From Thalassovita mediterranea (GTDB lineage: Bacteria; Pseudomonadota; Alphaproteobacteria; Caulobacterales; Hyphomonadaceae), in NCBI GenBank assembly GCA_019448215.1, contig CP080408.1:2046001-2110000 (forward strand): DNA of 64,000 nt. Reading direction: 5' to 3'. This document shows positions 1-64,000 of this stretch, piece by piece. Positions within the stretch are counted from its first letter, which is position 1. Every line of letters starts with the position of its first letter. Under the pieces are notes generated by a model that was not told the origin of the DNA, searched no databases, and saw only the letters and a program-made list of their open reading frames with translations. Position numbers and translations under genes: made by a program.

Positions 1-1310
1 GCAATCTGTCCGCTAATCCCCGGCAGGTTCGCACCTGCGGCGGTCAGCGTGGTGCGCACGCTCGCGCGGCTGTCGCCATAGATGGCTGTCATCGGGCCGG
101 ACACTGTGTCGGCGGCAAAGGACGGCACATCGACGTTCGACGCCCGCACATCACCGTCAAAGCGCGCCGTGCCATCGGCATAGACGAGCACGCCGTTCAG
201 CATGGCTTCGCCGATGTTTACATTCTCGACATTGGCATAGCGGGTCGGATTATCCGCCGTCAGCCGCAGGTCAGCACGGTAGCCGCCATCTTCGGCCTGC
301 TGCGCTATCGCGCTCAGCTCAAGGCCTTCGGCGATGGCCGTGACGTCCAGCGTCGGGCCTTCGTCGCCGCGCGACAGGTCACCCTCGATGGAGAGTGTAT
401 CACCCAACGTGTCTGAGATCTGCCGGGTCAGCGGGTGCAGCGCTGGCTGGATGTCTGACTGGAAGCTGATGATCTCATCGCGTGCTTCTGCATCAAGCGT
501 GATGAGCGACGACCCGCCAATCTCGACATCGGCATCGGCCTGCCAGTCATTCAGCGCGCCTTGCGTATCCAGTGTCGCAGAGATCGACTGGTCCGGGTCG
601 AGGCGGGCAAGGCTCGCGAACAGGCCGCCTGCGGGGCCTTCGAGCGCCAGATTGCCCTGAACCCGGAAGTCGTCCGACCAGGTGAGGTCTGCGAGCAGCT
701 CATCGCCATTGCCGTCCAGCGGGACGACCGCCATTTCGGTCCGACCGCCATCGCGGCCAATACGGCCTTGGGCTTCGATATTCAGCGACAGAGCGCGCGG
801 AATGACGCCCTCGTCGGTTCGCAGCTCTTCAATCCGCAGGCGCCCAAGCTCACCTGCGCGCAGTGGCATGGAGCCACCGGACGAAGGTTCGCGCTCGGAC
901 GGCTCTAGGATAGGGCGTCGCAGGACGTGAATAAGGTCCGCTTCCAGCGCCTCGATCGTCAGCGCGCGCCTGCGCAGGTCAAACGGCTTCCAGTCGGCGA
1001 GCAGGTTTTCCGCGATCAGCCAGACACCGTCTTCATCGGCTACGGTAAGCCGCTCGATCCGGAATGTGCCGAGAAGGTCGCCTGACAGGCCTTCGACCTC
1101 GATTTCCTGCCCGGACGGCTCAGCCGCTTCGATCCGCGTCTCGACGAATTCACGGCCAAAGCCGGACTGCGCCGCATATCTCGCTGCCAGTATCAGGATA
1201 ATAATCAGCGCCAGCAGCACGCCGAGGACGATCGCCGTCCATTTCAGTAGGCGGCGGGTCAGGCTCCGCTTCTGGGCGGGCTGGCTCGGGGTCGGGTCAG
1301 TGGTGCTCAT
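1..1310 (-). CDS. tamB: TamB-like translocation and assembly module protein, N-terminal part (cut by window edge)
   Basis: The reverse strand is open from the ATG at 1310 to the window edge, giving about 436 residues of a longer protein. A short basic tail (QKRSLTRRLLK) is followed by one membrane segment at about residues 22-43, then by a long repetitive beta-type region with 'LTIEALEADLIHVLRRPI' near the start. This is the layout of TamB/AsmA-like proteins, which are inner-membrane anchored and span the periplasm as a beta-groove for lipid or outer-membrane protein traffic. Its ATG overlaps the tamA stop codon by one base (TAATG), so the two genes are translationally coupled, and tamA-tamB is the usual partner arrangement. 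The DUF490 C-terminus that would settle the family lies outside the window. Confidence 0.85.
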   Translation of the reverse strand, partial: MSTTDPTPSQPAQKRSLTRRLLKWTAIVLGVLLALIIILILAARYAAQSGFGREFVETRIEAAEPSGQEIEVEGLSGDLLGTFRIERLTVADEDGVWLIAENLLADWKPFDLRRRALTIEALEADLIHVLRRPILEPSEREPSSGGSMPLRAGELGRLRIEELRTDEGVIPRALSLNIEAQGRIGRDGGRTEMAVVPLDGNGDELLADLTWSDDFRVQGNLALEGPAGGLFASLARLDPDQSISATLDTQGALNDWQADADVEIGGSSLITLDAEARDEIISFQSDIQPALHPLTRQISDTLGDTLSIEGDLSRGDEGPTLDVTAIAEGLELSAIAQQAEDGGYRADLRLTADNPTRYANVENVNIGEAMLNGVLVYADGTARFDGDVRASNVDVPSFAADTVSGPMTAIYGDSRASVRTTLTAAGANLPGISGQI

Positions 1311-3076
1311 TAAAACGCCTGACCGATCGAGATGTAGATCTGGACCGGGTCGTCAAAGTCTGTGGGGTTCAGCGGTGTCGCCACATCAAGGCGGATTGGG
1401 CCTGCCGGCGTGGTGTAGCGTACGCCGACGCCTGCGCCATAGCGCGCATCGCTGAAATCGGAGAACTGGCTGGTCGAAACCGTGCCGGCGTCGACGAAGG
1501 CCACCACCCCGATGTTCGGCCGGATCGCATACCGGCCCTCAATCGAGGCTTCGATTACCGAGCTTCCGCCAAGCGGCGTGCCGTCATCAGCGCGTGGCCC
1601 AATCGCCTGATAGGCATAGCCGCGCACGCTGCCGCCGCCACCGGAATAGAAGCGCGTATCGACAGGCAGATTCTCGACATCAGCCCCGACGACGGCGCCC
1701 GCCTTGAAACGTCCGGCCAGGACAAAGCGCTTGTCCTCATCGAAAGGCACATAGGCGCTGACCTGTCCGACCGAGCGCACATAGGGGCTCACCTCGTCGC
1801 CGAATGCATAGCTTGGTTCGACCCGGGCATTGGCGCGCCAGCCTGAGCGCGGGTCGAGCAGGCTGTCAGTCTTGTCGAGGCGGGCGTCGGCATAGACGGA
1901 GACGATCTGAAGATCGCGCTCGCCATATTCGTCTTCTTCCTTCGCGATTTCGCCCTGAACGCCATAGGAATAGGTAAACTCCGGGCTCCGGACGACTTCA
2001 AAGCCAACACCGGCAAATATGGACTGCCGATCATAGGCGTCTGTCGTCTCATTCCTGACGCCCGCAGACAGGACGAGCCCGCGGCCATAGCCGAACTCAT
2101 TCGGGCGGCGCCAGATGACTTCCAGAGACTGCTCGAGCTCGGCCACGGTAAGGTCTGCGCTTAATACATCGCCGCGCCGGGTCAGATTGCGGCGGGTCAG
2201 TTCCGCGTTGAGACCGAAGCCTTCGCTGGTCGAGTACTTGCCGCCGAGCCCGATCGAGTTCTGCGGCCGCTCGGTAAGCGTGACGACCACATCGCGGATT
2301 TCCTGGCCGTCTTCGGTCTCCCCGGACGGCTCGTTTGCGAGGTCGGCGCGGGCAACCTTGAACATGCGCGTTTCGGCAAGACGGGTGTTAAACTGCGAGA
2401 GTTCGGCAGGATCATAGACAGCCCCGGTTTCATACGGGATTAGGCGGTCGAGATAGCTTGCCTTGGTCTTCATCTTCTCGTTCGGGAAGCGGGTCTCGCC
2501 GAACACGACACGGGGGCCGCTTCTTGTCTCATAGGTGACGCTCAGCGTTTCTGCATCGCGGTCTCCAATGACGCGGCGTTCGTCCACTTCGGCATAGGGG
2601 TAGCCGGCATTGCGCAGCTCGTTCGTGATCCAGCGTTCCGCATCGATCACATCTGCTGGAATAGCGGGGCGGCCAGCGCGAACAGGAAGACCCTCCCGTA
2701 TCAGCTCCTGATCGGCCTCGGTCGGGCGTGTGCCGACAAATGAGACTTTCACCCGGCCAAGCGCGAAGCGCGGGCCCGTATCGATACGAAGCCGCGCTTC
2801 GGGTGCATCCGTGCCGGTCACAGCAAGATCGATCTGCGGGTCGTAATAGCCTTCACTGTTCAGCGCGCTGCGGACAGCATCGGCCGCGCGCCTGCCTTGC
2901 CGGCGCGCCTCCAGCGCTGTTTGCGGTGTGCTCTCATCGGCGAGGGCGTCCTGAAGTGTCGACCGCAATTCCTCATTTGGCCTGTCGCCGACAAATTCGA
3001 TGTCGACTTTCTCGGCGGCAGCAGATGCTGCCATCGCCAATGCGGCGACAAGAAAGAAGACAAGTCGATTGATCAT
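1310..3076 (-). CDS. tamA: TamA, BamA/Omp85-family outer-membrane assembly protein
   Basis: A 588-residue protein with a signal peptide (MINRLVFFLVAALAMAASAA, cleavage after the Ala run). Periplasmic POTRA-type repeats occupy roughly residues 25-260, and the rest is a D15/Omp85 beta-barrel, with the barrel motif 'GGGGSVRGYAYQAIGP' near residue 480 and a final strand ending in 'GQAF' (terminal Phe, the usual outer-membrane signal). With TamB it forms the TAM complex that inserts certain outer-membrane proteins. Length and layout are normal for the family. AAGGA stands just before the ATG. The gene is the first of the tamA-tamB pair and is transcribed divergently from nepR. Confidence 0.93.
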   Translation of the reverse strand: MINRLVFFLVAALAMAASAAAEKVDIEFVGDRPNEELRSTLQDALADESTPQTALEARRQGRRAADAVRSALNSEGYYDPQIDLAVTGTDAPEARLRIDTGPRFALGRVKVSFVGTRPTEADQELIREGLPVRAGRPAIPADVIDAERWITNELRNAGYPYAEVDERRVIGDRDAETLSVTYETRSGPRVVFGETRFPNEKMKTKASYLDRLIPYETGAVYDPAELSQFNTRLAETRMFKVARADLANEPSGETEDGQEIRDVVVTLTERPQNSIGLGGKYSTSEGFGLNAELTRRNLTRRGDVLSADLTVAELEQSLEVIWRRPNEFGYGRGLVLSAGVRNETTDAYDRQSIFAGVGFEVVRSPEFTYSYGVQGEIAKEEDEYGERDLQIVSVYADARLDKTDSLLDPRSGWRANARVEPSYAFGDEVSPYVRSVGQVSAYVPFDEDKRFVLAGRFKAGAVVGADVENLPVDTRFYSGGGGSVRGYAYQAIGPRADDGTPLGGSSVIEASIEGRYAIRPNIGVVAFVDAGTVSTSQFSDFSDARYGAGVGVRYTTPAGPIRLDVATPLNPTDFDDPVQIYISIGQAF

Positions 3077-3415
3077 TAGTTCCTTGGCTCTTCAGGCAAC
3101 TCTACACCGCTATCGACAGCGGCTGCCTTGGGACGCCGACGACTACCTTAAGCGATATGTTGAATGCACCGCAATTCAACGCCGTTTACGTTGTTATGTT
3201 TCCGCTTTCGGTGCGCAATTTACAGTTCGGACATGTGGCACCGCGCGTGCGCAACCTTGCTGAACCGGGGCCCACTTGCAGCAAAGATGGAAGTTTTCAT
3301 CTGAATTTAGAAAGGGATTAGGAAAATAGGTGTTAGATGGCGACAGGCATAGTTGCGACTTGAAGGGGTGTGTGGCACCAGAGCGGACCTGATTTTCTAT
3401 TCCCGGGACGAAACC
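3077..3415. other. Intergenic region between tamA and nepR
   Basis: A 339-base divergent intergenic stretch. It holds a candidate EcfG-type promoter pointing toward tamA (separate entry). I see no convincing small gene, no RNA gene and no clear EcfG-type promoter pointing toward nepR. It is more AT-rich around 3130-3350 than its surroundings, as expected of a promoter region. Confidence 0.6.
3178..3203 (-). promoter_or_regulatory. Candidate EcfG (sigma-ECF15 type) promoter for tamA
   Basis: On the reverse strand GGAAAC (3203-3198), a 16-base spacer and CGTT (3181-3178) resemble the alphaproteobacterial EcfG consensus GGAAC-N16/17-CGTT, with one extra or mismatched base in the -35. It would place the start of transcription about 90 bases before tamA. 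The match is imperfect and could be chance. Confidence 0.3.
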
Positions 3416-3595
3416 GTGACCAAAAAGAAGTCGCCCTCCCGGCCGGTTCGCAAATCGCCATCACCCTGGATGAAGGAACCGCCTGTCGGTGAAGCCCTGC
3501 GAAAGGCTTATCGGGACGTGGCTGAAGAGCCAGTCCCGGAGCGTCTGCAGGACCTGATCCGGCGCCTGCGCGAGCAGGAGAACAAGACAAGATAG
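3416..3595 (+). CDS. nepR: NepR-like anti-sigma factor of the general stress response
   Basis: A 59-residue protein if it starts at the GTG at 3416 (GGGACG upstream); the same frame is open further back to a TTG at 3353, which has no better ribosome site. The core 'VGEALRKAYRDVAEEPVPER' followed by 'LQDLIRRLREQ' matches the conserved two-helix NepR signature (LG-x-LR...EPVP...L..LL..L). NepR binds and holds EcfG; under stress, phosphorylated PhyR takes NepR away. It lies 26 bases upstream of the EcfG gene, the usual arrangement. No phyR or partner histidine kinase is seen in this window, which is unusual because they often flank nepR-ecfG. Confidence 0.85.
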   Translation: MTKKKSPSRPVRKSPSPWMKEPPVGEALRKAYRDVAEEPVPERLQDLIRRLREQENKTR

Positions 3596-3621
3596 GGCAC
3601 GGCAATAGTCGGCCCCGTGCG

Positions 3622-4230
3622 TTGGAGTTGGGTGGTTTGGTTGAGAAAATAGAAGCGTCCTTCGTCGCTCGACTCGAAGCTCTCATTCCAGAGCTTAGAG
3701 CGTTCGCAAGGGGGCTGAGCCGCGATGCCGCGCTCGCTGACGATCTTGTACAGGATACCTGCCTGAAGGCCTGGAGCTCGCAGGAAATGTTTGAGCCGGA
3801 CCAGCCCATGCGTCCTTGGCTATTCCGTATCCTGCGAAACGAATTCTACATGCAGAAGCGCCGCTCATGGCGTTCGGTCAATCTGGAGCCGGATGTGATC
3901 GCAGCGACGCTGGTCGCTGAAGCCCAGCAAGAAACGGCCAAGGATTTTGCGCGGATGGAGCGGCTGATCAGCCAGCTGCCAGACGACCAGCGCGATGCGC
4001 TTATCCTTATCCTGGCGGCGGGCATGACCTATGATGAGGCGGGCGAAGTCTGCGGCTGCTCTGCAGGCACGATCAAGAGCCGCGTCAGCCGCGCACGTGA
4101 GACTGTGAAACGGCGTTTCGTGTCGAGCGAGCGCTCCTCCTACACCGTCAAACGCCCCGAAGGGCAGGGGCTGCCTGCACTGCTTCACCGGCTCGACGAA
4201 TTGGCAGGGCCAGCCCGGCACCCGCTTTGA
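3622..4230 (+). CDS. ecfG: EcfG-family RNA polymerase sigma factor (general stress)
   Basis: About 202 residues. Region 2 is at residues ~18-85 (LRAFARGLSRDAALADDLVQ, then WLFRILRNEFY) and region 4 at ~115-165 (LPDDQRDALILILAAGMTYD, then CGCSAGTIKSRVSRAR), a standard ECF sigma factor. Position beside nepR identifies it as the EcfG type, which directs RNA polymerase to stress promoters. The start is uncertain: TTG at 3622, 3628 or 3637 are all in frame, and GGAG at 3624-3627 is well spaced for the TTG at 3637. The C-terminus extends about 35 residues beyond region 4. Its stop lies 2 bases before the PPTase ATG, implying co-expression. Confidence 0.88.
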   Translation: MELGGLVEKIEASFVARLEALIPELRAFARGLSRDAALADDLVQDTCLKAWSSQEMFEPDQPMRPWLFRILRNEFYMQKRRSWRSVNLEPDVIAATLVAEAQQETAKDFARMERLISQLPDDQRDALILILAAGMTYDEAGEVCGCSAGTIKSRVSRARETVKRRFVSSERSSYTVKRPEGQGLPALLHRLDELAGPARHPL

Positions 4231-4232
4231 CG

Positions 4233-4892
4233 ATGCGCGGCGGCTCTATAGCTGCTGGCCCGGTCTGGGCGATTTCCGACAGGCGGGATGTTCAGCATGG
4301 CTTCGAGCCTGCTGACGAGGCCGAGAAAACCCGCACATCCAGGCTCAGACGTAGCGACGACGCTGCTGACTTTCTGCATGGCAGATGGCTGATGCGGCAG
4401 CTTATTAAGCAGCGACGGCCACATGCTGGAACGCCCGTTCTTCAGAGTTATAACGACGCCCGCCCGGAGATCATTGGCGCGCCTGAGCTAGCTATAAGCT
4501 GGTCGAAGTCTGGGCCCGTCGCGGCGGCGGCGCTGATTGAGAACGCCGTGGTTGGTATCGATATCGAGCGCCTGATTCCGCGTGAGACAGGCGCGATCCT
4601 TTCCATGACCGCGAGCGATAGCGAGGCTGAGACGGTTGCCTCGGCAGGCAACGAAGCTGCGCGTCTCGTCGCCTTCTATCGTCTATGGACGGCCAAGGAA
4701 GCGGTCCTCAAATGCCGGGGAGAGGGGCTACGCGGTGGCGCGAAGAGCGTTGAAATACTGTCGGATTTCATTCTCGGGCGCGTGGATGAAACCGACATCG
4801 AAGATCGCGGCTTGTCGCTGAAGCTGTCAGTGATCGACGCCGGCCCTGGCGCGGTCTGTACGGCCGCGTTCAGCGCGCAAAAATCGATTTGA
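4233..4892 (+). CDS. Sfp/PfaE-type 4'-phosphopantetheinyl transferase
   Basis: A 219-residue protein from the ATG at 4233 (an in-frame TTG at 4227 overlaps the ecfG stop). It carries the PPTase signatures 'VVGIDIERL' (Mg2+-binding Asp and Glu) and 'FYRLWTAKEAVLKCRGEGL' (W-x-x-KEA). The enzyme moves the phosphopantetheine arm of CoA to carrier-protein serines. The obvious clients are the two ACP domains of the neighbouring PfaA, making this the functional equivalent of PfaE. Its 3' end overlaps the last 23 bases of the convergent acyltransferase gene that closes the lipid operon. Immediate coupling to a stress sigma factor is unusual. Confidence 0.88.
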   Translation: MRGGSIAAGPVWAISDRRDVQHGFEPADEAEKTRTSRLRRSDDAADFLHGRWLMRQLIKQRRPHAGTPVLQSYNDARPEIIGAPELAISWSKSGPVAAAALIENAVVGIDIERLIPRETGAILSMTASDSEAETVASAGNEAARLVAFYRLWTAKEAVLKCRGEGLRGGAKSVEILSDFILGRVDETDIEDRGLSLKLSVIDAGPGAVCTAAFSAQKSI

Positions 4893-5460
4893 ACATCCAG
4901 CCTGCGAGGGACCTGCCGCTCGTGTGACGCTCATCCTGCATGTCAAAAACCATAAGCGAAACAGTGCCGAAGGGCGGCGCGTCGATGCCTTCCTTGCGGA
5001 TGTCAAAGCCCATCGAGCCATAAAACTCACGCATCTGTGCTTCGGCCAGAATGGCGATATAGCGGTGTTTGTTGCGGGCCACATAGTCGAGGACGGCGCG
5101 CATCACCGGGCCGAGCGTTTTGGAGCCGCGCCGCTCTGGCGCGGTGACGAGTTTCGATACAACGACGCAGCTTTCCCCTTCGGCGAGGACTGATCCAAGA
5201 TCAAAAACCTGAAATCTTTCAGATGCTTCGTTTGCATGCACAGGGATGACCTGCGTGCTGGAGACAAGGTTGGCCCCATCAAATAGAGCGAACGTCTCGC
5301 CCAGCAGATCCGCCTCATCGCGAAGCAGCCGGCTTTCATGATCGGCGCCTTTCATGGCGAACTGTTTCTCGGCGCAATAGACGCGGTAGCGCAGGTGCTG
5401 GACCAAGGGCAGGGTGGCATCGGTGACGGGGATAATCTCAAAATTATCCATGGGGGTCAT
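4870..5460 (-). CDS. GNAT-fold acyltransferase resembling autoinducer-synthase / FeeM-like enzymes, end of lipid operon
   Basis: A 196-residue protein (ATG 5460; a second ATG at 5451 is also possible). The N-terminal 'LRYRVYCAEKQF' is typical of the acyl-homoserine-lactone-synthase / N-acyl amino acid synthase / PEP-CTERM-associated acyltransferase branch of the GNAT fold. It is followed by a GNAT core 'SKLVTAPERRGSKTLGPVM' and 'EAQMREFYGSMGFD'. Relatives commonly take acyl groups from acyl-ACP rather than from acetyl-CoA. Its start overlaps the end of the megasynthase gene (8 or 17 bases), so it is translated with the synthase. Inference: it transfers or offloads the synthase product onto an unknown acceptor. 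It could instead be an ordinary small-molecule N-acetyltransferase. Confidence 0.7.
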   Translation of the reverse strand: MTPMDNFEIIPVTDATLPLVQHLRYRVYCAEKQFAMKGADHESRLLRDEADLLGETFALFDGANLVSSTQVIPVHANEASERFQVFDLGSVLAEGESCVVVSKLVTAPERRGSKTLGPVMRAVLDYVARNKHRYIAILAEAQMREFYGSMGFDIRKEGIDAPPFGTVSLMVFDMQDERHTSGRSLAGWMFKSIFAR

Positions 5461-8400
5461 CTCCCACAGACCAGGCGCGCGCTGCGGTATCGAAGCGCAG
5501 ATCGTAACGGCTGCGGGCGTTCGGGCCGATGACGAATGGCGGGTCCAGCGTCAGCTTTTGCGGATGAATGCCCCATTTGCGGGCGAAGAATTCCTTCACG
5601 GCGACGCCCTTGATGAGATCAGCCCCCGTCAGCCCCTCCAGCCCCCAAGCGGCGGCGACCGTGCCGGGCAGCCAGTCGCAAGCCATGACATCGGCGGGCG
5701 CCACAAGGCTGCGATCGCCTTCCTGCCAGCTAAGCGGTGCGACCACCTCGTCATTGGTGCCTGTCAGAAAAACCTTTCTGGCCAATGGGTTGAGCGCGCC
5801 GAGCTTGCCTTTCGGATAAGCCTTCTCGATGAGGTCCAGCCTCGCCCAGAGCGTGCCGTCTTCGAGATAGGCCTCAATCAGGACGGGCAGATCATCAGAG
5901 CCTTCAGGCCGGGGTTGCGGGCGGCCTCTGACGGTCAGCTTACCGTTTTCCGGAAGCGGGCCGAGCACAGTGAAGCGGTCGATGCGGACCGGGTAGATGG
6001 CGGTGTTTTCCGCACCCTCGAACCATTCTTCAGGCGTTTCGTGCGGCGGGCCATGGACGAGGCCATCCAGTATGACCGGGTCGAACGGGTCCCCGGGATT
6101 GATGGCGGCGGCGAGGTCCAGAACAGCTTCGAAACCTTTTGCGTCACGGCGCATCGAGACCACAGGCTGCATGGCAGGCCCATGGAAAAGGTCGCCGGAT
6201 GAATAAGGATCAGCCCGCTTCTTTCCATGCTTTTCGGGCCCAAGTTTCGGCTTCGGGCCGCGAACCGGCTGGCTGATCTTTCCGGCGGAAATTTCGTACC
6301 ATGGCGCGTCGCCAGAGACGGCATCGCGGCCGCGCAATCTCGCGTTCCCGTCTGGTGTTACCCTCGTCTCTACGCTCAGGCCATCACCGCTGAGGCTTCC
6401 CCAGCGCTTTGGAGAAAACGCTTTCAGTTCAATTGGATAGCCTTCAAAGCCTGCCGCTCTCGCCTGCTGCAGGGCCATGCCGGCTTGGGCCAGAAGGGGG
6501 AGAGAGGGGAGGGTATGGGTTGGACGATGCGACTGTAGCCAGCCCTCGTTTCCAGCAGAAAACACGGTGCAGTGGCGGTGCAGTGACGGTGTATGGGCGG
6601 TGCATATCCGGACACTCAGTTCGCGCATCTCATAGATCTTCAGCCCATCGACCCAGAGCACGCCGCGCCCGTCCACGATGGTTGCGTCATCGCCCTCTTC
6701 GACGGCCAGAATCTCGACCATCGGGGTCGCCTGTTTCGCCGTTGGCATGACTTGGCCGCGATAGGTCCAGTTCACGTCATTGGTTTCGGCAATCGGCTCC
6801 CAGACAGGATGCTCAAACCGGTCCGCGAAACCTTTGAGGTCGGCGGCGCGGGCGAGAAGCTGAACCAGCATATCGAGGCCGAGTGAGCCGGGTTGGACCG
6901 GGTCAGAGAAGAAGTGCGCCTTGAAGTACCAGGCATAAGGATCGACGGCCTGCCGCGCCCGGATCTGGCCGAGACCGGCGCTGCCGCCTTCTGGCTCGAA
7001 CCGGTCGATGACGTCGAACAGCGCCAATCGGTTACGGGAGGCCAGCAGGCGGGTGCCGTCCTCGCTCGGTGGGTCGGCTGGCGCGTTGACGAAGTCGCGG
7101 TCGGCGTCTGTTGGCTTGAGGCCGGCCTGCGCGGCGAGCGAGGCTTTGGTGAAGAAGCCAAAGCTCGTCTCCAGCGTGATGATGGGGGTGCCGTCGGCGA
7201 GCGTGGCTTCGAGCGCGAAAAAGACGATGGTCATCGGCCCCACGCGCGAACAACGGGTCAGCGTGGTCGTCGTGCGGACCATGCCGTCGCCGGGGCGGAC
7301 CTGGCGATGCAGCTTGCCGCTGCCATCGAGATTACGGAAGCGCGTTTCACCGGACAGGGCAAAGCCTGAATAGGAGGCGAGCCAGCCGCAGGGCTGAAGG
7401 ATGACTTCGGTCAGCACGCTGAAAGGCATCGTGCCCGTGCCGCCATCCTCGAAATACCATGCGTCTTTCGGGACATCGTATTCGGCGACAGCTTTCAGGC
7501 CAGCCGACTGCTGGCTAGCAGGGCCGGAGACAGAGAGGACACGGCTGACCATGTGATAGGGCGGCTGTGGGAGGCGCGGGACGGCGCCTTTGGTGTCGAA
7601 GGGCGCATACATGCTGCCAAACGCGTTGCTCGGCGCGCCAGAGCCACATTCCATGAGGGCCGCTTCGTCACCGCGCACGTCGCAATCAGCGTTCACATAA
7701 TGCGGCTGGGCGGCGGCTTTTGGCTGGTCTGGCCACTGGCGGCGAAGGCGGATGCCAAAGCGCGGACAGTAGAAGACCTTTCGGCCATCAGAGCGGGCAA
7801 GCAGGCTGGCAAACACCACTGGTTCTTCGCCGTCGATCACCTCATCGACGAAGACCTCATAGGTGACATCGTGGTCCGCATCGGGCGTGACCTGACCCCG
7901 GCAGTAGAAGGTCGCAGGCGCGCCCGGTGCCGGTTCAAAGACATGGCTGTCACGCTCAATGGTCAGGCCAAGCCCGGCGGCGGTGAATTCGAGCGCCTGG
8001 ACCGCCGCTTCGGCCATGAGCGTGCCGGGCATGCATGGGTCTTCATGGAAATGGCCGTCATAGAACCAGGCGTCTTTGGCGACGCGGTGGCGAGCTTTGA
8101 GATAACCGCGCCCCCATGGGCCGCCGGTAGGATCGAACTCGGGTACGTCATCGAATAGCGACAGCTTGCCCGCTGGCAGGCGGGCAGGTCGTGTGTGCGG
8201 AGCCGCGCGCTCAAACCCTTCGCCAAAACAGCGATACGTGTCGCCAGCGCGGAAGGCAGCGACGTCGGCGGCGCTGAAACTGCGTTTGCTGGTCGGCGAT
8301 GTCTTGTCGAGGCGCGGGTCTGCGGTCGGCGCGCCTTCGCTGGCATCCCAGAGCACGCCTTTGGAGTTGGCGAGTTCCTCATCGGTGAAGAAGCCTGCCT

Positions 8401-11400
8401 GACCATTGCGGACAGACAGGAGCAGCCGCTCATCGGCGTAGCAGTCATATTCGAAGAAGAACATGCGCACGCCGGACAGCTCCGCATGGCCCTTGATGGA
8501 GATCTGGAAGCGCAGTGTCTCTCCCACACGCGGCAGGCCGCCTTCGTGGAAGGTGAGCTCGCAGCCGAGCAGGCGGTAGACGCGGTCCGAGCAGTTCAGC
8601 ATGTCCGCGCCCATCCATGAGATGAGCGCAAGGTCTGCCTGCCCCGCCTCAATCAGGGGGCCGGGGCGCAGCATGCCATCACTGACTGCCCAGAGGTCGG
8701 CGGCCACATCGGTTTCGGTCCAGATGGTGCCTTTGCCCTGAACGAGAGCCTCTGCGTCGATGCCGGTGATCCGGTCACAGAGCAGCATGGGCGGGCGCGG
8801 CATACGCACCTGACGGCGGTATTTGTCCTGCGCGGCGAAAGCCTCGCCGAAGACTTCGGAGATATTGCCGACGGCGGCCTCTTCGATCTGGGCCCGGGTG
8901 AAGGATGGGCCTGTGGGCGACCGACGCTCAAGCGGTGTGACGGATTTACGGGCCTCTGCCGGCGCGGGCGAAATGCGCTTGGCCGGGGCCGGTTTTGGTG
9001 CGGAGGTCATCGCGGCTGCAGGCGTCGCGGCCGGTGTAGGACGCCTCCGCTCAAGAACGGCGGTGCCCACTGTCTTCACAACGGGCGGGACCCAGCTTGC
9101 GCCGGGCGGCAGGGGTAGCGTGCGCGCACGCGCTGGTTTTGCAGCTGGAAGCGGGCCGGGCTTGAAGGATGGCCGTTTGGGTGGAGTGAGGCGGCGGCGA
9201 GCGGTCTGCCGAGCGCCATATGGAAGCTGTGGCAGGCGCGGCGGCTCGACATGTGCATTGAAGGTAACGGCGCTCTTGTCCTTCACTCGCAAAGGCAGCG
9301 TGTTGGCGGAGGCCTCACCCAACTGTGCCTTCAGCCAGTCGACATTGAGGGTGTGCCCTTCGGCAAAGAGGCGTGCGGTGAGGGCCGCGATACTGTCGAG
9401 GGCGGGCGTGCCGAACCGGTCTGTTGGCAGCGCCGTGATAGAAGCGCCCAGCGTTTCCTGAATGGCGCCTGTGAGCGTGTCGCGGGGGCCGATCTCGATG
9501 AAGGTCTGCACGCCGTCGGCATGCGCGGCGCGGAGCGTCGCCGGAAAATCGATTGGCGCGATGGCCTGCCCGGTCAGCATATTGGCGGCGCTATCGGCGG
9601 AGACTTCGTAAGCGCCGTTTATGGCGTTGGCGTAGAAGCGCACGCCCGCCGGTGCCTTCGTCTTTCTGAAGTGAAGCTGATGCCAGGTCTTCTCATAGGG
9701 CAGCATGGCCGGGGTGTGCACGGTGAGATCGTGCGGCACGCGGATCGCCGCCGCGCCGAGCCGCCTTATGACGCGCTGGCAGGCGGATGCCTCACCGGAA
9801 ATGACGACATCGCTGGCGCTATAGATGATGGTGATGTCGCAGCGCGGCTCTGGCTTGATGGCATCACGGACAGCGGCCTCGCTGGTGCGCAGGCGCCATG
9901 TCGCCCATTCGATCTGGGCCTTCTCGCCCCAGGCCTTGCGGGCGGTTTCAAACGCGCCTGCGAGGTAGCGGTCATACATGCCGCTTTCGCCAATCGTGCC
10001 CATCAGCCCGTCAGCGTCCACCCATGCGCCAAAGGCGATGAGCGAATTGGTCTCGCCGGAGGAAAGCCCCATGGCGACGGTCGGGCTGAGGCCAAGTTTC
10101 TTCGTCAGGAGGAGATGCTGGGCCTGCGAGATGAGCGTCGTGGCGCGCAGCTGGCTGAAGGCGCTTTCAAGGCCAGTGGCGAGCGTGTCCGCCACAGATT
10201 GAGCGGCCGGAAAACGCTGGGTGACGAGCTTGCCAAGGGACGGGAAGGCCGAAAATAGATCGCGTCCCATGCCGGGATAGGCAGCTGCAGCTCCGGTGAA
10301 GACAAAGGCGAGATCGCCCTTCGGCGTGCCCTCACCGAAATGGATGCCGTCGCCGCTTTCAAGCCTGCCTGAACGAAGGCGCGAGGCCGCTTCGAGGCGG
10401 AGTGCCGTCATCTCCTCAGGCCGGGAGGCGAGCAGCGCGACCCGGTGGCTGCCTTCGCTTGCCTGTTCCTGAGCTTCGAGACAGGTGATGAGCGCGTCGT
10501 GGCTGTCTGCCCCATAGGTTTCGAGCCGCGGCGGCGGGCGCAGCAGGTCTGGCGAGGGGTGCGGGCGCGTCTTCAGTTTGACGGCGGCCCCTGCGACGGC
10601 GGGGTGAGTGGCGGAGCTGTCGAGGCGCGGCACGAGACCCGTATCGGCAAGCTCCAGCCCGTGTGCGGCGGCTTCGGCCTGCAGGCCAAGTTCGACGACG
10701 CTGCCCGCCGCATGGGCGTGGCCATAGATGCGGGAGATGAGGGCGTTTGGCGCCTGGCCCGCTTCAATGCGGAGCGTGCGGATTTCTGTTGCCGACGTCG
10801 CATCGGCGCTGCGCTGCAGGATAAGGGCGGCGGCGGCGTCACCTGTGCGCGCACTGCCCGTGGCGGCGTGAACCACATCGCTGGAAAGATCGGCGGCGGC
10901 GACGATGGCGGCGTCGATCTCGCCCGCCTGAAGCGCGCGGATGGCAAGCTCTACGGCGCGAAGGCCGGAGGCTTCCTCCTCCATCACGGCGAAACCGAGC
11001 GCGCGCCAGTCGCCGCGCACATTCAGCCGGTTTGCCGAGACGTTCGGCATGGCGCCGAGGACGTCGCCAGCTTTCAGCGGCGCGGCAATGGCGTTGCGGG
11101 CAGCGTCCGCCTCTGGCGATGTCGGGCTGAGGCCAAAACGCTCCGCAATCCGTGCACGGAGCATCCAGCGGGTCGCTTCGGGGGCGCAGCTGAAACCGGT
11201 GTAGACGCCGACACGCGCGCCCTCCGGGAGGGACGTGCGGGCAAGCGCTTCGTCGACGGCGTCCCATAGCGCGACCTGCTGGCCCTGCGCGGAAGACAGG
11301 TCCGATGGCGGCGCGCGAAGGGCTTTCGGGTTGGCATGGGTTTCCGTCATCGGACCGCGTGCATCCTTTGGCGGACGCATCAGGCGTTGAAGCACACGCG

Positions 11401-12763
11401 CGGCGCCGCGATCCGGGCCAAGGGAAAGGCCGGTGGCGGTGACGGCGATATGGGGCGGCTTCTGATCGGGCTTCGCGGCCTTTCGGCGGGCGCGATGACC
11501 GTCATCGGCGGCGAGGATCAGATGGGCATTGTTGCCGCCAAAACCGAAATTGGAGAGGGCAGCGATGCGCGGGCGGTCGTCTGGCCACTTGCCTTGCCGG
11601 GCGGGGGTAAGGCCGCCTGCGTCAAAGCCCGCGATGGCGTCGCCTTCAAGACGGGTTGGCGGGATAATGCCTTGATTGACGGCATAAGTGAGCTTGATGA
11701 GGCTCGCCATGCCCGCTGCGGTGATGAGGTGGCCAAGATTGCCCTTGAGCGACCCGATGGGCAGGCCGTCCACGCCTCCGAAATGGGCGGCGGTCGCGGC
11801 CAGTTCGACGGCGTCGCCCGTGCGTGTGCCGGTGGCGTGCGCTTCGACGAGGCCAATGTCGCGTGACGGGTCGAGGCCTGCGCCCGCCCATGCGGCGGCC
11901 ATGGCTTCGCGCTGGCCATCGCCATCTGGCGCGAGCAGGGATTTGCGGCGGCCATCATTGGAAAGACCGATGCCGCGAATGACGCCGAAGACGCGGTCGG
12001 CAAGGTCACAGTCTGACAGGCGTTTGAGGACGATGGCGGCGGCGCCTTCTGCCGGGACGAGGCCGTCTGCACCGTCCACGAAGGGCCGCGAGCGGCCTGT
12101 CGGCGAGAGCGCGTTGAGGGCGGAAAAGCCCTGATGGAGGATGAGATTGTCTGCACCGTTCACGGCCGCGGCGACGACGATATCGAGGCTGTGGTCCTGA
12201 AGGCGGTCGCAGGCGAGCTTGATGGCATAGAGCGAAGAAGCGCAGGCGGCATCGATGGCGAAGGCTGGGCCTGCCGCGCCAAGCGAGCGGGCAAGAAGCT
12301 GCGCCGGGCCGCCTGTGTTGAAGCGGTTCTGCGGGTCTATGTCTGAGGTGCCGTCCAGCCAGATGTCTGCGGCATAGTCAGAGAGGGCGCGGCTCGGATA
12401 GCCGAGATTGCCGGCGATGACGCCGATCCGGTTCTTGCGCGCCTTGGGCTGTCCGGCTTCGCGCCAGGCTTCGCGGCCAGCATGCAGCAGCCACTGAAAG
12501 ACAGGGTCGAGGTCTGCGGCATCAATGCCATCCAGATCATGGGCGGCAGGGTCAAAGACCTTGTCGAAGCCGCTGACGAAGGCGCCTTTGTAGCCCATCG
12601 CTTCCTGCTCGGCGTCGGTGACGCCCCATTTGCCGGGCGGGGCGTCGGTGATGAGGGACTTTTCCTCAAGCACGGCCTTCCAGAGCTCAGCAGGCGACAA
12701 CGCGCCGGGGAGGACGCAGCCACGTCCGACAATGGCGATCGGGTCGAATTTCGCCTCAGACAT
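5444..12763 (-). CDS. pfaC: Pfa-type lipid synthase, KS-CLF-AT-DH-DH-DH' megasynthase (PfaB+PfaC-like fusion)
   Basis: A 2439-residue protein from the ATG at 12763 (MSEAKFDPIAIVG); an upstream in-frame start adds 22 residues lying inside the KR gene. Domains: KS at ~5-435 with DAACASS and Cys174; chain-length factor at ~445-750, whose active-site region reads VMEEEASG (no Cys); acyltransferase at ~800-1120 with GLSSGE (Ser901); a Pro/Ala linker at ~1150-1290. Four FabA-type hot-dog units follow at ~1310-2040. Units two (GHFHEDPCMPG, His1571) and four (AHFFSDPVQPG, His1950) are complete, while units one and three lack the His, so there are two working dehydratases. A PKS-type double hot dog lies at ~2075-2320 (HTLPSLPLLAQ; VILDGLVHG). 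The last ~80 residues are unassigned. AT fused behind KS-CLF resembles myxobacterial and thraustochytrid enzymes rather than the separate PfaB of Shewanella. Confidence 0.9.
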   Translation of the reverse strand: MSEAKFDPIAIVGRGCVLPGALSPAELWKAVLEEKSLITDAPPGKWGVTDAEQEAMGYKGAFVSGFDKVFDPAAHDLDGIDAADLDPVFQWLLHAGREAWREAGQPKARKNRIGVIAGNLGYPSRALSDYAADIWLDGTSDIDPQNRFNTGGPAQLLARSLGAAGPAFAIDAACASSLYAIKLACDRLQDHSLDIVVAAAVNGADNLILHQGFSALNALSPTGRSRPFVDGADGLVPAEGAAAIVLKRLSDCDLADRVFGVIRGIGLSNDGRRKSLLAPDGDGQREAMAAAWAGAGLDPSRDIGLVEAHATGTRTGDAVELAATAAHFGGVDGLPIGSLKGNLGHLITAAGMASLIKLTYAVNQGIIPPTRLEGDAIAGFDAGGLTPARQGKWPDDRPRIAALSNFGFGGNNAHLILAADDGHRARRKAAKPDQKPPHIAVTATGLSLGPDRGAARVLQRLMRPPKDARGPMTETHANPKALRAPPSDLSSAQGQQVALWDAVDEALARTSLPEGARVGVYTGFSCAPEATRWMLRARIAERFGLSPTSPEADAARNAIAAPLKAGDVLGAMPNVSANRLNVRGDWRALGFAVMEEEASGLRAVELAIRALQAGEIDAAIVAAADLSSDVVHAATGSARTGDAAAALILQRSADATSATEIRTLRIEAGQAPNALISRIYGHAHAAGSVVELGLQAEAAAHGLELADTGLVPRLDSSATHPAVAGAAVKLKTRPHPSPDLLRPPPRLETYGADSHDALITCLEAQEQASEGSHRVALLASRPEEMTALRLEAASRLRSGRLESGDGIHFGEGTPKGDLAFVFTGAAAAYPGMGRDLFSAFPSLGKLVTQRFPAAQSVADTLATGLESAFSQLRATTLISQAQHLLLTKKLGLSPTVAMGLSSGETNSLIAFGAWVDADGLMGTIGESGMYDRYLAGAFETARKAWGEKAQIEWATWRLRTSEAAVRDAIKPEPRCDITIIYSASDVVISGEASACQRVIRRLGAAAIRVPHDLTVHTPAMLPYEKTWHQLHFRKTKAPAGVRFYANAINGAYEVSADSAANMLTGQAIAPIDFPATLRAAHADGVQTFIEIGPRDTLTGAIQETLGASITALPTDRFGTPALDSIAALTARLFAEGHTLNVDWLKAQLGEASANTLPLRVKDKSAVTFNAHVEPPRLPQLPYGARQTARRRLTPPKRPSFKPGPLPAAKPARARTLPLPPGASWVPPVVKTVGTAVLERRRPTPAATPAAAMTSAPKPAPAKRISPAPAEARKSVTPLERRSPTGPSFTRAQIEEAAVGNISEVFGEAFAAQDKYRRQVRMPRPPMLLCDRITGIDAEALVQGKGTIWTETDVAADLWAVSDGMLRPGPLIEAGQADLALISWMGADMLNCSDRVYRLLGCELTFHEGGLPRVGETLRFQISIKGHAELSGVRMFFFEYDCYADERLLLSVRNGQAGFFTDEELANSKGVLWDASEGAPTADPRLDKTSPTSKRSFSAADVAAFRAGDTYRCFGEGFERAAPHTRPARLPAGKLSLFDDVPEFDPTGGPWGRGYLKARHRVAKDAWFYDGHFHEDPCMPGTLMAEAAVQALEFTAAGLGLTIERDSHVFEPAPGAPATFYCRGQVTPDADHDVTYEVFVDEVIDGEEPVVFASLLARSDGRKVFYCPRFGIRLRRQWPDQPKAAAQPHYVNADCDVRGDEAALMECGSGAPSNAFGSMYAPFDTKGAVPRLPQPPYHMVSRVLSVSGPASQQSAGLKAVAEYDVPKDAWYFEDGGTGTMPFSVLTEVILQPCGWLASYSGFALSGETRFRNLDGSGKLHRQVRPGDGMVRTTTTLTRCSRVGPMTIVFFALEATLADGTPIITLETSFGFFTKASLAAQAGLKPTDADRDFVNAPADPPSEDGTRLLASRNRLALFDVIDRFEPEGGSAGLGQIRARQAVDPYAWYFKAHFFSDPVQPGSLGLDMLVQLLARAADLKGFADRFEHPVWEPIAETNDVNWTYRGQVMPTAKQATPMVEILAVEEGDDATIVDGRGVLWVDGLKIYEMRELSVRICTAHTPSLHRHCTVFSAGNEGWLQSHRPTHTLPSLPLLAQAGMALQQARAAGFEGYPIELKAFSPKRWGSLSGDGLSVETRVTPDGNARLRGRDAVSGDAPWYEISAGKISQPVRGPKPKLGPEKHGKKRADPYSSGDLFHGPAMQPVVSMRRDAKGFEAVLDLAAAINPGDPFDPVILDGLVHGPPHETPEEWFEGAENTAIYPVRIDRFTVLGPLPENGKLTVRGRPQPRPEGSDDLPVLIEAYLEDGTLWARLDLIEKAYPKGKLGALNPLARKVFLTGTNDEVVAPLSWQEGDRSLVAPADVMACDWLPGTVAAAWGLEGLTGADLIKGVAVKEFFARKWGIHPQKLTLDPPFVIGPNARSRYDLRFDTAARAWSVGDDPHG

Positions 12764-14165
12764 GCGCGATCTCCGCACCGGCAACGAGTTCAACCGGGCA
12801 GGCGGCGCCCGCGAGAACCGCGTCAGCAAAAGCGTTGGCCCCGGCGGCCTTGGAGATCAGCGGGACGCCAAGTTCTGCGAATTTTGCGCGCAGGCCGTCA
12901 TCCACCATGCCGCCATCCCATGGGCCCCAGTTTATGGAGGTGATGGCGGCGGCCGGGTTGGTCGATTTCAGCCACCAGGCCATGCGGTTCAGGATTTCGT
13001 TCGCCATGGCGTAGTCGACCTGGCCTGCATTGCCATAGCGGGCGGCGACCGATGAGAAGAAGACAACGGTTTCTAGCTGGCTCGTGTCGAGCTGCGAGAT
13101 GAGGGCTTCGAGGCCGCCAATCTTGGGACCGAAGACGCGAGCGATCTGTTCGGGCGTCTTCTCGCGGATCAGCTTGTCGGCAAGGACACCTGCGCCATGC
13201 ACGAGACCTGTAATCTCACCCAGCTGGCTGCGGATATTGGCGAGGGCAGCGCCAAGGGCGGTGGGGTCGGAAACGTCTGCAGGGATGTAGTGCGCCTCAC
13301 CACCAGCGCGGGCGATTGCGTCCAGCGTTTCGCGGATTTGAGCGCCAGACAGGAGGGCGCGAGCGCGGCTGTTCAGGGCGGCGGGCGTGATCTTTTCGCC
13401 AGCGTCCTTGGCCGCCTTGGCGAGGGCGCCGCGCAGCGCCTTTTCATCTGTGGTGACAGGAAGGCCTGCGGGCCATGGCGTAATTTCTGAGCGGCCAAGC
13501 AGCGCGAAGCGCGCGCCTGTGCGCCGGGCGAGCTCAATCACGCAATCAGCTGTGACGCCGCGTGCGCCCCCGGTGACGAGGATGACGTCCTGAGCGCCCA
13601 GCCGTCCGGGCTGGTTGCGAGGCAGGGTGAAGTCTGTGTCCTGTGGCACGTATCGACCGGCAGGGCTGAGGCCTGCGGTGGGCGCGGTGCCGCCCGTGAG
13701 CAGTTCTTCGGCGAGATGGCTGGCCGCGAGGGCTGTGCCGAAGCCAGCCACGTCGATATCGATAAGGCGGATTGTGGCGGCAGCGAATTCCCGTGCGGCG
13801 GTGCGGGCAAGCCCAGAAAGCCCGCCGCGCCATGCCCGATGGTCGTGCGGCTGGAAGCTCCCGCCTGTGTCCTGAAGCAGGATAACGGTGCCGCCCTGGG
13901 ACTCGAGTTGCGAGGCGTTGATTTTCAGCGCTGCGACGGCGTCTGCGTGCAAAGTCTCTCGCGAGCTGGCGAGGCCGTGGGCGAGGAGGAGGGCGCTGGC
14001 TGTCCCGCTGGGGCTGGTGACGGCGTTGACCCTGAAGCCCGATGCGTTGAGCGCGGCGACGAAAGGCTGCGCGGCCACAAGGTCCGGGGTCACCCACTCA
14101 ATCAGCGACGCTTCGCGCAGGCCCGGTGTCACCCGCCCGATGGCGGATTGGCTGACATAGGCCAC
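12756..14165 (-). CDS. Ketoreductase domain of PfaA, in the -1 frame after the ACP domains
   Basis: About 469 residues if read from a GTG at 14165. An N-terminal structural subdomain (~1-190) precedes an NADPH-binding SDR core: 'VILVTGGARGVTADCVIEL', then 'VVFFSSVAARYGNAGQVDYA' with the Ser and Tyr of the catalytic triad, then 'MANEILNRM'. It reduces beta-ketoacyl-ACP. The frame is open upstream across the end of pfaA: its hypothetical extension is an Ala/Pro-rich linker typical of multidomain synthases. There is no ATG in the first ~390 residues and no good ribosome site before the GTG. It is therefore better seen as the C-terminus of PfaA reached by a -1 frameshift (product ~1803 residues) than as a separate gene. 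Its stop overlaps the start of the megasynthase by 8 bases. Confidence 0.85.
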   Translation of the reverse strand: MAYVSQSAIGRVTPGLREASLIEWVTPDLVAAQPFVAALNASGFRVNAVTSPSGTASALLLAHGLASSRETLHADAVAALKINASQLESQGGTVILLQDTGGSFQPHDHRAWRGGLSGLARTAAREFAAATIRLIDIDVAGFGTALAASHLAEELLTGGTAPTAGLSPAGRYVPQDTDFTLPRNQPGRLGAQDVILVTGGARGVTADCVIELARRTGARFALLGRSEITPWPAGLPVTTDEKALRGALAKAAKDAGEKITPAALNSRARALLSGAQIRETLDAIARAGGEAHYIPADVSDPTALGAALANIRSQLGEITGLVHGAGVLADKLIREKTPEQIARVFGPKIGGLEALISQLDTSQLETVVFFSSVAARYGNAGQVDYAMANEILNRMAWWLKSTNPAAAITSINWGPWDGGMVDDGLRAKFAELGVPLISKAAGANAFADAVLAGAACPVELVAGAEIAHV

Positions 14166-14221
14166 AGCCTTGAGCGGCAGGGATGGAAGCGTTGCGGCTT
14201 CCTGCCCGGGAGCTGGCGAAG

Positions 14222-14270
14222 CGGGGCGGGCAGCGTCAGGCGACGCCGGCGCGCCCCCTAGCCAAAAAAA
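14222..14270 (-). promoter_or_regulatory. Candidate -1 ribosomal frameshift signal joining pfaA to its KR domain
   Basis: On the coding strand, seven T (14270-14264) sit in phase as T TTT TTT, the X XXY YYZ slippery form. The spacer GGCTAG (14263-14258) includes the pfaA stop codon. A stem-loop begins next: an outer stem GGGGCG (14257-14252) with CGCCCC (14228-14223), and an inner 7-bp stem 14248-14242 / 14237-14231 (one G-U) with a GCCT loop. The 6-nt spacer is in the range used by known -1 sites. After slipping, translation passes through TGG CTA into the KR frame without a stop. An eighth T in the true sequence would instead fuse the genes. Confidence 0.55.
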
Positions 14271-17200
14271 TCGGCGATCTTCCGGATGGAGCGCAGCTCT
14301 GCGATCTGTTCCGGTTCGACCTCTGGCAGGTTCGGCATCTGCTCACGCAGGGCAGAGAGGATCTCGACCTGCTTGATGGAGTCGACGCCAAGCTCGCCCT
14401 CAAGGTCCATATCGTCCTCAAGCATTTCAGGGGGATAGCCCGTCTTGTCAGCGATGAGATTGCGGACAAGTTCGGTCATGTTGACGCCCGCCCGGCCTGC
14501 TGCGGGTGGCGCTGCCGGGGCAGGCGCTGGCGCGGCGACGTGGTGACCGTTGCCATTCGCATAGCCATTGCCATTGGCGTGAACGGTCGGGGCCGCTGGA
14601 GCAGGCGCGGCGCTGGCCGATGGGCTGAGGAAGGCTGCGATCTTTGCGATCGTGCGAAGCTCTGCGATCTGTTCAGGTTCGATTTCCGGCAGGCTCGGCA
14701 TCTTTTCGCGCAGGGCAGAGAGGATCTCGACCTGTTTGATGGAGTCGACGCCGAGCTCCCCCTCAAGGTCCATATCGGGTTCGAGCATGTCGGACGGGTA
14801 GCCGGTCTTTTCAGCGACCAGGCTGGTTACGAGCGCGGTGAAATCCTGAGCCACTGGCGCGGCAGGGGCTGGCGCTGGAGCGGGAGCAGGCGCTGCCATT
14901 ACCGGTGCAGGTGAAGGTGCCGGCGCAGCCGGGGCGCGGGCTGGCGCAGGTTGAGGTGCAGGCGGTGCTGCGACTGGTGCTGGCGCGGGCGGGGCCACAG
15001 GCTGAGGCGCTGGCGCGGCCTGCGGTTGCGGCGCGGCGGCAGGGACGGCGCTGGCTGAGGCGAGCATCGCCTGCGTTGCCTGCATATACTGGGCATGCGC
15101 CGCCTGAAGTGTCTGCATGTAGGCATTGTGCGCCTCCGTCATCTGCGCGTGGATCTGCGCGGCGGTGGAGGCGGGAGCGGTCTGGCGGGGCTCAGTCATG
15201 GGCGAAGGTCCTGGCTGGGGTGACTTTACAGAAGAAGGTGTTGGCGGCGTTGGCTTTGAAGCAATCGGGTCTGGAGGGGCTGATAAGGTATCGACAGTCC
15301 TGGGCCGGACCTTCTCTGCATTTGGCGGCGGGAGGGCCGCTGCGCCGCCTTTGGGCGGATACGGCTTGTTGTAGTTGGCGCCGGTAAGATCGATCGCGTG
15401 CTTGGAGCGGGGTTTGCGCGGTTCGGATGCTGGCATGTTGGCAAAGAGTGCTTCGAGGTCGACTTCATGGCCGAGCACAGCCAGCTTGCCGATGCCAGCG
15501 AGGAAGGCGGCGAGGCCGCTGCCCTTCTTGTCATCGAGCGCGACGGCGGTCGCCTTGCCGGGAAGAATCTGGCCGACAAGCGCGGTCAGCACCGTGCCGG
15601 GGCCAGCCTCAACAAAGGTGGTGACGCCGGCCTCATGCATCGCCTCAATGATCTCACGGAAGCGCACAGGGCTCTCGATCTGTCCGGCGAGGAGGTCGCG
15701 CTGCTTGTCATAGGCAAGCGGGTAGCGTTTGGCCGAGGCATTGGCGAAGACCGGGAATTCAGCCTTGGCAAAGTCCGTCTTGCCGAGCGCCTTGCGGAAC
15801 GGGGCAACGGCCCCTGCGACGATGGGCGAGTGGAAAGCCGAGGCGACCGGCAGTCGGCGCGCCTTGATGCCTGCTGCTTCAATCGCGAGACGGGCCGTTT
15901 CGATGGCGTCGACTGGGCCGGAAAGCACAGTCTGGGTCGGCGCATTGTCATTGGCGATGACGACGTCCGGGTGGTTCTTGAGAATTGGCGCTAGTTGCTC
16001 GCTTGATGCCTGCGTCGCCAGCATGGCGCCTTCATTGTCGGCGGCGGCCTTGCTCATCAGCTTGGCGCGTTTGACGGCGGTCGAGAGGGCGTCCTTGTCA
16101 GAGAGCACGCCGGCGGCATTGAGCGCCATGATCTCACCAAAGCTGTGACCCGCAGCCATGTCGGCGTTTAGGCCGGACTTCTCCAGCACAGCGAGAACCG
16201 CCAGCGACGCGGCTGCGAGCGCGGGCTGTGCGTTCTCCATCGCGGTCAGCGTATCTGCCTGCGCCTTGGCGTCCGCGTCATTGAAGGCAGATGGTGGAAA
16301 GGCAAGCCGGTGGAGGCCGAGCTTGCCCGCTTTCTTGTGGCTTGCCGCAAAGTCCCATGCGGCGCGCGCCTCAGGGAAAGCGAGCGCGAGCTCACGGCCC
16401 ATGCCGACATACTGGCTGCCCTGACCGGGCATGAGATAGGCGAGTTTTCCGGGCGCAGCCTTGCTGAGGCTGATGCTGGCGCCTTTCGGCAGGGGCGCAG
16501 TTTCGGCTGTGCCTGCGCGAATGAGCGAGGCAAGCTTTGCGGCCTTGGTCGCGAAGTCCTTATTGTCGCTGGCCGTAATGGCCGCGCGGCAGACCGCGTC
16601 AGCGGCAAATGAGGCGTGGCTGTCGCTGGCCGCGATGGCGAGGTCTTCCTCATGCACCAGCTTCGAAGCGATGGCCTCGATAGACTTGGCGAGGTTGTCC
16701 GGCGTATCGGCCGAAACCATGACCAGCTCGGCTGGCAAAATGCGGTCGGGGTGAGGGGCGAGCTTGCCGGTATATTCTTCCAGCGTGACGTGGAAGTTTG
16801 AGCCGCCGAAGCCGAAGGAGCTGACAGAGGCGCGGCGGGCATGCGATTTGTCCCTGATCCAGGGGCGCAGCTCGCGGTTTACATAGAAAGGTGACCCAGC
16901 GAGCGCAGGTGCGGGCTGGTCGACTTTCAGCGTCGGCGGCAGCGCCTTGCGCGAAAGCGCCATGACGGTCTTGATGAGGCTGGCTGAGCCTGCAGCTGAC
17001 TTGGTGTGGCCGATCTGCGATTTCACAGAGCCAATGGCGCACCACGGATCGGAGACGCTTTCGCCTTCCTCGCAGAAGACGAGCTTGAGGCCGGAGATTT
17101 CGGCGGCGTCGCCAGCCTTCGTGCCGGTGCCGTGTGCTTCGACCAGTTCGACGGAGCGCGGGTCATAGCCCGCCTGTTCATAGGCGCGCTCAAGCGCGCG

Positions 17201-18166
17201 GGCCTGCCCATCAGGCAGCGGCGCATAGATCGCCGTGGCGCGGCCATCAGAACCTGCGCCAATACCTTTGATGACAGCGTGGATACGGTTGCCATCCCGT
17301 TCAGCATCGGCGAGGCGGCGGAGCGCCAGTATGCCGATCCCTTCGCCAAGCATGGTGCCGTCGGCCTTGTCGGAGAAGGGACGGCAATCGCCCGTCGGCG
17401 ACAGGGCCGGCGTCTTGGAGAAGCACATATACATGAGGATGTCGTTCAGCGCGTCGACACCGCCCGTCAGGACAAGGTCGCTGTCGCCAGCGCGAAGCTC
17501 ATGAATGGCGCCGTGCAGCGCGGAGAGGGATGAGGCGCAGGCCGCATCGGTCACATAATTCGAGCCGCCAAGGTCCATCCGGTTGGCGATCCGCCCGGCA
17601 ACGACATTGCCGAGAAGGCCGGGGAAGGTGCTTTCCTTCCATTCGGAGAAATTCTCTGAAATCCTGTCGGCGATTGCCTGCACCTGCGTTTCTGGCAGGC
17701 CGGCCTCGCGCAGGCCCTTTACCCATGAGGGGCGCTGAAGGCGGCCTGACATATGGCCGACGAGTTCGGTCGCGGATGCAACGCCGAGGATGCAAGAGGT
17801 ACGCTTACGGTCGATCGTGCCATTGGTCGCCTTCTCAGCCTCATCCAGTGCGGTCTGGGCGACCATGAGGGCGAGCAGCTGGGCGCTGTCAGTCGCGTCG
17901 ATCTGGTTCGGCGGGATTCCAAAGGAGAGCGGGTCGAAGCCCTTCGGCGAGAGAAAGCCGCCGCGCTCGCCATAGGTCTTGTCGCGGGCGCGCGGGTTGG
18001 CATCGTAATAGTCCTCGATCAGCCAATGGGTCGGTGGGACCGGCCCCAGCGTATCGACGCCTTCTGCGATATCACGCCAGAAGCCCGGCGTGTCCCCGCG
18101 GCCCGGGAACATGGCGCCATAGCCCACGATTGCGATGTCTGCTGGTCCTGACGTTCTGTCTGCCAT
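14258..18166 (-). CDS. pfaA: PfaA-like lipid synthase, KS-MAT-ACP-ACP
   Basis: A 1302-residue protein. The beta-ketoacyl synthase is at ~8-450 (VTDAACASSLSALH, Cys210; EAHGTGTKAGDA). The malonyl/acyl transferase is at ~570-880 (LMPGQGSQYVGMG; GHSFGE, Ser675). A Pro/Ala-rich linker covers ~935-1090, and two near-identical carrier domains have LGVDSIKQVE with phosphopantetheine serines 1142 and 1263. It starts chain building and carries the intermediates. Typical PfaA proteins have three to nine ACPs and end in a KR; here there are only two, and the zero frame stops right after ACP2 (IADFFG). The KR follows in the -1 frame behind a slippery run (separate entries). It sits 27 bases after pfaD, in one operon. 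Confidence 0.93.
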   Translation of the reverse strand: MADRTSGPADIAIVGYGAMFPGRGDTPGFWRDIAEGVDTLGPVPPTHWLIEDYYDANPRARDKTYGERGGFLSPKGFDPLSFGIPPNQIDATDSAQLLALMVAQTALDEAEKATNGTIDRKRTSCILGVASATELVGHMSGRLQRPSWVKGLREAGLPETQVQAIADRISENFSEWKESTFPGLLGNVVAGRIANRMDLGGSNYVTDAACASSLSALHGAIHELRAGDSDLVLTGGVDALNDILMYMCFSKTPALSPTGDCRPFSDKADGTMLGEGIGILALRRLADAERDGNRIHAVIKGIGAGSDGRATAIYAPLPDGQARALERAYEQAGYDPRSVELVEAHGTGTKAGDAAEISGLKLVFCEEGESVSDPWCAIGSVKSQIGHTKSAAGSASLIKTVMALSRKALPPTLKVDQPAPALAGSPFYVNRELRPWIRDKSHARRASVSSFGFGGSNFHVTLEEYTGKLAPHPDRILPAELVMVSADTPDNLAKSIEAIASKLVHEEDLAIAASDSHASFAADAVCRAAITASDNKDFATKAAKLASLIRAGTAETAPLPKGASISLSKAAPGKLAYLMPGQGSQYVGMGRELALAFPEARAAWDFAASHKKAGKLGLHRLAFPPSAFNDADAKAQADTLTAMENAQPALAAASLAVLAVLEKSGLNADMAAGHSFGEIMALNAAGVLSDKDALSTAVKRAKLMSKAAADNEGAMLATQASSEQLAPILKNHPDVVIANDNAPTQTVLSGPVDAIETARLAIEAAGIKARRLPVASAFHSPIVAGAVAPFRKALGKTDFAKAEFPVFANASAKRYPLAYDKQRDLLAGQIESPVRFREIIEAMHEAGVTTFVEAGPGTVLTALVGQILPGKATAVALDDKKGSGLAAFLAGIGKLAVLGHEVDLEALFANMPASEPRKPRSKHAIDLTGANYNKPYPPKGGAAALPPPNAEKVRPRTVDTLSAPPDPIASKPTPPTPSSVKSPQPGPSPMTEPRQTAPASTAAQIHAQMTEAHNAYMQTLQAAHAQYMQATQAMLASASAVPAAAPQPQAAPAPQPVAPPAPAPVAAPPAPQPAPARAPAAPAPSPAPVMAAPAPAPAPAPAAPVAQDFTALVTSLVAEKTGYPSDMLEPDMDLEGELGVDSIKQVEILSALREKMPSLPEIEPEQIAELRTIAKIAAFLSPSASAAPAPAAPTVHANGNGYANGNGHHVAAPAPAPAAPPAAGRAGVNMTELVRNLIADKTGYPPEMLEDDMDLEGELGVDSIKQVEILSALREQMPNLPEVEPEQIAELRSIRKIADFFG
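14271..14460 (-). repeat. Second copy of tandem ACP repeat
   Basis: The DNA of the second ACP domain closely matches that of the first (14636-14820), including a long shared stretch around the phosphopantetheine serine. The near identity suggests recent duplication or gene conversion. The copy number could be miscounted in a short-read assembly. Confidence 0.75.
14636..14820 (-). repeat. First copy of tandem ACP repeat
   Basis: Partner of the repeat at 14271-14460. Both encode the same ACP core with DSIKQVEILSALRE. The two copies are separated by an Ala/Pro-rich linker of about 60 residues. Confidence 0.75.
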
Positions 18167-18193
18167 TTTGTGTCTCAGCCCCTCAGCCAGAGA

Positions 18194-19702
18194 TTACTCG
18201 AAAAGCCCCGCCCTGTAGTCGAAAGCAGATTGTGGAATGTTCTCTCCGCACGCGCGCCGCGCCTGGAGCCTTGTGAGATGCGCGGCCCCGTCGAGCAGGT
18301 TGAGCGCAATCTGTTTCACGGTGCGCGTCTCGAGCGCTTCAAGGGGGCTTCCCTTTACCCATTCATTGAAGGCGCCCATCGCCGGGCCGCACCAGATCTG
18401 ATAGTCGCGCAGCCGGCTCTCATCGCCCTCGCGCGCCCATTGCGCGCCGAAGAACAGATAGCGCCGGAAGACGAGCGCCAGCTGGTGGTGCGGGTCGGCT
18501 TCGGCCTTTGCGAGCTCTTTGGGATTGGTGCCGCTCATATAGGCGCGGGTCTTCTCCCAAGCGGTGGCATAGGGCTCACCGAGCGCAGTTTCGATGAAGG
18601 CCTGCTCCTGCGCCGTACAGTCGGCAAAGCTGGCGCGTGTCTTGTGAATCTCGCGCATCCGCTTGCCGCGCATGGCGAACAGCGTCCCGCGCTTGAGAAC
18701 CTGCACCTCTACACCCTGTTCGAACATGTCGGCGGCGGGAGCCATGGCGATATCTGCCGGGCCTGCTTCGGCGAGCAGTTTGCGCCCGGCGAGAGAGAGA
18801 CCGGATTCCACGGCAGCCTGATTGACCGAGCCGGTGATGATGTAGGCTGCGCCCATCTGGAAAGCGGCGGCGGCGGCCCAGGGCGTGCCGATACCGCCGC
18901 CAAGGCCGATGCGGATATCGTCGGCGTTGAGGCCATGCTCTTCGCAGACCTGGCGGCGCGCCTGAACCAGCGAGGAAAAAAGCGGACCAGCGGCGCGGTT
19001 ATCAGTATGCCCGCCGCTATCGGCTTCAGCAGTGATGTCGAGCGCGACCGGAACGGTGGCGGCGATCTCTGCCTGCTCGGGTGTGATGTCCCCCCGGGAG
19101 ACAAGCTGTTTCAGAATGGCATCGGGGGCAGGGGCCATGAACTGGCGCGCAACTTCGGCGCGCGAGACCTTGGCGAAGACGTGCGTGCTACGCTTGATGC
19201 TGCCATCGGCGGCGCGTGACAGGCCTGCTGCACTGTAGCGGACGATCTCAGGCGATAGCTGCATGAAGGCAGAGGCCGAGACGCGGGCCACACCGCGCGA
19301 AAGGAAGAGGTCGACGACGGCGCGTTCATAGCCCGGCTGCTGCGGCGTATGGATGAGGTTGGCACCCCAGGCGGGCGCGCCTTTGCCGAGGGCAGCCTCG
19401 ATCTCATCAAGACCTGCGGCAATCGTTTCCGGCTTGAGGCCCGCGCTGCCGTAAAAGCCGACAAGCCCGGCCTGCACCGCGGCAATGACCATGCGCGGGG
19501 TCGCAATGCCGCGCGCCATTTCGCCGACGATATAGGCAAAGCGGCTGCCATGCGTCTTGGTAAAGGCATGATCGCCCAGCCAGTCTGCGTAGACCGCTGC
19601 AGCGTCGTTCTGATCGTCTTGTTTGGTTAAGGGGGGCTGTCGCGTCTCAACCTTCATGGCCGGGCCGCTATGTTGACTAGGTTCCCAATGCTGAATCCGC
19701 AT
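18194..19702 (-). CDS. pfaD: PfaD-like enoyl reductase (nitropropane-dioxygenase fold)
   Basis: Up to 502 residues from the ATG at 19702; an ATG at 19658 (MKVETRQPP) is an alternative, and neither has a strong ribosome site. It is an FMN TIM-barrel of the PfaD family: 'GLVGFYGSAGLKPETI' near residue 80, 'ALDITAEADSGGHTDNRA' near 225 and 'IGLGGGIGTPWAAAAAFQMG' near 260, followed by the long C-terminal part that distinguishes PfaD from simple nitronate monooxygenases. It is the trans-acting enoyl reductase of the lipid synthase. First gene of the reverse-strand operon, 27 bases before pfaA. A palindrome lies about 135 bases upstream. Confidence 0.92.
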   Translation of the reverse strand: MRIQHWEPSQHSGPAMKVETRQPPLTKQDDQNDAAAVYADWLGDHAFTKTHGSRFAYIVGEMARGIATPRMVIAAVQAGLVGFYGSAGLKPETIAAGLDEIEAALGKGAPAWGANLIHTPQQPGYERAVVDLFLSRGVARVSASAFMQLSPEIVRYSAAGLSRAADGSIKRSTHVFAKVSRAEVARQFMAPAPDAILKQLVSRGDITPEQAEIAATVPVALDITAEADSGGHTDNRAAGPLFSSLVQARRQVCEEHGLNADDIRIGLGGGIGTPWAAAAAFQMGAAYIITGSVNQAAVESGLSLAGRKLLAEAGPADIAMAPAADMFEQGVEVQVLKRGTLFAMRGKRMREIHKTRASFADCTAQEQAFIETALGEPYATAWEKTRAYMSGTNPKELAKAEADPHHQLALVFRRYLFFGAQWAREGDESRLRDYQIWCGPAMGAFNEWVKGSPLEALETRTVKQIALNLLDGAAHLTRLQARRACGENIPQSAFDYRAGLFE

Positions 19703-19836
19703 CCGTCAGCTATTCCCCTACAGGTTGTGGATTAGACCCTGTTTCGGGGGGAGTTGCAATGTACAAGCCACCATTTTTCGCAGATGCAGCAAAAGTTCGA
19801 TGGAGGCGTGGCGCGAATACCATGATGCGGGCTAAG

Positions 19837-19854
19837 CTGTTGCAAATGCAACAG
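19837..19854. promoter_or_regulatory. 18-bp perfect palindrome upstream of the lipid operon
   Basis: CTGTTGCA-AA-TGCAACAG is an exact 8-bp inverted repeat with a 2-base centre, the form of a dimeric repressor operator. On the reverse strand the half TTGCAA could act as a -35, with a weak TGGTAT -10 after 17 bases. A further GTTGCAAT lies at 19754-19761. It is the best candidate for a dedicated regulator site of pfaD and the operon. It also lies downstream of ppc, so a role there cannot be excluded. Confidence 0.45.
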
Positions 19855-19898
19855 ATAACGCCGAAGTATAAATGTCTATATATGGGACAGGTTGTGCC

Positions 19899-22718
19899 CT
19901 ATCCCCATGCGCCGAAGGCATGACTTGTCGCGATTGATAGCCGCGATATGAGGCCGCTGCAGAGGCGCAGCGGTTCTATCAATTCCTGGTGGATTCTGTC
20001 ATAGCCCGCCCGGCTTTGCGCGCCGCTTTCATGGCCGGGCTCATTGATGTGCTGGAACAGGTCAGCTTCGCCGCGTGACGGCGGATAGATTTCCTCCAGC
20101 AGATCAGCGGCTTCATCGATCCGCATGGCGAGAACGAGCGAGATGATGTCGCTGCGGCTGGTGTCGTGGCGGGCAGAGAGGTCACTGAGGCGGCCCGTGA
20201 GGCTGAGCGCGTACAGCATCAACGCCTGACGGATGGCGTGCAGGGCATGGAAGTCGAGCCGGTTCTCATGCCGGCTCTCAACACTCGGCGCATCGTCGAG
20301 CGACGCGATCAGTGCATCGAACTCAATCAGGTCTACGCTGAGGCGGTTGGCGATCTTCTGCAGGCTGGCGGCAGTATGGTTTTCGCCGAGCGTATCTGCG
20401 ACACGGCGAAGGGCGCCCGCCTGTGAGACATCGCCATGCCGCGACACTGCGAGCCAGACATGCGGATCGAAGACACTGGCATAACCACGCAGGACGGGCA
20501 GGCTGGTCAGCATCCGGGCGCGGGTGGCCAGCATGATGAGAGCATGGAGGCGCGGCGAGGCATTGATGATGTCGCGCATCCGCTCTTTCTCGCGCGGCAT
20601 GGCAGAGCCAATCCCGCAGGCGGAATTCAGCGGCACGCCAAGCTGCTGGAGCATGGCATTGTGGGAGATGGCGCGGATGGCAGACGGCCCGCTTGGCCCG
20701 CCCGCGCGTTTGACCGGACGCGAGCCTGCCTTGACCAGGAAGCCAGAGGTGAAACCGCCCAGCATTTCCTCATAGTCGTGGTCGACAAACAGCGTCTCAT
20801 GCCAGTTTCGGAGCGCGCGGTAGGCGTCCCAGACAAAGTCTGTCTGTGTGTAGAAGGCGTCATCCTCAGTGGATGGTGGCTCTGACAGGATGTGTTCGCA
20901 GAAGGCGGCATAGGTGGCGCGCGAAAGCTCTGGCGTTGCAAAATGCAGGAAGCCGTCGCCGCCCTGGAAGCTCACTTCGTGGATGGGCTGGATGTCTCGG
21001 GCGAAAAGTTCGCCGCGTGTCCATGGCGTCAACAGATGATCGTGGCGCTGCTGGAAGGTTCCGGGATAGGCGCCGCGTCCGATCGACTCGCCGTGCGTAT
21101 TGAAAACGAGGAGGCCCGTGCCGGGCAGGACGTCGCCCAGCGCGCGTCCGATCAGGCTGTGTATCCGCTCGATCGCCATATTGCCGGCGACCTGTCCGAT
21201 GAAGCGGCCTGAGTCTGAAAAACCAAGCTGGATAGAGAGATAGCCGCGGGTTCTGACATAGTCCCTGAAGGAGGCTTCCTCGAGCAGCCGCTCGACGAAA
21301 CGCCCACCAGTTTCCAGCGCTTCCGGTGTTTCGAACAGGGGTGAGATATCGAGGGCGTGGTCGACGCCGTACTGGCGGGTAAGGTGCAACGCCCCCATCA
21401 CTGTAGCGGGGTTCTCGCTCTCTGCGATGAGGAAGCGGATCGGTGAGCCCGCATCGATGTGTTTCAGGATCTGCGCGCACATCATGAACTGGCGCCGCGC
21501 GGTGGACTGTTCGAGGAAGAGGTCCGCGAAGTTTACAGGGCGCACCTCGGTCTTTCCGGCCATCTCAGAAAGCTTGCTGAGGGCAAGGCGGCCAAGCTCG
21601 CTGTCTTCGGTTTCGAGGTCGAGGTCGCGCTGAAGGACGGTGCGCACTTGCGCGGCGTTCACGCGAAGATGGATGCGGGCCGTGCCAAGCTGGAGCGCGT
21701 CAATTTCGGCGCGCAGGATCATCAGGGCGGCGGCTGTCTCGTCAGGTGTTTCCGTATTTTCGATCAAGGACGTCAGCGGATCGGTCAGGATGGCCGCGTC
21801 TGTGATCTTTGCGTCGGAGGCGGCGGTCAGGAAATTGGCCGCGTCGCTGAGAACGTCCGGGTCTGACAGGTCCTGGCCGAACTTTTCGGCGGCTGCTTCG
21901 GTATGGGCCTGCGCAGCGGCTAGTTTCTTCTCGAGCGCGGCCAGCGTCTCGAATTCTGCGAAGTTGGAGAGACGTCCGCGATAATAGGCGAGCTGGGCTG
22001 CCTTCTCGCGCAGGCGCAGCGTGATCGATTGGGACCAGTGAATATCCGTGCGTCCATCAAGGTCATAGCCGACCCAGCTTGCGAGTGTGGGGAGGACCGG
22101 GCGCAAGCTACGCCAATCGTCGAGGGACTTTCGGGCCGTGTGCACGACGAGGCTGGCATAATGACCGGCGGCGTCCTGCGCATTCGCGATCGCGTCCTGC
22201 GCCTCTTCATGCTCATGGGTCAGCGTGATCTGGTCCGGCCAGTCCGGCTGCGGGTCGCTGGCGACAGATTTGAGGGTGGCGAGTTCGCTCTTGCCGGGCT
22301 GGCTTGCATAGTCCGCGAAGGCACGCCGCAGACGCTGGGAGAGCGCGAAGGTCGGGTGAGCTGTGAAGACGATGCCGCCCGCATTGCGTGTCACGATTTC
22401 GCGAAACCGCTCTGGGTCCGACTTCGCGAGAGCCGAGAGCTGCGCGCTCACCCCGGCGAACGCATCTTTCGGTTTGCCGATCTCGGTGTGCTGGGCCCTG
22501 AACTGGTCGGCGCGCGCCTGCAGTAGGTCAAAGTGCAGCACGTCCACCGTTTCTGCGACGCTAGAGAGGCTGGTGCGACCGGCCTCAAGGTCCTGAAAAA
22601 GCTGGAGTGCGAAGGAGAAAACCGAATTGGTCAGCGGGTCGCGATCAATGCCCTCGGCATGGTCGCGCAGGAATTTGCGGATGCGGGCCGGGTCAAGCGG
22701 CGTCTTTCTGGTCGGCAT
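19899..22718 (-). CDS. ppc: Divergent phosphoenolpyruvate carboxylase-family protein
   Basis: A 939-residue protein, full length for bacterial PEP carboxylase, which converts PEP and bicarbonate to oxaloacetate. The family is clear from 'GGIVFTAHPTFALSQRLR' (~residue 110), 'GFSDSG', 'IGRGAYPG' and 'RPVKRAGGPSGPSAIRAISH'. The signature motifs are altered: TAHPTE reads TAHPTF, GGDRDGNP reads GYDLDGRTDI, the FHGRGG part of the catalytic loop reads FNTHGE, and the usual C-terminal NTG is replaced by FGAWG. The catalytic Arg in IGRG is kept. It may be a clade-specific active variant or a protein with changed activity. It stands alone between the pfa promoter region and the DUF2855 gene. Confidence 0.8.
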   Translation of the reverse strand: MPTRKTPLDPARIRKFLRDHAEGIDRDPLTNSVFSFALQLFQDLEAGRTSLSSVAETVDVLHFDLLQARADQFRAQHTEIGKPKDAFAGVSAQLSALAKSDPERFREIVTRNAGGIVFTAHPTFALSQRLRRAFADYASQPGKSELATLKSVASDPQPDWPDQITLTHEHEEAQDAIANAQDAAGHYASLVVHTARKSLDDWRSLRPVLPTLASWVGYDLDGRTDIHWSQSITLRLREKAAQLAYYRGRLSNFAEFETLAALEKKLAAAQAHTEAAAEKFGQDLSDPDVLSDAANFLTAASDAKITDAAILTDPLTSLIENTETPDETAAALMILRAEIDALQLGTARIHLRVNAAQVRTVLQRDLDLETEDSELGRLALSKLSEMAGKTEVRPVNFADLFLEQSTARRQFMMCAQILKHIDAGSPIRFLIAESENPATVMGALHLTRQYGVDHALDISPLFETPEALETGGRFVERLLEEASFRDYVRTRGYLSIQLGFSDSGRFIGQVAGNMAIERIHSLIGRALGDVLPGTGLLVFNTHGESIGRGAYPGTFQQRHDHLLTPWTRGELFARDIQPIHEVSFQGGDGFLHFATPELSRATYAAFCEHILSEPPSTEDDAFYTQTDFVWDAYRALRNWHETLFVDHDYEEMLGGFTSGFLVKAGSRPVKRAGGPSGPSAIRAISHNAMLQQLGVPLNSACGIGSAMPREKERMRDIINASPRLHALIMLATRARMLTSLPVLRGYASVFDPHVWLAVSRHGDVSQAGALRRVADTLGENHTAASLQKIANRLSVDLIEFDALIASLDDAPSVESRHENRLDFHALHAIRQALMLYALSLTGRLSDLSARHDTSRSDIISLVLAMRIDEAADLLEEIYPPSRGEADLFQHINEPGHESGAQSRAGYDRIHQELIEPLRLCSGLISRLSIATSHAFGAWG

Positions 22719-22808
22719 GTGATCGGTCTCCCTGAAAGCAAGATAGCGTCTGAACGCTCATCTTGTTCAGCAGGACGGTCTGACCAGTGCCGGTCAAGGC
22801 TGAGGGCG

Positions 22809-22842
22809 GGCAGGCGCGGGACCGATCCCGCATCTGCCTGCC
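22809..22842. terminator. Two-tier GC hairpin, possible terminator-like structure
   Basis: An inner stem GCGGGA/TCCCGC (22816-22821 / 22826-22831, 4-base loop) sits inside an outer stem GGCAGG/CCTGCC (22809-22814 / 22837-22842). It lies just past the stop of the DUF2855 gene on the reverse strand, but no T-run follows, so termination is uncertain. Confidence 0.35.
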
Positions 22843-22858
22843 GACAGCGCAGAACTCA

Positions 22859-23941
22859 CTAGAGCGACGCCATGATGCCGCGGCTCGGGGCGACCTTGTT
22901 GTCGAGGAAGTCGCGCCAGATGGCGGCGACCGCATCGGCGCCCTTTACCCGTTCAACCTCGATCTCTTTCGACGCCTCGCGGGCAAGGCGCGCGCTCGCC
23001 TCGCTGGCTCTCATATAGAGCACGCCGGGGCCCCAATCCTTGTTGCGCTTGGCAATCTGCGACGGCGCAAAGAAGAAGCGCGGCTCTGCCCCAGGGAGGC
23101 CGCTCGCCCGGCCTGCGCTCTCCCAATGGGTCGCGCCAACCATGCAGCTCTCGACCATGTTTTCCTGAAGATGGTTGTGAAGCGTCACGGTGAGGTCGCG
23201 GTTGCCGGACATGTCGACATAGGCGGTCTTTACCGACTGATCGATCTTCTCTTCCTCGCCATAGAGGAGGACCTCATCGCAGCAGCCGAGGTTTTCCACG
23301 AACGCCTTGTTGCCCGCCGAAGTCAGCCCGATGACGCGTTTGCCCGCCTTGCCATCCTCCTTGATGAACTGGGCAAGGCCAAAGCCCGTCTTCGATGAAA
23401 CCGAGCCGATCACGACCTGCTCCGCTCCGAAATAATCATTGTCGGTCAGATAGTCGTAGAGAACGAAGGAGGTGATGAAGAGCGGGAAATAGAGGCTGCG
23501 CTCATCTTCCATAGTTCGCAGGGCTTCCGGCTCTCCGGACAGGCGGCGGTACTGGTTGTAGACCGCAGCGAGGTCCGCACGGTGCGGGGCGGCGTCCATG
23601 AAATAGTCGTCCTTAACGCTCCCGACGTTGAGCACTGTTTCGTTCGCCATCGGGAAGAAGCCATAGAGCCGTTCACCCACCGCAATGTCCGGACTGCGCG
23701 ATTCAACGACGTCGCCAAAGCCCCAGACGGTGACCTTGCCCCAGCCGTCTTCGGCCGGAAAGAAGCGCCAATAGCCAATGGCGTCACCAGAGATCGCATA
23801 ACTCACATTGTTCGAGGTGATCGCGAACTTGTCGATGGCGACCCGGACCTGTCCGTCCTCGAGTGGGGCTTGTGGCCGGGTGACAGGTTTCGTCTTCCGG
23901 TAGTCGCTGCGATTTATCCAGAGCTCGCTGACATCAGCCAT
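22859..23941 (-). CDS. DUF2855 family protein
   Basis: A 360-residue protein starting with MADVSELWINRSDYR, with AGGGAAGGA placed 9-10 bases before the ATG. It matches the DUF2855 pattern: an N-terminal segment 'VAIDKFAITSNNVSYAISGD', 'GYWRFFPAEDGWGKVTVWGF', and a central Rossmann-like stretch 'VVIGSVSSKTGFGLAQFI' near residue 180. The family looks like degenerate medium-chain dehydrogenases, and its substrate is not known to me. It is divergently placed relative to the nitronate monooxygenase gene, 157 bases away. Confidence 0.8.
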   Translation of the reverse strand: MADVSELWINRSDYRKTKPVTRPQAPLEDGQVRVAIDKFAITSNNVSYAISGDAIGYWRFFPAEDGWGKVTVWGFGDVVESRSPDIAVGERLYGFFPMANETVLNVGSVKDDYFMDAAPHRADLAAVYNQYRRLSGEPEALRTMEDERSLYFPLFITSFVLYDYLTDNDYFGAEQVVIGSVSSKTGFGLAQFIKEDGKAGKRVIGLTSAGNKAFVENLGCCDEVLLYGEEEKIDQSVKTAYVDMSGNRDLTVTLHNHLQENMVESCMVGATHWESAGRASGLPGAEPRFFFAPSQIAKRNKDWGPGVLYMRASEASARLAREASKEIEVERVKGADAVAAIWRDFLDNKVAPSRGIMASL

Positions 23942-24089
23942 CGGGTCGGTCCTTCCCTTAAATCTTTTATCTGGCGCAAGAATGAACTGTCTGAAGGCGA
24001 GTGCAAGGGGCGGGTGATTTGCTGCCGCGAGGGCAATCCTTCGCAGGGGCGAATGATTGTCCTATCAAGGGCGGGAAAACATGATTTGA

Positions 24090-25079
<990 letters not shown>

Positions 25080-25100
25080 GCCAGAATAGACTGATTGCTG

Positions 25101-25136
25101 AAGGGCGCCGGATTGTTTCAACCCGGCGCCCTTTTT
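25101..25136 (+). terminator. Rho-independent terminator, probably bidirectional
   Basis: An 11-bp perfect stem AAGGGCGCCGG / CCGGCGCCCTT (25101-25111 / 25123-25133) followed by a T-run. It lies between two convergent genes (nitronate monooxygenase and CoA-transferase). On the reverse strand the run after the stem is only AA/TT from the stem itself, so it is strongest on the forward strand. Confidence 0.9.
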
Positions 25137-25138
25137 CT

Positions 25139-26314
25139 TTATTCGCTGAGCAGGACGCCTTTTTCCGTCAGCTCAGACACGCGGGCTTCATCAGCACCGA
25201 TCCAGTCTTTCAGGGCATCGACATTGTGCTCGCCCCGGCGTGGTGGTCGCATGCCTGCGGTGATGCCGCTCTTCGACTGAGAGAACTTGTAGGGTGACTG
25301 AACCGTGCGTCGCGCATTGCCCTTGTCGTCCTCGACATCGACCAGAATGCCATTCGGCCCAACACTGGTCTGCGAGAAGGACTCCTCGCCGAACTTGCGT
25401 ACCAGACCCCAGGCGAGGTTCATTCCGTCCAGCGCCTTGGTCAGTGCCTCAAAGCTTGGATAGGAGAGGATGTGTTCGGTGACCGCCTTGTGGCGGGCAG
25501 CGACTTTCGCTTCGAGGTCCGCGCCTTTCGGGGTTGGGTCGACGAGGCCCGCCTTTTCGGACAGCACGATCCAGATCCATTTCATGTCAGACGCGATCAG
25601 GATGCGCTTGCCTTCCGGCGCGTCCCAGACTTGGTTCTCCTTCGGTTTCGGCCAGACGCCGTCAAGCGCCCAGTGGGCGTAGTCGTCCGTCGCATGAATC
25701 ACGTTGATCATGGCGATATCGACATGCTGGCCCTCGCCCGTCTTCTCGGCGACGCGCAGGGCGGCGAGCAGACCGACGAGGCCGTGCAGCGAGCTATAGC
25801 TGTCGGCGAGAGAGTATTGAAGGTCAGTCGGCTGTCCGCTGCTAATCTCTGCCTGACGGGCGATAAGCCCCGCTTCTGCATGTACGACCGGCGCATAGGC
25901 GGCGCGCTTTGCCTCCGGCCCCGTCTGGCCAAAGCCAGAAATGGACAGCATGACGAGCTTCGGATTGACCGCGTGCACGCTCTCCCAGTCGAGACCAAAG
26001 CGCTTCATCACGCCGGGGCGGAAATTCTCCACCAGCATGTCGGCTTGTTTGCAAAGCTCCAGCACCAGCTCATGTGCGCCTTCGGCCTTGAGGTCGATGC
26101 AGATATTCCGCTTGCCGATGTTCTGCTGAAGGTAAAAGCCAGCGACGCCCTCATCCGACTTGCCGAAATGGCGGGTGACATCGCCTTCGGGCGGCTCGAT
26201 CTTGAGGACGTCCGCGCCGAGGTCAGAAAGCATCCGCGTCGCAAAAGGGCCGGCCAGAACACGTGAAAGATCAAGGACTTTCAGTCCTTCGAGTGGAAAT
26301 CCCTTTATGTCCAT
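25139..26314 (-). CDS. CaiB/BaiF (class III) CoA-transferase
   Basis: A 391-residue protein from the ATG at 26314 (MDIKGFPLEGLK), chosen over an upstream in-frame ATG because GAGGGAG lies 8 bases before it. 'GLKVLDLSRVLAGPFATRML' then 'DLGADVLKIEPPEGD' at the N-terminus, 'NIGKRNICIDLK' and 'LVENFRPGVMKRFGLDW' are diagnostic of family III CoA-transferases, which move CoA between carboxylic acids through an aspartyl-CoA intermediate. The substrate cannot be read from sequence. Nearby acyl-CoA dehydrogenase genes suggest acyl-CoA catabolism. Confidence 0.93.
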   Translation of the reverse strand: MDIKGFPLEGLKVLDLSRVLAGPFATRMLSDLGADVLKIEPPEGDVTRHFGKSDEGVAGFYLQQNIGKRNICIDLKAEGAHELVLELCKQADMLVENFRPGVMKRFGLDWESVHAVNPKLVMLSISGFGQTGPEAKRAAYAPVVHAEAGLIARQAEISSGQPTDLQYSLADSYSSLHGLVGLLAALRVAEKTGEGQHVDIAMINVIHATDDYAHWALDGVWPKPKENQVWDAPEGKRILIASDMKWIWIVLSEKAGLVDPTPKGADLEAKVAARHKAVTEHILSYPSFEALTKALDGMNLAWGLVRKFGEESFSQTSVGPNGILVDVEDDKGNARRTVQSPYKFSQSKSGITAGMRPPRRGEHNVDALKDWIGADEARVSELTEKGVLLSE

Positions 26315-26398
26315 GATGCATGCTCCCTCTTGGTCTTTTTTTGCTGCAAGCGTTCTAGACCGGGAGTTCATTCCAGCACAGGCTGACCCCGCGTCCGC

Positions 26399-27283
26399 TC
26401 ACTGCGCGCCTTGCTGACCGAGCAGGATGGCGCCGATGAGCCCGGCATTGTCGCCAAGGCCCGGCGTGCTGATCAGTTCGCTTGAGGGGGCGTGTTCGAG
26501 ATAGCCGCCCATTTGCTGGTCGAAGGACTTACGGATGCGGAAAATCAGGTGTGGCGTGAGCATAAGCCCGCCGCCAAGGATGATCCGCTCTGGCCGGAAG
26601 GTGAGGGTGAGGGCGCGGGCGGCCTGCGCGAGATAGTCGGCCACGATATCCCAGACGGGGTGATCGGCAGGGAGGTCTTCCGGCGCACCGGCCCGCGCAC
26701 GAATGGCGCGCACGGATGCGAGGCCTTCAAGACAGTCGCCATGGAAGGGGCAGACGCTCTCAAAGTCTTCGTCGCCAGGACGACGGCGCAGCGCGATATG
26801 GCCAAATTCGGGGTGTGATGGCCGCCCCAGAAAATCGCCATTGGCATAGAGCCCGGCCCCGATGCCTGTCCCGACCGTGACATAGGCGGCTGAGGCGCAG
26901 CCTCGCGCGGCGCCGTGGCTCATCTCTGCGAGGAGGGCGCCGTTCACGTCCGTATCCAGGGTGACTGGCAGGCCGAGCGTTTCGGCAAAATGAACGCGGA
27001 GGTTCGTGCCGGACCAGCCCGGCTTTGCCGACCCGGTGATTGTGCCATAGCTCGCCGAGCTTGGGTCGACATCTATCGGGCCGAAACTGGCAATGCCGAA
27101 GCTCTTCAGACTGCCGGGCCCAGTCTGTTCGATGAACCAGCCTGCGGCGGTAGCCAGCGTCTCTTGCGGCGTGGTCACGGGCACACGGTGTGTCGCGACC
27201 AGCGCACCTGACGCATCAGCAAGACCGCATTTGAAGGTCGTGCCGCCTGCGTCAATGCCGCCATGAAGCGCGTTATCCGACAT
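26399..27283 (-). CDS. ROK-family sugar kinase (fructokinase-like)
   Basis: A 294-residue protein. The N-terminal ATP-binding 'GGIDAGGTTFKCGLADA', 'TVGTGIGAGLYANG' near residue 140, and the ROK zinc motif 'HPEFGHIALRRR' followed by CPFHGDCLEG (His and Cys ligands) are all present. The zinc-site spacing and 'DCLEGLAS' resemble bacterial fructokinases. It phosphorylates a hexose in the cytoplasm; fructose is the best guess. Transcribed in the same direction as the CoA-transferase and 84 bases ahead of it, without an obvious functional link. Confidence 0.88.
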   Translation of the reverse strand: MSDNALHGGIDAGGTTFKCGLADASGALVATHRVPVTTPQETLATAAGWFIEQTGPGSLKSFGIASFGPIDVDPSSASYGTITGSAKPGWSGTNLRVHFAETLGLPVTLDTDVNGALLAEMSHGAARGCASAAYVTVGTGIGAGLYANGDFLGRPSHPEFGHIALRRRPGDEDFESVCPFHGDCLEGLASVRAIRARAGAPEDLPADHPVWDIVADYLAQAARALTLTFRPERIILGGGLMLTPHLIFRIRKSFDQQMGGYLEHAPSSELISTPGLGDNAGLIGAILLGQQGAQ

Positions 27284-27377
27284 CTGCCTTGTGACCTTTT
27301 ACCCTATCAGACCTGCCAGACTATGCAGCCCGCGCTTCAATGGATAGGTCTTTGTCCGCTTCAAGGAGACAGACCCC

Positions 27378-28556
27378 ATGACCTATCCCGACCAGAAACT
27401 TGCCGAGGAAATTGGCGCACGTGTGGAAGCCTTTGTGCGCGATGTCGTGGCGCCATATGAGCGCGACCCGCGCCTTGGCGACCATGGCCCATCGGAAGAT
27501 CTGGTCGTCGAGATTCGGGCGAAAGCCCGCGAGGCTGGCGTGATGACGCCGCATATCCTGAAAGATGGCAGCCACCTTTCGCAACGCGGCACCGCCTATG
27601 TGCTGCAGAAGACAGGCCTGTCGCCGCTCGGCCCCGTGGCATGCAATACCGGCGCGCCGGATGAGGGGAACATGTTCCTGCTCGGCAAGGTCGCGACGCC
27701 AGAACAGCATGAGCGCTTCCTGAAGCCGCTTGTCTCTGGTGAGGCGCGCTCTGCCTTCTTCATGACCGAGCCAGCCGAGGATGGCGGCGCCGGGTCTGAC
27801 CCGTCCATGATGAAGACGACCGCAAAGCAGGACGGCAATCACTGGGTCATCAATGGCCGCAAGACCTTCATTACGGGCGCTGAGGGCGCAAAGGTCGGCA
27901 TTGTAATGGCGAAGTCTGATGAGGGCGCATGCATGTTCCTTGTCGATTTGCCGAATGACGCGATCCGGATTGAGCGCGTGCTCGACACGATCGACAGCTC
28001 CATGCCGGGCGGCCATTCCGAAGTCATTATCGATAATCTGCGCGTGCCGGCGACTGACATGCTGGGCAATCCGGGCGAGGGCTTTCGCTATGCGCAGATC
28101 CGCCTTGCGCCCGCGCGCCTGTCGCACTGCATGCGCTGGCACGGCGTGGCGACCCGGGCGCAGGAAATCGCGACCGAATATGCGTGCAAGCGCCAGGCGT
28201 TCGGCAAGCTGCTGGTCGACCATGAGGGCGTCGGCTTCATGCTGGCCGAAAACCAGATCGACCTGCAGCAATCCTCGCTGATGATCGACTGGTGCGCCGA
28301 TGCGCTCGACCGCGGTGAGAACGGCAATGTCGAAAGCTCTATGGCAAAGGTTGCTGTGTCCGAAGCGCTGTTCCGCGTGGCCGACCGCTGCGTCCAGGTC
28401 ATGGGCGGTATGGGCGTCAGCCGGGACACGATTGTCGAGCAGCTTTTCCGCGAAGTTCGCGCCTTCCGCATCTATGACGGACCGACCGAAGTGCACAAAT
28501 GGTCGCTGGCGAAAAAGATCAAGAAAGCTGAATTGGCCAGGACTGGCGTGAAATAA
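27378..28556 (+). CDS. Acyl-CoA dehydrogenase
   Basis: A 392-residue flavoprotein with CAAGGAGA before the ATG. 'FFMTEPAEDGGAGSDPSMM' (FAD/substrate signature) near residue 130, 'NGRKTFITGAEGA' near 158 and the C-terminal 'VMGGMGVSRDTIVEQLFREV' then 'RIYDGPTEVHKWSLAKKI' identify the family; the Glu of 'DGPTEVH' is in the usual catalytic-base or flavin-contact position. It oxidises an acyl-CoA to the enoyl-CoA in beta-oxidation. Specificity (branched or long chain) is not clear. It is divergent from the sugar kinase, 94 bases apart. Confidence 0.93.
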   Translation: MTYPDQKLAEEIGARVEAFVRDVVAPYERDPRLGDHGPSEDLVVEIRAKAREAGVMTPHILKDGSHLSQRGTAYVLQKTGLSPLGPVACNTGAPDEGNMFLLGKVATPEQHERFLKPLVSGEARSAFFMTEPAEDGGAGSDPSMMKTTAKQDGNHWVINGRKTFITGAEGAKVGIVMAKSDEGACMFLVDLPNDAIRIERVLDTIDSSMPGGHSEVIIDNLRVPATDMLGNPGEGFRYAQIRLAPARLSHCMRWHGVATRAQEIATEYACKRQAFGKLLVDHEGVGFMLAENQIDLQQSSLMIDWCADALDRGENGNVESSMAKVAVSEALFRVADRCVQVMGGMGVSRDTIVEQLFREVRAFRIYDGPTEVHKWSLAKKIKKAELARTGVK

Positions 28557-28619
28557 AAGCGCCTTACTTAGCCTCTTTAAAACAATGTATTAGCGCCTTC
28601 TTTCGCCTTGCTGGATGGC

Positions 28620-28640
28620 GAGACAGAGGAACGCTGTCTC
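28620..28640 (+). promoter_or_regulatory. Hairpin holding the likely pcm ribosome site in its loop
   Basis: GAGACAG (28620-28626) pairs exactly with CTGTCTC (28634-28640), leaving the loop AGGAACG with the AGGA of the proposed Shine-Dalgarno. The hairpin ends right at the GTG start. It depends on the start choice for pcm, so confidence is low. Confidence 0.3.
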
Positions 28641-29348
28641 GTGAACGGCCGTTTGTCTGGCATGAAACGTTCGAAAACAGAGGCTAAAAATGAGAAGCTC
28701 TTTGCCTCCGAGAGACACAGAATGGTGCGGCGCCAGCTGAAAGGTCGCGGGATACGCGACAAGGCAGTGCTGCGCGCAATGAAAGCCGTTCCGCGCGAGC
28801 GTTTCGTGCCAGAGAATCTGAGAGAGTTTTCCTATGATGATGGTCCGCTTCCGATCGGCGAGGCGCAGACCATCTCTCAGCCCTATGTCGTCGCCTTGAT
28901 GATCGAGGCCGCCGGACTGACGCCGCAGTCGCGCGTGCTCGAAATTGGCGCGGGGTCTGGCTACTGCGTTGCAATCATGTCCCGGCTCGCCGGCAAGGTG
29001 TTTGCCATAGAGAGAAATGAAGCCCTGGCGAGCGAGCTGCCTGTCCGGCTTGCCGAACTTGGTTGCGAGAACACCGAAATCCGCGCGGGCGACGGCTCTG
29101 CTGGCTGGGTTGATGAAGCGCCTTTCGATGCAATCATCGTGTCGGCCGTTGCACCGCACATCGCCGAGCCTTTGCTAAGCCAGCTGGCACCTGATGGCCG
29201 GCTCATCGTGCCGGTGGCGCGTGGGGCTGACGATCAACGACTGATCAGGGTCACACGGCGGGGTGAAGACGACTTCTCAGAAGAAGATCTGGGCGGCGTT
29301 CACTTCGTACCGCTGATTGGCGAAGAAGCGTTCGCGCCTGCAGAGTAG
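28641..29348 (+). CDS. pcm: Protein-L-isoaspartate O-methyltransferase
   Basis: About 235 residues from the GTG at 28641 (GAGGA 10 bases before); a TTG at 28608 and an ATG at 28662 are in-frame alternatives. 'MVRRQLKGRGIRDKAVLRAM' then 'VPRERFVPENL', 'AQTISQPYVVALMIEAAGL' and the SAM motif 'VLEIGAGSGYCVAIMSRL' are typical PCMT. It methylates isoaspartyl residues in damaged proteins so that they revert to aspartate. The preferred ribosome site lies in the loop of a 7-bp hairpin (28620-28640), which could modulate translation. Confidence 0.9.
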   Translation: MNGRLSGMKRSKTEAKNEKLFASERHRMVRRQLKGRGIRDKAVLRAMKAVPRERFVPENLREFSYDDGPLPIGEAQTISQPYVVALMIEAAGLTPQSRVLEIGAGSGYCVAIMSRLAGKVFAIERNEALASELPVRLAELGCENTEIRAGDGSAGWVDEAPFDAIIVSAVAPHIAEPLLSQLAPDGRLIVPVARGADDQRLIRVTRRGEDDFSEEDLGGVHFVPLIGEEAFAPAE

Positions 29349-29436
29349 GTGGTGCTTTTCAAATCGCGTGGCCCCGTGACCGCCAATTTGATGGCAGCCG
29401 AAAAATTGTGAGTCGGCGTCCGAGCGCGCAGGTTTG

Positions 29437-29451
29437 ATAGGTTTAAGCTAT
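29437..29451. promoter_or_regulatory. OxyR/LysR-type binding motif upstream of the aminopeptidase gene
   Basis: ATAGGTTTAAGCTAT fits the 15-base OxyR half-site ATAG-N-T-NNN-A-N-CTAT at every fixed position, inside a longer exact repeat TTGATAG-N7-CTATCAA (29434-29454). The following 15 bases match the second half-site poorly. It lies 95 bases before the aminopeptidase ATG. Confidence 0.4.
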
Positions 29452-29546
29452 CAATCTCATTCAAGGAATGTGTCGCGGTCGACGTGGATCGGGGTGACAG
29501 ACAGACTTAACTCTGTCCACTGAACACAGCTTCCCGGAAATCAATC

Positions 29547-31073
29547 ATGCTCAAATCCCGCCTCCTCGCCGCTGCTGCTGCAACGCTCACCCTCGGCGCG
29601 CCTGCTATGGCCATGCCCGATTTCAGTTTTGTCGACGCGACCGCCCCAGATGATGGCCGGGTCGTCATCTATGTGGGGCCTGACGGCGCGCTAAGCACTT
29701 TAGGTGCTGAAATGGACGCCGCAACGGGCGGGCGGCTATCGACGGCAATCCGCGAGATGGAGATGAAAGGTGAGTTTGGCGAAACGCTGAGCCTCGCCGG
29801 TCTTGCGCCCTACGCGCAGATCGTCGTGATCGGTAAGGGAGATGAAGCCCTGGAGGCCCGCCAGCTGCACGATCTCGGCGGCCACGCGGCGATGGCGGCA
29901 GATGACGAAAAAGGTCTCAGCATCCTCGCAGACGGCTTCGACGGGGTTGAGAATGCGGCGGCGCAGATCGCCTTTGGCTACGCGCTCGGGGACTACAGCT
30001 TCACGACGTACAAGACCGATCCCGATATGGAAGAAGACGGCGAGGTGACGCTTATCGCCTCGCAGCCGAACGCCGCTTCGCTGTTCGAGAATGACCTGAA
30101 ACATCTGGCCAGCAGCATCGAGCTTGTTCGTGACCTTGGTTCAGAGCCTGGCAACGCCCTGTGGCCGCAAGCTTTTGTTGATCGCGTGCAGACTGCGTTT
30201 GAAGGCGCGGCGAATGTGAACGTTACTGTGCTTGACGCAGATGGAATCCGCGAGCGGGGCATGGGCGCGCTCATGGGCGTCGGTCAGGGATCAATCCACG
30301 ACCCCCGCCTCATGGTCGTTGAGTATTCTGGCGGTGCTGACGGGGAGGCGCCCATCGCTCTCGTCGGCAAGGGGATCACTTTTGATACGGGCGGCATCTC
30401 CATCAAGCCCAGCGAGAACATGTGGTACATGAAGGCCGACATGTCCGGTGCGGCAGCAGTGGCCGGTACCGTCCTAGCGGCAGCAAAACGTGGAGAGCCG
30501 ATCAATCTCGTCGGGGTCATGCCGCTTGCCGAGAACATGCCCTCGCAGGACGCAATTCGTCCCGGCGACGTCCTGACTTCAATGTCCGGCAAGACCGTTG
30601 AAGTCCTGAATACGGACGCGGAAGGGCGCCTCCTTCTTCTCGATGCCGTTCAATATGCGCAGGAAGTGCACGCGCCCCGCATGCTGGTGAATATCGCCAC
30701 GTTGACCGGTTCTGCCGTGCGGGCAACAGGCGCCGAGTATGCTGCAGTCATCACGCGTGATATCGCGCTGAGCCTCGAAATGATGGAAGTCGGCAAAGAT
30801 GCTGGCGAAGACGTCTGGCCGCTGCCGCTTCATGCCAACCACTTCAAGCAAATCGAAAGCAAGATCGCGGACATCAAGAATGTCGCCGGCATACCTGGCG
30901 CGTCTATAGGCGCGGCTGTCATCGGCACGTTCATCGATGAAGACCTGGAATGGGTGCATCTTGATATTGCGGGTGTAGACTGGCGTGATGAGGCCACGCC
31001 AACGGCGCCAGTTGGTCATGCTGGCTGGGGCGTTCGGTTTCTCGATGAACTCGTCCGCCGCGAAGCCAACTGA
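29547..31073 (+). CDS. Exported M17 leucyl aminopeptidase-family protein
   Basis: A 508-residue protein with a signal peptide (MLKSRLLAAAAATLTLGAPA, then MAM), unlike the usual cytoplasmic PepA. The C-terminal catalytic half has the M17 metal and active-site motifs 'LVGKGITFDTGGISIKPS', 'MKADMSGAAAV' and 'VEVLNTDAEGRLLLLDA' (signature NTDAEGRL). It cleaves N-terminal residues from peptides using two metal ions. The N-terminal half is the poorly conserved M17 N-domain. The location is probably periplasmic, where it may complement the other exported peptidases in this window. An OxyR-like motif stands in its upstream region. Confidence 0.92.
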   Translation: MLKSRLLAAAAATLTLGAPAMAMPDFSFVDATAPDDGRVVIYVGPDGALSTLGAEMDAATGGRLSTAIREMEMKGEFGETLSLAGLAPYAQIVVIGKGDEALEARQLHDLGGHAAMAADDEKGLSILADGFDGVENAAAQIAFGYALGDYSFTTYKTDPDMEEDGEVTLIASQPNAASLFENDLKHLASSIELVRDLGSEPGNALWPQAFVDRVQTAFEGAANVNVTVLDADGIRERGMGALMGVGQGSIHDPRLMVVEYSGGADGEAPIALVGKGITFDTGGISIKPSENMWYMKADMSGAAAVAGTVLAAAKRGEPINLVGVMPLAENMPSQDAIRPGDVLTSMSGKTVEVLNTDAEGRLLLLDAVQYAQEVHAPRMLVNIATLTGSAVRATGAEYAAVITRDIALSLEMMEVGKDAGEDVWPLPLHANHFKQIESKIADIKNVAGIPGASIGAAVIGTFIDEDLEWVHLDIAGVDWRDEATPTAPVGHAGWGVRFLDELVRREAN

Positions 31074-31156
31074 GACCGCATATCCAGTCTCAAACCTCGG
31101 CATCGCTACGACTTCGGCGCTTGATCTGATGTGAGCCGGGCCGTACGCAACGGCGC

Positions 31157-32152
31157 ATGTCATTGAACTACTCTTTCAGCGTCGCGCCGATGATGGACTG
31201 GACGGACCGGCATTGCCGGATGTTTCACCGTGCCTTGTCAAAAGAAGCGCTGCTCTGGACGGAGATGGTGACCGCGGACGCCGTCATCCATGGTGACCGC
31301 GAGCGGTTGATCGGTTTCAGTGACGCAGAACACCCTGTCGTGCTGCAGCTGGGCGGGTCTGATCCTGCCAAGCTCGCCGAGGCGAGCCGCATCGCCGAAG
31401 AGTTCGGCTATGATGAGGTAAACATCAATTGCGGCTGCCCATCAGACCGTGTCCAGTCGGGGCGGTTTGGCGCCTGCCTGATGCAGGAGCCTGCGACAGT
31501 TGCTGCCTGCGTCGCGGCAATGCGTGCGGCAGTCTCAATCCCGGTCACGGTGAAATGCCGGGTCGCGGTCGATGATGACCCGCCGCGTGAGACGCTGTTC
31601 GGTTTTGTCGACCAGGTTGCGGATGCTGGCTGCGAAGTCTTCACTGTCCATGCGCGCAAGGCCTGGCTGTCTGGCCTCAGTCCGAAGGAAAACCGCGATA
31701 TCCCGCCGCTCGACTATGGCCTTGTCGCAGACCTCAAAGCCGAGCAGCCTGACCTGACGCTCATCCTCAATGGCGGGATCAAGACAATGGCGGATGCAGC
31801 CAGCCATCTTGAGACATTTGATGGCGTAATGTTGGGCCGGGCGGCCTATCAGACGCCGGCCTGCCTGCTGGCGGCCGACAAGCTGATCCATGAGGGCATC
31901 GGCGATGACAGCTTCAACATGGACGGCGCGCTCGCAGCTCTTGAACGCTATCGGCCATATATGGCGGCTCGGCTCGAAGAGGGCGTGAAGCTCTCATCCA
32001 TGACACGGCACATGCTGGGGCTATTTGCTGGCCAGCCGGGCGCGCGTGCCTGGCGCCGTACACTTTCTGAGAAAGCCGTCAAGGAAGGCGCTGACCTCGA
32101 CGTGCTGGACGAAGCCCTGTCGCATGTTGCCGGCGTAGAGGTTGATGCCTGA
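31157..32152 (+). CDS. dusA: tRNA-dihydrouridine(20/20a) synthase DusA
   Basis: A 331-residue FMN TIM-barrel enzyme. 'SVAPMMDWTDRHCRMFHRAL' at the N-terminus, 'DEVNINCGCPSDRVQSGRFG' with the catalytic Cys near residue 98, and 'HARKAWLSGLSPKENRDIPP' are characteristic of DusA rather than DusB or DusC. It reduces uridine in the tRNA D-loop with NADPH. Its stop overlaps the start of the next gene by one base (TGATG), so the exporter gene is translationally coupled. Confidence 0.94.
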   Translation: MSLNYSFSVAPMMDWTDRHCRMFHRALSKEALLWTEMVTADAVIHGDRERLIGFSDAEHPVVLQLGGSDPAKLAEASRIAEEFGYDEVNINCGCPSDRVQSGRFGACLMQEPATVAACVAAMRAAVSIPVTVKCRVAVDDDPPRETLFGFVDQVADAGCEVFTVHARKAWLSGLSPKENRDIPPLDYGLVADLKAEQPDLTLILNGGIKTMADAASHLETFDGVMLGRAAYQTPACLLAADKLIHEGIGDDSFNMDGALAALERYRPYMAARLEEGVKLSSMTRHMLGLFAGQPGARAWRRTLSEKAVKEGADLDVLDEALSHVAGVEVDA

Positions 32153-32976
32153 TGGACGCGTTTCTCGCCGAGTATGGTGTGCTCACAATTTCTCTGATTG
32201 CTGCCGGGATCGTCGCCGGGCTGGCGGCAGGCTTGTTCGGCATTGGGGGCGGCGCGGTCATCGTGCCGGTTCTCTATTTCCTGCTGACGGCGCTCGGCTA
32301 TGGCGAGACGGCCATGCATGTCGCCGTAGCGACTTCGCTTGCCACAATCATCCTGACATCGATCCGCTCTGTCATGTCGCACAATCAGCGCGGCGCGGTG
32401 GACTGGGCTGTGCTGAAGGGCTGGGCCCCATGGATCGTGATCGGGGCTTGCCTTGGGCAGCTGGTGGCGGGGTTTGTCTCCAAGGATGCAATGACGCTGA
32501 CCTTTGGCTCGCTCCTGCTGATCCTTGCGCTGCAGCTCTATTTCGGGCGGCCGACCTGGAAGCTGGCAGATGACCTTCCGGGCGGTGCGCCGCGTGCAGG
32601 GCTTGGCACCGGGCTTGGTGCGCTGTCAGCAATCATGGGCATTGGCGGGGGCACGTTCGGTGTCAGCCTGATGACGATTTGTGGCCGCCCGATCCATCAG
32701 GCGGTCGGCACAGCTGCAGGCTTCGGTGTCGCCATTGGCTTGCCGGGCGCAATCGTTGCGATCCTCAACGGGCTTGGCCGCGAAGGCCTGCCGCCATTCT
32801 CGCTCGGCCATGTGAATCTGCCGGCCTTCGCACTGATTTCTGTCTGTACGGTCACGATGGCACCGATTGGCGCAGCGCTGGCCCACAAGCTCGATGCAGG
32901 ACTGCTGCGGAAGCTGTTCGGCGTTCTGCTCGTGCTCGTTTCGGTGCGGATGATCTGGAAGACTATTGCCGGATGA
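32152..32976 (+). CDS. TauE/SafE-family sulfite/sulfoacetate exporter-like membrane protein
   Basis: A 274-residue, mostly hydrophobic protein with about eight membrane segments. The repeated 'GLAAGLFGIGGGAVIVPVLY' (residues ~23-42) and 'GALSAIMGIGGGTFGVSLMT' (~158-177) are the internal-duplication signatures of TauE/SafE proteins, which export sulfur or organic anions across the inner membrane. The substrate is unknown. Coupled to dusA by a TGATG junction; its last 14 bases overlap the convergent retropepsin gene. Confidence 0.92.
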   Translation: MDAFLAEYGVLTISLIAAGIVAGLAAGLFGIGGGAVIVPVLYFLLTALGYGETAMHVAVATSLATIILTSIRSVMSHNQRGAVDWAVLKGWAPWIVIGACLGQLVAGFVSKDAMTLTFGSLLLILALQLYFGRPTWKLADDLPGGAPRAGLGTGLGALSAIMGIGGGTFGVSLMTICGRPIHQAVGTAAGFGVAIGLPGAIVAILNGLGREGLPPFSLGHVNLPAFALISVCTVTMAPIGAALAHKLDAGLLRKLFGVLLVLVSVRMIWKTIAG

Positions 32977-33493
32977 TCAGCCGGTCGCTGCGAAACTCAT
33001 AGGAATAAAGCTCGCGCAGGAAGCTCATGCCGAGCAGGGATTGGGTCAGCACATCCTGCATGACGACGCCGCGCACATCGCGGATTTCCACTTCGCCAAT
33101 CCTGATCGAATCGATCATCACATCTGCGCCATAGGTGATGCCACCAGCAGTACGGATCTCGATGTCATAGGTGAGGTCGCGCGGGCGCAGACCCATTTTT
33201 TGGGCATCTTCCTGCGTCAGCGCGACAGTGCTCGCGCCCGTATCGACCATGAAGTCGACGCTGGCCTTCCGATTGACGAGAGTGCGCGCCCAATAATGGC
33301 CGTCTGACTTGATGAGCATGACGGCGGTGCGGCGCATTTCGCCGGGGTCTTCCGTGTCGACAACATTCACCGTCTCGACGGCCTGGCTCTCGGACGCAGC
33401 TTCGGCCTTCTCAATCTTCGGGATGAGGATGAGCACCAGCGCCGCCGCAATTGCGCCAGCGCTTGCCATCAGACTGAAGAATTTATGGTTCAT
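32963..33493 (-). CDS. Membrane-anchored retropepsin-like aspartic protease (TIGR02281 type)
   Basis: A 176-residue protein from the ATG at 33493 (MNHKFFSLM, AGGG 4 bases before it); an upstream ATG would remove the N-terminal anchor look. A single membrane segment at ~8-27 is followed by a periplasmic domain with 'VDFMVDTGASTVALTQEDAQ' (the catalytic D-T-G-A-S), 'ITYGADVMIDSIRIG' and 'LLGMSFL'. One D-T-G per chain means it should dimerise like retroviral proteases. Substrates are not known. It follows the DUF1289 gene by 19 bases in the same direction, a common alphaproteobacterial pairing. Confidence 0.9.
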   Translation of the reverse strand: MNHKFFSLMASAGAIAAALVLILIPKIEKAEAASESQAVETVNVVDTEDPGEMRRTAVMLIKSDGHYWARTLVNRKASVDFMVDTGASTVALTQEDAQKMGLRPRDLTYDIEIRTAGGITYGADVMIDSIRIGEVEIRDVRGVVMQDVLTQSLLGMSFLRELYSYEFRSDRLIIRQ

Positions 33494-33512
33494 TCGCCCT
33501 TGCGTCCTCGTC

Positions 33513-33719
33513 TCAGCCGAGTTTTCCGAGCGACTTGAGGCGCTCCATCCGCTCATCGAGCTCGCTCATAACCTGATCGCGTTGATCGGGGGTGAAGCTC
33601 GACCAGCCACCGATTTCACGCAAGGTGCGTCCGCAGCCGAGGCAAAGTCCGGTCTGTCCGTCTACGGCGCAAACCTTCTTGCAGGGCGAGACAATAGGGG
33701 TGGGGCGGGGTGTGGTCAT
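33513..33719 (-). CDS. DUF1289 domain protein
   Basis: A 68-residue protein: 'SPCKKVCAVDGQTGLCLGCG' followed by RTLREIGGW. The four cysteines (C-x3-C and C-x2-C) are the DUF1289 signature and probably bind metal or an iron-sulfur cluster. Function is unknown. Divergent from cobT, with 112 bases between the starts, and followed by the retropepsin gene. Confidence 0.9.
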   Translation of the reverse strand: MTTPRPTPIVSPCKKVCAVDGQTGLCLGCGRTLREIGGWSSFTPDQRDQVMSELDERMERLKSLGKLG

Positions 33720-33831
33720 CAGGGCCTGTTCTTCAGCAGCAAAAGGACTATGTCAAAAATTCACGAAAGTTTCGTTGACTTCGACGGCTGGATCATGCGG
33801 TTTCCCGTTAAATCCAGTGAGAGGGAATCGT

Positions 33832-34845
33832 GTGAGCAAGGCGCTTGAATCTTCTACACCTTTCAGTGACGTCCGCGAGCTCGCCATGCGCGATATCGCT
33901 CCGGATGCGTCCTGCAGTGAACAGGTGCACAACGCGCTGCTCGGCATGGGGCGTCAGGGCGACTTCGGCAAGCTTGGCAAGGCGGCCGAATGGCTGGCCG
34001 GCTGGCAGCGCCGCTATCCGCCGCGCATTGAAAACGCGACACTGGCAGTCTTTGCAGGCTCTCATGGCGTAACCGCGATTGATGGTGCTGTGTCGCTGTC
34101 GTCGGATGAGAACACCAAGACGCGGGTCGAGGATCTGCGCGCCGGTAGGGCGCCGCTTTCGGCCATCGCCGCCGCCAATCAGGCGAATATCCGCATCTTC
34201 GAACTGGCCATCGAGCAACCCACAGCGAACTTTACCGACGGCGCCGCCATGAGCGAGCGCGAATGCGCCGCGACCATCGCTTACGGCTTTGAAGCGCTCG
34301 AGGGCAAACCAGACCTTCTGGCCCTCGGCGTTGTTGGGGCTGGTATCGGTACGGCGGCTGCGGCCGTGGCCTGCGGCCTGTATGGTGGCACGCCGGAATA
34401 CTGGGTGAGGCCCGGACCATCGACACCGAAGGAAATAAGCGCAGCCCGTATTGAGACGGTAAATGCCGGCCTTGCGCGCCACCGCGGTCATCTGGACGAT
34501 CCGCTCGAGGCGCTGCGTTGTCTTGGCGGGCGAGAGCTTGCCGCTTGCGTCGGTGCGATTCTGGCCGCGCGCATCCAGTCTGTGCCGGTCGTGCTCGATG
34601 GATTCGCGACGACGATCGCTGCCGGTATTGTGCATGCGATGAACCCGAGCGCTGTTGAGCACGTGCTGGCGGGCCATGTCACGCGCCGCCCGGCCCATCA
34701 GGCCGCGCTGGACCGTCTCGACATGACGCCGCTGCTGCCGATGGAATTCAATACAGGCGGCGGCATGGGATCGGTCGCTGCGATCGGGCTGCTGCGGACA
34801 GCTTGCGCACCATTCCTGGGAAAACCGGAGCAGCCGGGCAGCTAA
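33832..34845 (+). CDS. cobT: Nicotinate-nucleotide-dimethylbenzimidazole phosphoribosyltransferase
   Basis: A 337-residue protein from the GTG at 33832 (MSKALESSTPF), with GAGGG 7-8 bases before it; the frame is open further upstream but runs into the divergent DUF1289 gene. 'ATLAVFAGSHGVTAIDGAVS', 'LALGVVGAGIGTAAAAVACG', 'CVGAILAARIQSVPVVLDGF' and the final 'LPMEFNTGGGMGSVAAI' are CobT hallmarks (catalytic Glu near the C-terminus). It makes alpha-ribazole phosphate for the lower ligand of cobalamin. No cobalamin riboswitch fits in the 112-base upstream gap. Confidence 0.93.
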   Translation: MSKALESSTPFSDVRELAMRDIAPDASCSEQVHNALLGMGRQGDFGKLGKAAEWLAGWQRRYPPRIENATLAVFAGSHGVTAIDGAVSLSSDENTKTRVEDLRAGRAPLSAIAAANQANIRIFELAIEQPTANFTDGAAMSERECAATIAYGFEALEGKPDLLALGVVGAGIGTAAAAVACGLYGGTPEYWVRPGPSTPKEISAARIETVNAGLARHRGHLDDPLEALRCLGGRELAACVGAILAARIQSVPVVLDGFATTIAAGIVHAMNPSAVEHVLAGHVTRRPAHQAALDRLDMTPLLPMEFNTGGGMGSVAAIGLLRTACAPFLGKPEQPGS

Positions 34846-34960
34846 TCGCTGCGTTTTAGGTGCGACATGATTTACGTTGACGTTCGCGTCACCTTGCTTT
34901 CGTGGAAGGCGAGAGGCAGAAGACCTGCGTAAGACCAAAAAACACTAGAGGAGCGCGCAC

Positions 34961-36157
34961 ATGAATCTGGAATTCACGCCCGAAGAAGTGGCCTTCCGCA
35001 AGGAAGTCCGCGAATTCATCGAGAACAATTATCCTGAGCATCTCCGCGGCGTTGGCGCGCGCGAGGACCTCAGCAAGGAAGACATGCTGGCCTGGCACCA
35101 GATCCTTGGCAAAAAAGGCTGGTCCGTTCCTGCCTGGCCAGAAAAGTATGGCGGCACCGGCTGGACCCCGACCCAGAAATACATCTGGTCGGAAGAGAAC
35201 GCCCGCATGGACACGATCATGCCGCTGCCTTTCGGCGTCTCCATGGTCGGCCCGGTGATCTACACGTTTGGCTCTGAGGAAATCAAAGCCAAGCACCTGC
35301 CGGGTATCCGCGACGGGTCTGTCTGGTGGTGTCAGGGCTATTCCGAGCCGGGTGCCGGTTCTGACCTTGCCTCGCTCAAGACGACGGCTGTCCGCGACGG
35401 CGACCATTATGTGATCAACGGTCAGAAGACCTGGACCACGCTCGCCCAGCACGCTGACTGGGGCTTCTTCCTCTGCCGCACGGACCCGACTGCGTCCAAG
35501 CCGCAGGAAGGTATTTCCTTCATCCTGGCTGACATGCGCACCCCGGGCATCGAGGTGAAGCCGATCAAGACGATCGATGGCGGCCATGAGGTCAACGAGA
35601 CCTGGCTGACCGACGTTCGCGTGCCTGTAGAGAACCTTGTCGGCAAGGAAAACGAAGGCTGGACCTACGCCAAGTTCCTGCTCGCTCACGAGCGCTCCGG
35701 CATTGCTGGCGTCGCCCGTTCCAAGCGCGGTGTTGAAAAGCTTCGCCAGATTGCTTCGACCGAGCTTCTCGAAGGCAAGCCGCTGATCAATGACGACGAT
35801 TTCCTGCGCAAGATCTCGCAGCTGGAGATCGACCTCACGGCGCTGGAATTCACCGAGCTGCGCACGCTGGCCGGTGAAGCACAGGGCAAGGGTCCTGGTC
35901 CGGAAAGCTCCATCCTCAAGGTGAAGGGCACCGAGATCCAGCAGCGCCTGACCGAGCTCACGCTTGAAGCTGTCGGCCACTACGGCCACCCATACTTCCG
36001 CGGATTCCCGGAAGACGGCTCCAACGAGTTCCCGATTGGCCCGGACTATGCCCACCAGGCAGCGCCGAGCTATTTCAACATGCGCAAGACGTCGATCTAT
36101 GGCGGCTCTAACGAGATCCAGCGCAACATCATCACCAAGATGATCCTGGGGCTCTAG
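34961..36157 (+). CDS. Acyl-CoA dehydrogenase, first subunit of a likely pair
   Basis: A 398-residue protein with AGAGGAGC before the ATG. 'WWCQGYSEPGAGSDLASLKT' near residue 125, 'NGQKTWTTLAQHADWGFFLC' near 152 and the C-terminal 'TSIYGGSNEIQRNIITKMIL' (with the family's GG-x-x-EIQR) are present. It is closest in feel to the FadE enzymes used on steroid side chains or other bulky acyl-CoAs. A second dehydrogenase follows after one small gene; such pairs often form alpha2beta2 enzymes. The codon use is strongly C-ending, consistent with high expression. Confidence 0.92.
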   Translation: MNLEFTPEEVAFRKEVREFIENNYPEHLRGVGAREDLSKEDMLAWHQILGKKGWSVPAWPEKYGGTGWTPTQKYIWSEENARMDTIMPLPFGVSMVGPVIYTFGSEEIKAKHLPGIRDGSVWWCQGYSEPGAGSDLASLKTTAVRDGDHYVINGQKTWTTLAQHADWGFFLCRTDPTASKPQEGISFILADMRTPGIEVKPIKTIDGGHEVNETWLTDVRVPVENLVGKENEGWTYAKFLLAHERSGIAGVARSKRGVEKLRQIASTELLEGKPLINDDDFLRKISQLEIDLTALEFTELRTLAGEAQGKGPGPESSILKVKGTEIQQRLTELTLEAVGHYGHPYFRGFPEDGSNEFPIGPDYAHQAAPSYFNMRKTSIYGGSNEIQRNIITKMILGL

Positions 36158-36159
36158 AC

Positions 36160-36804
36160 ATGATGGCCCGGGCAGCAATCGCTTCACTTGTCATCGCAAT
36201 TGCTGCCCCGGCTCTTCCCGCTGCAGGTCAGGACATTCCTGACGTGGAGGCAGGCGTATCCCTTTTCTGGGTCAGCCATTATGACGGCTACGATTCAAGC
36301 TATCGGGAACGCATCGTGGCAGCAGATGAGGATTGGGCGATCTATCAGCTCCTGGCTGATGACGGGATTTCTGAGAGCGACGAAGTCGGTCCAGATGACT
36401 TCTATGCGCTTTTCTCAGGCATCGACTATCGCGACTGCAGCGAAGACGCGATGCCAGATCAGGCCGAGAGGGGCCGTCTTGCCGCGCTCTTCCCCCTCAA
36501 AGAGGGCAGCACCCTGGAAGATACGACCTATACCGGCAGCCCTATTATCCGGATCGGCGCAAGCGAGGACTTCTTCCTGATGGGAGAGACGGTCAGCGCC
36601 AACAAGGTCGTGTTCGACTTTCCGGAAAATGACGAGGAGCGCGAAGACGAAACGGTGTTCGTGCTCACCGACAAACCTTACACAGTGGCGCTCGATTGGG
36701 GTGAAAGCGGTAAGGACCGCGTTACGCTGATCGCGCAGTCAGACGAAACACAAGATGTGCCCTCACCCGATATGCTCGGGAATTGCGCGGCGCTTCTGAA
36801 CTAG
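36160..36804 (+). CDS. Secreted protein of unknown function between two dehydrogenases
   Basis: A 214-residue acidic protein with a signal peptide (MMARAAIASLVIAIAAPALP, then AAGQ). It starts 2 bases after the first dehydrogenase stop. The mature part is rich in Asp and Glu (SESDEVGPDDF, NDEEREDETVF), has two Cys (DYRDCSED and LGNCAALLN) that could form a disulfide, and shows alternating beta-type segments. I recognise no family. Its placement inside an acyl-CoA dehydrogenase operon is odd for a periplasmic protein. Confidence 0.75.
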   Translation: MMARAAIASLVIAIAAPALPAAGQDIPDVEAGVSLFWVSHYDGYDSSYRERIVAADEDWAIYQLLADDGISESDEVGPDDFYALFSGIDYRDCSEDAMPDQAERGRLAALFPLKEGSTLEDTTYTGSPIIRIGASEDFFLMGETVSANKVVFDFPENDEEREDETVFVLTDKPYTVALDWGESGKDRVTLIAQSDETQDVPSPDMLGNCAALLN

Positions 36805-36837
36805 ACAAAACCAAAGAAATTCCCGGAGGAGACCGTA

Positions 36838-37995
36838 ATGGATTTCAATTTCTCAGACGAACAGACAATGATCCGCGACAGCCTCGCAAGGCTGCTGCGC
36901 GACCAGTACGATTTCGACACGCGCCGCAAGGTTGTCGGCAGCGAAAGCGGCTGGCGTCCGGAAATGTGGCAGCAGTTCGCAGAGCTCGGCCTGCTCGCAG
37001 CGCCTTTCTCCGAGGAAGATGGCGGCCTTGGGGGCGGTTCGATCGACTCCATGGTCATCATGGAAGAGTTCGGCAAGGCGCTCGTCGTTGAGCCATATGT
37101 GCCGACCATTGTCTGCGCTGGCGGTTTCCTGAAGCATGCCGGCACGCCAGAGCAGAAGTCCGAGCACCTCGAAGCCATCATTGGCGGCGAGCGCGTGTTC
37201 GCCTTCGCCTATGCAGAGCCGCGCGGCCGCTACGACCTCAACGACCTTGAGACCACCGCCAAGAAAGACGGCGATGCCTACACGCTGAACGGCCACAAGG
37301 CTGTTGTCGTTGGCGCGCCTTGGGCAAGCCACCTCATCGTGACGGCCCGCACCTCCGGCGACCGCCGCGACAAGGACGGTATCTCTGTCTTCATCGTGGA
37401 AAAGGATGCCAAGGGCGTCACCACCCGCGACTACCCGACCGTCGATGGCCGCCGCGCTTCGGAAGTGTATTTCGAGAACGTGTCCGTCCCGGCAGGCAAC
37501 CTGATCGGCGAAGAAGGCAAGGCCCTGCCGCTGATCGAACGTATCGTCGATGAAGCAACGGTTGCTGTCTGTGCAGAAGCCATGGGCGCCATGGGCGTCG
37601 CGCACAAGCAGACGGTCGAGTACTCCAAGCAGCGCAAGCAGTTCGGCATCGCGATCGGCAAGTTCCAGGTGCTCCAGCACCGCATGGTCGACATGTTCAT
37701 GGAGCATGAGCAGTCGATCTCCATGACCTATATGGCGACGCTGAAGCTCGACGAAGACGAAGTGACCCGCAAAAAGGCGGTGTCCGCAGCCAAGGTCCGC
37801 ATCGGCCAGGGCGGGCGTTTTGTTGGTCAGGAAGCTATCCAGATCCATGGCGGCATGGGCATGACGGACGAGCTGGCCGTCGGCCACTATTTCAAGCGTC
37901 TCACCATGATCGACAGCGAGTATGGCAATGTGGACTTCCACATGCGTCGCTATTCGCGCCTCAGCGGTGAAGAGCAGGCGATGGCCGCCGAATAG
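36838..37995 (+). CDS. Acyl-CoA dehydrogenase, second subunit of a likely pair
   Basis: A 385-residue protein with GGAGGAG before the ATG. 'FAYAEPRGRYDLNDLETTAK', 'NGHKAVVVGAPWASHLIVTA' and 'EAIQIHGGMGMTDELAVGHY' give the family. The usual GP-rich E-x-x-R motif at the C-terminus is replaced by 'DSEYGNVDFHMRRYSRLSG', as in the partner subunits of heteromeric dehydrogenases, so it may lack its own catalytic Glu. It probably works with the 34961-36157 product. A strong terminator follows. Confidence 0.9.
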   Translation: MDFNFSDEQTMIRDSLARLLRDQYDFDTRRKVVGSESGWRPEMWQQFAELGLLAAPFSEEDGGLGGGSIDSMVIMEEFGKALVVEPYVPTIVCAGGFLKHAGTPEQKSEHLEAIIGGERVFAFAYAEPRGRYDLNDLETTAKKDGDAYTLNGHKAVVVGAPWASHLIVTARTSGDRRDKDGISVFIVEKDAKGVTTRDYPTVDGRRASEVYFENVSVPAGNLIGEEGKALPLIERIVDEATVAVCAEAMGAMGVAHKQTVEYSKQRKQFGIAIGKFQVLQHRMVDMFMEHEQSISMTYMATLKLDEDEVTRKKAVSAAKVRIGQGGRFVGQEAIQIHGGMGMTDELAVGHYFKRLTMIDSEYGNVDFHMRRYSRLSGEEQAMAAE

Positions 37996-38020
37996 GCGCC
38001 GTCAACATGCTTGACGAAAA

Positions 38021-38054
38021 GACCCGGCCTGCAACACTGCAGGCCGGGTTTTTC
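38021..38054 (+). terminator. Rho-independent terminator of the dehydrogenase operon
   Basis: A 12-bp perfect stem ACCCGGCCTGCA / TGCAGGCCGGGT (38022-38033 / 38038-38049) with an ACAC loop, followed by TTTT. It lies 26 bases after the second dehydrogenase stop. Confidence 0.92.
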
Positions 38055-38070
38055 TTTTGGGGACGTGAAG

Positions 38071-38619
38071 ATGAAACAGGTGTCTTTTGGCGTGGCCGCT
38101 CTGGTCGCAGGCCTGATTTTCCAGCCAGTAGCCGACGCACAGGATGCGGGCGAAGCCGCGCCTCAGCCTGCACCGCCTTCCTGTGACGGCGATGTGTATG
38201 ACGACTTCGATTTCTGGCTGGGCGAGTGGGAGGTCACCACACCTGACGGACAGGTTGCCGGCACCAATTCGATCACGAAAGCTGAAGACGGATGCCTCCT
38301 GATTGAGCGGTGGACAGCCGCGCAAGGCTCAACGGGGCAAAGCTATAATTTCTACGACACCGGCCTCGACAAGTGGCGCCAGGTCTGGGTCGCGCGCGGG
38401 GCGACCATCGACTATGCAGGCAAGCTGACTGAAGACGGTGAAATGCGCCTTGAGGGCAAGATCGCTTATCGCAATGGCACAACCGCGCCTTTCCGCGGTA
38501 GCTGGACGCCAGAGGCCGATGGAAGCGTCACCCAGCACTTCCAGCAATACAATTCAGAGACGGAAAGCTGGGACGACTGGTTCACCGGTATCTATCGCCG
38601 CACCCCTGCTGGCGAATAA
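38071..38619 (+). CDS. Secreted protein with DUF1579-like lipocalin-type domain
   Basis: A 182-residue protein from the ATG at 38071 (MKQVSFGVAALVAGLIFQPV); the longer open frame upstream runs through the terminator. A signal peptide is followed by 'CDGDVYDDFDFWLGEWEVTT', 'NSITKAEDGCLLIERWTA' and 'YDTGLDKWRQVWVARGATID', a pattern shared with DUF1579-type proteins that look like small beta-barrels. The two Cys (PPSCDGD and DGCLLIE) may pair. Function unknown, probably periplasmic. Confidence 0.75.
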   Translation: MKQVSFGVAALVAGLIFQPVADAQDAGEAAPQPAPPSCDGDVYDDFDFWLGEWEVTTPDGQVAGTNSITKAEDGCLLIERWTAAQGSTGQSYNFYDTGLDKWRQVWVARGATIDYAGKLTEDGEMRLEGKIAYRNGTTAPFRGSWTPEADGSVTQHFQQYNSETESWDDWFTGIYRRTPAGE

Positions 38620-38708
38620 GAGGTCCATGACCACTCGACATGGTCCCAAGGCTGCCATAGTCCCGATCAGGAAAATCAGACACTGCGCCAAATATTGAGG
38701 GAGACACC

Positions 38709-39506
38709 ATGTCCGTCATCAAGCTCGAAAAATCCGGATCCATTGCAACGCTGACGCTGACGCGTCCGGACATGATGAACGCCCTCGGCCAGGAAGGGGA
38801 CGGCCCGGCTGTCGCCGCCGCCTGCGCAGAGATCGAGGCTGACCCGGATATCCGTGTCGCGATCCTGACCGGCGAAGGCCGCGCTTTCTCGGCGGGCGGC
38901 GACGTGAAAGCCATGCGCGACAAGACCGGCGCTTTCGGCGGCAGCCCGAACCAGATCCGGAATGGCTATCGCCGTAACATCCATATGGTCGTCAAATCGC
39001 TCTACAATCTCGAAGTCCCGCTGATTTCGGCGGTGAACGGCGCGGCGATCGGCCTTGGCTGTGACGTTGCCTGTATGGCGGATGTGCGCATCGCGTCCGA
39101 CAAGGCGAAGTTCGGTGTGACCTTCCTCAAGCTGGGCCTCATCCCGGGCGATGGCGGCGCATGGCTGCTGCCGCGGATCGTCGGCAATGCCCGCGCCGCC
39201 CAGCTTCTCTTCACCGGTGATGTGATCGATGCAGAAACCGCGCTCGACTGGGGCCTCATCTCTGAGGTCCACACCTCCGAAGCACTTATGGACGCCGCCA
39301 TGTCGCTGGCAGAGCGTATGGCCGTTCAGCCGCCGCAGGCCTTGCGCCTCGCAAAGACGCTGCTCCGCCACGGCCAGTCTGCTTCCTACGACACGATCAT
39401 GGAGCTCTCCGCCGCCTCGCAGGCCCTGATGCACGAGACCGAGGACCATATGGAAGGCGTCCACGCCATCCTCGAAAAGCGCGCACCAAAGTTCGAAGGC
39501 AAGTAG
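38709..39506 (+). CDS. Enoyl-CoA hydratase/isomerase
   Basis: A 265-residue crotonase-fold protein with GAGGGAGAC before the ATG. 'LTGEGRAFSAGGDVKAMRD' (first oxyanion-hole segment, ~residue 62) and 'VNGAAIGLGCDVACMADVRI' (~110) are present; 'GLIPGDGGAWLLPRIVG' has Asp/Gly in the region where catalytic Glu residues sit, so isomerase or another crotonase activity is possible. It most likely hydrates enoyl-CoA made by the dehydrogenases just upstream. It is followed after 7 bases by the RidA gene. Confidence 0.92.
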   Translation: MSVIKLEKSGSIATLTLTRPDMMNALGQEGDGPAVAAACAEIEADPDIRVAILTGEGRAFSAGGDVKAMRDKTGAFGGSPNQIRNGYRRNIHMVVKSLYNLEVPLISAVNGAAIGLGCDVACMADVRIASDKAKFGVTFLKLGLIPGDGGAWLLPRIVGNARAAQLLFTGDVIDAETALDWGLISEVHTSEALMDAAMSLAERMAVQPPQALRLAKTLLRHGQSASYDTIMELSAASQALMHETEDHMEGVHAILEKRAPKFEGK

Positions 39507-39513
39507 GCCTCAG

Positions 39514-39906
39514 ATGGCAAGCGGGCGCCGCCTGATCTCCACTGGCTCACCTTTCGAGAAGACGCTCGGCTATTCGCGCGCGGTGGTGCAGGGGGACTGG
39601 TGCTTCGTGGCCGGGGTCACGGGGTATGACTACGCCACCATGACCCTGCCAGAGGATGCGGCGGCGCAGGCAGAGGCCTGCTTTGCCACGATTTCCCGCG
39701 TTTTGGACGAAGCAGGCTTTGCCATGTCGGATATTGTCCGGGTCCAGTACACGCTGACCGACCGGGCGTTGGTCGATGAGGTCGCGCCTGTGCTCGGCAG
39801 GCATATGGGCGACATTCGTCCTGCCGCGACCATGGTGATCGCGGGACTGATTTCGCCTGAGATGAAGATCGAGATCGAGGTGACCGCGCTTCGCGCCGAG
39901 GCCTGA
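39514..39906 (+). CDS. RidA/YjgF-family protein
   Basis: A 130-residue protein: 'FVAGVTGYDYATMTLPEDAA', 'ISRVLDEAGFAMSDIVRVQY' and the C-terminal 'MVIAGLISPEMKIEIEVTAL' are typical of the trimeric RidA superfamily, which hydrolyses reactive enamines/imines. The RidA catalytic Arg that normally stands in 'R.A..V' near the C-terminus seems to be replaced (RPAATMV is the corresponding stretch). It probably belongs to a subfamily with another role. Seven bases after the enoyl-CoA hydratase, same operon. Confidence 0.88.
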   Translation: MASGRRLISTGSPFEKTLGYSRAVVQGDWCFVAGVTGYDYATMTLPEDAAAQAEACFATISRVLDEAGFAMSDIVRVQYTLTDRALVDEVAPVLGRHMGDIRPAATMVIAGLISPEMKIEIEVTALRAEA

Positions 39907-39954
39907 CCCTCCGCCACGTAACGTCTTGTGCCCTTTCCGTTAAGCGATAAGCTA

Positions 39955-39966
39955 TCTATCGATAGA
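39955..39966. promoter_or_regulatory. 12-bp palindrome upstream of the ABM monooxygenase gene
   Basis: TCTATCGATAGA is a perfect palindrome 28 bases before the ATG at 39995, in an otherwise gene-free gap. The size and place suit a small dimeric regulator, but a 12-bp palindrome may also be chance. Confidence 0.3.
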
Positions 39967-39994
39967 GGCGAAAAACGCCCTAAGGGAGGACTGC

Positions 39995-40285
39995 ATGATT
40001 GGTATCGTGGCGAAGCTACACATTGCTGAAGGCAAGACGGACGAGTTCGAACAGGTCGGCAAGGACCTGATGGCGAAGGTCAAGGCGAATGAGCCTGGCT
40101 GTCTGACCTACCAGCTCTATCGTTCACAGTCCGATCCGCAGACCTATATCTTCATGGAACAGTATTCGGACGGCGAAGCGCTCAAGGCGCACGGCCAGAC
40201 CGAATATTTCAAGGCAGCCGGGCCGAAAATGGCAGGCTGTTTCGCCGGAAAGCCGGAAATCGAACGCTACGATATCGTTGAATAA
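39995..40285 (+). CDS. Antibiotic biosynthesis monooxygenase (ABM/YgiN) domain protein
   Basis: A 96-residue dimeric ferredoxin-like fold protein with AAGGGAGGAC before the ATG. 'KANEPGCLTYQLYRSQSDPQ' and 'YIFMEQYSDGEALKAHGQTE' followed by YFKAAGPKM are typical of YgiN-type quinol monooxygenases. Function is probably in quinone or oxidative metabolism, but the substrate is unknown. It is followed by the GPH transporter gene 37 bases later. Confidence 0.9.
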   Translation: MIGIVAKLHIAEGKTDEFEQVGKDLMAKVKANEPGCLTYQLYRSQSDPQTYIFMEQYSDGEALKAHGQTEYFKAAGPKMAGCFAGKPEIERYDIVE

Positions 40286-40322
40286 AACCCTCTGACGCGT
40301 CGTCCCTGAAGGAGGGCCCGAT

Positions 40323-41771
40323 ATGGTTGACACCGGTAAGCCGAGCCTCGCAACACGCCTTGCCTATGGCATTGGCGGCGCAGCTGGCGGCATCAAGAAT
40401 AATGGCTTCGAATACGTCCTCCTGCTGTTCTACAGCCAGATCATGGGACTATCGGCCGTCCTCGTCGCGGCGGCGCTCTGGATCGCGCTTCTGATCGACG
40501 CTTTTTCCGACCCGGTTGTCGGTTACTGGTCAGACAATATGCGGACCAATTGGGGACGGCGGCACCCCTTCATGTATATCGCCATGGTCCCGGTCGCGAT
40601 TGGCTATTTCTTTGTCTGGAACCCGCCGACAGAGCTGTCCGGCCTAAACCTCTTCGCGTGGTTGCTCGCATTCACTGTGATCGTGCGGCTGATGTACACC
40701 TTCTTTGAGGTGCCAAGCACGGCGCTCGCGGCAGAACTGACGCAGGACTATGATGAGCGCACATCGCTCATGTCGTTCCGCTATTTCTTTGCCTGGGTCG
40801 GCGGGCTCACGGTCCAGATCATTCTGTTTTTCTTCCTGCTGAAACCCAGTGAAGGCGACCCTTCCGGCTTCTTTCACATTCCTGGCTGGAACACCTATGG
40901 CCTGATCGGCGCAAGCTGCATTCTGATGTCGATTGCCATCACATCGCTTGGCACGCACAGGCACATCCCGCACCTCAAGGCCCCGCCAGCAGCACGCAAG
41001 CTGACCCCGATGAAGATCCTTGGCGAGATATGGGAAACCGTGTCGAACCCATCCTTCCGGGCGCTATTCATCGCGACGCTCTTCGGCCTTCTGGCGAGCG
41101 GTATCTCTGCGACCCTGAACCAGTATATCAACGGCTTCTTCTGGGAATTCACGAACGTTCAGATTACTGGCTTGACTGTTGCGGTCTATGTCTCGGCGAT
41201 CCTCGCGCTTGTCATCGCGCCGCCGGTTGGCAAGGCGTTCGGCAAGAAGAAGGCAGCCATCATCATCGGCTTCCTTGCCTTCACGATTGCGCCGATGCCG
41301 GTCATCCTGCGTCAGTTCGGCCTCCTGCCGCCGAACGGCAGCGATGCGCTCTATTACATCGTGATAACCGTCACCGTTTTCGATCTCGCCCTGATCATCG
41401 CCTATCAGATGCTCGCAGCCTCCATGGTCGCCGACATTGTCGAGCAGAATGAGCTTGCGACCGGCAGACGCTCCGAAGGCATCTACTTCGCTGGCATCAG
41501 CTTCATGCGCAAACTGGCCCAGGGCATGGGCGTGCTGACGGCTTCTGGTGTCCTCGCGGTCGCGTCCATCACCCCCGGTATGCGGGCCGCGCAGGCAAGC
41601 GAGGAATCCATCCGCATCCTTGGTTGGGGCTATGCGCTCAGCCTGCTCACGCTGTGGACGATCATGATGGTCTGCATCAGCTTCTACCGGATCAGCCGAG
41701 AAGACCATGAAGCCAATCTCGAAGCCCTCCGATCAGGGGCAACGGCGCAGCCGCGTTTCGAGAAAAGCTAG
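40323..41771 (+). CDS. MFS transporter of the GPH (glycoside-pentoside-hexuronide) family
   Basis: A 482-residue protein with 12 membrane segments and GAAGGAGGG before the ATG. 'DAFSDPVVGYWSDNMRTNWG' with RRHPFMY after it (loop 2-3) is the hallmark of the GPH:cation symporter family, which takes up glycosides, pentosides or uronides with H+ or Na+. 'TFFEVPSTALAAELTQDYDE' followed by RTSLMSFR is also typical. The substrate cannot be told. Its 3' end is close to the protease gene, with the two read in the same direction. Confidence 0.92.
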   Translation: MVDTGKPSLATRLAYGIGGAAGGIKNNGFEYVLLLFYSQIMGLSAVLVAAALWIALLIDAFSDPVVGYWSDNMRTNWGRRHPFMYIAMVPVAIGYFFVWNPPTELSGLNLFAWLLAFTVIVRLMYTFFEVPSTALAAELTQDYDERTSLMSFRYFFAWVGGLTVQIILFFFLLKPSEGDPSGFFHIPGWNTYGLIGASCILMSIAITSLGTHRHIPHLKAPPAARKLTPMKILGEIWETVSNPSFRALFIATLFGLLASGISATLNQYINGFFWEFTNVQITGLTVAVYVSAILALVIAPPVGKAFGKKKAAIIIGFLAFTIAPMPVILRQFGLLPPNGSDALYYIVITVTVFDLALIIAYQMLAASMVADIVEQNELATGRRSEGIYFAGISFMRKLAQGMGVLTASGVLAVASITPGMRAAQASEESIRILGWGYALSLLTLWTIMMVCISFYRISREDHEANLEALRSGATAQPRFEKS

Positions 41772-41853
41772 GCTCGACAACTGGCACCAGCTGACAAAAT
41801 TGTCATGCGGTGCCAGATTGCGCCCTCGCCAAGGCCGCAATAGAGCCATTTTC

Positions 41854-43383
41854 ATGATGCATAACACCGCCATGACACGGCACGTTTCGAAACTGCTCTT
41901 CATCTCGGCCATCGCAGTCCTTGCGCTGCTGGCCGTTGTAATCAGTCCGCTTTTCTCCTTCGGCCAGCAGGCCGGAGCCCAATCTCAGCCAGACCAGGCT
42001 GAGACCGAACTGGCTGGCGAGACGCAGGCAGATGAGAGCGGCAATTTCTTCATGCCCGGCCGCCGCGTGCCGCAGAGCCAGGCTGAAGTCCAGCTCTCCT
42101 ACGCGCCGCTGGTCAAACAGGTCTCCCCGGCGGTTGTGAACGTCTATACCAGCCGCGTCGTGCGCGAGAGCAATTCGCCCTTCGCCAATGACCCGATCTT
42201 CCGCCAGTTCTTCGGCGCGACACCGCGTGCGCGTGAGCGCGTGCAGAATTCGCTCGGCTCTGGCGTGATCGTGTCGGATGACGGCGTCATCGTCACGAAC
42301 AGCCATGTCGTGAAAGATGCCGACCAGTTCCTCGTCGTCCTGTCGGACCGGCGCGAATACGAAGCTGAGCTCGTCCTCTCCGATGAGCGAACTGACCTCG
42401 CCGTGCTGCGCATCGACAATGATGGCGACCCGCTGCCGACCGTGAAATACGCCGACACGCGCGACACGGAAGTTGGCGACATCGTGCTCGCCATCGGGAA
42501 CCCGTTTGGCGTCGGCCAGACTGTAACGACAGGCATCATCTCGGCAACGGCCCGCACCGATGTCGGCGTGTCGGACTATTCCTTCTTCCTGCAGACCGAT
42601 GCGGCGGTGAACCCCGGCAATTCCGGCGGCGCGCTGATCAACACGAAGGCAGAGCTTGTCGGCGTGAACACGGCGATCTTCTCACGCTCTGGCGGATCGA
42701 ACGGCATCGGCTTTGCCATTCCGGCCGAAATGGTGCGCCGCGTCGTCGATGCAGCTGTGAATGAAGGTATGATCGTTCGCCCATGGCTGGGCCTTAAGGC
42801 GCAATCGGTGAGTTATGACATCGCGCAGGCCCAGGGCCTCGACCGCCCGCTGGGCGTGATGGTGACCGAAGTCTTCCAGGACGGCCCGGCCGATGAGGCC
42901 GGTATCGCCCGCGGCGACCTGATTACAGAGATTGATGGCCGTGAGGTCTTCGATGAGCGGGGCCTCAAATTCCTCGCAGCAACCCGTTCACCGGGTGAGT
43001 TTTCCGAGCTCACGGTCCTCCGCGGCGGCGCGTTCGAAAATATCAGCGTAGAGCTCGCCCCGCCGCCCGGCGCGACCGAGGCAGAGCTTGAGCTTCTGGA
43101 AGGTCGTCACCCTTTCTCCGGCGCCGAAGTGGCAGAGCTTTCTCCGCGCCTTGCCGAGGAGCTTGGCCGGGACCCGTTTGAAACCGGCGTCCTCGTTACG
43201 CGCATCATGCGCGGGGCCTATGCCTGGCGCGTGGTCCGTCCAGGTGACCTGATCGTGTCCGTGAACAACACGCAGATCGAGGGTCTGAGCGATCTCGACG
43301 ACGCCCTTGGCGGCGATACGTCCACCTGGGCGATCGAGCTTGATCGCAATGGTCGCCGCATCAGCGGGACGTTGCGGCTCTAA
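41854..43383 (+). CDS. DegP/Do-type periplasmic serine protease
   Basis: About 509 residues from the ATG at 41854 (MMHNTAMTRHVSKLL; the frame is open further upstream but overlaps the transporter). An N-terminal membrane or signal segment (FISAIAVLALLAVVISPLF) precedes a trypsin-like domain with 'VIVTNSHVVKDADQFLVVLS' (His), 'LSDERTDLAVLRIDN' (Asp) and 'AAVNPGNSGGALINTKAELV' (Ser). Two PDZ domains follow: ~residues 305-390, and a shorter C-terminal one ending 'VSVNNTQIEGLSDLDDAL'. It degrades misfolded envelope proteins. Confidence 0.93.
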   Translation: MMHNTAMTRHVSKLLFISAIAVLALLAVVISPLFSFGQQAGAQSQPDQAETELAGETQADESGNFFMPGRRVPQSQAEVQLSYAPLVKQVSPAVVNVYTSRVVRESNSPFANDPIFRQFFGATPRARERVQNSLGSGVIVSDDGVIVTNSHVVKDADQFLVVLSDRREYEAELVLSDERTDLAVLRIDNDGDPLPTVKYADTRDTEVGDIVLAIGNPFGVGQTVTTGIISATARTDVGVSDYSFFLQTDAAVNPGNSGGALINTKAELVGVNTAIFSRSGGSNGIGFAIPAEMVRRVVDAAVNEGMIVRPWLGLKAQSVSYDIAQAQGLDRPLGVMVTEVFQDGPADEAGIARGDLITEIDGREVFDERGLKFLAATRSPGEFSELTVLRGGAFENISVELAPPPGATEAELELLEGRHPFSGAEVAELSPRLAEELGRDPFETGVLVTRIMRGAYAWRVVRPGDLIVSVNNTQIEGLSDLDDALGGDTSTWAIELDRNGRRISGTLRL

Positions 43384-43474
43384 GTGAATTCGAGAATCTG
43401 CCCGGTCTAGCCTCGCCACCTTTGGATGGTGGTGCTAGCGTCCGCATCACCATCAGATGCGGAAGGGCTCCCCC

Positions 43475-45484
43475 ATGAAACTCAGAACTGCACTGGCGCT
43501 TGGTGCGTCCATGCTCGCCTTTGGCTGCGCGCAGACACAGGAAACCGATACGACTGCGCCAACCCCGCCGAGCGAAAGCGCGGACGCAAGCGACACGCCG
43601 CTCGTCGGCATCGAGGTGGAGACCTATCCCGCTGCGCTGTTCCACGAAACGACCAGCTATTCGCTCGCGTCTTCTGGCGGCTATGTCTTTTCCGCTGACG
43701 GTGGAGAGATCCTCGCCTCCACCGATGTGACGGGCATCTTCAATGCGGTGACGATGGATGAGAGCGGCGCCGTCACCGCGCTCACCAATTCCAATAGCGA
43801 CGCGATCTATGCCCAGTCCTTCTTTCCGAATGACAACAGGGCGCTGCTGACCTCTGATGGCGGCGGCAATGAAATCTTCCACGTCTATGTGCGCGAGGAA
43901 GACGGCACGCTGCGCGACCTGACGCCGGGCGAAGAGACGCGCGCGAGCTTTGTCGGCTGGCGCGGCGATGGCGAGGTTTTCTACGTCCAGACCAATGAGC
44001 GCGACCCGCAGACCAATGACCTCTACGCCTATCGGGCCAGCGACTATGCCCGTGAGATGATCTTCCAGAATGACGGCAAGGACATCGCTGGCGTTTCGCC
44101 AGACGGGCGCTGGCTGGCACTGTCCAAGGACCGCACCAATGCGGATTCCAACATATTCCTCGTCGACCTGCTGGCCGATGAGCCGACCCAGCAGCTGATT
44201 ACCGAGCATGAAGGCGACATCGCCTACGGCGTCTACGACTTCACCGCCGATAGCGAAACGCTGATCTATGCCACCAATGAGTATGGCGAGTTCAATCAGG
44301 CCTGGACCTATAATCTCGCGAGCGGAGAGCGCAGCCCGCTCATCCAGGCAGACTGGGACGTGTCCTACGTCTTCGACAGCCCGACCGGGCGCTATCTCGT
44401 ATCCGCCATCAACAATGATGCGCTGACAGAGCTGACCATCCTCGACAACCAGACCGGCGAGGAAGTCGCGCTGAGTAACATCCCGGACGGGGAAGTGGGA
44501 CAGGTCCGCTTCAGCCGGGATGAGAGCGAGATCGCCTTTGGCGTGAACACCGATACCTCGCCCTTCAATCTCTACATGGCCGATCTTGAGACCGGCGCGG
44601 CAACGCGTCTGACCTCTGCGCTGCCTGAAGCGATTGATGAGGATGACCTCGTGACGGCGACGATCGTCCGGTATGAGAGCTTTGATGGGCTGGAAATTCC
44701 GGCGGTCTTCTACATGCCGAAGCAGGCATCAGCGGAGAACCCGGTCCCGGCGCTGGTCTGGGTGCATGGCGGGCCGGGCGGTCAGACGACGCGCGGCTAT
44801 TCAGCGACGATCCAGCACCTCGTCAATCATGGCTACGCCGTGCTCGGTGCGAACAATCGCGGCTCATCTGGCTATGGGAAAACCTTCTTCCACCTCGATG
44901 ACCAGAACCACGGCGAAAACGACCTTCAGGACATCGTCTATGGCCGCGAATATCTTGAAGGCGTTGAAGGGATCGATCCGGACAAGATCGGCATCATCGG
45001 CGGCTCCTATGGCGGCTTCATGGTCGCGGCCGCGCTGGCGTTTGAGCCGGAAGTCTTCGACGTTGGCGTCAACATCTTCGGCGTGACCAACTGGCTGCGC
45101 ACGCTTGAGAGCATTCCGCCATGGTGGGGCTCTTTCCGCGATGCGCTTTATGATGAGATGGGCGACCCCGCAGAGGATGAAGAACGCCTGCGCCGGATTT
45201 CGCCGCTTTTCCACGCCGATCAGATCACCAAACCACTGCTCGTGATCCAGGGTGCAAACGACCCACGCGTCCTGCAGGTCGAGAGTGATGAGCTGGTCGA
45301 AGCCGCCCGCGCCAATGGGGCGACGGTGGAATATGTGCTCTTCCCGGATGAAGGCCACGGCTTCCAGAAGCGTGACAACCGCATCACCGCTTCAGAAGCC
45401 TATGTCAGCTTCCTCAACACCTATCTGAAGGGCGAGCCAGCCCAGCAGGAAGCGGGCGCTGCAAGCGATACCGCCGCTGACTAG
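43475..45484 (+). CDS. S9-family (prolyl-oligopeptidase-like) lipoprotein peptidase
   Basis: A 669-residue protein from the ATG at 43475 ([18 protein letters not shown], lipobox with Cys18), with GGAAGGG 7 bases before it. A beta-propeller of WD40-like repeats covers ~50-400. The alpha/beta-hydrolase domain has the Ser in '[20 protein letters not shown]', the Asp in '[14 protein letters not shown]' and the His in 'FPDEGHGFQ'. It hydrolyses peptides outside the cytoplasm, anchored by lipid to a membrane, probably the outer one since Ala follows the Cys. It is followed by a bidirectional terminator. Confidence 0.93.
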
Positions 45485-45504
45485 GCCAGTCTGAAACGCA
45501 ACAA

Positions 45505-45533
45505 AAAAGGCCGGGCGATCTGCCCGGCCTTTT
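45505..45533. terminator. Bidirectional rho-independent terminator
   Basis: A stem AAAAGGCCGGGC / GCCCGGCCTTTT (45505-45516 / 45522-45533) around a GATCT loop, with A-run on the left and T-run on the right. It separates two convergent genes and should work on both strands. Confidence 0.93.
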
Positions 45534-45561
45534 CTTTTGTGTGATGCTTGTCAGCGACGCC

Positions 45562-46464
45562 TTACAGGCCGCTCACGATCAGCTGAAGCTCCGAATTGCC
45601 GGCCGTCATGGCGGACTGGTCTGCCTCCAGCGTCTCCGGGCGGTCTGCCGTAGGATAGGCGTCGGCCAGGATGGCGAGGACAGCGTCGGCCTGTTCGGCA
45701 AACTCTGGCGCGTCGGCTTCGATCTCGGCGCGGTGATCGTTGAGGAGGGCGCTTGCCGTGCTGTAGAAGCCATAGCCGTCGAGATATGGCTCATAGGCGT
45801 CGGTGCGGGTCGCAGAGTCGTACTGCGCGGTTGCGCGGTTGATCTGGTCTGCGATCACCTTGGCTTCGACAACTGCTTCGCTGTCGTTGCCTTCCGGGGC
45901 CTTGTCCGCTGCTGCGCGCAGCGTCGCGATGATGTCTTCTGCGCGGGCGCGGAGGTCTTCAGCAGACTCTTCAGCGAACACGGCGGCGGAGGCATCGCTC
46001 AGCTTCTGTGCGAAGGGCTCGACGCCCTGCTGGACGAGGACCGGTTCGAAGTCGAGCAGGATCTCGCTCACTGGGTGGGCGAACATTTCGCCGGCTGCGC
46101 GGCGCTCGCCTGCGTCCAGTGCGTCGATGCCGGCGCGGATGTGCGCTTCGGTCATGGCGAGCGCACTGCGATAGACGGCAGGGTCCTGCGAAGCGGCTGC
46201 GAGGTCTACACCGCCTTCGCCGCCTTCACCTTCACCGCCTTCACCCTCGCCGCCTTCGCCTTCACCTTCGCCGCCGGACATGGCGTAGGACGAGGTGTCG
46301 GTTTGTGCGTCAGGGGTCTGCGTCGCTGCGGTGTCCGTGTCCTCGGCTGCGGCGGTTTCGGTCGGGGCAGGGGTGGTTTCCACCTCATTGCCGCACGCTA
46401 CAAGGCCGCCAAGAAGCGTGGTCGACAGGCCGAGCGCAGCAAGAGATTTGTATTTAGATGCCAT
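45562..46464 (-). CDS. Lipoprotein with a Gly/Glu repeat, unknown function
   Basis: A 300-residue protein. Signal peptide with lipobox (MASKYKSLAALGLSTTLLGG, then LVAC; Cys near residue 24), then a Thr/Ala/Glu-rich stretch, then a Gly-Glu repeat (SGGEGEGEGGEGEGGEGE onward, ~residues 63-84). A helical C-terminal domain (~85-300) is rich in Ala, Asp and Glu ('VYRSALAMTEAHIRAGIDAL'). I recognise no family. The repeat could be a flexible spacer that also binds cations. It is divergent from a PKHD hydroxylase gene often linked to iron uptake, which makes an iron-related role possible but unproven. Confidence 0.8.
   Translation of the reverse strand: MASKYKSLAALGLSTTLLGGLVACGNEVETTPAPTETAAAEDTDTAATQTPDAQTDTSSYAMSGGEGEGEGGEGEGGEGEGGEGGVDLAAASQDPAVYRSALAMTEAHIRAGIDALDAGERRAAGEMFAHPVSEILLDFEPVLVQQGVEPFAQKLSDASAAVFAEESAEDLRARAEDIIATLRAAADKAPEGNDSEAVVEAKVIADQINRATAQYDSATRTDAYEPYLDGYGFYSTASALLNDHRAEIEADAPEFAEQADAVLAILADAYPTADRPETLEADQSAMTAGNSELQLIVSGL
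46211..46275 (-). repeat. Short in-frame repeat encoding Gly-Glu units
   Basis: Tandem copies of a CC-TTC-(A/G)CC type unit on the forward strand (GGxGAA on the coding strand) encode GEGEGGEGEGGEGEGGEGG. The units differ by third-base changes. Such a tract is likely to change length between strains by slippage. Confidence 0.8.
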
Positions 46465-46537
46465 AGAAGTGCACTTTCATTGTTGCGAGTGTTCCGGTAA
46501 CGCCTAGCTATATCTGCAATTAATTCTCAAAAGCAAG

Positions 46538-47215
46538 ATGCTGATCACGATTCCAAACATACTCGATGCAGGCGCCCTCACTGAGGCGAAGGAGCTTCTG
46601 GCAAAGACCGGCTGGGCCGATGGGCGCAAGACGGCGGGGCCAGAAGCGGCGAAAGTGAAGCGCAATGAGCAGGCGGATCTGTCGTCCCGCTCGGGCGCCG
46701 CGCTGCACACGCTGCTCAATGACGCCATCCGCAAGAACGCCGTCTTCCAGGCCGCCGCACAGCCCGCGCGCCTGTCACGCCTCCTCGTCAGCCGCAGCGG
46801 CGAGGGGCAGGGCTATGGCACCCATGTCGATAATGCGCTTATGGGCACAGGCGCAAACCGGATCAGGACGGATTTGTCCTTCACGCTCTTCCTTAATGAC
46901 CCGACCGATTATGAGGGCGGTGAGCTGACGATCGACTGGGCTGGCATGATCCATTCCATGAAGCTCGAAGCTGGCTCGCTCCTCCTCTATCCATCGACCA
47001 GCCTGCACCGCGTCGAGACCATCACGTCAGGCCAGCGCACAGTCTGCGTCGGTTGGGTACAGAGCCAGGTCCGCACCAGCGAGCAGCGCGACATCCTGTT
47101 CGATCTTGCGAATCTGAAAGTCTCCATGCGTGCTTCCCTGCCAGAAGGCGCGCCAGAGCATCTCGCGCTCTCAAAGGTGATCGCGAATTTGCGCCGCCTC
47201 TGGTCGGAGGTCTGA
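46538..47215 (+). CDS. PKHD-type Fe(II)/2-oxoglutarate hydroxylase (PiuC/YbiX-like)
   Basis: A 225-residue protein. 'RNEQADLSSRSGAALHTLLN', then 'SRSGEGQGYGTHVDNALMG' with the iron-binding H-x-D, 'YEGGELTIDWAG', and 'LYPSTSLHRVETITSGQRTV' with the distal His and the Arg that binds 2-oxoglutarate. PKHD hydroxylases such as PiuC often accompany TonB-dependent iron receptors. The upstream divergent gap has an AT-rich stretch (TGCAATTAATTCTCA) that may be a metal-regulator site. Its 3' end is 7 bases from the convergent TauD-like gene. Confidence 0.93.
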   Translation: MLITIPNILDAGALTEAKELLAKTGWADGRKTAGPEAAKVKRNEQADLSSRSGAALHTLLNDAIRKNAVFQAAAQPARLSRLLVSRSGEGQGYGTHVDNALMGTGANRIRTDLSFTLFLNDPTDYEGGELTIDWAGMIHSMKLEAGSLLLYPSTSLHRVETITSGQRTVCVGWVQSQVRTSEQRDILFDLANLKVSMRASLPEGAPEHLALSKVIANLRRLWSEV

Positions 47216-47222
47216 CAGCGGT

Positions 47223-48068
47223 TCAGGCGGCCGCGCGGCTGCCAATCGTGGTGCGGTGGAGCAGGCGGTCATGCCCCTGATAGCCACCCGTCGCCATATG
47301 CAGGCATGAGCGGTTGTCCCACATGAGAAGCGTGCCCGCCGACCATTTGTGACGGTACTGGAACTCTGGCCGCGTCTGCCAGCGATAAAGCTCTGTCAGC
47401 AGGGCCCAGCTCTCTTCCTCATCCATGCCTTCGAAGCCGATAATGTATCCGGCACAGCCAAACAGGCCTTCCTCGCCGGTTTCTGGATGCTTGCGGATGA
47501 TAGGGTGGACCTGCGTCGCGAGCGCTTCATCAGAAGAGCGGATGTCCATACTCCGGCCCTCATCCTTCTCGCCATAAAGACCTGCCTTGCCATAGCCGTT
47601 GCGCGCCGAATGCACGGCCATCCTGCCGTCCAGCTTTTCACGCAGATCGTCAGGCATCTCTGCCAGTGCCTTGTGCTGATTGGTGAAGAGCGTGTCACCG
47701 CCACTGGGCGGAATGGTGATGCCATAGAGGCAGGTGCCGGCGGGCGGGGAAGCCTGAAAGCTCCAGTCCGTATGCCACGTCTCGGCAAAGACCGGGCCGG
47801 TCTCATCGGCGTTTCGTTTGACGGCAATGATGTGCTGGCGGCCCGGTATCGGCGCGATGAACGGATCGTCGCCAAAGGGCCCGAAGTATTGCGTGAACCG
47901 CTCCAGATCATCATCGCTGAGGTTCTGGCCTGGAAAGGCAAGGACGTGATGGGTGAGCCAGGCCGCGCGGATCTCCGCAACGGTCGTCTCATCCTGGGGC
48001 TGGCTCAGGTCTATGCCTGTTACGCTCGCCCCGCACGCCTCACCGCTTTGGGTGATGGTCAGTGTCAT
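47223..48068 (-). CDS. TauD/TfdA-family Fe(II)/2-oxoglutarate dioxygenase
   Basis: A 281-residue protein from the ATG at 48068 (MTLTITQSGEACGASVTG) with CTGGAGGAAA before it; an in-frame ATG at 48101 has no such site. 'GASVTGIDLSQPQDE' (N-terminal), 'ETWHTDWSFQASPPAGTCL' (the iron-binding H-x-D), 'GDTLFTNQHKALAEMPDD', and 'SAGTLLMWDNRSCLHMATGG' with 'RLLHRTTIGS' (distal His, 2-oxoglutarate Arg). It hydroxylates a sulfonate, carnitine-type or aryloxy substrate; which one is not evident. Confidence 0.92.
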   Translation of the reverse strand: MTLTITQSGEACGASVTGIDLSQPQDETTVAEIRAAWLTHHVLAFPGQNLSDDDLERFTQYFGPFGDDPFIAPIPGRQHIIAVKRNADETGPVFAETWHTDWSFQASPPAGTCLYGITIPPSGGDTLFTNQHKALAEMPDDLREKLDGRMAVHSARNGYGKAGLYGEKDEGRSMDIRSSDEALATQVHPIIRKHPETGEEGLFGCAGYIIGFEGMDEEESWALLTELYRWQTRPEFQYRHKWSAGTLLMWDNRSCLHMATGGYQGHDRLLHRTTIGSRAAA

Positions 48069-48139
48069 GGTTTCCTCCAGCTGCCATCTTATCACGGGCA
48101 CTGACGCGGGCTAGGGATGTAAAACTTGAGGGGGAAACG

Positions 48140-48664
48140 ATGCCGGACTGGGTGAGACATCTCGTAATCTTCTTTCTCGTTGGAGGAATTGGAGTCGCGA
48201 TCGCGTGTACCAAAGCGCGCGTCCTTGAGAATGGCCGCAAAGTCATTCGAATGAACCGCCCCCTGACAATATTGCTGGTGTTAGGCGCGGCAACCATTGT
48301 TGCTCTTGCGCTATGGACGCTGTTATGGGGCTTGATAAAGGGCAACGTCGAAGGTGTGCCTACGCTGCTAGGGCTAATTATTATATGCGGTTTGCCACTG
48401 CCGCTCTTCATCACCACCCTGTTAACCGATATGTACGATGTATACTGGGATGAAACGTCGGTGACGGGACCGTCCAAAGTGTATGGATTCGGAGTTCGCA
48501 AGAGCCGCATCACCATACCTTTCAGTGAAATATCGCGCACTGGCACGACCTTGCTTCAGTCGAACTACGCCGAGAGCCGCGACGGTCGGCGGATTTACTG
48601 GTCCGGTGCTTATACGGGATGTTCCGATCTTGAGCGGGAGATTGACGCGCACCTCGCGGATTGA
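48140..48664 (+). CDS. Small integral membrane protein of unknown function
   Basis: A 174-residue protein from the ATG at 48140 with GAGGGGG 6 bases before it. Three membrane segments are visible: LVIFFLVGGIGVAIAC, LTILLVLGAATIVALAL and LLGLIIICGLPLPLFIT. A soluble C-terminal part (~95-174) with alternating strands 'DVYWDETSVTGPSKVYG' and 'RITIPFSEISRTGTTLLQ' resembles PH-like domains of bacterial membrane proteins. No family named. Lower GC than its surroundings, so it may be a later arrival. Confidence 0.72.
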   Translation: MPDWVRHLVIFFLVGGIGVAIACTKARVLENGRKVIRMNRPLTILLVLGAATIVALALWTLLWGLIKGNVEGVPTLLGLIIICGLPLPLFITTLLTDMYDVYWDETSVTGPSKVYGFGVRKSRITIPFSEISRTGTTLLQSNYAESRDGRRIYWSGAYTGCSDLEREIDAHLAD

Positions 48665-48715
48665 TCCGTAGTTCGTGCTTTTCAGGAATGGGGGAAACCT
48701 CTACCCCTCGCTCTT

Positions 48716-50023
48716 ATGAGTGATCTCTTTTCCGCTTCCGGTATGGCTGATGAAGCGCCGCGGCCGCTGGCTGACCGGCTGCGCCCGGCCAAGCTGTCCG
48801 AAGTCGTCGGGCAGAACCATCTGCTCGGCCCGGACGGCGCGCTCGGGCGGATGCTGTCGACCAAGCGGCTCTCCTCAATCATCTTCTGGGGCCCGCCCGG
48901 TGTCGGCAAGACAACGATTGCGCGGCTGCTCGCCAAGGAAACCGATCTCGAATTCGAGGCGATCAGCGCCGTCTTCTCTGGCGTAAAGGATCTGCGTGCT
49001 GCCTTCGACCGGGCCGAGAACAGGCGCTCAACGGGCAAGGGCACGCTGCTCTTCGTTGACGAGATCCACCGCTTCAACCGTGCCCAGCAGGACGGCTTCC
49101 TGCCCTTCGTCGAGGCGGGTGTCGTGACCCTCGTCGGCGCGACGACGGAGAATCCGAGCTTCGAGATCAATGGCGCGCTCCTGTCGCGCTGCGCGGTGCT
49201 GACCCTCAAACGCCTGACACCAGAGGCACTGGAAGAGCTGCTCGTCCGCGCCGAAGCGCTTGAAGGACGACAACTGCCTCTGGAGTCGCGTGCCCGCGAA
49301 GCCCTGATCGACATGGCCGACGGCGATGGCCGCTATATGCTGAACCTTGCCGAACAGGCCTTCACGCTGGCCGATGAGGGCACCGAGCTGACGCCAGAAG
49401 CGCTGAGCCAGGCGCTCCAGAAGCGCGCGCCCGCTTATGACAAGGACCGTGAAGAGCACTACAACCTCATCTCCGCCCTGCACAAATCGGTACGCGGGTC
49501 AGACCCGGATGCCGCGCTCTACTGGTTCGCCCGCATGGTCACGGGCGGCGAGGACCCGCTCTATCTTGCCCGCCGCATTGTCCGCATGGCGTCAGAAGAT
49601 ATCGGCCTTGCCGACCCGACGGCGCTGATGATCGCGAATGAAGCGGCCCGCACCTATGAGCGCCTCGGCAGCCCGGAGGGTGAGCTTGCCCTCGCCCACG
49701 CCGTCGTCCACCTCGCCACGGCGCCCAAGTCCAACGCGGTCTACACCGCCTGGAAAGCCGCCCAGCGCGCAGCGAAAGAGACAGGCTCCCTGATGCCGCC
49801 AAAGCATATCCTGAACGCGCCCACCGCCTTCATGAAAGGCGAGGGCTATGGCAAGGGCTATGCCTATGACCATGACGCCGAAGAGGGCTTTTCAGGCCAG
49901 AACTATTTCCCGGACGGGATGAAGCGCGAGAATTTCTACCAGCCAAAAGGGCAGGGGCGCGAAGGCCCCATCGCCGAACGCCTGAAACGCTGGGCAGAGC
50001 TGCGCAAGAGCCGGGGTGAATGA
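48716..50023 (+). CDS. rarA: Replication-associated recombination protein A (AAA+ ATPase)
   Basis: A 435-residue protein. 'LADRLRPAKLSEVVGQNHLL' then the Walker A 'FWGPPGVGKTTIARLLAKET', Walker B 'TLLFVDEIHRFNRAQQDGFL', sensor 'LVGATTENPSFEINGALLSR', and the C-terminal tetramerisation part with 'VHLATAPKSNAVYTAWKAAQ'. It is the bacterial MgsA/WRNIP1 homologue that acts at stalled replication forks with SSB and clamp-loader features. Length is normal. A second ATG ten codons in is possible. Confidence 0.95.
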   Translation: MSDLFSASGMADEAPRPLADRLRPAKLSEVVGQNHLLGPDGALGRMLSTKRLSSIIFWGPPGVGKTTIARLLAKETDLEFEAISAVFSGVKDLRAAFDRAENRRSTGKGTLLFVDEIHRFNRAQQDGFLPFVEAGVVTLVGATTENPSFEINGALLSRCAVLTLKRLTPEALEELLVRAEALEGRQLPLESRAREALIDMADGDGRYMLNLAEQAFTLADEGTELTPEALSQALQKRAPAYDKDREEHYNLISALHKSVRGSDPDAALYWFARMVTGGEDPLYLARRIVRMASEDIGLADPTALMIANEAARTYERLGSPEGELALAHAVVHLATAPKSNAVYTAWKAAQRAAKETGSLMPPKHILNAPTAFMKGEGYGKGYAYDHDAEEGFSGQNYFPDGMKRENFYQPKGQGREGPIAERLKRWAELRKSRGE

Positions 50024-50093
50024 CGCATCTGCGATTGCAGCCGCGCCCGGCTTCTGCTGGTATCGCAAACAGATTTACTAAAGGGGTTTCAGG

Positions 50094-51422
50094 ATGACGG
50101 GTTTCAACTTTCGCAATGGTCTCATGATGGCAGCCGCGCTGACCGTACTGGCAGCCTGCAACCCCGACGCAGAGCCAAGCGGCAGTGAGATCATCGCGCC
50201 GGCTGAGGCCCAGTCCACCGCCGAAGTCGCCGCTCCGATGAGCGTGCCGCAGAATGTCGAGGCGATCCATGAAGGCATGCTCGTCATGGACACCCACCTC
50301 GACACGCCCGCCTACTTTCATACGCCGGACTATAATTTCTCAGTTCGCCAGACCTTCGAGGAGGATGGCACGCATGTAGACCTGCCGCGCATGAAGGAAG
50401 GCGGCCTTGATGGCGGTTTCTGGGTGATCTTTACCGCGCAGGGCCCACTCGACGAAGCCTCCTATGCCGCGGCCCGCAACCAGGCGATGCTGCGCCAGAT
50501 GTCGATCCGCGAACTTGCGGCCAAATACAGCGATGAGGTCGAGCTCGCCTTCACCGCTGACGATGCCGCGCGCATCGCGGGCGAGGGCAAGCGCGTTGTC
50601 TATCAGAGCATGGAAAACGCCTATCCGCTCGGCACCGATGTATCCTTGATGGAGACTTTCTATATCGGCGGCCTGCGCATGATCGCGCCTGTCCATTTCC
50701 GTGACAGCCAGTTCGCCGACAGCGCGACCGATGTCTCGGGCGACTCCTATGGCGGCCTGTCGCCTCTCGGTGAGGACCTTGTGCGCAAGGCCAACGAACT
50801 CGGCATGATCCTCGACGGGTCACACGCCTCTGATGAGACCGTCTACGATATGATCGAGCTATCCACGACGCCGATCATCCTGTCCCACACGGGCGTCGAC
50901 GGCGTCTACGACCACTTCCGGAACATTCCAGACGAGCTGCTGACGGCAATCGCTGAGGATGGCGGCGTCATCCAGATCAACGCATATGGCGGCTATCTTG
51001 AGGCGCTCGAGCCAAGCGCTGAGCGCCAGCAGGCGATGGCTGACCTCGAAGAACAGTTCGGCGGCAGCTATTACGATCTCGACGACGCGACGCGCGAAGA
51101 ATATTCGGCGGCTCGCGACGCGATCGACGTGCAATACCCGGCACCGCGTTCCACCTTCGAGAAGTTCATGGAGCACCTTCTCTATGCGCTCGACCTTGTC
51201 GGCCCGGACCATGTCGGCATGGGCGCTGACTGGGATGGCGGCGGCGGCGTCGACGGCATGACCGACATTACCTTCCTTCCGAAAGTGACCGCGGCACTTC
51301 TTGAGGCTGGCTATAGCGAGCAGGACATCGAAAAGTTCTGGAGCGGCAACATGCTGCGCCTGCTGCGGCAGGCTGAAGAGGCCCGCACTTCTGAACTGCA
51401 ATCGCCGAACGTCCTGAAATAG
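50094..51422 (+). CDS. M19 membrane (renal-type) dipeptidase, lipoprotein
   Basis: A 442-residue protein with a signal peptide and lipobox (MMAAALTVLAACN, Cys near 21). 'MLVMDTHLDTPAYFHTPDYN' carries the first zinc H-x-D, 'EDLVRKANELGMILDGSHAS' and 'IILSHTGVDGVYDHFRNIPD' other zinc and substrate residues, and 'VGMGADWDGGGG' the catalytic-site Asp. It hydrolyses dipeptides outside the cytoplasm, bound to a membrane by lipid. Starts 71 bases after rarA. Confidence 0.93.
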   Translation: MTGFNFRNGLMMAAALTVLAACNPDAEPSGSEIIAPAEAQSTAEVAAPMSVPQNVEAIHEGMLVMDTHLDTPAYFHTPDYNFSVRQTFEEDGTHVDLPRMKEGGLDGGFWVIFTAQGPLDEASYAAARNQAMLRQMSIRELAAKYSDEVELAFTADDAARIAGEGKRVVYQSMENAYPLGTDVSLMETFYIGGLRMIAPVHFRDSQFADSATDVSGDSYGGLSPLGEDLVRKANELGMILDGSHASDETVYDMIELSTTPIILSHTGVDGVYDHFRNIPDELLTAIAEDGGVIQINAYGGYLEALEPSAERQQAMADLEEQFGGSYYDLDDATREEYSAARDAIDVQYPAPRSTFEKFMEHLLYALDLVGPDHVGMGADWDGGGGVDGMTDITFLPKVTAALLEAGYSEQDIEKFWSGNMLRLLRQAEEARTSELQSPNVLK

Positions 51423-51455
51423 GGCGGTCGCAGGCCAGCGCGGGAGAGGCGGACA

Positions 51456-52826
51456 ATGGCAGACTGGATTACACTTCTGCCGCCTGTCCTGGCGCTCGCC
51501 ATCGCGGTCTGGACGCGCAATGTCTATTGGGCGCTCGGCCTCGCCATCTGGACCTCCGAAACGCTGATCGCCGGGGGTAATCCGGCGCTTGGCTTTCTCG
51601 GCAGCGTAGAGCGGGCGGTCTCTGTCTTTGGCAGTGAGGGCAATACCCGCATCCTCCTTTTCTGCCTCATCATCGGTGCACTGATCGAATATATGCGCCG
51701 ATCCGGCGGGATTGCCGGCATGGTGAACTGGCTGGTGCGCACGGGCGCAGCAGGCACGCGGCGCCGGGCAGGCGCTGTGACCGCGCTCACTGGCACGCTC
51801 ATCTTCGTCGAAACCAATATCAGCCTTCTGACCACGGGCATTATGGGCCGGCCGCTCTTCGACCGCCTGAAGATGAGCCGGGAACGACTCGCCTATATCA
51901 TCGACTCTACCTCTGCGCCCGTCAGCATACTGATACTGCTCAATGGCTGGGGTGCTTTCGTGCTTGGCCTCATCGCAGAGTATGACCTCGACAATCCGCT
52001 CGCCGTGCTGGTCGCGACCATCCCGCTCAACTTCTATGCGCTGCTGACGCTTGCCGGTGTCTGGCTGACCGTGATCAGCGACCGGACCTTTGGCCCGCTT
52101 CGCGCGCGTGAGGCGCAGACCATCGCCGCCAATGACGATGCCCCGGAAGAAGAAACCGGAAGCGGCAGCGCGCTCAATATGGGCGTGCCTCTGCTCGTGC
52201 TGGTCGGCGGCGCGCTTGGCTTCATGCTGTGGACGGGCGGCGGCAATATGCTGGAAGGCTCAGGCTCCCAGTCCATCCTCTGGGCGGTCTGCCTTGCAAC
52301 AGCGATTGCCTTCATCCTGCTTCTGCGCTCCGGCAAGGAGCCGAAAGGCAGCCTCATCGAGACCGGTTTCAAGGGGATGGGCGATCTTCTGCCCGCGGTG
52401 ACGGTGATCTTCCTTGCGCTGGTTTTGGGGGCAAGCCTCAAGGCACTCGGTACCGGCGAAGTGCTCGGTAGCCTTGCGGGCAGTATCTCCTTTGCCTGGG
52501 CGCTACCTGCCATCGTCTTTGTCGTGGCGGGGATCACCTCTTTCACGACCGGCACGAGCTGGGGCACCTATGGCATCCTCGTGCCAGTCGCGATCCCGCT
52601 TGCCCTGGGCAGCGGCGTACCGCCATCGCTCGCGCTTGCAGCGGTCCTCGGCGGCGGGGTCTTCGGCGACCATTGCTCGCCAATCTCCGACACCTCGATC
52701 ATCGCGAGCCTCGCGGCCGAATGTGACCATATCGAACATGTGCGCACGCAGCTGCCCTATGCGCTCACCGCCGGCCTGCTCGCCGTCATCGGCTATCTCG
52801 CGGCGGGTATTGCCACCACGCTCTGA
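51456..52826 (+). CDS. NhaC-family Na+/H+ antiporter-like membrane transporter
   Basis: A 456-residue protein with about eleven membrane segments and GGGAGAGG before the ATG. 'FVETNISLLTTGIMGRPLFD', 'IIDSTSAPVSILILLNGWGA', 'ITSFTTGTSWGTYGILVPVA' and 'GGGVFGDHCSPISDTSIIAS' are the conserved NhaC/Na+-H+ antiporter signatures. Its substrate ion may be Na+, or an amino acid as in some relatives. The acylase gene follows closely. Confidence 0.92.
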   Translation: MADWITLLPPVLALAIAVWTRNVYWALGLAIWTSETLIAGGNPALGFLGSVERAVSVFGSEGNTRILLFCLIIGALIEYMRRSGGIAGMVNWLVRTGAAGTRRRAGAVTALTGTLIFVETNISLLTTGIMGRPLFDRLKMSRERLAYIIDSTSAPVSILILLNGWGAFVLGLIAEYDLDNPLAVLVATIPLNFYALLTLAGVWLTVISDRTFGPLRAREAQTIAANDDAPEEETGSGSALNMGVPLLVLVGGALGFMLWTGGGNMLEGSGSQSILWAVCLATAIAFILLLRSGKEPKGSLIETGFKGMGDLLPAVTVIFLALVLGASLKALGTGEVLGSLAGSISFAWALPAIVFVVAGITSFTTGTSWGTYGILVPVAIPLALGSGVPPSLALAAVLGGGVFGDHCSPISDTSIIASLAAECDHIEHVRTQLPYALTAGLLAVIGYLAAGIATTL

Positions 52827-52874
52827 TGCGTGCACGCCTCCACGGATATAAAAGAAACTGAAGGGGAGGGGCGC

Positions 52875-55031
52875 ATGATGCGGATCCTGAAATGGGGCCT
52901 CGTCGCCGTCATCGTTGCTATTGCCGGACTTGCCATCTGGCTCTGGGATCCGGTTGGCGCCAATCCGCCGCCCGATGAACTCGCCGCCGCAGCCTCAAAC
53001 TACGATGCAGAGATCATCCGCGACAATTGGGGCGTGCCGCATATCTATGGCGCGCGTGATGCCGATGTCGCTTTCGGCGTCGCCTACGCCCATGCCGAAG
53101 ATGACTATGAAACGATCCAGAATGTCGTCGCTGCCACGCGCGGTGTTCTCGCGCGGTATGAAGGCGCGGGCGCGGCACCCACAGACTATATCGTCGCCCT
53201 GCTGGGCGTATGGGAGACAGTCGATGCGCGCTATGAGCAGGACGTGCCCGAAGATGTTAAGGCCATCGCAGAGGCCTATGCCGCTGGCCTTAATCTCTAT
53301 GCCGCTGAAAACCCGGACGCGACTTGGGCGGGTCTCGCGCCTTTCACGGCGCAAGATGTCGTCGCGGGCTTCATCTTCAAGACGCCATTCTTCTACGGCC
53401 TCGACTCAACGCTCATGGAGCTGTTTGGCGACGAGCGACAGGCTGCTATCGCGCTCGATCCGAGCGGCGAGCGCGAAGCCTTTCACGCCGTGCCCCATGG
53501 TCAGCCAGAGCGCGGGTCGAATGCGTTCGCTGTGACGCCGCAGCGTTCAGGCGACGGCGTCACGCGCCTTCTGATCAATTCGCACCAGCCCATGACCGGG
53601 CCGGTTGCGTGGTGGGAGGCGCAGCTTGTCTCTGAAGAAGGGCTCAACATTACAGGCGGCCTCTTCCCCGGCACGCCGCTCATCCTGCATGGGTTCAACA
53701 GGGACCTTGGCTGGGCCAATACGGTCAACAAGCCGGATCTTGCCGATGTCTACCGCCTTAAAGTGGACGAGGCCGGAGACCGCTACAGGCTGGATGGCGA
53801 GTGGCGCGATTTTGAAACCGAAACTGTGACCATCCGCGTCGGCCTGCTCGGTCCGTTTGCGTTCAAGGCAAAGCGTACCTTGAAGCACTCTGTGCACGGC
53901 CCGGTCATCGAAGCCGATCATGGCACCTATGCCATCCGCTATGCCGGGCGAGGCGAGATCCGCCAGCTGGAGCAGTATTACCGCCTCAACAAGGCACGCT
54001 CTCTGGATGAATTCATGGACGCCATGTCGATGAACGCCCTGCCGAGCATCAACTATGTCTATGCGGACAAGGCGGGCAATATCGCCTTCATCCATAATGC
54101 TCAGTATCCGGATAGGGCGCCGGGTTGGGACTGGCGCAAGGACCTGCCCGGCGATCGCTCTGATCTCATCTGGCAGAACTACCTGCCGTTCGAAGATGTG
54201 CCGATGCTGGTCAATCCCGAAAGCGGCTTTGTCTACAACGCGAACAATACGCCTTATTCGGCAACCGATGGCGTGGACAATTTGAAGCCTGAAGACTTTC
54301 CGGCCGCCATCGGCTTGCAGGAAAATGAGACCAACCGCTCCCTGCGGATCGCAGAGCTGACGGGTGACGGCGAACCTATCGGACGTGCTCGCCTTCTCGA
54401 TATCAAGTTCGATCAATCCTATGCGGAGGGCTCGCAGGCCGAACAGGTCATCGAAGCCGTTCTGGCTGAGGACTGGAGAGATGACGACAGGCTCGCGGCC
54501 GCTGCCGATCACCTCCGCGCCTGGAACAGACGAACCAACCGCGAGAATACCCATGCCGCGCTGGGTGTGCTGACGGTCATCCGTGAAATTCGCAGCTCCA
54601 TCGATGGCAGTACGCCGCCAGCGCCAGAAGAGGCGTTCCGCGACGCCGTCGACTGGCTAATGACCCATCATGGCCGCATCGACCCTGAATGGGGCGATGT
54701 GAACAGGCTGGTGCGCGGTGATGTCAGCCTGCCGCTCGATGGTGGCCCCGATACACTGCGCGCCATCTATCCGGCTGAGATCGGCGAGACAGGGGTATTG
54801 GCGGCAGCGGCTGGCGACACATGGATCGCGCTGGTCGAGTGGGATGAGACAGGTGAGCAGACGGCCGACATCATCCACCAGTATGGTGCGGCGACGCTGG
54901 ATGAAACTTCCCCCCATTATGCAGATCAGGCGCCGCTCTTTGCCGACATGGAATGGCGGCGCGCCCTGATCGGACGTGCCGCCGTCGAGGAGAATGCCGA
55001 GCGGACCTACCGGCCTGCCTGGTCTGACTAG
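52875..55031 (+). CDS. S45-family penicillin/acyl-homoserine-lactone acylase-like Ntn hydrolase
   Basis: A 718-residue protein from the ATG at 52875 (GGGGAGGGG just upstream), with an uncleaved or signal membrane segment (WGLVAVIVAIAGLAIWLWDP). 'IIRDNWGVPHIYGARDADVA' begins the alpha subunit, and 'PERGSNAFAVTPQRSG' holds the beta-subunit N-terminal Ser215 that is freed by autocleavage. 'GLFPGTPLILHGFNRDLGWA' and the Asn/Arg of the beta subunit follow. Such enzymes hydrolyse the amide of N-acyl compounds in the periplasm. The family includes PvdQ-like quorum-quenching acylases. Its 3' end overlaps the convergent hydrolase by 4 bases. Confidence 0.9.
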   Translation: MMRILKWGLVAVIVAIAGLAIWLWDPVGANPPPDELAAAASNYDAEIIRDNWGVPHIYGARDADVAFGVAYAHAEDDYETIQNVVAATRGVLARYEGAGAAPTDYIVALLGVWETVDARYEQDVPEDVKAIAEAYAAGLNLYAAENPDATWAGLAPFTAQDVVAGFIFKTPFFYGLDSTLMELFGDERQAAIALDPSGEREAFHAVPHGQPERGSNAFAVTPQRSGDGVTRLLINSHQPMTGPVAWWEAQLVSEEGLNITGGLFPGTPLILHGFNRDLGWANTVNKPDLADVYRLKVDEAGDRYRLDGEWRDFETETVTIRVGLLGPFAFKAKRTLKHSVHGPVIEADHGTYAIRYAGRGEIRQLEQYYRLNKARSLDEFMDAMSMNALPSINYVYADKAGNIAFIHNAQYPDRAPGWDWRKDLPGDRSDLIWQNYLPFEDVPMLVNPESGFVYNANNTPYSATDGVDNLKPEDFPAAIGLQENETNRSLRIAELTGDGEPIGRARLLDIKFDQSYAEGSQAEQVIEAVLAEDWRDDDRLAAAADHLRAWNRRTNRENTHAALGVLTVIREIRSSIDGSTPPAPEEAFRDAVDWLMTHHGRIDPEWGDVNRLVRGDVSLPLDGGPDTLRAIYPAEIGETGVLAAAAGDTWIALVEWDETGEQTADIIHQYGAATLDETSPHYADQAPLFADMEWRRALIGRAAVEENAERTYRPAWSD

Positions 55032-56272
55032 GCAAGGCCTGCTTCGCGAAAAGCGGCCGCGACAAGAGGGGCGGTCCACTCATTCAGCGCTGGGTGAACG
55101 TTGCTGCGCTGCGGAGTGCGATCCGGCGTGCCTGTCACGGCATAGGCAAAGCTGAGACCAGTCTGCGGGGCATGCCAGGCACCGGCATAAAGCCCATAGG
55201 CTTCACCATGATGGCCGATAAGCTCATAGCCCGGCCACAGGGAGTCGGCGGCCGGGTGGATGTGCACACCTGTTCCGAATGCGGTGAAGTAGCCAAGGTC
55301 GTGAAGGCCGTTGCTCGCATCGGCATTCAGGGTCCAGACAGGACGGCTAAGCTCGCTATGGCTGCCCAGAGTATGGATCATCCTTGCCAGTCCCAGCAGG
55401 CTGATCCGAACGCCGCCTTGCGGTGAGAATAGCGTGCCATTCTGGCTGGGCGTATAGGTGTCGAGCGAGGCCCCATCCTCGATCAGTATGGCGGGTGCCG
55501 TCGCATTCAGCGTCTCCGGTCCGTCTGTCTGGATCTGCCAGCCCGCGGGCGTCTCGCGGTAGAGGGTCGCGCCCGCCAGTCGCTTTTCCCTGCTGACGCC
55601 AGACCAGTTGAACCCTGCATCCAGCTGCAGAGGCTGAAGCACATGCGTCTCGGCCAGCCTGTCGAAGCGGGTGCGTGTCGCTGCCTCCATGACGGTCGCC
55701 GCAATGCCGTAGCCAAAATTGCAGTATTGGAAATAGTCGCGCGCCTCATGACGACGCGCGCCGAAAGCCTCAACCATGAGGGGCGTCAGATCCCCGGGAT
55801 GGGCCAGCCAGTATTGTTCGGGATCTTCCAGCCCCGAAACATGCGCGAGAAGATGCCTGATGGTCACATCATCCGCAACGCCAGCCAGTTGTGGCAAGGC
55901 GCCTGTGATGGGGGCGTCGAGCTCAATCTGACCCTTGGTTTCAAGCGCCAGAGCCGTGAGAGCGACGACCGTCTTGGAGATGGAGGCCGTCCGGAACGGG
56001 GTATCGATGCTGAAAGCGCGAGGCTCGACACCGGCAGACACCTCGTCCGCGCTCAGACCACTCGCGAGGCCAGCCGTCTGACTGGCTACGATACGCTTTC
56101 CGTCCCAAACGACGAACCCTGCGGCCGGGACGCGGCTCATTGCCGGGCCCTCGACAAGCAAAAGGGGCGCGCCCTTCGTGGTCGCGCCCCTTATGTCTTG
56201 TGTCATGCACGCGCCGAGCAGCCCCGCGGCTGGCATTGATGCCAGAAACAAACGGCGGGAAAGCCCGGTCAT
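55028..56272 (-). CDS. Class C beta-lactamase-fold serine hydrolase, Tat/lipoprotein signal
   Basis: A 414-residue protein. The N-terminus 'SRRLFLASMPAAGLLGAC' has a twin-arginine-like start and a lipobox Cys near residue 22. 'FRTASISKTVVALTALALE' holds the catalytic S-x-x-K, 'YFQYCNFGYGIAATVMEA' the Y-x-N, and 'GYELIGHHGEAYGLYAGAW' the H-x-G that replaces KTG. Such proteins are esterases or D-aminopeptidases as often as beta-lactamases. Located outside the cytoplasm, lipid-anchored. It ends in a shared CTAG with the convergent acylase gene. Confidence 0.9.
   Translation of the reverse strand: MTGLSRRLFLASMPAAGLLGACMTQDIRGATTKGAPLLLVEGPAMSRVPAAGFVVWDGKRIVASQTAGLASGLSADEVSAGVEPRAFSIDTPFRTASISKTVVALTALALETKGQIELDAPITGALPQLAGVADDVTIRHLLAHVSGLEDPEQYWLAHPGDLTPLMVEAFGARRHEARDYFQYCNFGYGIAATVMEAATRTRFDRLAETHVLQPLQLDAGFNWSGVSREKRLAGATLYRETPAGWQIQTDGPETLNATAPAILIEDGASLDTYTPSQNGTLFSPQGGVRISLLGLARMIHTLGSHSELSRPVWTLNADASNGLHDLGYFTAFGTGVHIHPAADSLWPGYELIGHHGEAYGLYAGAWHAPQTGLSFAYAVTGTPDRTPQRSNVHPALNEWTAPLVAAAFREAGLA
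56162..56192 (-). promoter_or_regulatory. Terminator-like hairpin inside the 5' coding region of the serine hydrolase gene
   Basis: A 10-bp perfect stem AAGGGGCGCG / CGCGCCCCTT (56162-56171 / 56183-56192) with an 11-base loop. On the coding strand it is followed by TTTTGCTTG, a weak T-rich run. It lies 27-37 codons into the gene. It might act as an attenuator, or be chance in GC-rich coding DNA. Confidence 0.25.
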
Positions 56273-56281
56273 GATCGGTCT

Positions 56282-56989
56282 CTAGCCGAACAGCTCTTCA
56301 AGGAAATCCTTGAGGATCGCGAAGCTGCGGCGCTCGGCGGCTGGGTCGTATACCGTGCCGAAGTCCGGGTCGTTCGCTTCAGGATTGGTGAAAGCGTGCA
56401 TGACGCCGCCAAAGGCGTGCAGCTGCCAGTCGGCGCCTGCATCCGTCATCTCCTTGGAGAAAGCCATGACGTCCTCAGGCTTCGCCATCGGGTCATCCCA
56501 GCCATGCAGGGCGAGAACTTTCGACTTGGTCTTGTGCCCGCCAGTATTGCCAGGGGCGCCGAGGATGCCGTGGAAAGACGCAACGCCTTCGACGTCCATG
56601 CCGGCGCGCGCCATGTCGAGCACGCAGAGACCGCCAAAGCAGAAGCCGATCGCTGCCGCCGTGTCGCAGCCAGATTCCTTCTTCGCGACTTCCAGGCTGT
56701 ACTTCAGCCGGTTCTGAAGCTCGCCGCGATTGGACGCCAGCGGCTCCATAAGCGCCTGGCTCTCTTCCTTGGTCGAGCCGCGCTTGCCTTTGCCATAGAC
56801 GTCGAGCGCAAAGCCCGCATAGCCCCACTCGGCCAGCATCTTGGCCTTGTCATGGTCAAACTCGTTCTGTCCGCCCCATGCGTGGGAAACGAGGACAACA
56901 GCTTTCGGCTTGCCTTCCGGCATGGCCAGAAAGCCCTCATAGGTCTGTCCGGCCTGTTCATAGTCCAGTGATTTCGTTGAAACGGCCAT
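56282..56989 (-). CDS. Dienelactone hydrolase family protein
   Basis: A 235-residue protein from the ATG at 56989 (MAVSTKSLDYEQ), which has GAAGGA 9 bases before it; upstream ATGs at 56998 and 57028 are less well placed. 'AVVLVSHAWGGQNEFDHD', 'AAAIGFCFGGLCVLDMARAG' with the catalytic Cys in G-x-C-x-G, 'LALHGWDDPMAKPEDVM' (Asp) and 'GGVMHAFTNPEA' (His) form the DLH Cys-His-Asp triad. It hydrolyses lactones or esters in the cytoplasm. Nine bases before the serine hydrolase gene, with the same direction. Confidence 0.92.
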   Translation of the reverse strand: MAVSTKSLDYEQAGQTYEGFLAMPEGKPKAVVLVSHAWGGQNEFDHDKAKMLAEWGYAGFALDVYGKGKRGSTKEESQALMEPLASNRGELQNRLKYSLEVAKKESGCDTAAAIGFCFGGLCVLDMARAGMDVEGVASFHGILGAPGNTGGHKTKSKVLALHGWDDPMAKPEDVMAFSKEMTDAGADWQLHAFGGVMHAFTNPEANDPDFGTVYDPAAERRSFAILKDFLEELFG

Positions 56990-57093
56990 GAGCTTCATTC
57001 CTTCTTGTGTGACTTGTCCCAGCCTCACTTAGGGTTTCTCTGAGTGATAGCTAGACCTTGCCGGGAAGATCGGAACAGACGCAAATAGGACCG

Positions 57094-58029
57094 ATGAGGA
57101 AACGCCAGATAATAATAGATTGCGACCCGGGGCTTGATGATGCCGTCGCGCTTCTGCTTGCCTTTGCGGCAACCGACCGGATTGATGTGCTCGGAATTAC
57201 GACGGTTGCAGGCAATGTCCGCGGTGAGCTCACGCATCGTAATGCGCGCATCATCCGCGACCTTGCGGGCAACCAGTCAGGCCTGCCCGTTCGTGCCGGC
57301 GCGCCGCGTCCGCTTGTTCGCGATCCGGTGACGGCAGAGGACTTTCACGGCACGACAGGGCTCGGCGGGCTGGACCTGCCAAAGCCAAAAGGGCGCGCCT
57401 CCCGCCAGCATGGCGTGAACTTCCTGATACAGACCCTCCGTACCATGAAGGGCTTTCCGGCGACCCTCGTTGTGACCGGCCCGATGACCAATGTCGCGCT
57501 CGCGCTCAGCATGGCGCCCGACATTGCCGAGGGCCTTTCTGAAATCGTCATCATGGGCGGCGCCGATATCGAGGGCGGCAACATCACGCCGCATGCCGAG
57601 TTCAACATCTTCGCGGACCCTCATGCCGCAGAAGCGGTCTTCCGGTCCGGCATTCCGATGCGCGTGCTCAGCCTCGATGTAACCCACCAGCTGCTGACGC
57701 AGGACGAAATAGTCGAACGCGTGCGTGCCCTCGGCTCGCGGCAGGCCACTGTCGCCGCTGACCTGCTCGCGGCCTCCAACAGACTGGAAGAGTCGGCGAA
57801 GGCGCGGAATGCACCGCTGCATGACCCCTCCACCATCCTCGCGCTGCTGCGGCCGGACCTTTTCACGGGCCGCAAGGCGCGCGTCTCCGTAGTCACTGAA
57901 GAGGGCGAGCGCTTCGGCAAGACTATGCCGGAGTACCGCGAGGACGGCCACGTCGAGTGGTACACGGGCGTCGACGCCGATGGTGCCTTCGCAGAATTGC
58001 TCGGCCAGCTCGGAAGATACCCGCTATGA
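57094..58029 (+). CDS. Inosine-uridine-preferring nucleoside hydrolase
   Basis: A 311-residue protein from the ATG at 57094 (MRKRQIIIDCDPGLDDAVAL), chosen over a TTG at 57058; AGGA lies just upstream. 'IIDCDPGLDDAVALLLAF' carries the Ca2+-binding Asp cluster, 'GPMTNVALALSMAPDI' and 'IVIMGGADIEGGNITPHAEF' with NIFADPHAAE complete the active site. It splits nucleosides into base and ribose. The ribokinase gene overlaps its stop by 4 bases (ATGA), forming a nucleoside-salvage pair. Confidence 0.95.
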   Translation: MRKRQIIIDCDPGLDDAVALLLAFAATDRIDVLGITTVAGNVRGELTHRNARIIRDLAGNQSGLPVRAGAPRPLVRDPVTAEDFHGTTGLGGLDLPKPKGRASRQHGVNFLIQTLRTMKGFPATLVVTGPMTNVALALSMAPDIAEGLSEIVIMGGADIEGGNITPHAEFNIFADPHAAEAVFRSGIPMRVLSLDVTHQLLTQDEIVERVRALGSRQATVAADLLAASNRLEESAKARNAPLHDPSTILALLRPDLFTGRKARVSVVTEEGERFGKTMPEYREDGHVEWYTGVDADGAFAELLGQLGRYPL

Positions 58030-58889
58030 CGCGCCCATCGATCACTATCGTCGGTTCGGCCAATCTCGACCTCGTCGCAACGGCTGAAAAGCTTCCCGTC
58101 GCTGGCGAGACAGTGACGGGTGCCACCTTTGCGCAGCATCCCGGCGGCAAGGGCGCAAACCAGGCACTCGCCGCGCGCCGCCTCGGCGCTGACGTTTCCA
58201 TGATCGCGCGCACCGGCGAAGGCCCGAACCGTGATGCGGCCCTCGCCCTCCTGAAGTCAGACGGCGTCGACCTGTCTGGCATCGTCAGCGACCCGGACGA
58301 ACAGACCGGCGTCGCCCTTATCGCCGTCGACAAGGCGGGTGAGAACCAGATCGTTGTCGCAAGCGGTGCCAATGGAAACCTCTCCCCCGATGATGTGAGG
58401 ATTGACGGCGCGCCGGATGCCATTCTCTGCCAGCTGGAAGTGCCGACTGCATGCGTCCTCGCGGCCATGCGCGCCAAGAGCGGCCTTTTCGCCGTGAACC
58501 TTGCGCCGGCCGCGCCCGTCCCGGTTGAGCTTCTCGAAACCGCAGACCTTCTCATCGTCAATGAGGGCGAAGCGGCCTTCTACGGCGACGGCATCCACCG
58601 CGGCGAAGGCATGGTTGCGCTGACGCTGGGCGGGCAGGGCGCGGTCCTCTACCGCGCTGGCAAGGAAATCGCCCGCACGCAGGCTTTCACCGTGCCCGTC
58701 ATCGATACGACCGGGGCAGGCGACACTTTCTGCGCTGCGCTTGTTCTTGCGCTGGCCGAAGGGCGGGGTGAAGGCGAAGCGCTTCGCTTTGCGTCCGCTG
58801 CCTCTGCGCTGGCCGTCACCAAGCCCGGCGCGCAGCCAAGCCTGCCATGGCGCGAAGAGGTCGACGCCTTTCTGAAAGATCAGGACTGA
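58026..58889 (+). CDS. rbsK: Ribokinase (PfkB family)
   Basis: A 287-residue protein from the ATG at 58026, which overlaps the nucleoside hydrolase stop; the longer frame upstream is not needed. 'TIVGSANLDLVATAEKLPVA', 'GGKGANQALAARRLGADVSM' (PfkB signature 1) and 'VIDTTGAGDTFCAALVLALA' (signature 2, catalytic Asp) are intact. It phosphorylates the ribose released by the preceding hydrolase for entry to the pentose phosphate route. The pairing and overlap strongly support a ribose role. Confidence 0.95.
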   Translation: MTRPSITIVGSANLDLVATAEKLPVAGETVTGATFAQHPGGKGANQALAARRLGADVSMIARTGEGPNRDAALALLKSDGVDLSGIVSDPDEQTGVALIAVDKAGENQIVVASGANGNLSPDDVRIDGAPDAILCQLEVPTACVLAAMRAKSGLFAVNLAPAAPVPVELLETADLLIVNEGEAAFYGDGIHRGEGMVALTLGGQGAVLYRAGKEIARTQAFTVPVIDTTGAGDTFCAALVLALAEGRGEGEALRFASAASALAVTKPGAQPSLPWREEVDAFLKDQD

Positions 58890-58898
58890 GAGCGCCGG

Positions 58899-59516
58899 AT
58901 GGGCCAGTTTCCATGGACGCGCAGTGAAATTGGAGCGGCCCGCGAAGCCGAGATCCGCGCCGCCGTCCGCGGCACGCCAGCCTTGCCCAGCACCGCCGCC
59001 ACGAGCAGGCTGGCCACGCAGGACGATGCCGCCGCCCTGACAGAACTGTTCGCCTTTCCAGAGGTGAACCGCTGGATCTACAGCCTGCCGCGCCCGCTGA
59101 CGGAGGAGGCGGTATCGAAATTCATCGCGGAAATGGATGCGGCCCGCGAGCGCGGCGAGGGCCTTCTGTCGCTCAACTTCGATGAGGCTGGCACGCTCTC
59201 TGGTTATTCAGAGCTCAAGGTCTGGCCGCAATGGGGCGCAGGTGAGCTGGCGGGCGCCATGCGGCCTGACCTCCAGAGCAAGGGGCAGGGCGGCGCTGGC
59301 ATGACCGCGACCTTCACCTGGATGTTCAACGCGCTCGGCCTCGATCTCATCTGCAACACGACCGCACTCGACAATGTCCGTATACAGAAACTGTTTCAAC
59401 GCACGGGCTTTGTCTATCGCGGCGATATAGAGAGCCAGAGGCCAGACGGCACCATCCGCCAGTCGCAGGTCTGGGAAGTCATGCGCGATGACTGGCTGGC
59501 GGGACTGGAGCAGTAG
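58899..59516 (+). CDS. GNAT-family N-acetyltransferase (RimJ/RimL-like)
   Basis: A 205-residue protein, starting 9 bases after the ribokinase stop. An N-terminal extension (~1-30) precedes 'RLATQDDAAALTELFAFPEV', 'EGLLSLNFDEAGTLSGYSEL' and the acetyl-CoA-binding region 'QSKGQGGAGMTATFTWMFNA', with 'ALDNVRIQKLFQRTGFVYRG' at the C-terminus, the pattern of RimJ/RimL-type enzymes. The Q/RxxGxG/A motif reads QSKGQGGAG. Substrate unknown. It shares the direction and close spacing of the nucleoside pair, so it is likely in their operon. Confidence 0.9.
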   Translation: MGQFPWTRSEIGAAREAEIRAAVRGTPALPSTAATSRLATQDDAAALTELFAFPEVNRWIYSLPRPLTEEAVSKFIAEMDAARERGEGLLSLNFDEAGTLSGYSELKVWPQWGAGELAGAMRPDLQSKGQGGAGMTATFTWMFNALGLDLICNTTALDNVRIQKLFQRTGFVYRGDIESQRPDGTIRQSQVWEVMRDDWLAGLEQ

Positions 59517-59611
59517 GCCCCACCCCAACCCTCGCCGCGTGCGGGGAGGGGGCGCTAGTCTGAAAGGACTTACCTCTTCTCCCTCCCCTCTGGGGAGGGT
59601 CGGGGTGGGGC
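59517..59611. repeat. Imperfect long inverted repeat between convergent genes (REP/MITE-like)
   Basis: A left arm of 17 bases (59517-59533, GCCCCACCCCAACCCTC) pairs with a right arm (59595-59611) at 16 of 17 positions. Inside are further G- and C-rich tracts (GGGGAGGGGGCG; CCCTCCCCTCTGGGGAGGG) that also pair. It fills the whole gap between two convergent genes, and its end overlaps the stop codon of the crotonase gene. Similar CCCTCCCC/GGGGAGGG elements are dispersed in many genomes. It could also serve as a terminator-like structure. Confidence 0.7.
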
Positions 59612-60510
59612 TAGTCCTCGATCAGATTGCCTTCCGTGTCGCGCACCTCTGGCCCGTTTACCCGGGCGCGACCATCGCCGAACGGCGCGTCGCGTTCCCG
59701 CAAGGCTTTGCGTAGGCCCGCTTCACCAACCCGCTTCACAAAGGCATGGGCTGAGGCGGCCTGATGGCCGCGCACATCATTCTCCACGGCAAGGCGCTGC
59801 ATCGTGCGGGCCCCCATCAGCTCCATGCCGAGGTTTACCGCCCGCTTGTTGGCGGCGAGTATATCGGCATCAATATGCGCCATCCGGTCGGCAAGGCCTT
59901 CGACTTCGGCGTCCAGCATGTTCGCGGGCACCGACTTCATCGCAAAACCAAGCTGGGCTGCTTCCGCCCCTGTAATGCTGTCGCCGGTCAGCATGAGCCG
60001 TTTGGTCCATTGCGGGCCGACATTGTAGAGCCACATCTGGTTCGGCAGCGCGCCGAGGTTTCGCCCCGCCGGGAAGGACACCATCGCATCATCGGCAATG
60101 ATGACCATATCGCAGAGAAGCGCGATATCGGTCCCGCCCGCCACGCAGGGGCCGTGAACCTGCGCAATGACAGGCTTGTGCATGTCAAAGATCGCCATGC
60201 GATAGCGCTGCGCGCGTTCCAGCTGCCAGATATCGTCATCGACAGAGCGTCCACCGCGCTTGTTGCTGGTCTTGGCGTCGAGGCGCGAGACAGGCACGCT
60301 GTCAGAGCCTGCAAGGTCATACCCTGCTGAAAAGCCCCGGCCGGCGCCCTTGATGATGACGCAGTGCACCGCCCGGTCATTATCGGCCTGCCAGAGCGCT
60401 TCTGACATTTCGGCCTGCATCTTTAGGGTCAGCGCGTTCAGCTTGTCTGGCCGGTTCAGCGTGATGCGGGCGCGGCCATTCTCGACCTCATAGATGATCT
60501 CATCGAACAT
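59611..60510 (-). CDS. Crotonase-family (enoyl-CoA hydratase-like) protein
   Basis: A 299-residue protein. 'ITLNRPDKLNALTLKMQAEM' (N-terminal), 'IIKGAGRGFSAGYDLAGSDS' (first oxyanion segment), 'VIAQVHGPCVAGGTDIALLC' (second), and 'MTWRKNQMWLYNVGPQWTKR'-like hydrophobic segment near 160 ('NQMWLYNVGPQWTKRLMLTG'). The Asp/Glu pair used by hydratases is not evident, so another crotonase reaction is possible. It has a C-terminal extension of about 30 residues. It lies 10 bases after the amidohydrolase gene, same operon. Confidence 0.88.
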   Translation of the reverse strand: MFDEIIYEVENGRARITLNRPDKLNALTLKMQAEMSEALWQADNDRAVHCVIIKGAGRGFSAGYDLAGSDSVPVSRLDAKTSNKRGGRSVDDDIWQLERAQRYRMAIFDMHKPVIAQVHGPCVAGGTDIALLCDMVIIADDAMVSFPAGRNLGALPNQMWLYNVGPQWTKRLMLTGDSITGAEAAQLGFAMKSVPANMLDAEVEGLADRMAHIDADILAANKRAVNLGMELMGARTMQRLAVENDVRGHQAASAHAFVKRVGEAGLRKALRERDAPFGDGRARVNGPEVRDTEGNLIED

Positions 60511-60520
60511 GGGTGTCTTC

Positions 60521-61537
60521 CTATAGCGGTGGGTCGATGCGGTAGACTTGCCGGGCCACGCGGCTGAACATGGCCTGCTGTTCCAGCTCAGAATAGTCGG
60601 CGGCGATCTTCTTCATGGCATTCCAGTAGACACGGTAGCTGAGCGAGAGCCGGTCGACCGGGAAGTTGCTTTCGAACATGCAGCGGTCCGCACCAAAGCA
60701 GGAGATGGCATGGTGATAGTATTTCGCCTGTGCATCGACGACCTCATCGGATGACGGCGGGATCTCCCGCTCATGCCAGCCAAATCCATTGTCCGGCATG
60801 GCAAGCCCACCAAGCTTGGCGAAGACGTTCTTCTGCTCGGCGACGGCGGCGATATCGTCTTTCCATTTCGCGAAATTATCCTCGCGCTTGCCTTCATAGG
60901 GGCCGACACCCAGCGGCGTGCCGAAATGGTCGAGGATCATCACCGTGTCCGGGATTGCGGCCGCAAGGTCGCGGAAGTCGAGGATCTGGTGGTGATAGTT
61001 CCAGGTGTCATAGGTAAAGCCGCCCTGGCCAAGATGCGCAACGCCGCGCCTGAATGCCTCGTCCTTGTAGAGGCCTTCTGGCGCGCGCGGCGGGATGCGA
61101 AAGCCCGCCCCAGCCTTGTCGAATGGGCCTGCATGCCGGATGCCCCGGAACAGGCCTTTTGAGGCCTCGATATGTGCACCCAGCACCTCGTCCAGCGTCT
61201 CGATTGGCAGGCGAAGGTCAGCATGCGCGACCAAAGCGGCGATGCTTGCCTTGCCGGGCGCAGCCTCGGTCAGGGCGGCGGTCTCTGCGATGTACTCGCT
61301 CTCACCGACCGGCCTCAGATGCTCTGGCCCGTCCTCGCGATAGGAAGAGCCGCACTCCATGAAAACGGTCTGGGTGACATTGTGACCATCATCGGTATCT
61401 GACCACAGCTCCTTGAGGTCATAGCGGATGACCGGGTGGCTCTTGCGCCAGAGATGGTGGTGCGGGTCTACAATCTCGCGGGCCGGATCGATGACCTCTT
61501 CGTGGTGCTTGTTCAGCCAGTCGTCATTATCGAACAT
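60521..61537 (-). CDS. Amidohydrolase-family TIM-barrel hydrolase
   Basis: A 338-residue protein. 'IVDPHHHLWRKSHPVIRYDL' near the N-terminus (the H-x-H-type metal site), 'DLKELWSDTDDGHNVTQTVF', 'DTVMILDHFGTPLGVGPYEG' (metal or catalytic His/Asp) and 'DRCMFESNFPVDRLSLSYRV' with the terminal Asp are found in the 2-pyrone-4,6-dicarboxylate hydrolase/L-fuconolactonase-like branch. It hydrolyses a lactone or C-C bond substrate. It is the upstream gene of the crotonase pair; together they suggest a small catabolic pathway. Confidence 0.9.
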   Translation of the reverse strand: MFDNDDWLNKHHEEVIDPAREIVDPHHHLWRKSHPVIRYDLKELWSDTDDGHNVTQTVFMECGSSYREDGPEHLRPVGESEYIAETAALTEAAPGKASIAALVAHADLRLPIETLDEVLGAHIEASKGLFRGIRHAGPFDKAGAGFRIPPRAPEGLYKDEAFRRGVAHLGQGGFTYDTWNYHHQILDFRDLAAAIPDTVMILDHFGTPLGVGPYEGKREDNFAKWKDDIAAVAEQKNVFAKLGGLAMPDNGFGWHEREIPPSSDEVVDAQAKYYHHAISCFGADRCMFESNFPVDRLSLSYRVYWNAMKKIAADYSELEQQAMFSRVARQVYRIDPPL

Positions 61538-61665
61538 CTCAACTCCCTTTTGCCTCTGCTGGGCCTTGGGAGCAGTTCAGTCGCTATGGCCGCCTCTTGC
61601 AAGCCGGACGCGGCGGCAATCCCATCTTCACGCTTGTTAGGTGCATGCTGTCGGCGCCGAAATAG

Positions 61666-62847
61666 TCAGGGCTCTTTGCCCATCCAGTCAAAAGGCCACG
61701 CCGCCAGAATGATGGCAGGCACACTCGCTACGGCAAACATTGTCGATGGGCCAAGCCAGTCAGAGACGGTGCCTGCGATTGCGGGGCCGATAGCACTGCC
61801 GCCCGCAAGGCCGAAGAGCGCAGCGGTAAAGCCTCGTGTGCCTCGGCCGGGAAACAGACCGAGGCTCCAGAAGGAGATGGTCGCGCTGAGGGCCATCAAA
61901 GCGGCACCCTGCAATCCGGAGGAGACGATGACGGACAACCAGTTCGTTGGTGCAAGCGCCATCAGGAGGAGAGACCCCGCTGCAGCCGCAAATATCAGGC
62001 GAAGCAATGAAGGCAGGCCAATGACGGCGTCGAGGCGTCCAGTAAAAACGCCAGACAGCCCGAAAAACCCGTAAGCGAGAAAGATCACCGACGATGACGC
62101 CTCATCGCGAATGCCCGGCAGGCCGCCCGCGCTGACGACTCTGTCAGCGGCAAAGGAGAAAAAGATCGCATTCACGAAACCAAAGACGAAGGCAGCCGCG
62201 TACAGAGGCGCCATATTCCTCGACCACAGTGATGGCGATGGCGAGCGTGGCGGTTCCTGATCGCTGGCGGCCCCACCTGGCACACCGAAAGCGATGATTA
62301 CAGTTGTCAGAACACCTGCACCGGCAAATACCATCCAGGCGACCGCCCAGCGCATTAGGTCGACCACAACGCCAAGATAAAGCGCTGCAGCCAGCATGAT
62401 GCCGATGCTGGTGCCGGCTGCGATCGTCGACAGGGTCCGGGCCTGCTTGGCTAAGGGCGCAATTTGTTCGACGGCTTTATTGAATGGCGCCCAGCATAAA
62501 CCAGCGCTGGCGCTCGCCAACAGCACACCCACCAGTATCTGAGTGGCTCCACTTGCCGCTGAGATGACGACGAAGCCAGCCGTCGCTGCGAGCGTGCCTG
62601 TGAGCACAGAGTCGCGCGAGCCGTATCGGTCAACGATCCACGCCGCAGCGGGCAAAGCAATCAGAAACCCGACCAGACCCGCACTCGCAATAATACCTGC
62701 GCGTGTGGCGGTCAGGTCGAAAGCTTCGCGAAACTCTGGGAGGAATAGGCCGTAGCCGATCCGCGCCGGTCCAAAGGCGATGGCGGTCGCCAGAAAACCA
62801 GCGAAGGCAATGAGGTTCGAAGAGCGTGTCCGGTCGGCCTTCGGAAT
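61666..62847 (-). CDS. MFS transporter with an apparent AUU start codon
   Basis: A 393-residue, 12-segment MFS protein. The conserved frame extends upstream of the first canonical start (TTG at 62655) for 64 more codons that encode the first membrane segments ('LIAFAGFLATAIAFGPARIG', then 'ATRAGIIASAGLVGFLIALP'). No ATG, GTG or TTG lies in that stretch. An ATT at 62847 follows a perfect GGAGG (62858-62854) by 6 bases, and an in-frame stop lies just before it (62853-62851). With this start the length is normal for MFS; from the TTG it would lack two segments. Substrate unknown. A sequencing error at the start is the alternative. Confidence 0.78.
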   Translation of the reverse strand: MPKADRTRSSNLIAFAGFLATAIAFGPARIGYGLFLPEFREAFDLTATRAGIIASAGLVGFLIALPAAAWIVDRYGSRDSVLTGTLAATAGFVVISAASGATQILVGVLLASASAGLCWAPFNKAVEQIAPLAKQARTLSTIAAGTSIGIMLAAALYLGVVVDLMRWAVAWMVFAGAGVLTTVIIAFGVPGGAASDQEPPRSPSPSLWSRNMAPLYAAAFVFGFVNAIFFSFAADRVVSAGGLPGIRDEASSSVIFLAYGFFGLSGVFTGRLDAVIGLPSLLRLIFAAAAGSLLLMALAPTNWLSVIVSSGLQGAALMALSATISFWSLGLFPGRGTRGFTAALFGLAGGSAIGPAIAGTVSDWLGPSTMFAVASVPAIILAAWPFDWMGKEP

Positions 62848-62956
62848 ATCTCACCTCCGGCTTCGTGTTCAGACCATCTGCTTTATCAAATCAAAATCCG
62901 GATGAGCGTTCCATGACAGGACCAGCTTTCCCTGAGAACGCCGACAGGAAGATCAA

Positions 62957-63844
62957 CTAGTCCTGCGCCCGGTCTGGCTCGCCGCCTTCGACCAGATACC
63001 AGGGCGTCGGTCCGTAATCATAAGGGGGCTCGGCATAGAGCAGCCGGAAGGCATGCAACGCGGCCTGATGGAAGATTGTCGCGTGTGTTTCCGTGGCCGA
63101 GAGGTCGTCGAAATGAACCTCGACACCCGCTTCGACGGCCGCATCGTAGAGCTGGTCGATGGCGTCCTGCATCGTGCCACCTTCGTCAGCGGCTGCAATG
63201 AACAGGCGCTTGCCCACATAGTCATGTGCCGACATCAGGCGCGCAGCTTCAACACCGAGCGCCTTGTCATCCCACCAGAGGCTCGGGCTGATCGCGAGAT
63301 AGTCGTCGAAAGCGTCCGGGCTTTTCAGATAGGTGTCAGCGACAAACAGGCCGGCAAGCGACTCGCCGATCAGGGCGCTTTCATCGCGCACCGGGAAGTT
63401 TGCCTCCACGAAGGGCTTCACCTCATCGGTCAGGAACGTGCGGAAGTCCTCAGCGTCACCAGAGGTCGGAAATTCGGCCACATAGCGCTCATCGCTGGCT
63501 CGCGGCGTCAGCTCATTCTGGCGGTCATCGGTTTCGATGCCGACCACGACCATTGGCTCAAACGTCCAGGATAGCGCGCCGAGCTGCGCAAGTCCGGTGA
63601 TGTGAAACCAGTCCTGCTGCGTGCCGCCATCGATCAGGTAGAGCACGCGGTAGGGTGCGCGCGGGTCTTCATCTGCGTGCGACGGCACCCAGACATTGAT
63701 GGTGCGCGTCTCACCCAGCGTTTCGGACTGGATTGTATAGGTCTCGCCGAACTCAATCGGCTCCTGCGCGAAAGCCTTGGGGCCGCCTTGCCCGCTCACC
63801 CATAGCGAAAGCGCAAGAGCGAGCGCAGCAAGCCGGACGCGCAT
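62957..63844 (-). CDS. Secreted alpha/beta-hydrolase esterase (esterase D / IroE-like)
   Basis: A 295-residue protein with a signal peptide (MRVRLAALALALSLWVSGQG, then AFA). 'TRTINVWVPSHADEDPRAPY', then 'VLYLIDGGTQQDWFHITGLA', and the nucleophile elbow 'SALIGESLAGLFVADTYLKS' (Ser in GESLAG), with the His in 'ATETHATIFHQAALHAF'. It resembles the esterase family that includes ferri-siderophore esterases, but a general periplasmic esterase is equally possible. Its ATG overlaps the stop of the upstream oxygenase gene (TGATG), so the two are translated together. Confidence 0.88.
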   Translation of the reverse strand: MRVRLAALALALSLWVSGQGGPKAFAQEPIEFGETYTIQSETLGETRTINVWVPSHADEDPRAPYRVLYLIDGGTQQDWFHITGLAQLGALSWTFEPMVVVGIETDDRQNELTPRASDERYVAEFPTSGDAEDFRTFLTDEVKPFVEANFPVRDESALIGESLAGLFVADTYLKSPDAFDDYLAISPSLWWDDKALGVEAARLMSAHDYVGKRLFIAAADEGGTMQDAIDQLYDAAVEAGVEVHFDDLSATETHATIFHQAALHAFRLLYAEPPYDYGPTPWYLVEGGEPDRAQD

Positions 63845-64000
63845 CAGGCCTTCACCAGCCCGATCTCGCGCAGGCGCTCCATCAGGTAGTCCTGCGCCGT
63901 GATCGGCGGCTGTGTCTTGCCACCTTCCTCAAGGCATTGCGGCAGCTGCTCGATCAGGAAGTCCTGATTGAAGTGCAGGAAGAATGGCGTCGAATAGCGC
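63844..64000 (-). CDS. Isopenicillin-N-synthase-like Fe(II)/2OG oxygenase, C-terminal end (cut by window edge)
   Basis: The last ~51 codons of a reverse-strand gene that begins beyond the window. The C-terminus reads 'RYSTPFFLHFNQDFLIEQLP', 'QCLEEGGKTQPPITAQDYLM' and 'ERLREIGLVKA'. 'RYS-x-PFF' is the end of the 2OG-binding R-x-S motif, and 'ITA-x-DYL-x-x-RL' is a typical tail of this oxygenase family. The stop codon overlaps the esterase start by one base. The reaction cannot be told from this end. Confidence 0.78.
   Translation of the reverse strand, partial: RYSTPFFLHFNQDFLIEQLPQCLEEGGKTQPPITAQDYLMERLREIGLVKA

Follow-up and report, generated by a model that had tools for sequence, protein, structure and literature searches.

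Results

The pfaA gene in the window, i.e., in the 64,000-nucleotide stretch of Thalassovita mediterranea DNA analyzed here, ends in a junction that very probably directs programmed -1 ribosomal frameshifting, by which both a KS-AT-ACP-ACP protein and a KS-AT-ACP-ACP-KR protein would be produced. Most likely, the enzyme is made in two forms, without and with its ketone-reducing domain. The earlier note on this DNA had proposed such a frameshift, and family-wide conservation, covariation in the RNA stem and selection on the -1 frame now support it.

The source genome is a single contig of 3.2 Mb. On the minus strand of the window the genes follow each other in the order pfaD, pfaA, ketoreductase (KR, in the -1 frame) and pfaC, as in an operon for a Pfa-type lipid synthase (Table 1). 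Within the 0-frame part of pfaA, Pfam detected a ketoacyl synthase, an acyltransferase and two PP-binding stretches. The profile TIGR02813 (omega_3_PfaA) scored 989.7 bits on this part (best stretch, profile positions 8-949) and 285.5 bits on the KR part alone (profile positions 1845-2267); both are scores of parts taken separately and not of the joined protein, and the first falls just under the whole-protein cut-off of 1010.1 bits. Because the two parts match successive regions of the profile, they look like two pieces of one PfaA. Scores below threshold in the pfaC-type gene were 31.2 bits for the acyltransferase (cut-off 32.7) and 61.7 bits for pfaB_fam (cut-off 144.3). An ORF beside pfaC (4227-4892, plus strand) resembles by eye a 4'-phosphopantetheinyl transferase, which we take to be a possible pfaE. 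Another ORF (4870-5460, minus strand) resembles a GNAT-type acyltransferase, again judged by eye; it lies on the same strand as pfaC, and its start overlaps the pfaC end.

Table 1. Features of the pfa operon and of the pfaA junction in the window.
Feature	Position	Strand	Basis
pfaD (enoyl reductase), directly upstream of pfaA	18194..19702	-	TIGR02814 pfaD_fam, 543.7 bits (cut-off 449.25)
pfaA 0-frame ORF: KS-AT-ACP-ACP, 1302 aa, C-terminus IADFFG-stop	14258..18166	-	ORF list, Pfam, NCBIfam
Slippery heptamer T TTT TTT (X XXY YYZ, in phase)	14264..14270	-	7 T
Sense codon GGC between heptamer and stop	14261-14263	-	
0-frame stop TAG, one sense codon past the heptamer	14258..14260	-	
3' stem-loop, putative stimulator: lower stem GGGGCG/CGCCCC plus upper stem, starting 6 nt past the heptamer	14223..14257	-	Folds, covariation
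-1 frame extension: Ala/Pro linker, region ahead of the catalytic domain, ketoreductase domain; 502 aa post-slip	12756..14270	-	Pfam KR, TIGR02813
Overlap ATGTCTGA: pfaC start 12763-12761, KR stop 12758-12756	12756..12763	-	
pfaC-type gene: two ketoacyl-synthase stretches, FabA-like dehydratase stretches, weak acyltransferase/PfaB-like match	5444..12763	-	Pfam, NCBIfam

On the minus strand the 3' end of pfaA reads ATC GCC GAT TTT TTT GGC TAG, followed by GGGGCGCGCCGGCGTCGCC. This agrees with the seven in-phase T, the GGC codon and the TAG stop described in the earlier note. Its placement of KR was likewise confirmed on the ORFs: the KR ORF lies exactly in the -1 frame of pfaA and is open across the junction, through the T run and on to its stop at 12756. 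The predicted transframe product thus has a length of 1301 + 502 = 1803 aa. A further claim, that there is no ATG for about 390 residues, was right as to the lack of ATG and has to be corrected in its extent, since the first ATG is residue 422 counted from the slip codons. A GTG is found in the -1 frame at 14165, 33 codons past the slip; it would therefore be incorrect to say that the frame has no start.

We compared the junction with that of related genomes, as the earlier note had suggested. The KR protein was searched in 105 Hyphomonadaceae genomes, 57 of which matched at E 1e-30; 55 of these 57 loci were readable, i.e., had the ACP end on the same stretch, and two were cut at contig ends. 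All 55 readable loci, which are related by descent and hence not independent, carry T TTT TT[T/C], one sense codon, a stop and then GGG, and in 54 of them KR lies in the -1 frame. Neither an eighth T nor an in-frame pfaA devoid of run and stem, either of which the earlier note had held to speak against frameshifting, was seen among them. The one exception to the -1 frame is a Hyphomonas locus (genome G047, L044:4207-4285), in which a 32-nt deletion takes the 3' arm of the stem and KR is in frame with pfaA, albeit behind the stop; this locus may be decaying or misassembled.

The last base of the heptamer alternates between T and C, with six Ts followed by C at 17 of the 55 sites and seven T at the others. 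In every locus the stop is found one codon past the heptamer, as TGA (21), TAG (19) or TAA (15), and the sense codon before it varies as well. Since both codons change and the site of the stop is fixed, it is the stop position that is held. A similar constraint is seen on the T that precedes the Phe codons, which stays T even in the one locus with Asn and the one with Gly in place of Asp. Two columns, Asp (-4) and the first Phe (-3), have third-position T in 55/55 loci; its frequency is 35-41% at four further conserved Asp positions of this ACP, 73% at a Tyr column and 69% at the second Phe. When 398 genomes of the order (family included) were scanned for the signature pattern, 53 matched, all of them in three genera of the family and each with exactly the pfaA junction; G066 and G069, two further genomes of the 55, did not appear in the scanned sample. 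A reversed control pattern gave no matches in the 398 genomes.

Folding confirmed the two-part stem-loop 6 nt past the heptamer that the earlier note had described. The structure begins at the first base past the stop with a lower stem, six to seven pairs long, which is followed by an upper stem. For the window alone, the 83-nt fold is only modestly better than shuffled sequences (z -1.68, 7 of 200 shuffles as good). Over 48 distinct 45-nt junction stretches (G047 included) the mean folding z was -2.42, as compared with -0.18 for 228 control windows from the same loci. We analyzed covariation in 48 distinct junctions, i.e., 46 from the family (without G047 and identical copies) and two from Granulosicoccaceae. 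Ten of the 14 stem pairs show two-sided changes, and the covariation score of 0.281 exceeds the shuffled mean of 0.178 (sd 0.013), being reached by 0/500 shuffles; slid versions of the stem scored at most 0.174. The six outer pairs of the lower stem each form in 46-48 of the 48 sequences, and RNAalifold, unaided, recovered the six lower pairs together with two upper pairs. The upper stem differs from clade to clade, and when all sequences are put into a single register, several of its pairs can form in only about half of them. Of five measures, one did not exceed shuffles, namely the count of further pair types (28 versus 26.2 in shuffles, with 28 reached by 115/500 of these). Rfam gave no match at gathering score in the window at 12500-18500, so no known RNA family was identified there. 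We propose that the stem is a putative stimulator, located 6 nt 3' of the heptamer and hence within the 5-8 nt typical of -1 frameshift signals.

Purifying selection acts on the -1 frame, starting at the junction itself. In 14 close pairs of loci, dN/dS was 0-0.48 for linker codons 1-45 post-slip and at most 0.32 for the rest of the frame, with one value undefined; these Nei-Gojobori estimates are rough on such short stretches. Linker dS was below KR-region dS in all 13 pairs for which both were computed, as is expected if the RNA fold is also held. No conserved start codon was found in the -1 frame of the 54 family loci and two Granulosicoccaceae loci. In many loci a GTG, TTG or ATG occurs between codons 16 and 33 of this frame, at positions that are not conserved. 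In five of the 54 family loci the first start lies within 15 codons, including G063, where an ATG overlaps the stop. Six of the 56 loci lack any ATG, GTG or TTG in the first 60 codons, and an SD-like core ahead of a start in this stretch is present in four of 56.

At the other end of the KR frame, an ATG overlaps the KR stop in 49 of 52 examinable family loci (in the forms ATGNNTRR, ATGA or TRATG). We took this ATG as the putative pfaC start. In the remaining three family loci the ATG is absent or just past the KR stop, and in both Granulosicoccaceae loci the next ATG is just past the KR stop, without overlap.

Beyond the family, two of 48 Granulosicoccaceae genomes searched matched, both with T TTT TTC GGC TAG and an analogous stem; the two loci are 62% identical to each other in the junction region. 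We calculated a KR tree of 108 rows, i.e., 16 of the 57 Hyphomonadaceae, the two Granulosicoccaceae, seven other -1 loci and 83 labelled in frame, a label that was assumed for five rows with no ACP in the stretch (L067, L069, L081, L118 and L137). Rows L205 and L210 are the same place, and loci repeating Hyphomonadaceae were omitted. Granulosicoccaceae group with the 16 Hyphomonadaceae rows and lie among them (SH-aLRT 87), which suggests one origin of the junction and one transfer between classes, with moderate support; the tree was made by a quick method with SH-aLRT only, and several of its inner forks are open. The nearest neighbours of this group are in-frame PfaA of other Pseudomonadota. 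In the same tree, the KR of locus L016 (G017), from a genome placed in the genus of the window, groups with Hyphomonas-type rows, and its heptamer is of the T6C form; this suggests a pfaA transfer within the family.

In most of the more distant relatives KR is in frame. Of the 80 best-matching loci among the matches listed, 74 had a readable ACP, with KR in the same ORF in 62, in -1 in 11 (five Hyphomonadaceae and six others) and in the exceptional G047 arrangement in one. The phylum and class samples yielded matches in 18/398 and 6/385 genomes, respectively, and 12/14 and 3/3 of the loci checked were in frame. The split hence looks derived and then held. A search of plasmids for KR matched 15 records; of the five examined, three were in frame, one (L221) was in -1 and for one (L223) no ACP was found.

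Among all loci checked, KR was never found in +1, every other change of frame being to -1. Eight isolated -1 loci came from Paenibacillus qinlingensis, Streptomyces, a Pelagicoccus MAG, an Acidimicrobiales MAG, Actinomadura barringtoniae, G564, G605 and a Persicobacter psychrovividus plasmid. In seven of them an in-phase X XXY YYZ heptamer lies no more than 12 codons ahead of the stop. About 10% would be expected from in-frame linkers, 78 of which contain, over 7800 positions, 75 such heptamers in phase and 58 and 55 in the other phases; the p-value of about 8e-7 is too strong, since the 12-codon window was chosen after the heptamers had been seen by eye. In the eighth, Streptomyces L088, KR is in -1 and no heptamer was found. 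The heptamers differ between groups: A AAA AAC occurs in another Pseudomonadota family, Verrucomicrobiota and Bacillota, C CCA AAG in a further Pseudomonadota family, C CCU UUG and G GGA AAA in Actinomycetota and G GGA AAG in Bacteroidota, besides T TTT TTY in Hyphomonadaceae and Granulosicoccaceae.

The Pelagicoccus locus (L089:4800-4900) reads A AAA AAC TCC TAA followed by a GC stem, and in the Acidimicrobiales locus (L108:3200-3290) a strong stem, GGCTGGT...ACCAGCC, is predicted after C CCT TTG GCC TAA; KR is in -1 in both. On the Persicobacter psychrovividus plasmid (L221:5140-5300) a pfaA-like ACP/KR border shifts to -1 at G GGA AAG. Persicobacter sp. JZB09 (L222) is in frame, and the P. 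psychrovividus -1 reading aligns by eye with the JZB09 protein.

Relatives were checked for the isolated loci other than L088, L108 and L195. For Actinomadura, four of 65 genomes matched (itself included): two relatives are in frame, as is a second copy within the Actinomadura genome, and in one match no ACP was found. For G605 this was four of 74 (itself included), with two relatives in frame and one in which no ACP was found, and for Pelagicoccus five of 200 (itself included), with four relatives of the same family in frame. None of the other 29 Paenibacillus genomes matched at E 1e-60. Four isolated loci have A AAA AAC or G GGA AAA, heptamers that are described as inefficient in E. coli, though likely used by IS elements (PMC4066793). 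As the readable relatives are in frame, a missing base would also appear as -1 and two of the heptamer types are described as inefficient in E. coli, any one of these loci could by itself reflect a recent mutation or an error; the isolated loci are an unconfirmed lead.

Discussion

We conclude that the pfaA junction is real and conserved, and that it is best explained, on the grounds of comparative sequence analysis, by programmed -1 ribosomal frameshifting in an unexpected gene. Ribosomes on the pfaA mRNA would arrive at T TTT TTT, or at T TTT TTC, and the GC-rich two-part stem 6 nt downstream would make them pause. A share of them would slip back by one base and read on in the -1 frame through the Ala/Pro linker into the ketoreductase, producing KS-AT-ACP-ACP-KR of 1803 aa, and the remainder would stop one codon on and release KS-AT-ACP-ACP of 1302 aa. 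Heptamers of the type H_HH.U_UU.Y, which include both forms found here, rank with the most efficient ones in E. coli; the structures that stimulate slipping usually begin 5-8 nt downstream (PMC4066793). The slip may serve to fix the proportion of synthase subunits that carry KR relative to those that lack it. Since the KR stop would be reached by shifted ribosomes only and overlaps the pfaC start, PfaC translation may in addition be coupled to these ribosomes and so be tied to the long form. Any role for the KR-less subunit is a guess, made by analogy to other bacterial genes with two frameshift forms. Points that count against programmed frameshifting are the G047 exception, the modest fold in the window, the clade-specific upper stem and the Granulosicoccaceae loci in which the ATG overlap is lacking.

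A T missing from the assembled homopolymer, or a fresh frameshift mutation in what is really one ORF, would produce exactly the -1 offset, and an in-frame ACP-KR is indeed the commoner state outside the Hyphomonadaceae group. The same arrangement is found, however, in 54 of 55 related loci from separate assemblies, single-contig genomes among them, with stop position, heptamer and stem kept jointly and the KR frame under purifying selection. This comparison with relatives leads us to reject the artefact for Hyphomonadaceae, where it has a negligible chance of being correct. A homopolymer might alternatively induce RNA polymerase slippage, so that some mRNAs gain an extra U and are read normally. 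Slippage at runs of nine A or T is known in bacteria, depends on the organism and may occur on shorter runs (PMC1088944), and a nascent RNA stem has been recorded to aid it at a short run (PMC5009743); moreover, UUUUUUU is underrepresented in all frames of enterobacterial genes, with transcript slippage given as one possible reason (PMC4066793). Against it stand the shortness of the runs, which with seven T, or six T and then C, fall below about nine A/T, the fixation of the heptamer form in 55/55 loci and the position of the conserved stem 3' of the run, where it would be untranscribed while the polymerase is at the run. With only six Ts at the 17 family sites mentioned above and at both Granulosicoccaceae sites, we consider polymerase slippage very unlikely.

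Translation of KR as a separate protein, by re-initiation past the pfaA stop or from an internal start, has a precedent in the type D pfaA, described as split into pfaA1 and a KR-encoding pfaA2 (PMC3098273). The start codons 16-33 codons into the frame of many loci, the five loci with a start within 15 codons and above all the G063 ATG that overlaps the stop would fit. Start positions are not conserved, however, a start in the first 60 codons is lacking in 6/56 loci and only 4/56 have an SD-like core; furthermore, the linker codons are under purifying selection, and a separate KR would leave heptamer and stem unexplained. The probability of a separate KR is accordingly put very low indeed, in spite of G063. 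Frameshifting might also be real and the short product be devoid of a role, with the signal merely throttling the synthesis of KR and PfaC. This is compatible with programmed frameshifting, and polar control of downstream expression would fit the ATG overlap with the KR stop in most family loci. The short form nevertheless retains KS, AT and both ACP domains as judged from Pfam, and a weaker start would be a simpler way to lower expression; we regard a mere throttle as rather unlikely.

Programmed frameshifting in pfaA has parallels in known systems. In bacterial dnaX (tau/gamma), a -1 slip likewise makes two forms of a multi-part enzyme subunit, and dnaX candidates in fewer bacteria have the 0-frame stop directly past the shift site, as in the pfaA layout (PMC5009743). 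In E. coli dnaX, however, the shifted product is the short form, whereas in pfaA it would be the long one and add an enzymatic domain. Besides dnaX, PMC5009743 describes a case of 50% efficient frameshifting in carbon fixation. Transposases of the IS1 and IS3 families resemble pfaA in that the slip fuses two overlapping ORFs, and IS heptamers include U_UUU_UUC (PMC4066793); there the gene encodes a transposase, in contrast to the lipid-synthase operon found here.

The domain order of PfaA (TIGR02813), i.e., KS-AT-ACPn and then KR, with adjoining pfaD and pfaC, is the same as here, and the split type D pfaA, too, is divided between ACP and KR (PMC3098273). PMC13291983 describes a further split pfaA. 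Both are presented as separate genes, and the word 'frameshift' is absent from the main text of the two papers, whereas in the junction studied here a conserved slip signal would join the parts. We found no report of frameshifting in PfaA or another such synthase in the open-licence PMC literature, which does not cover subscription papers. In a survey of prokaryotic frame transitions (PMC3711429), the main text, supplements aside, does not contain 'ketoacyl', 'fatty acid' or 'Hyphomonas'. Tentatively, -1 frameshifting at the ACP/KR border of PfaA-like synthases might have arisen many times independently, with different heptamers, as a general means to set the ratio of KR-less to KR-bearing forms and to couple PfaC to the long form; we think this somewhat doubtful.

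Programmed frameshifting in pfaA would place a megasynthase among those cellular genes of bacteria in which -1 frameshifting is conserved. Annotating or cloning such genes as two CDSs or as a pseudogene would lose a real product, and earlier 'split pfaA' clusters merit re-inspection for the same signal. The giant iterative synthases of lipids and polyketides are usually regarded as protein chains of fixed composition. With a slip signal between carrier proteins and ketoreductase, translation itself may determine which domains the complex contains, and the signal would offer a direct, testable way into the question of what amount of KR, relative to ACP, is required by such a synthase.
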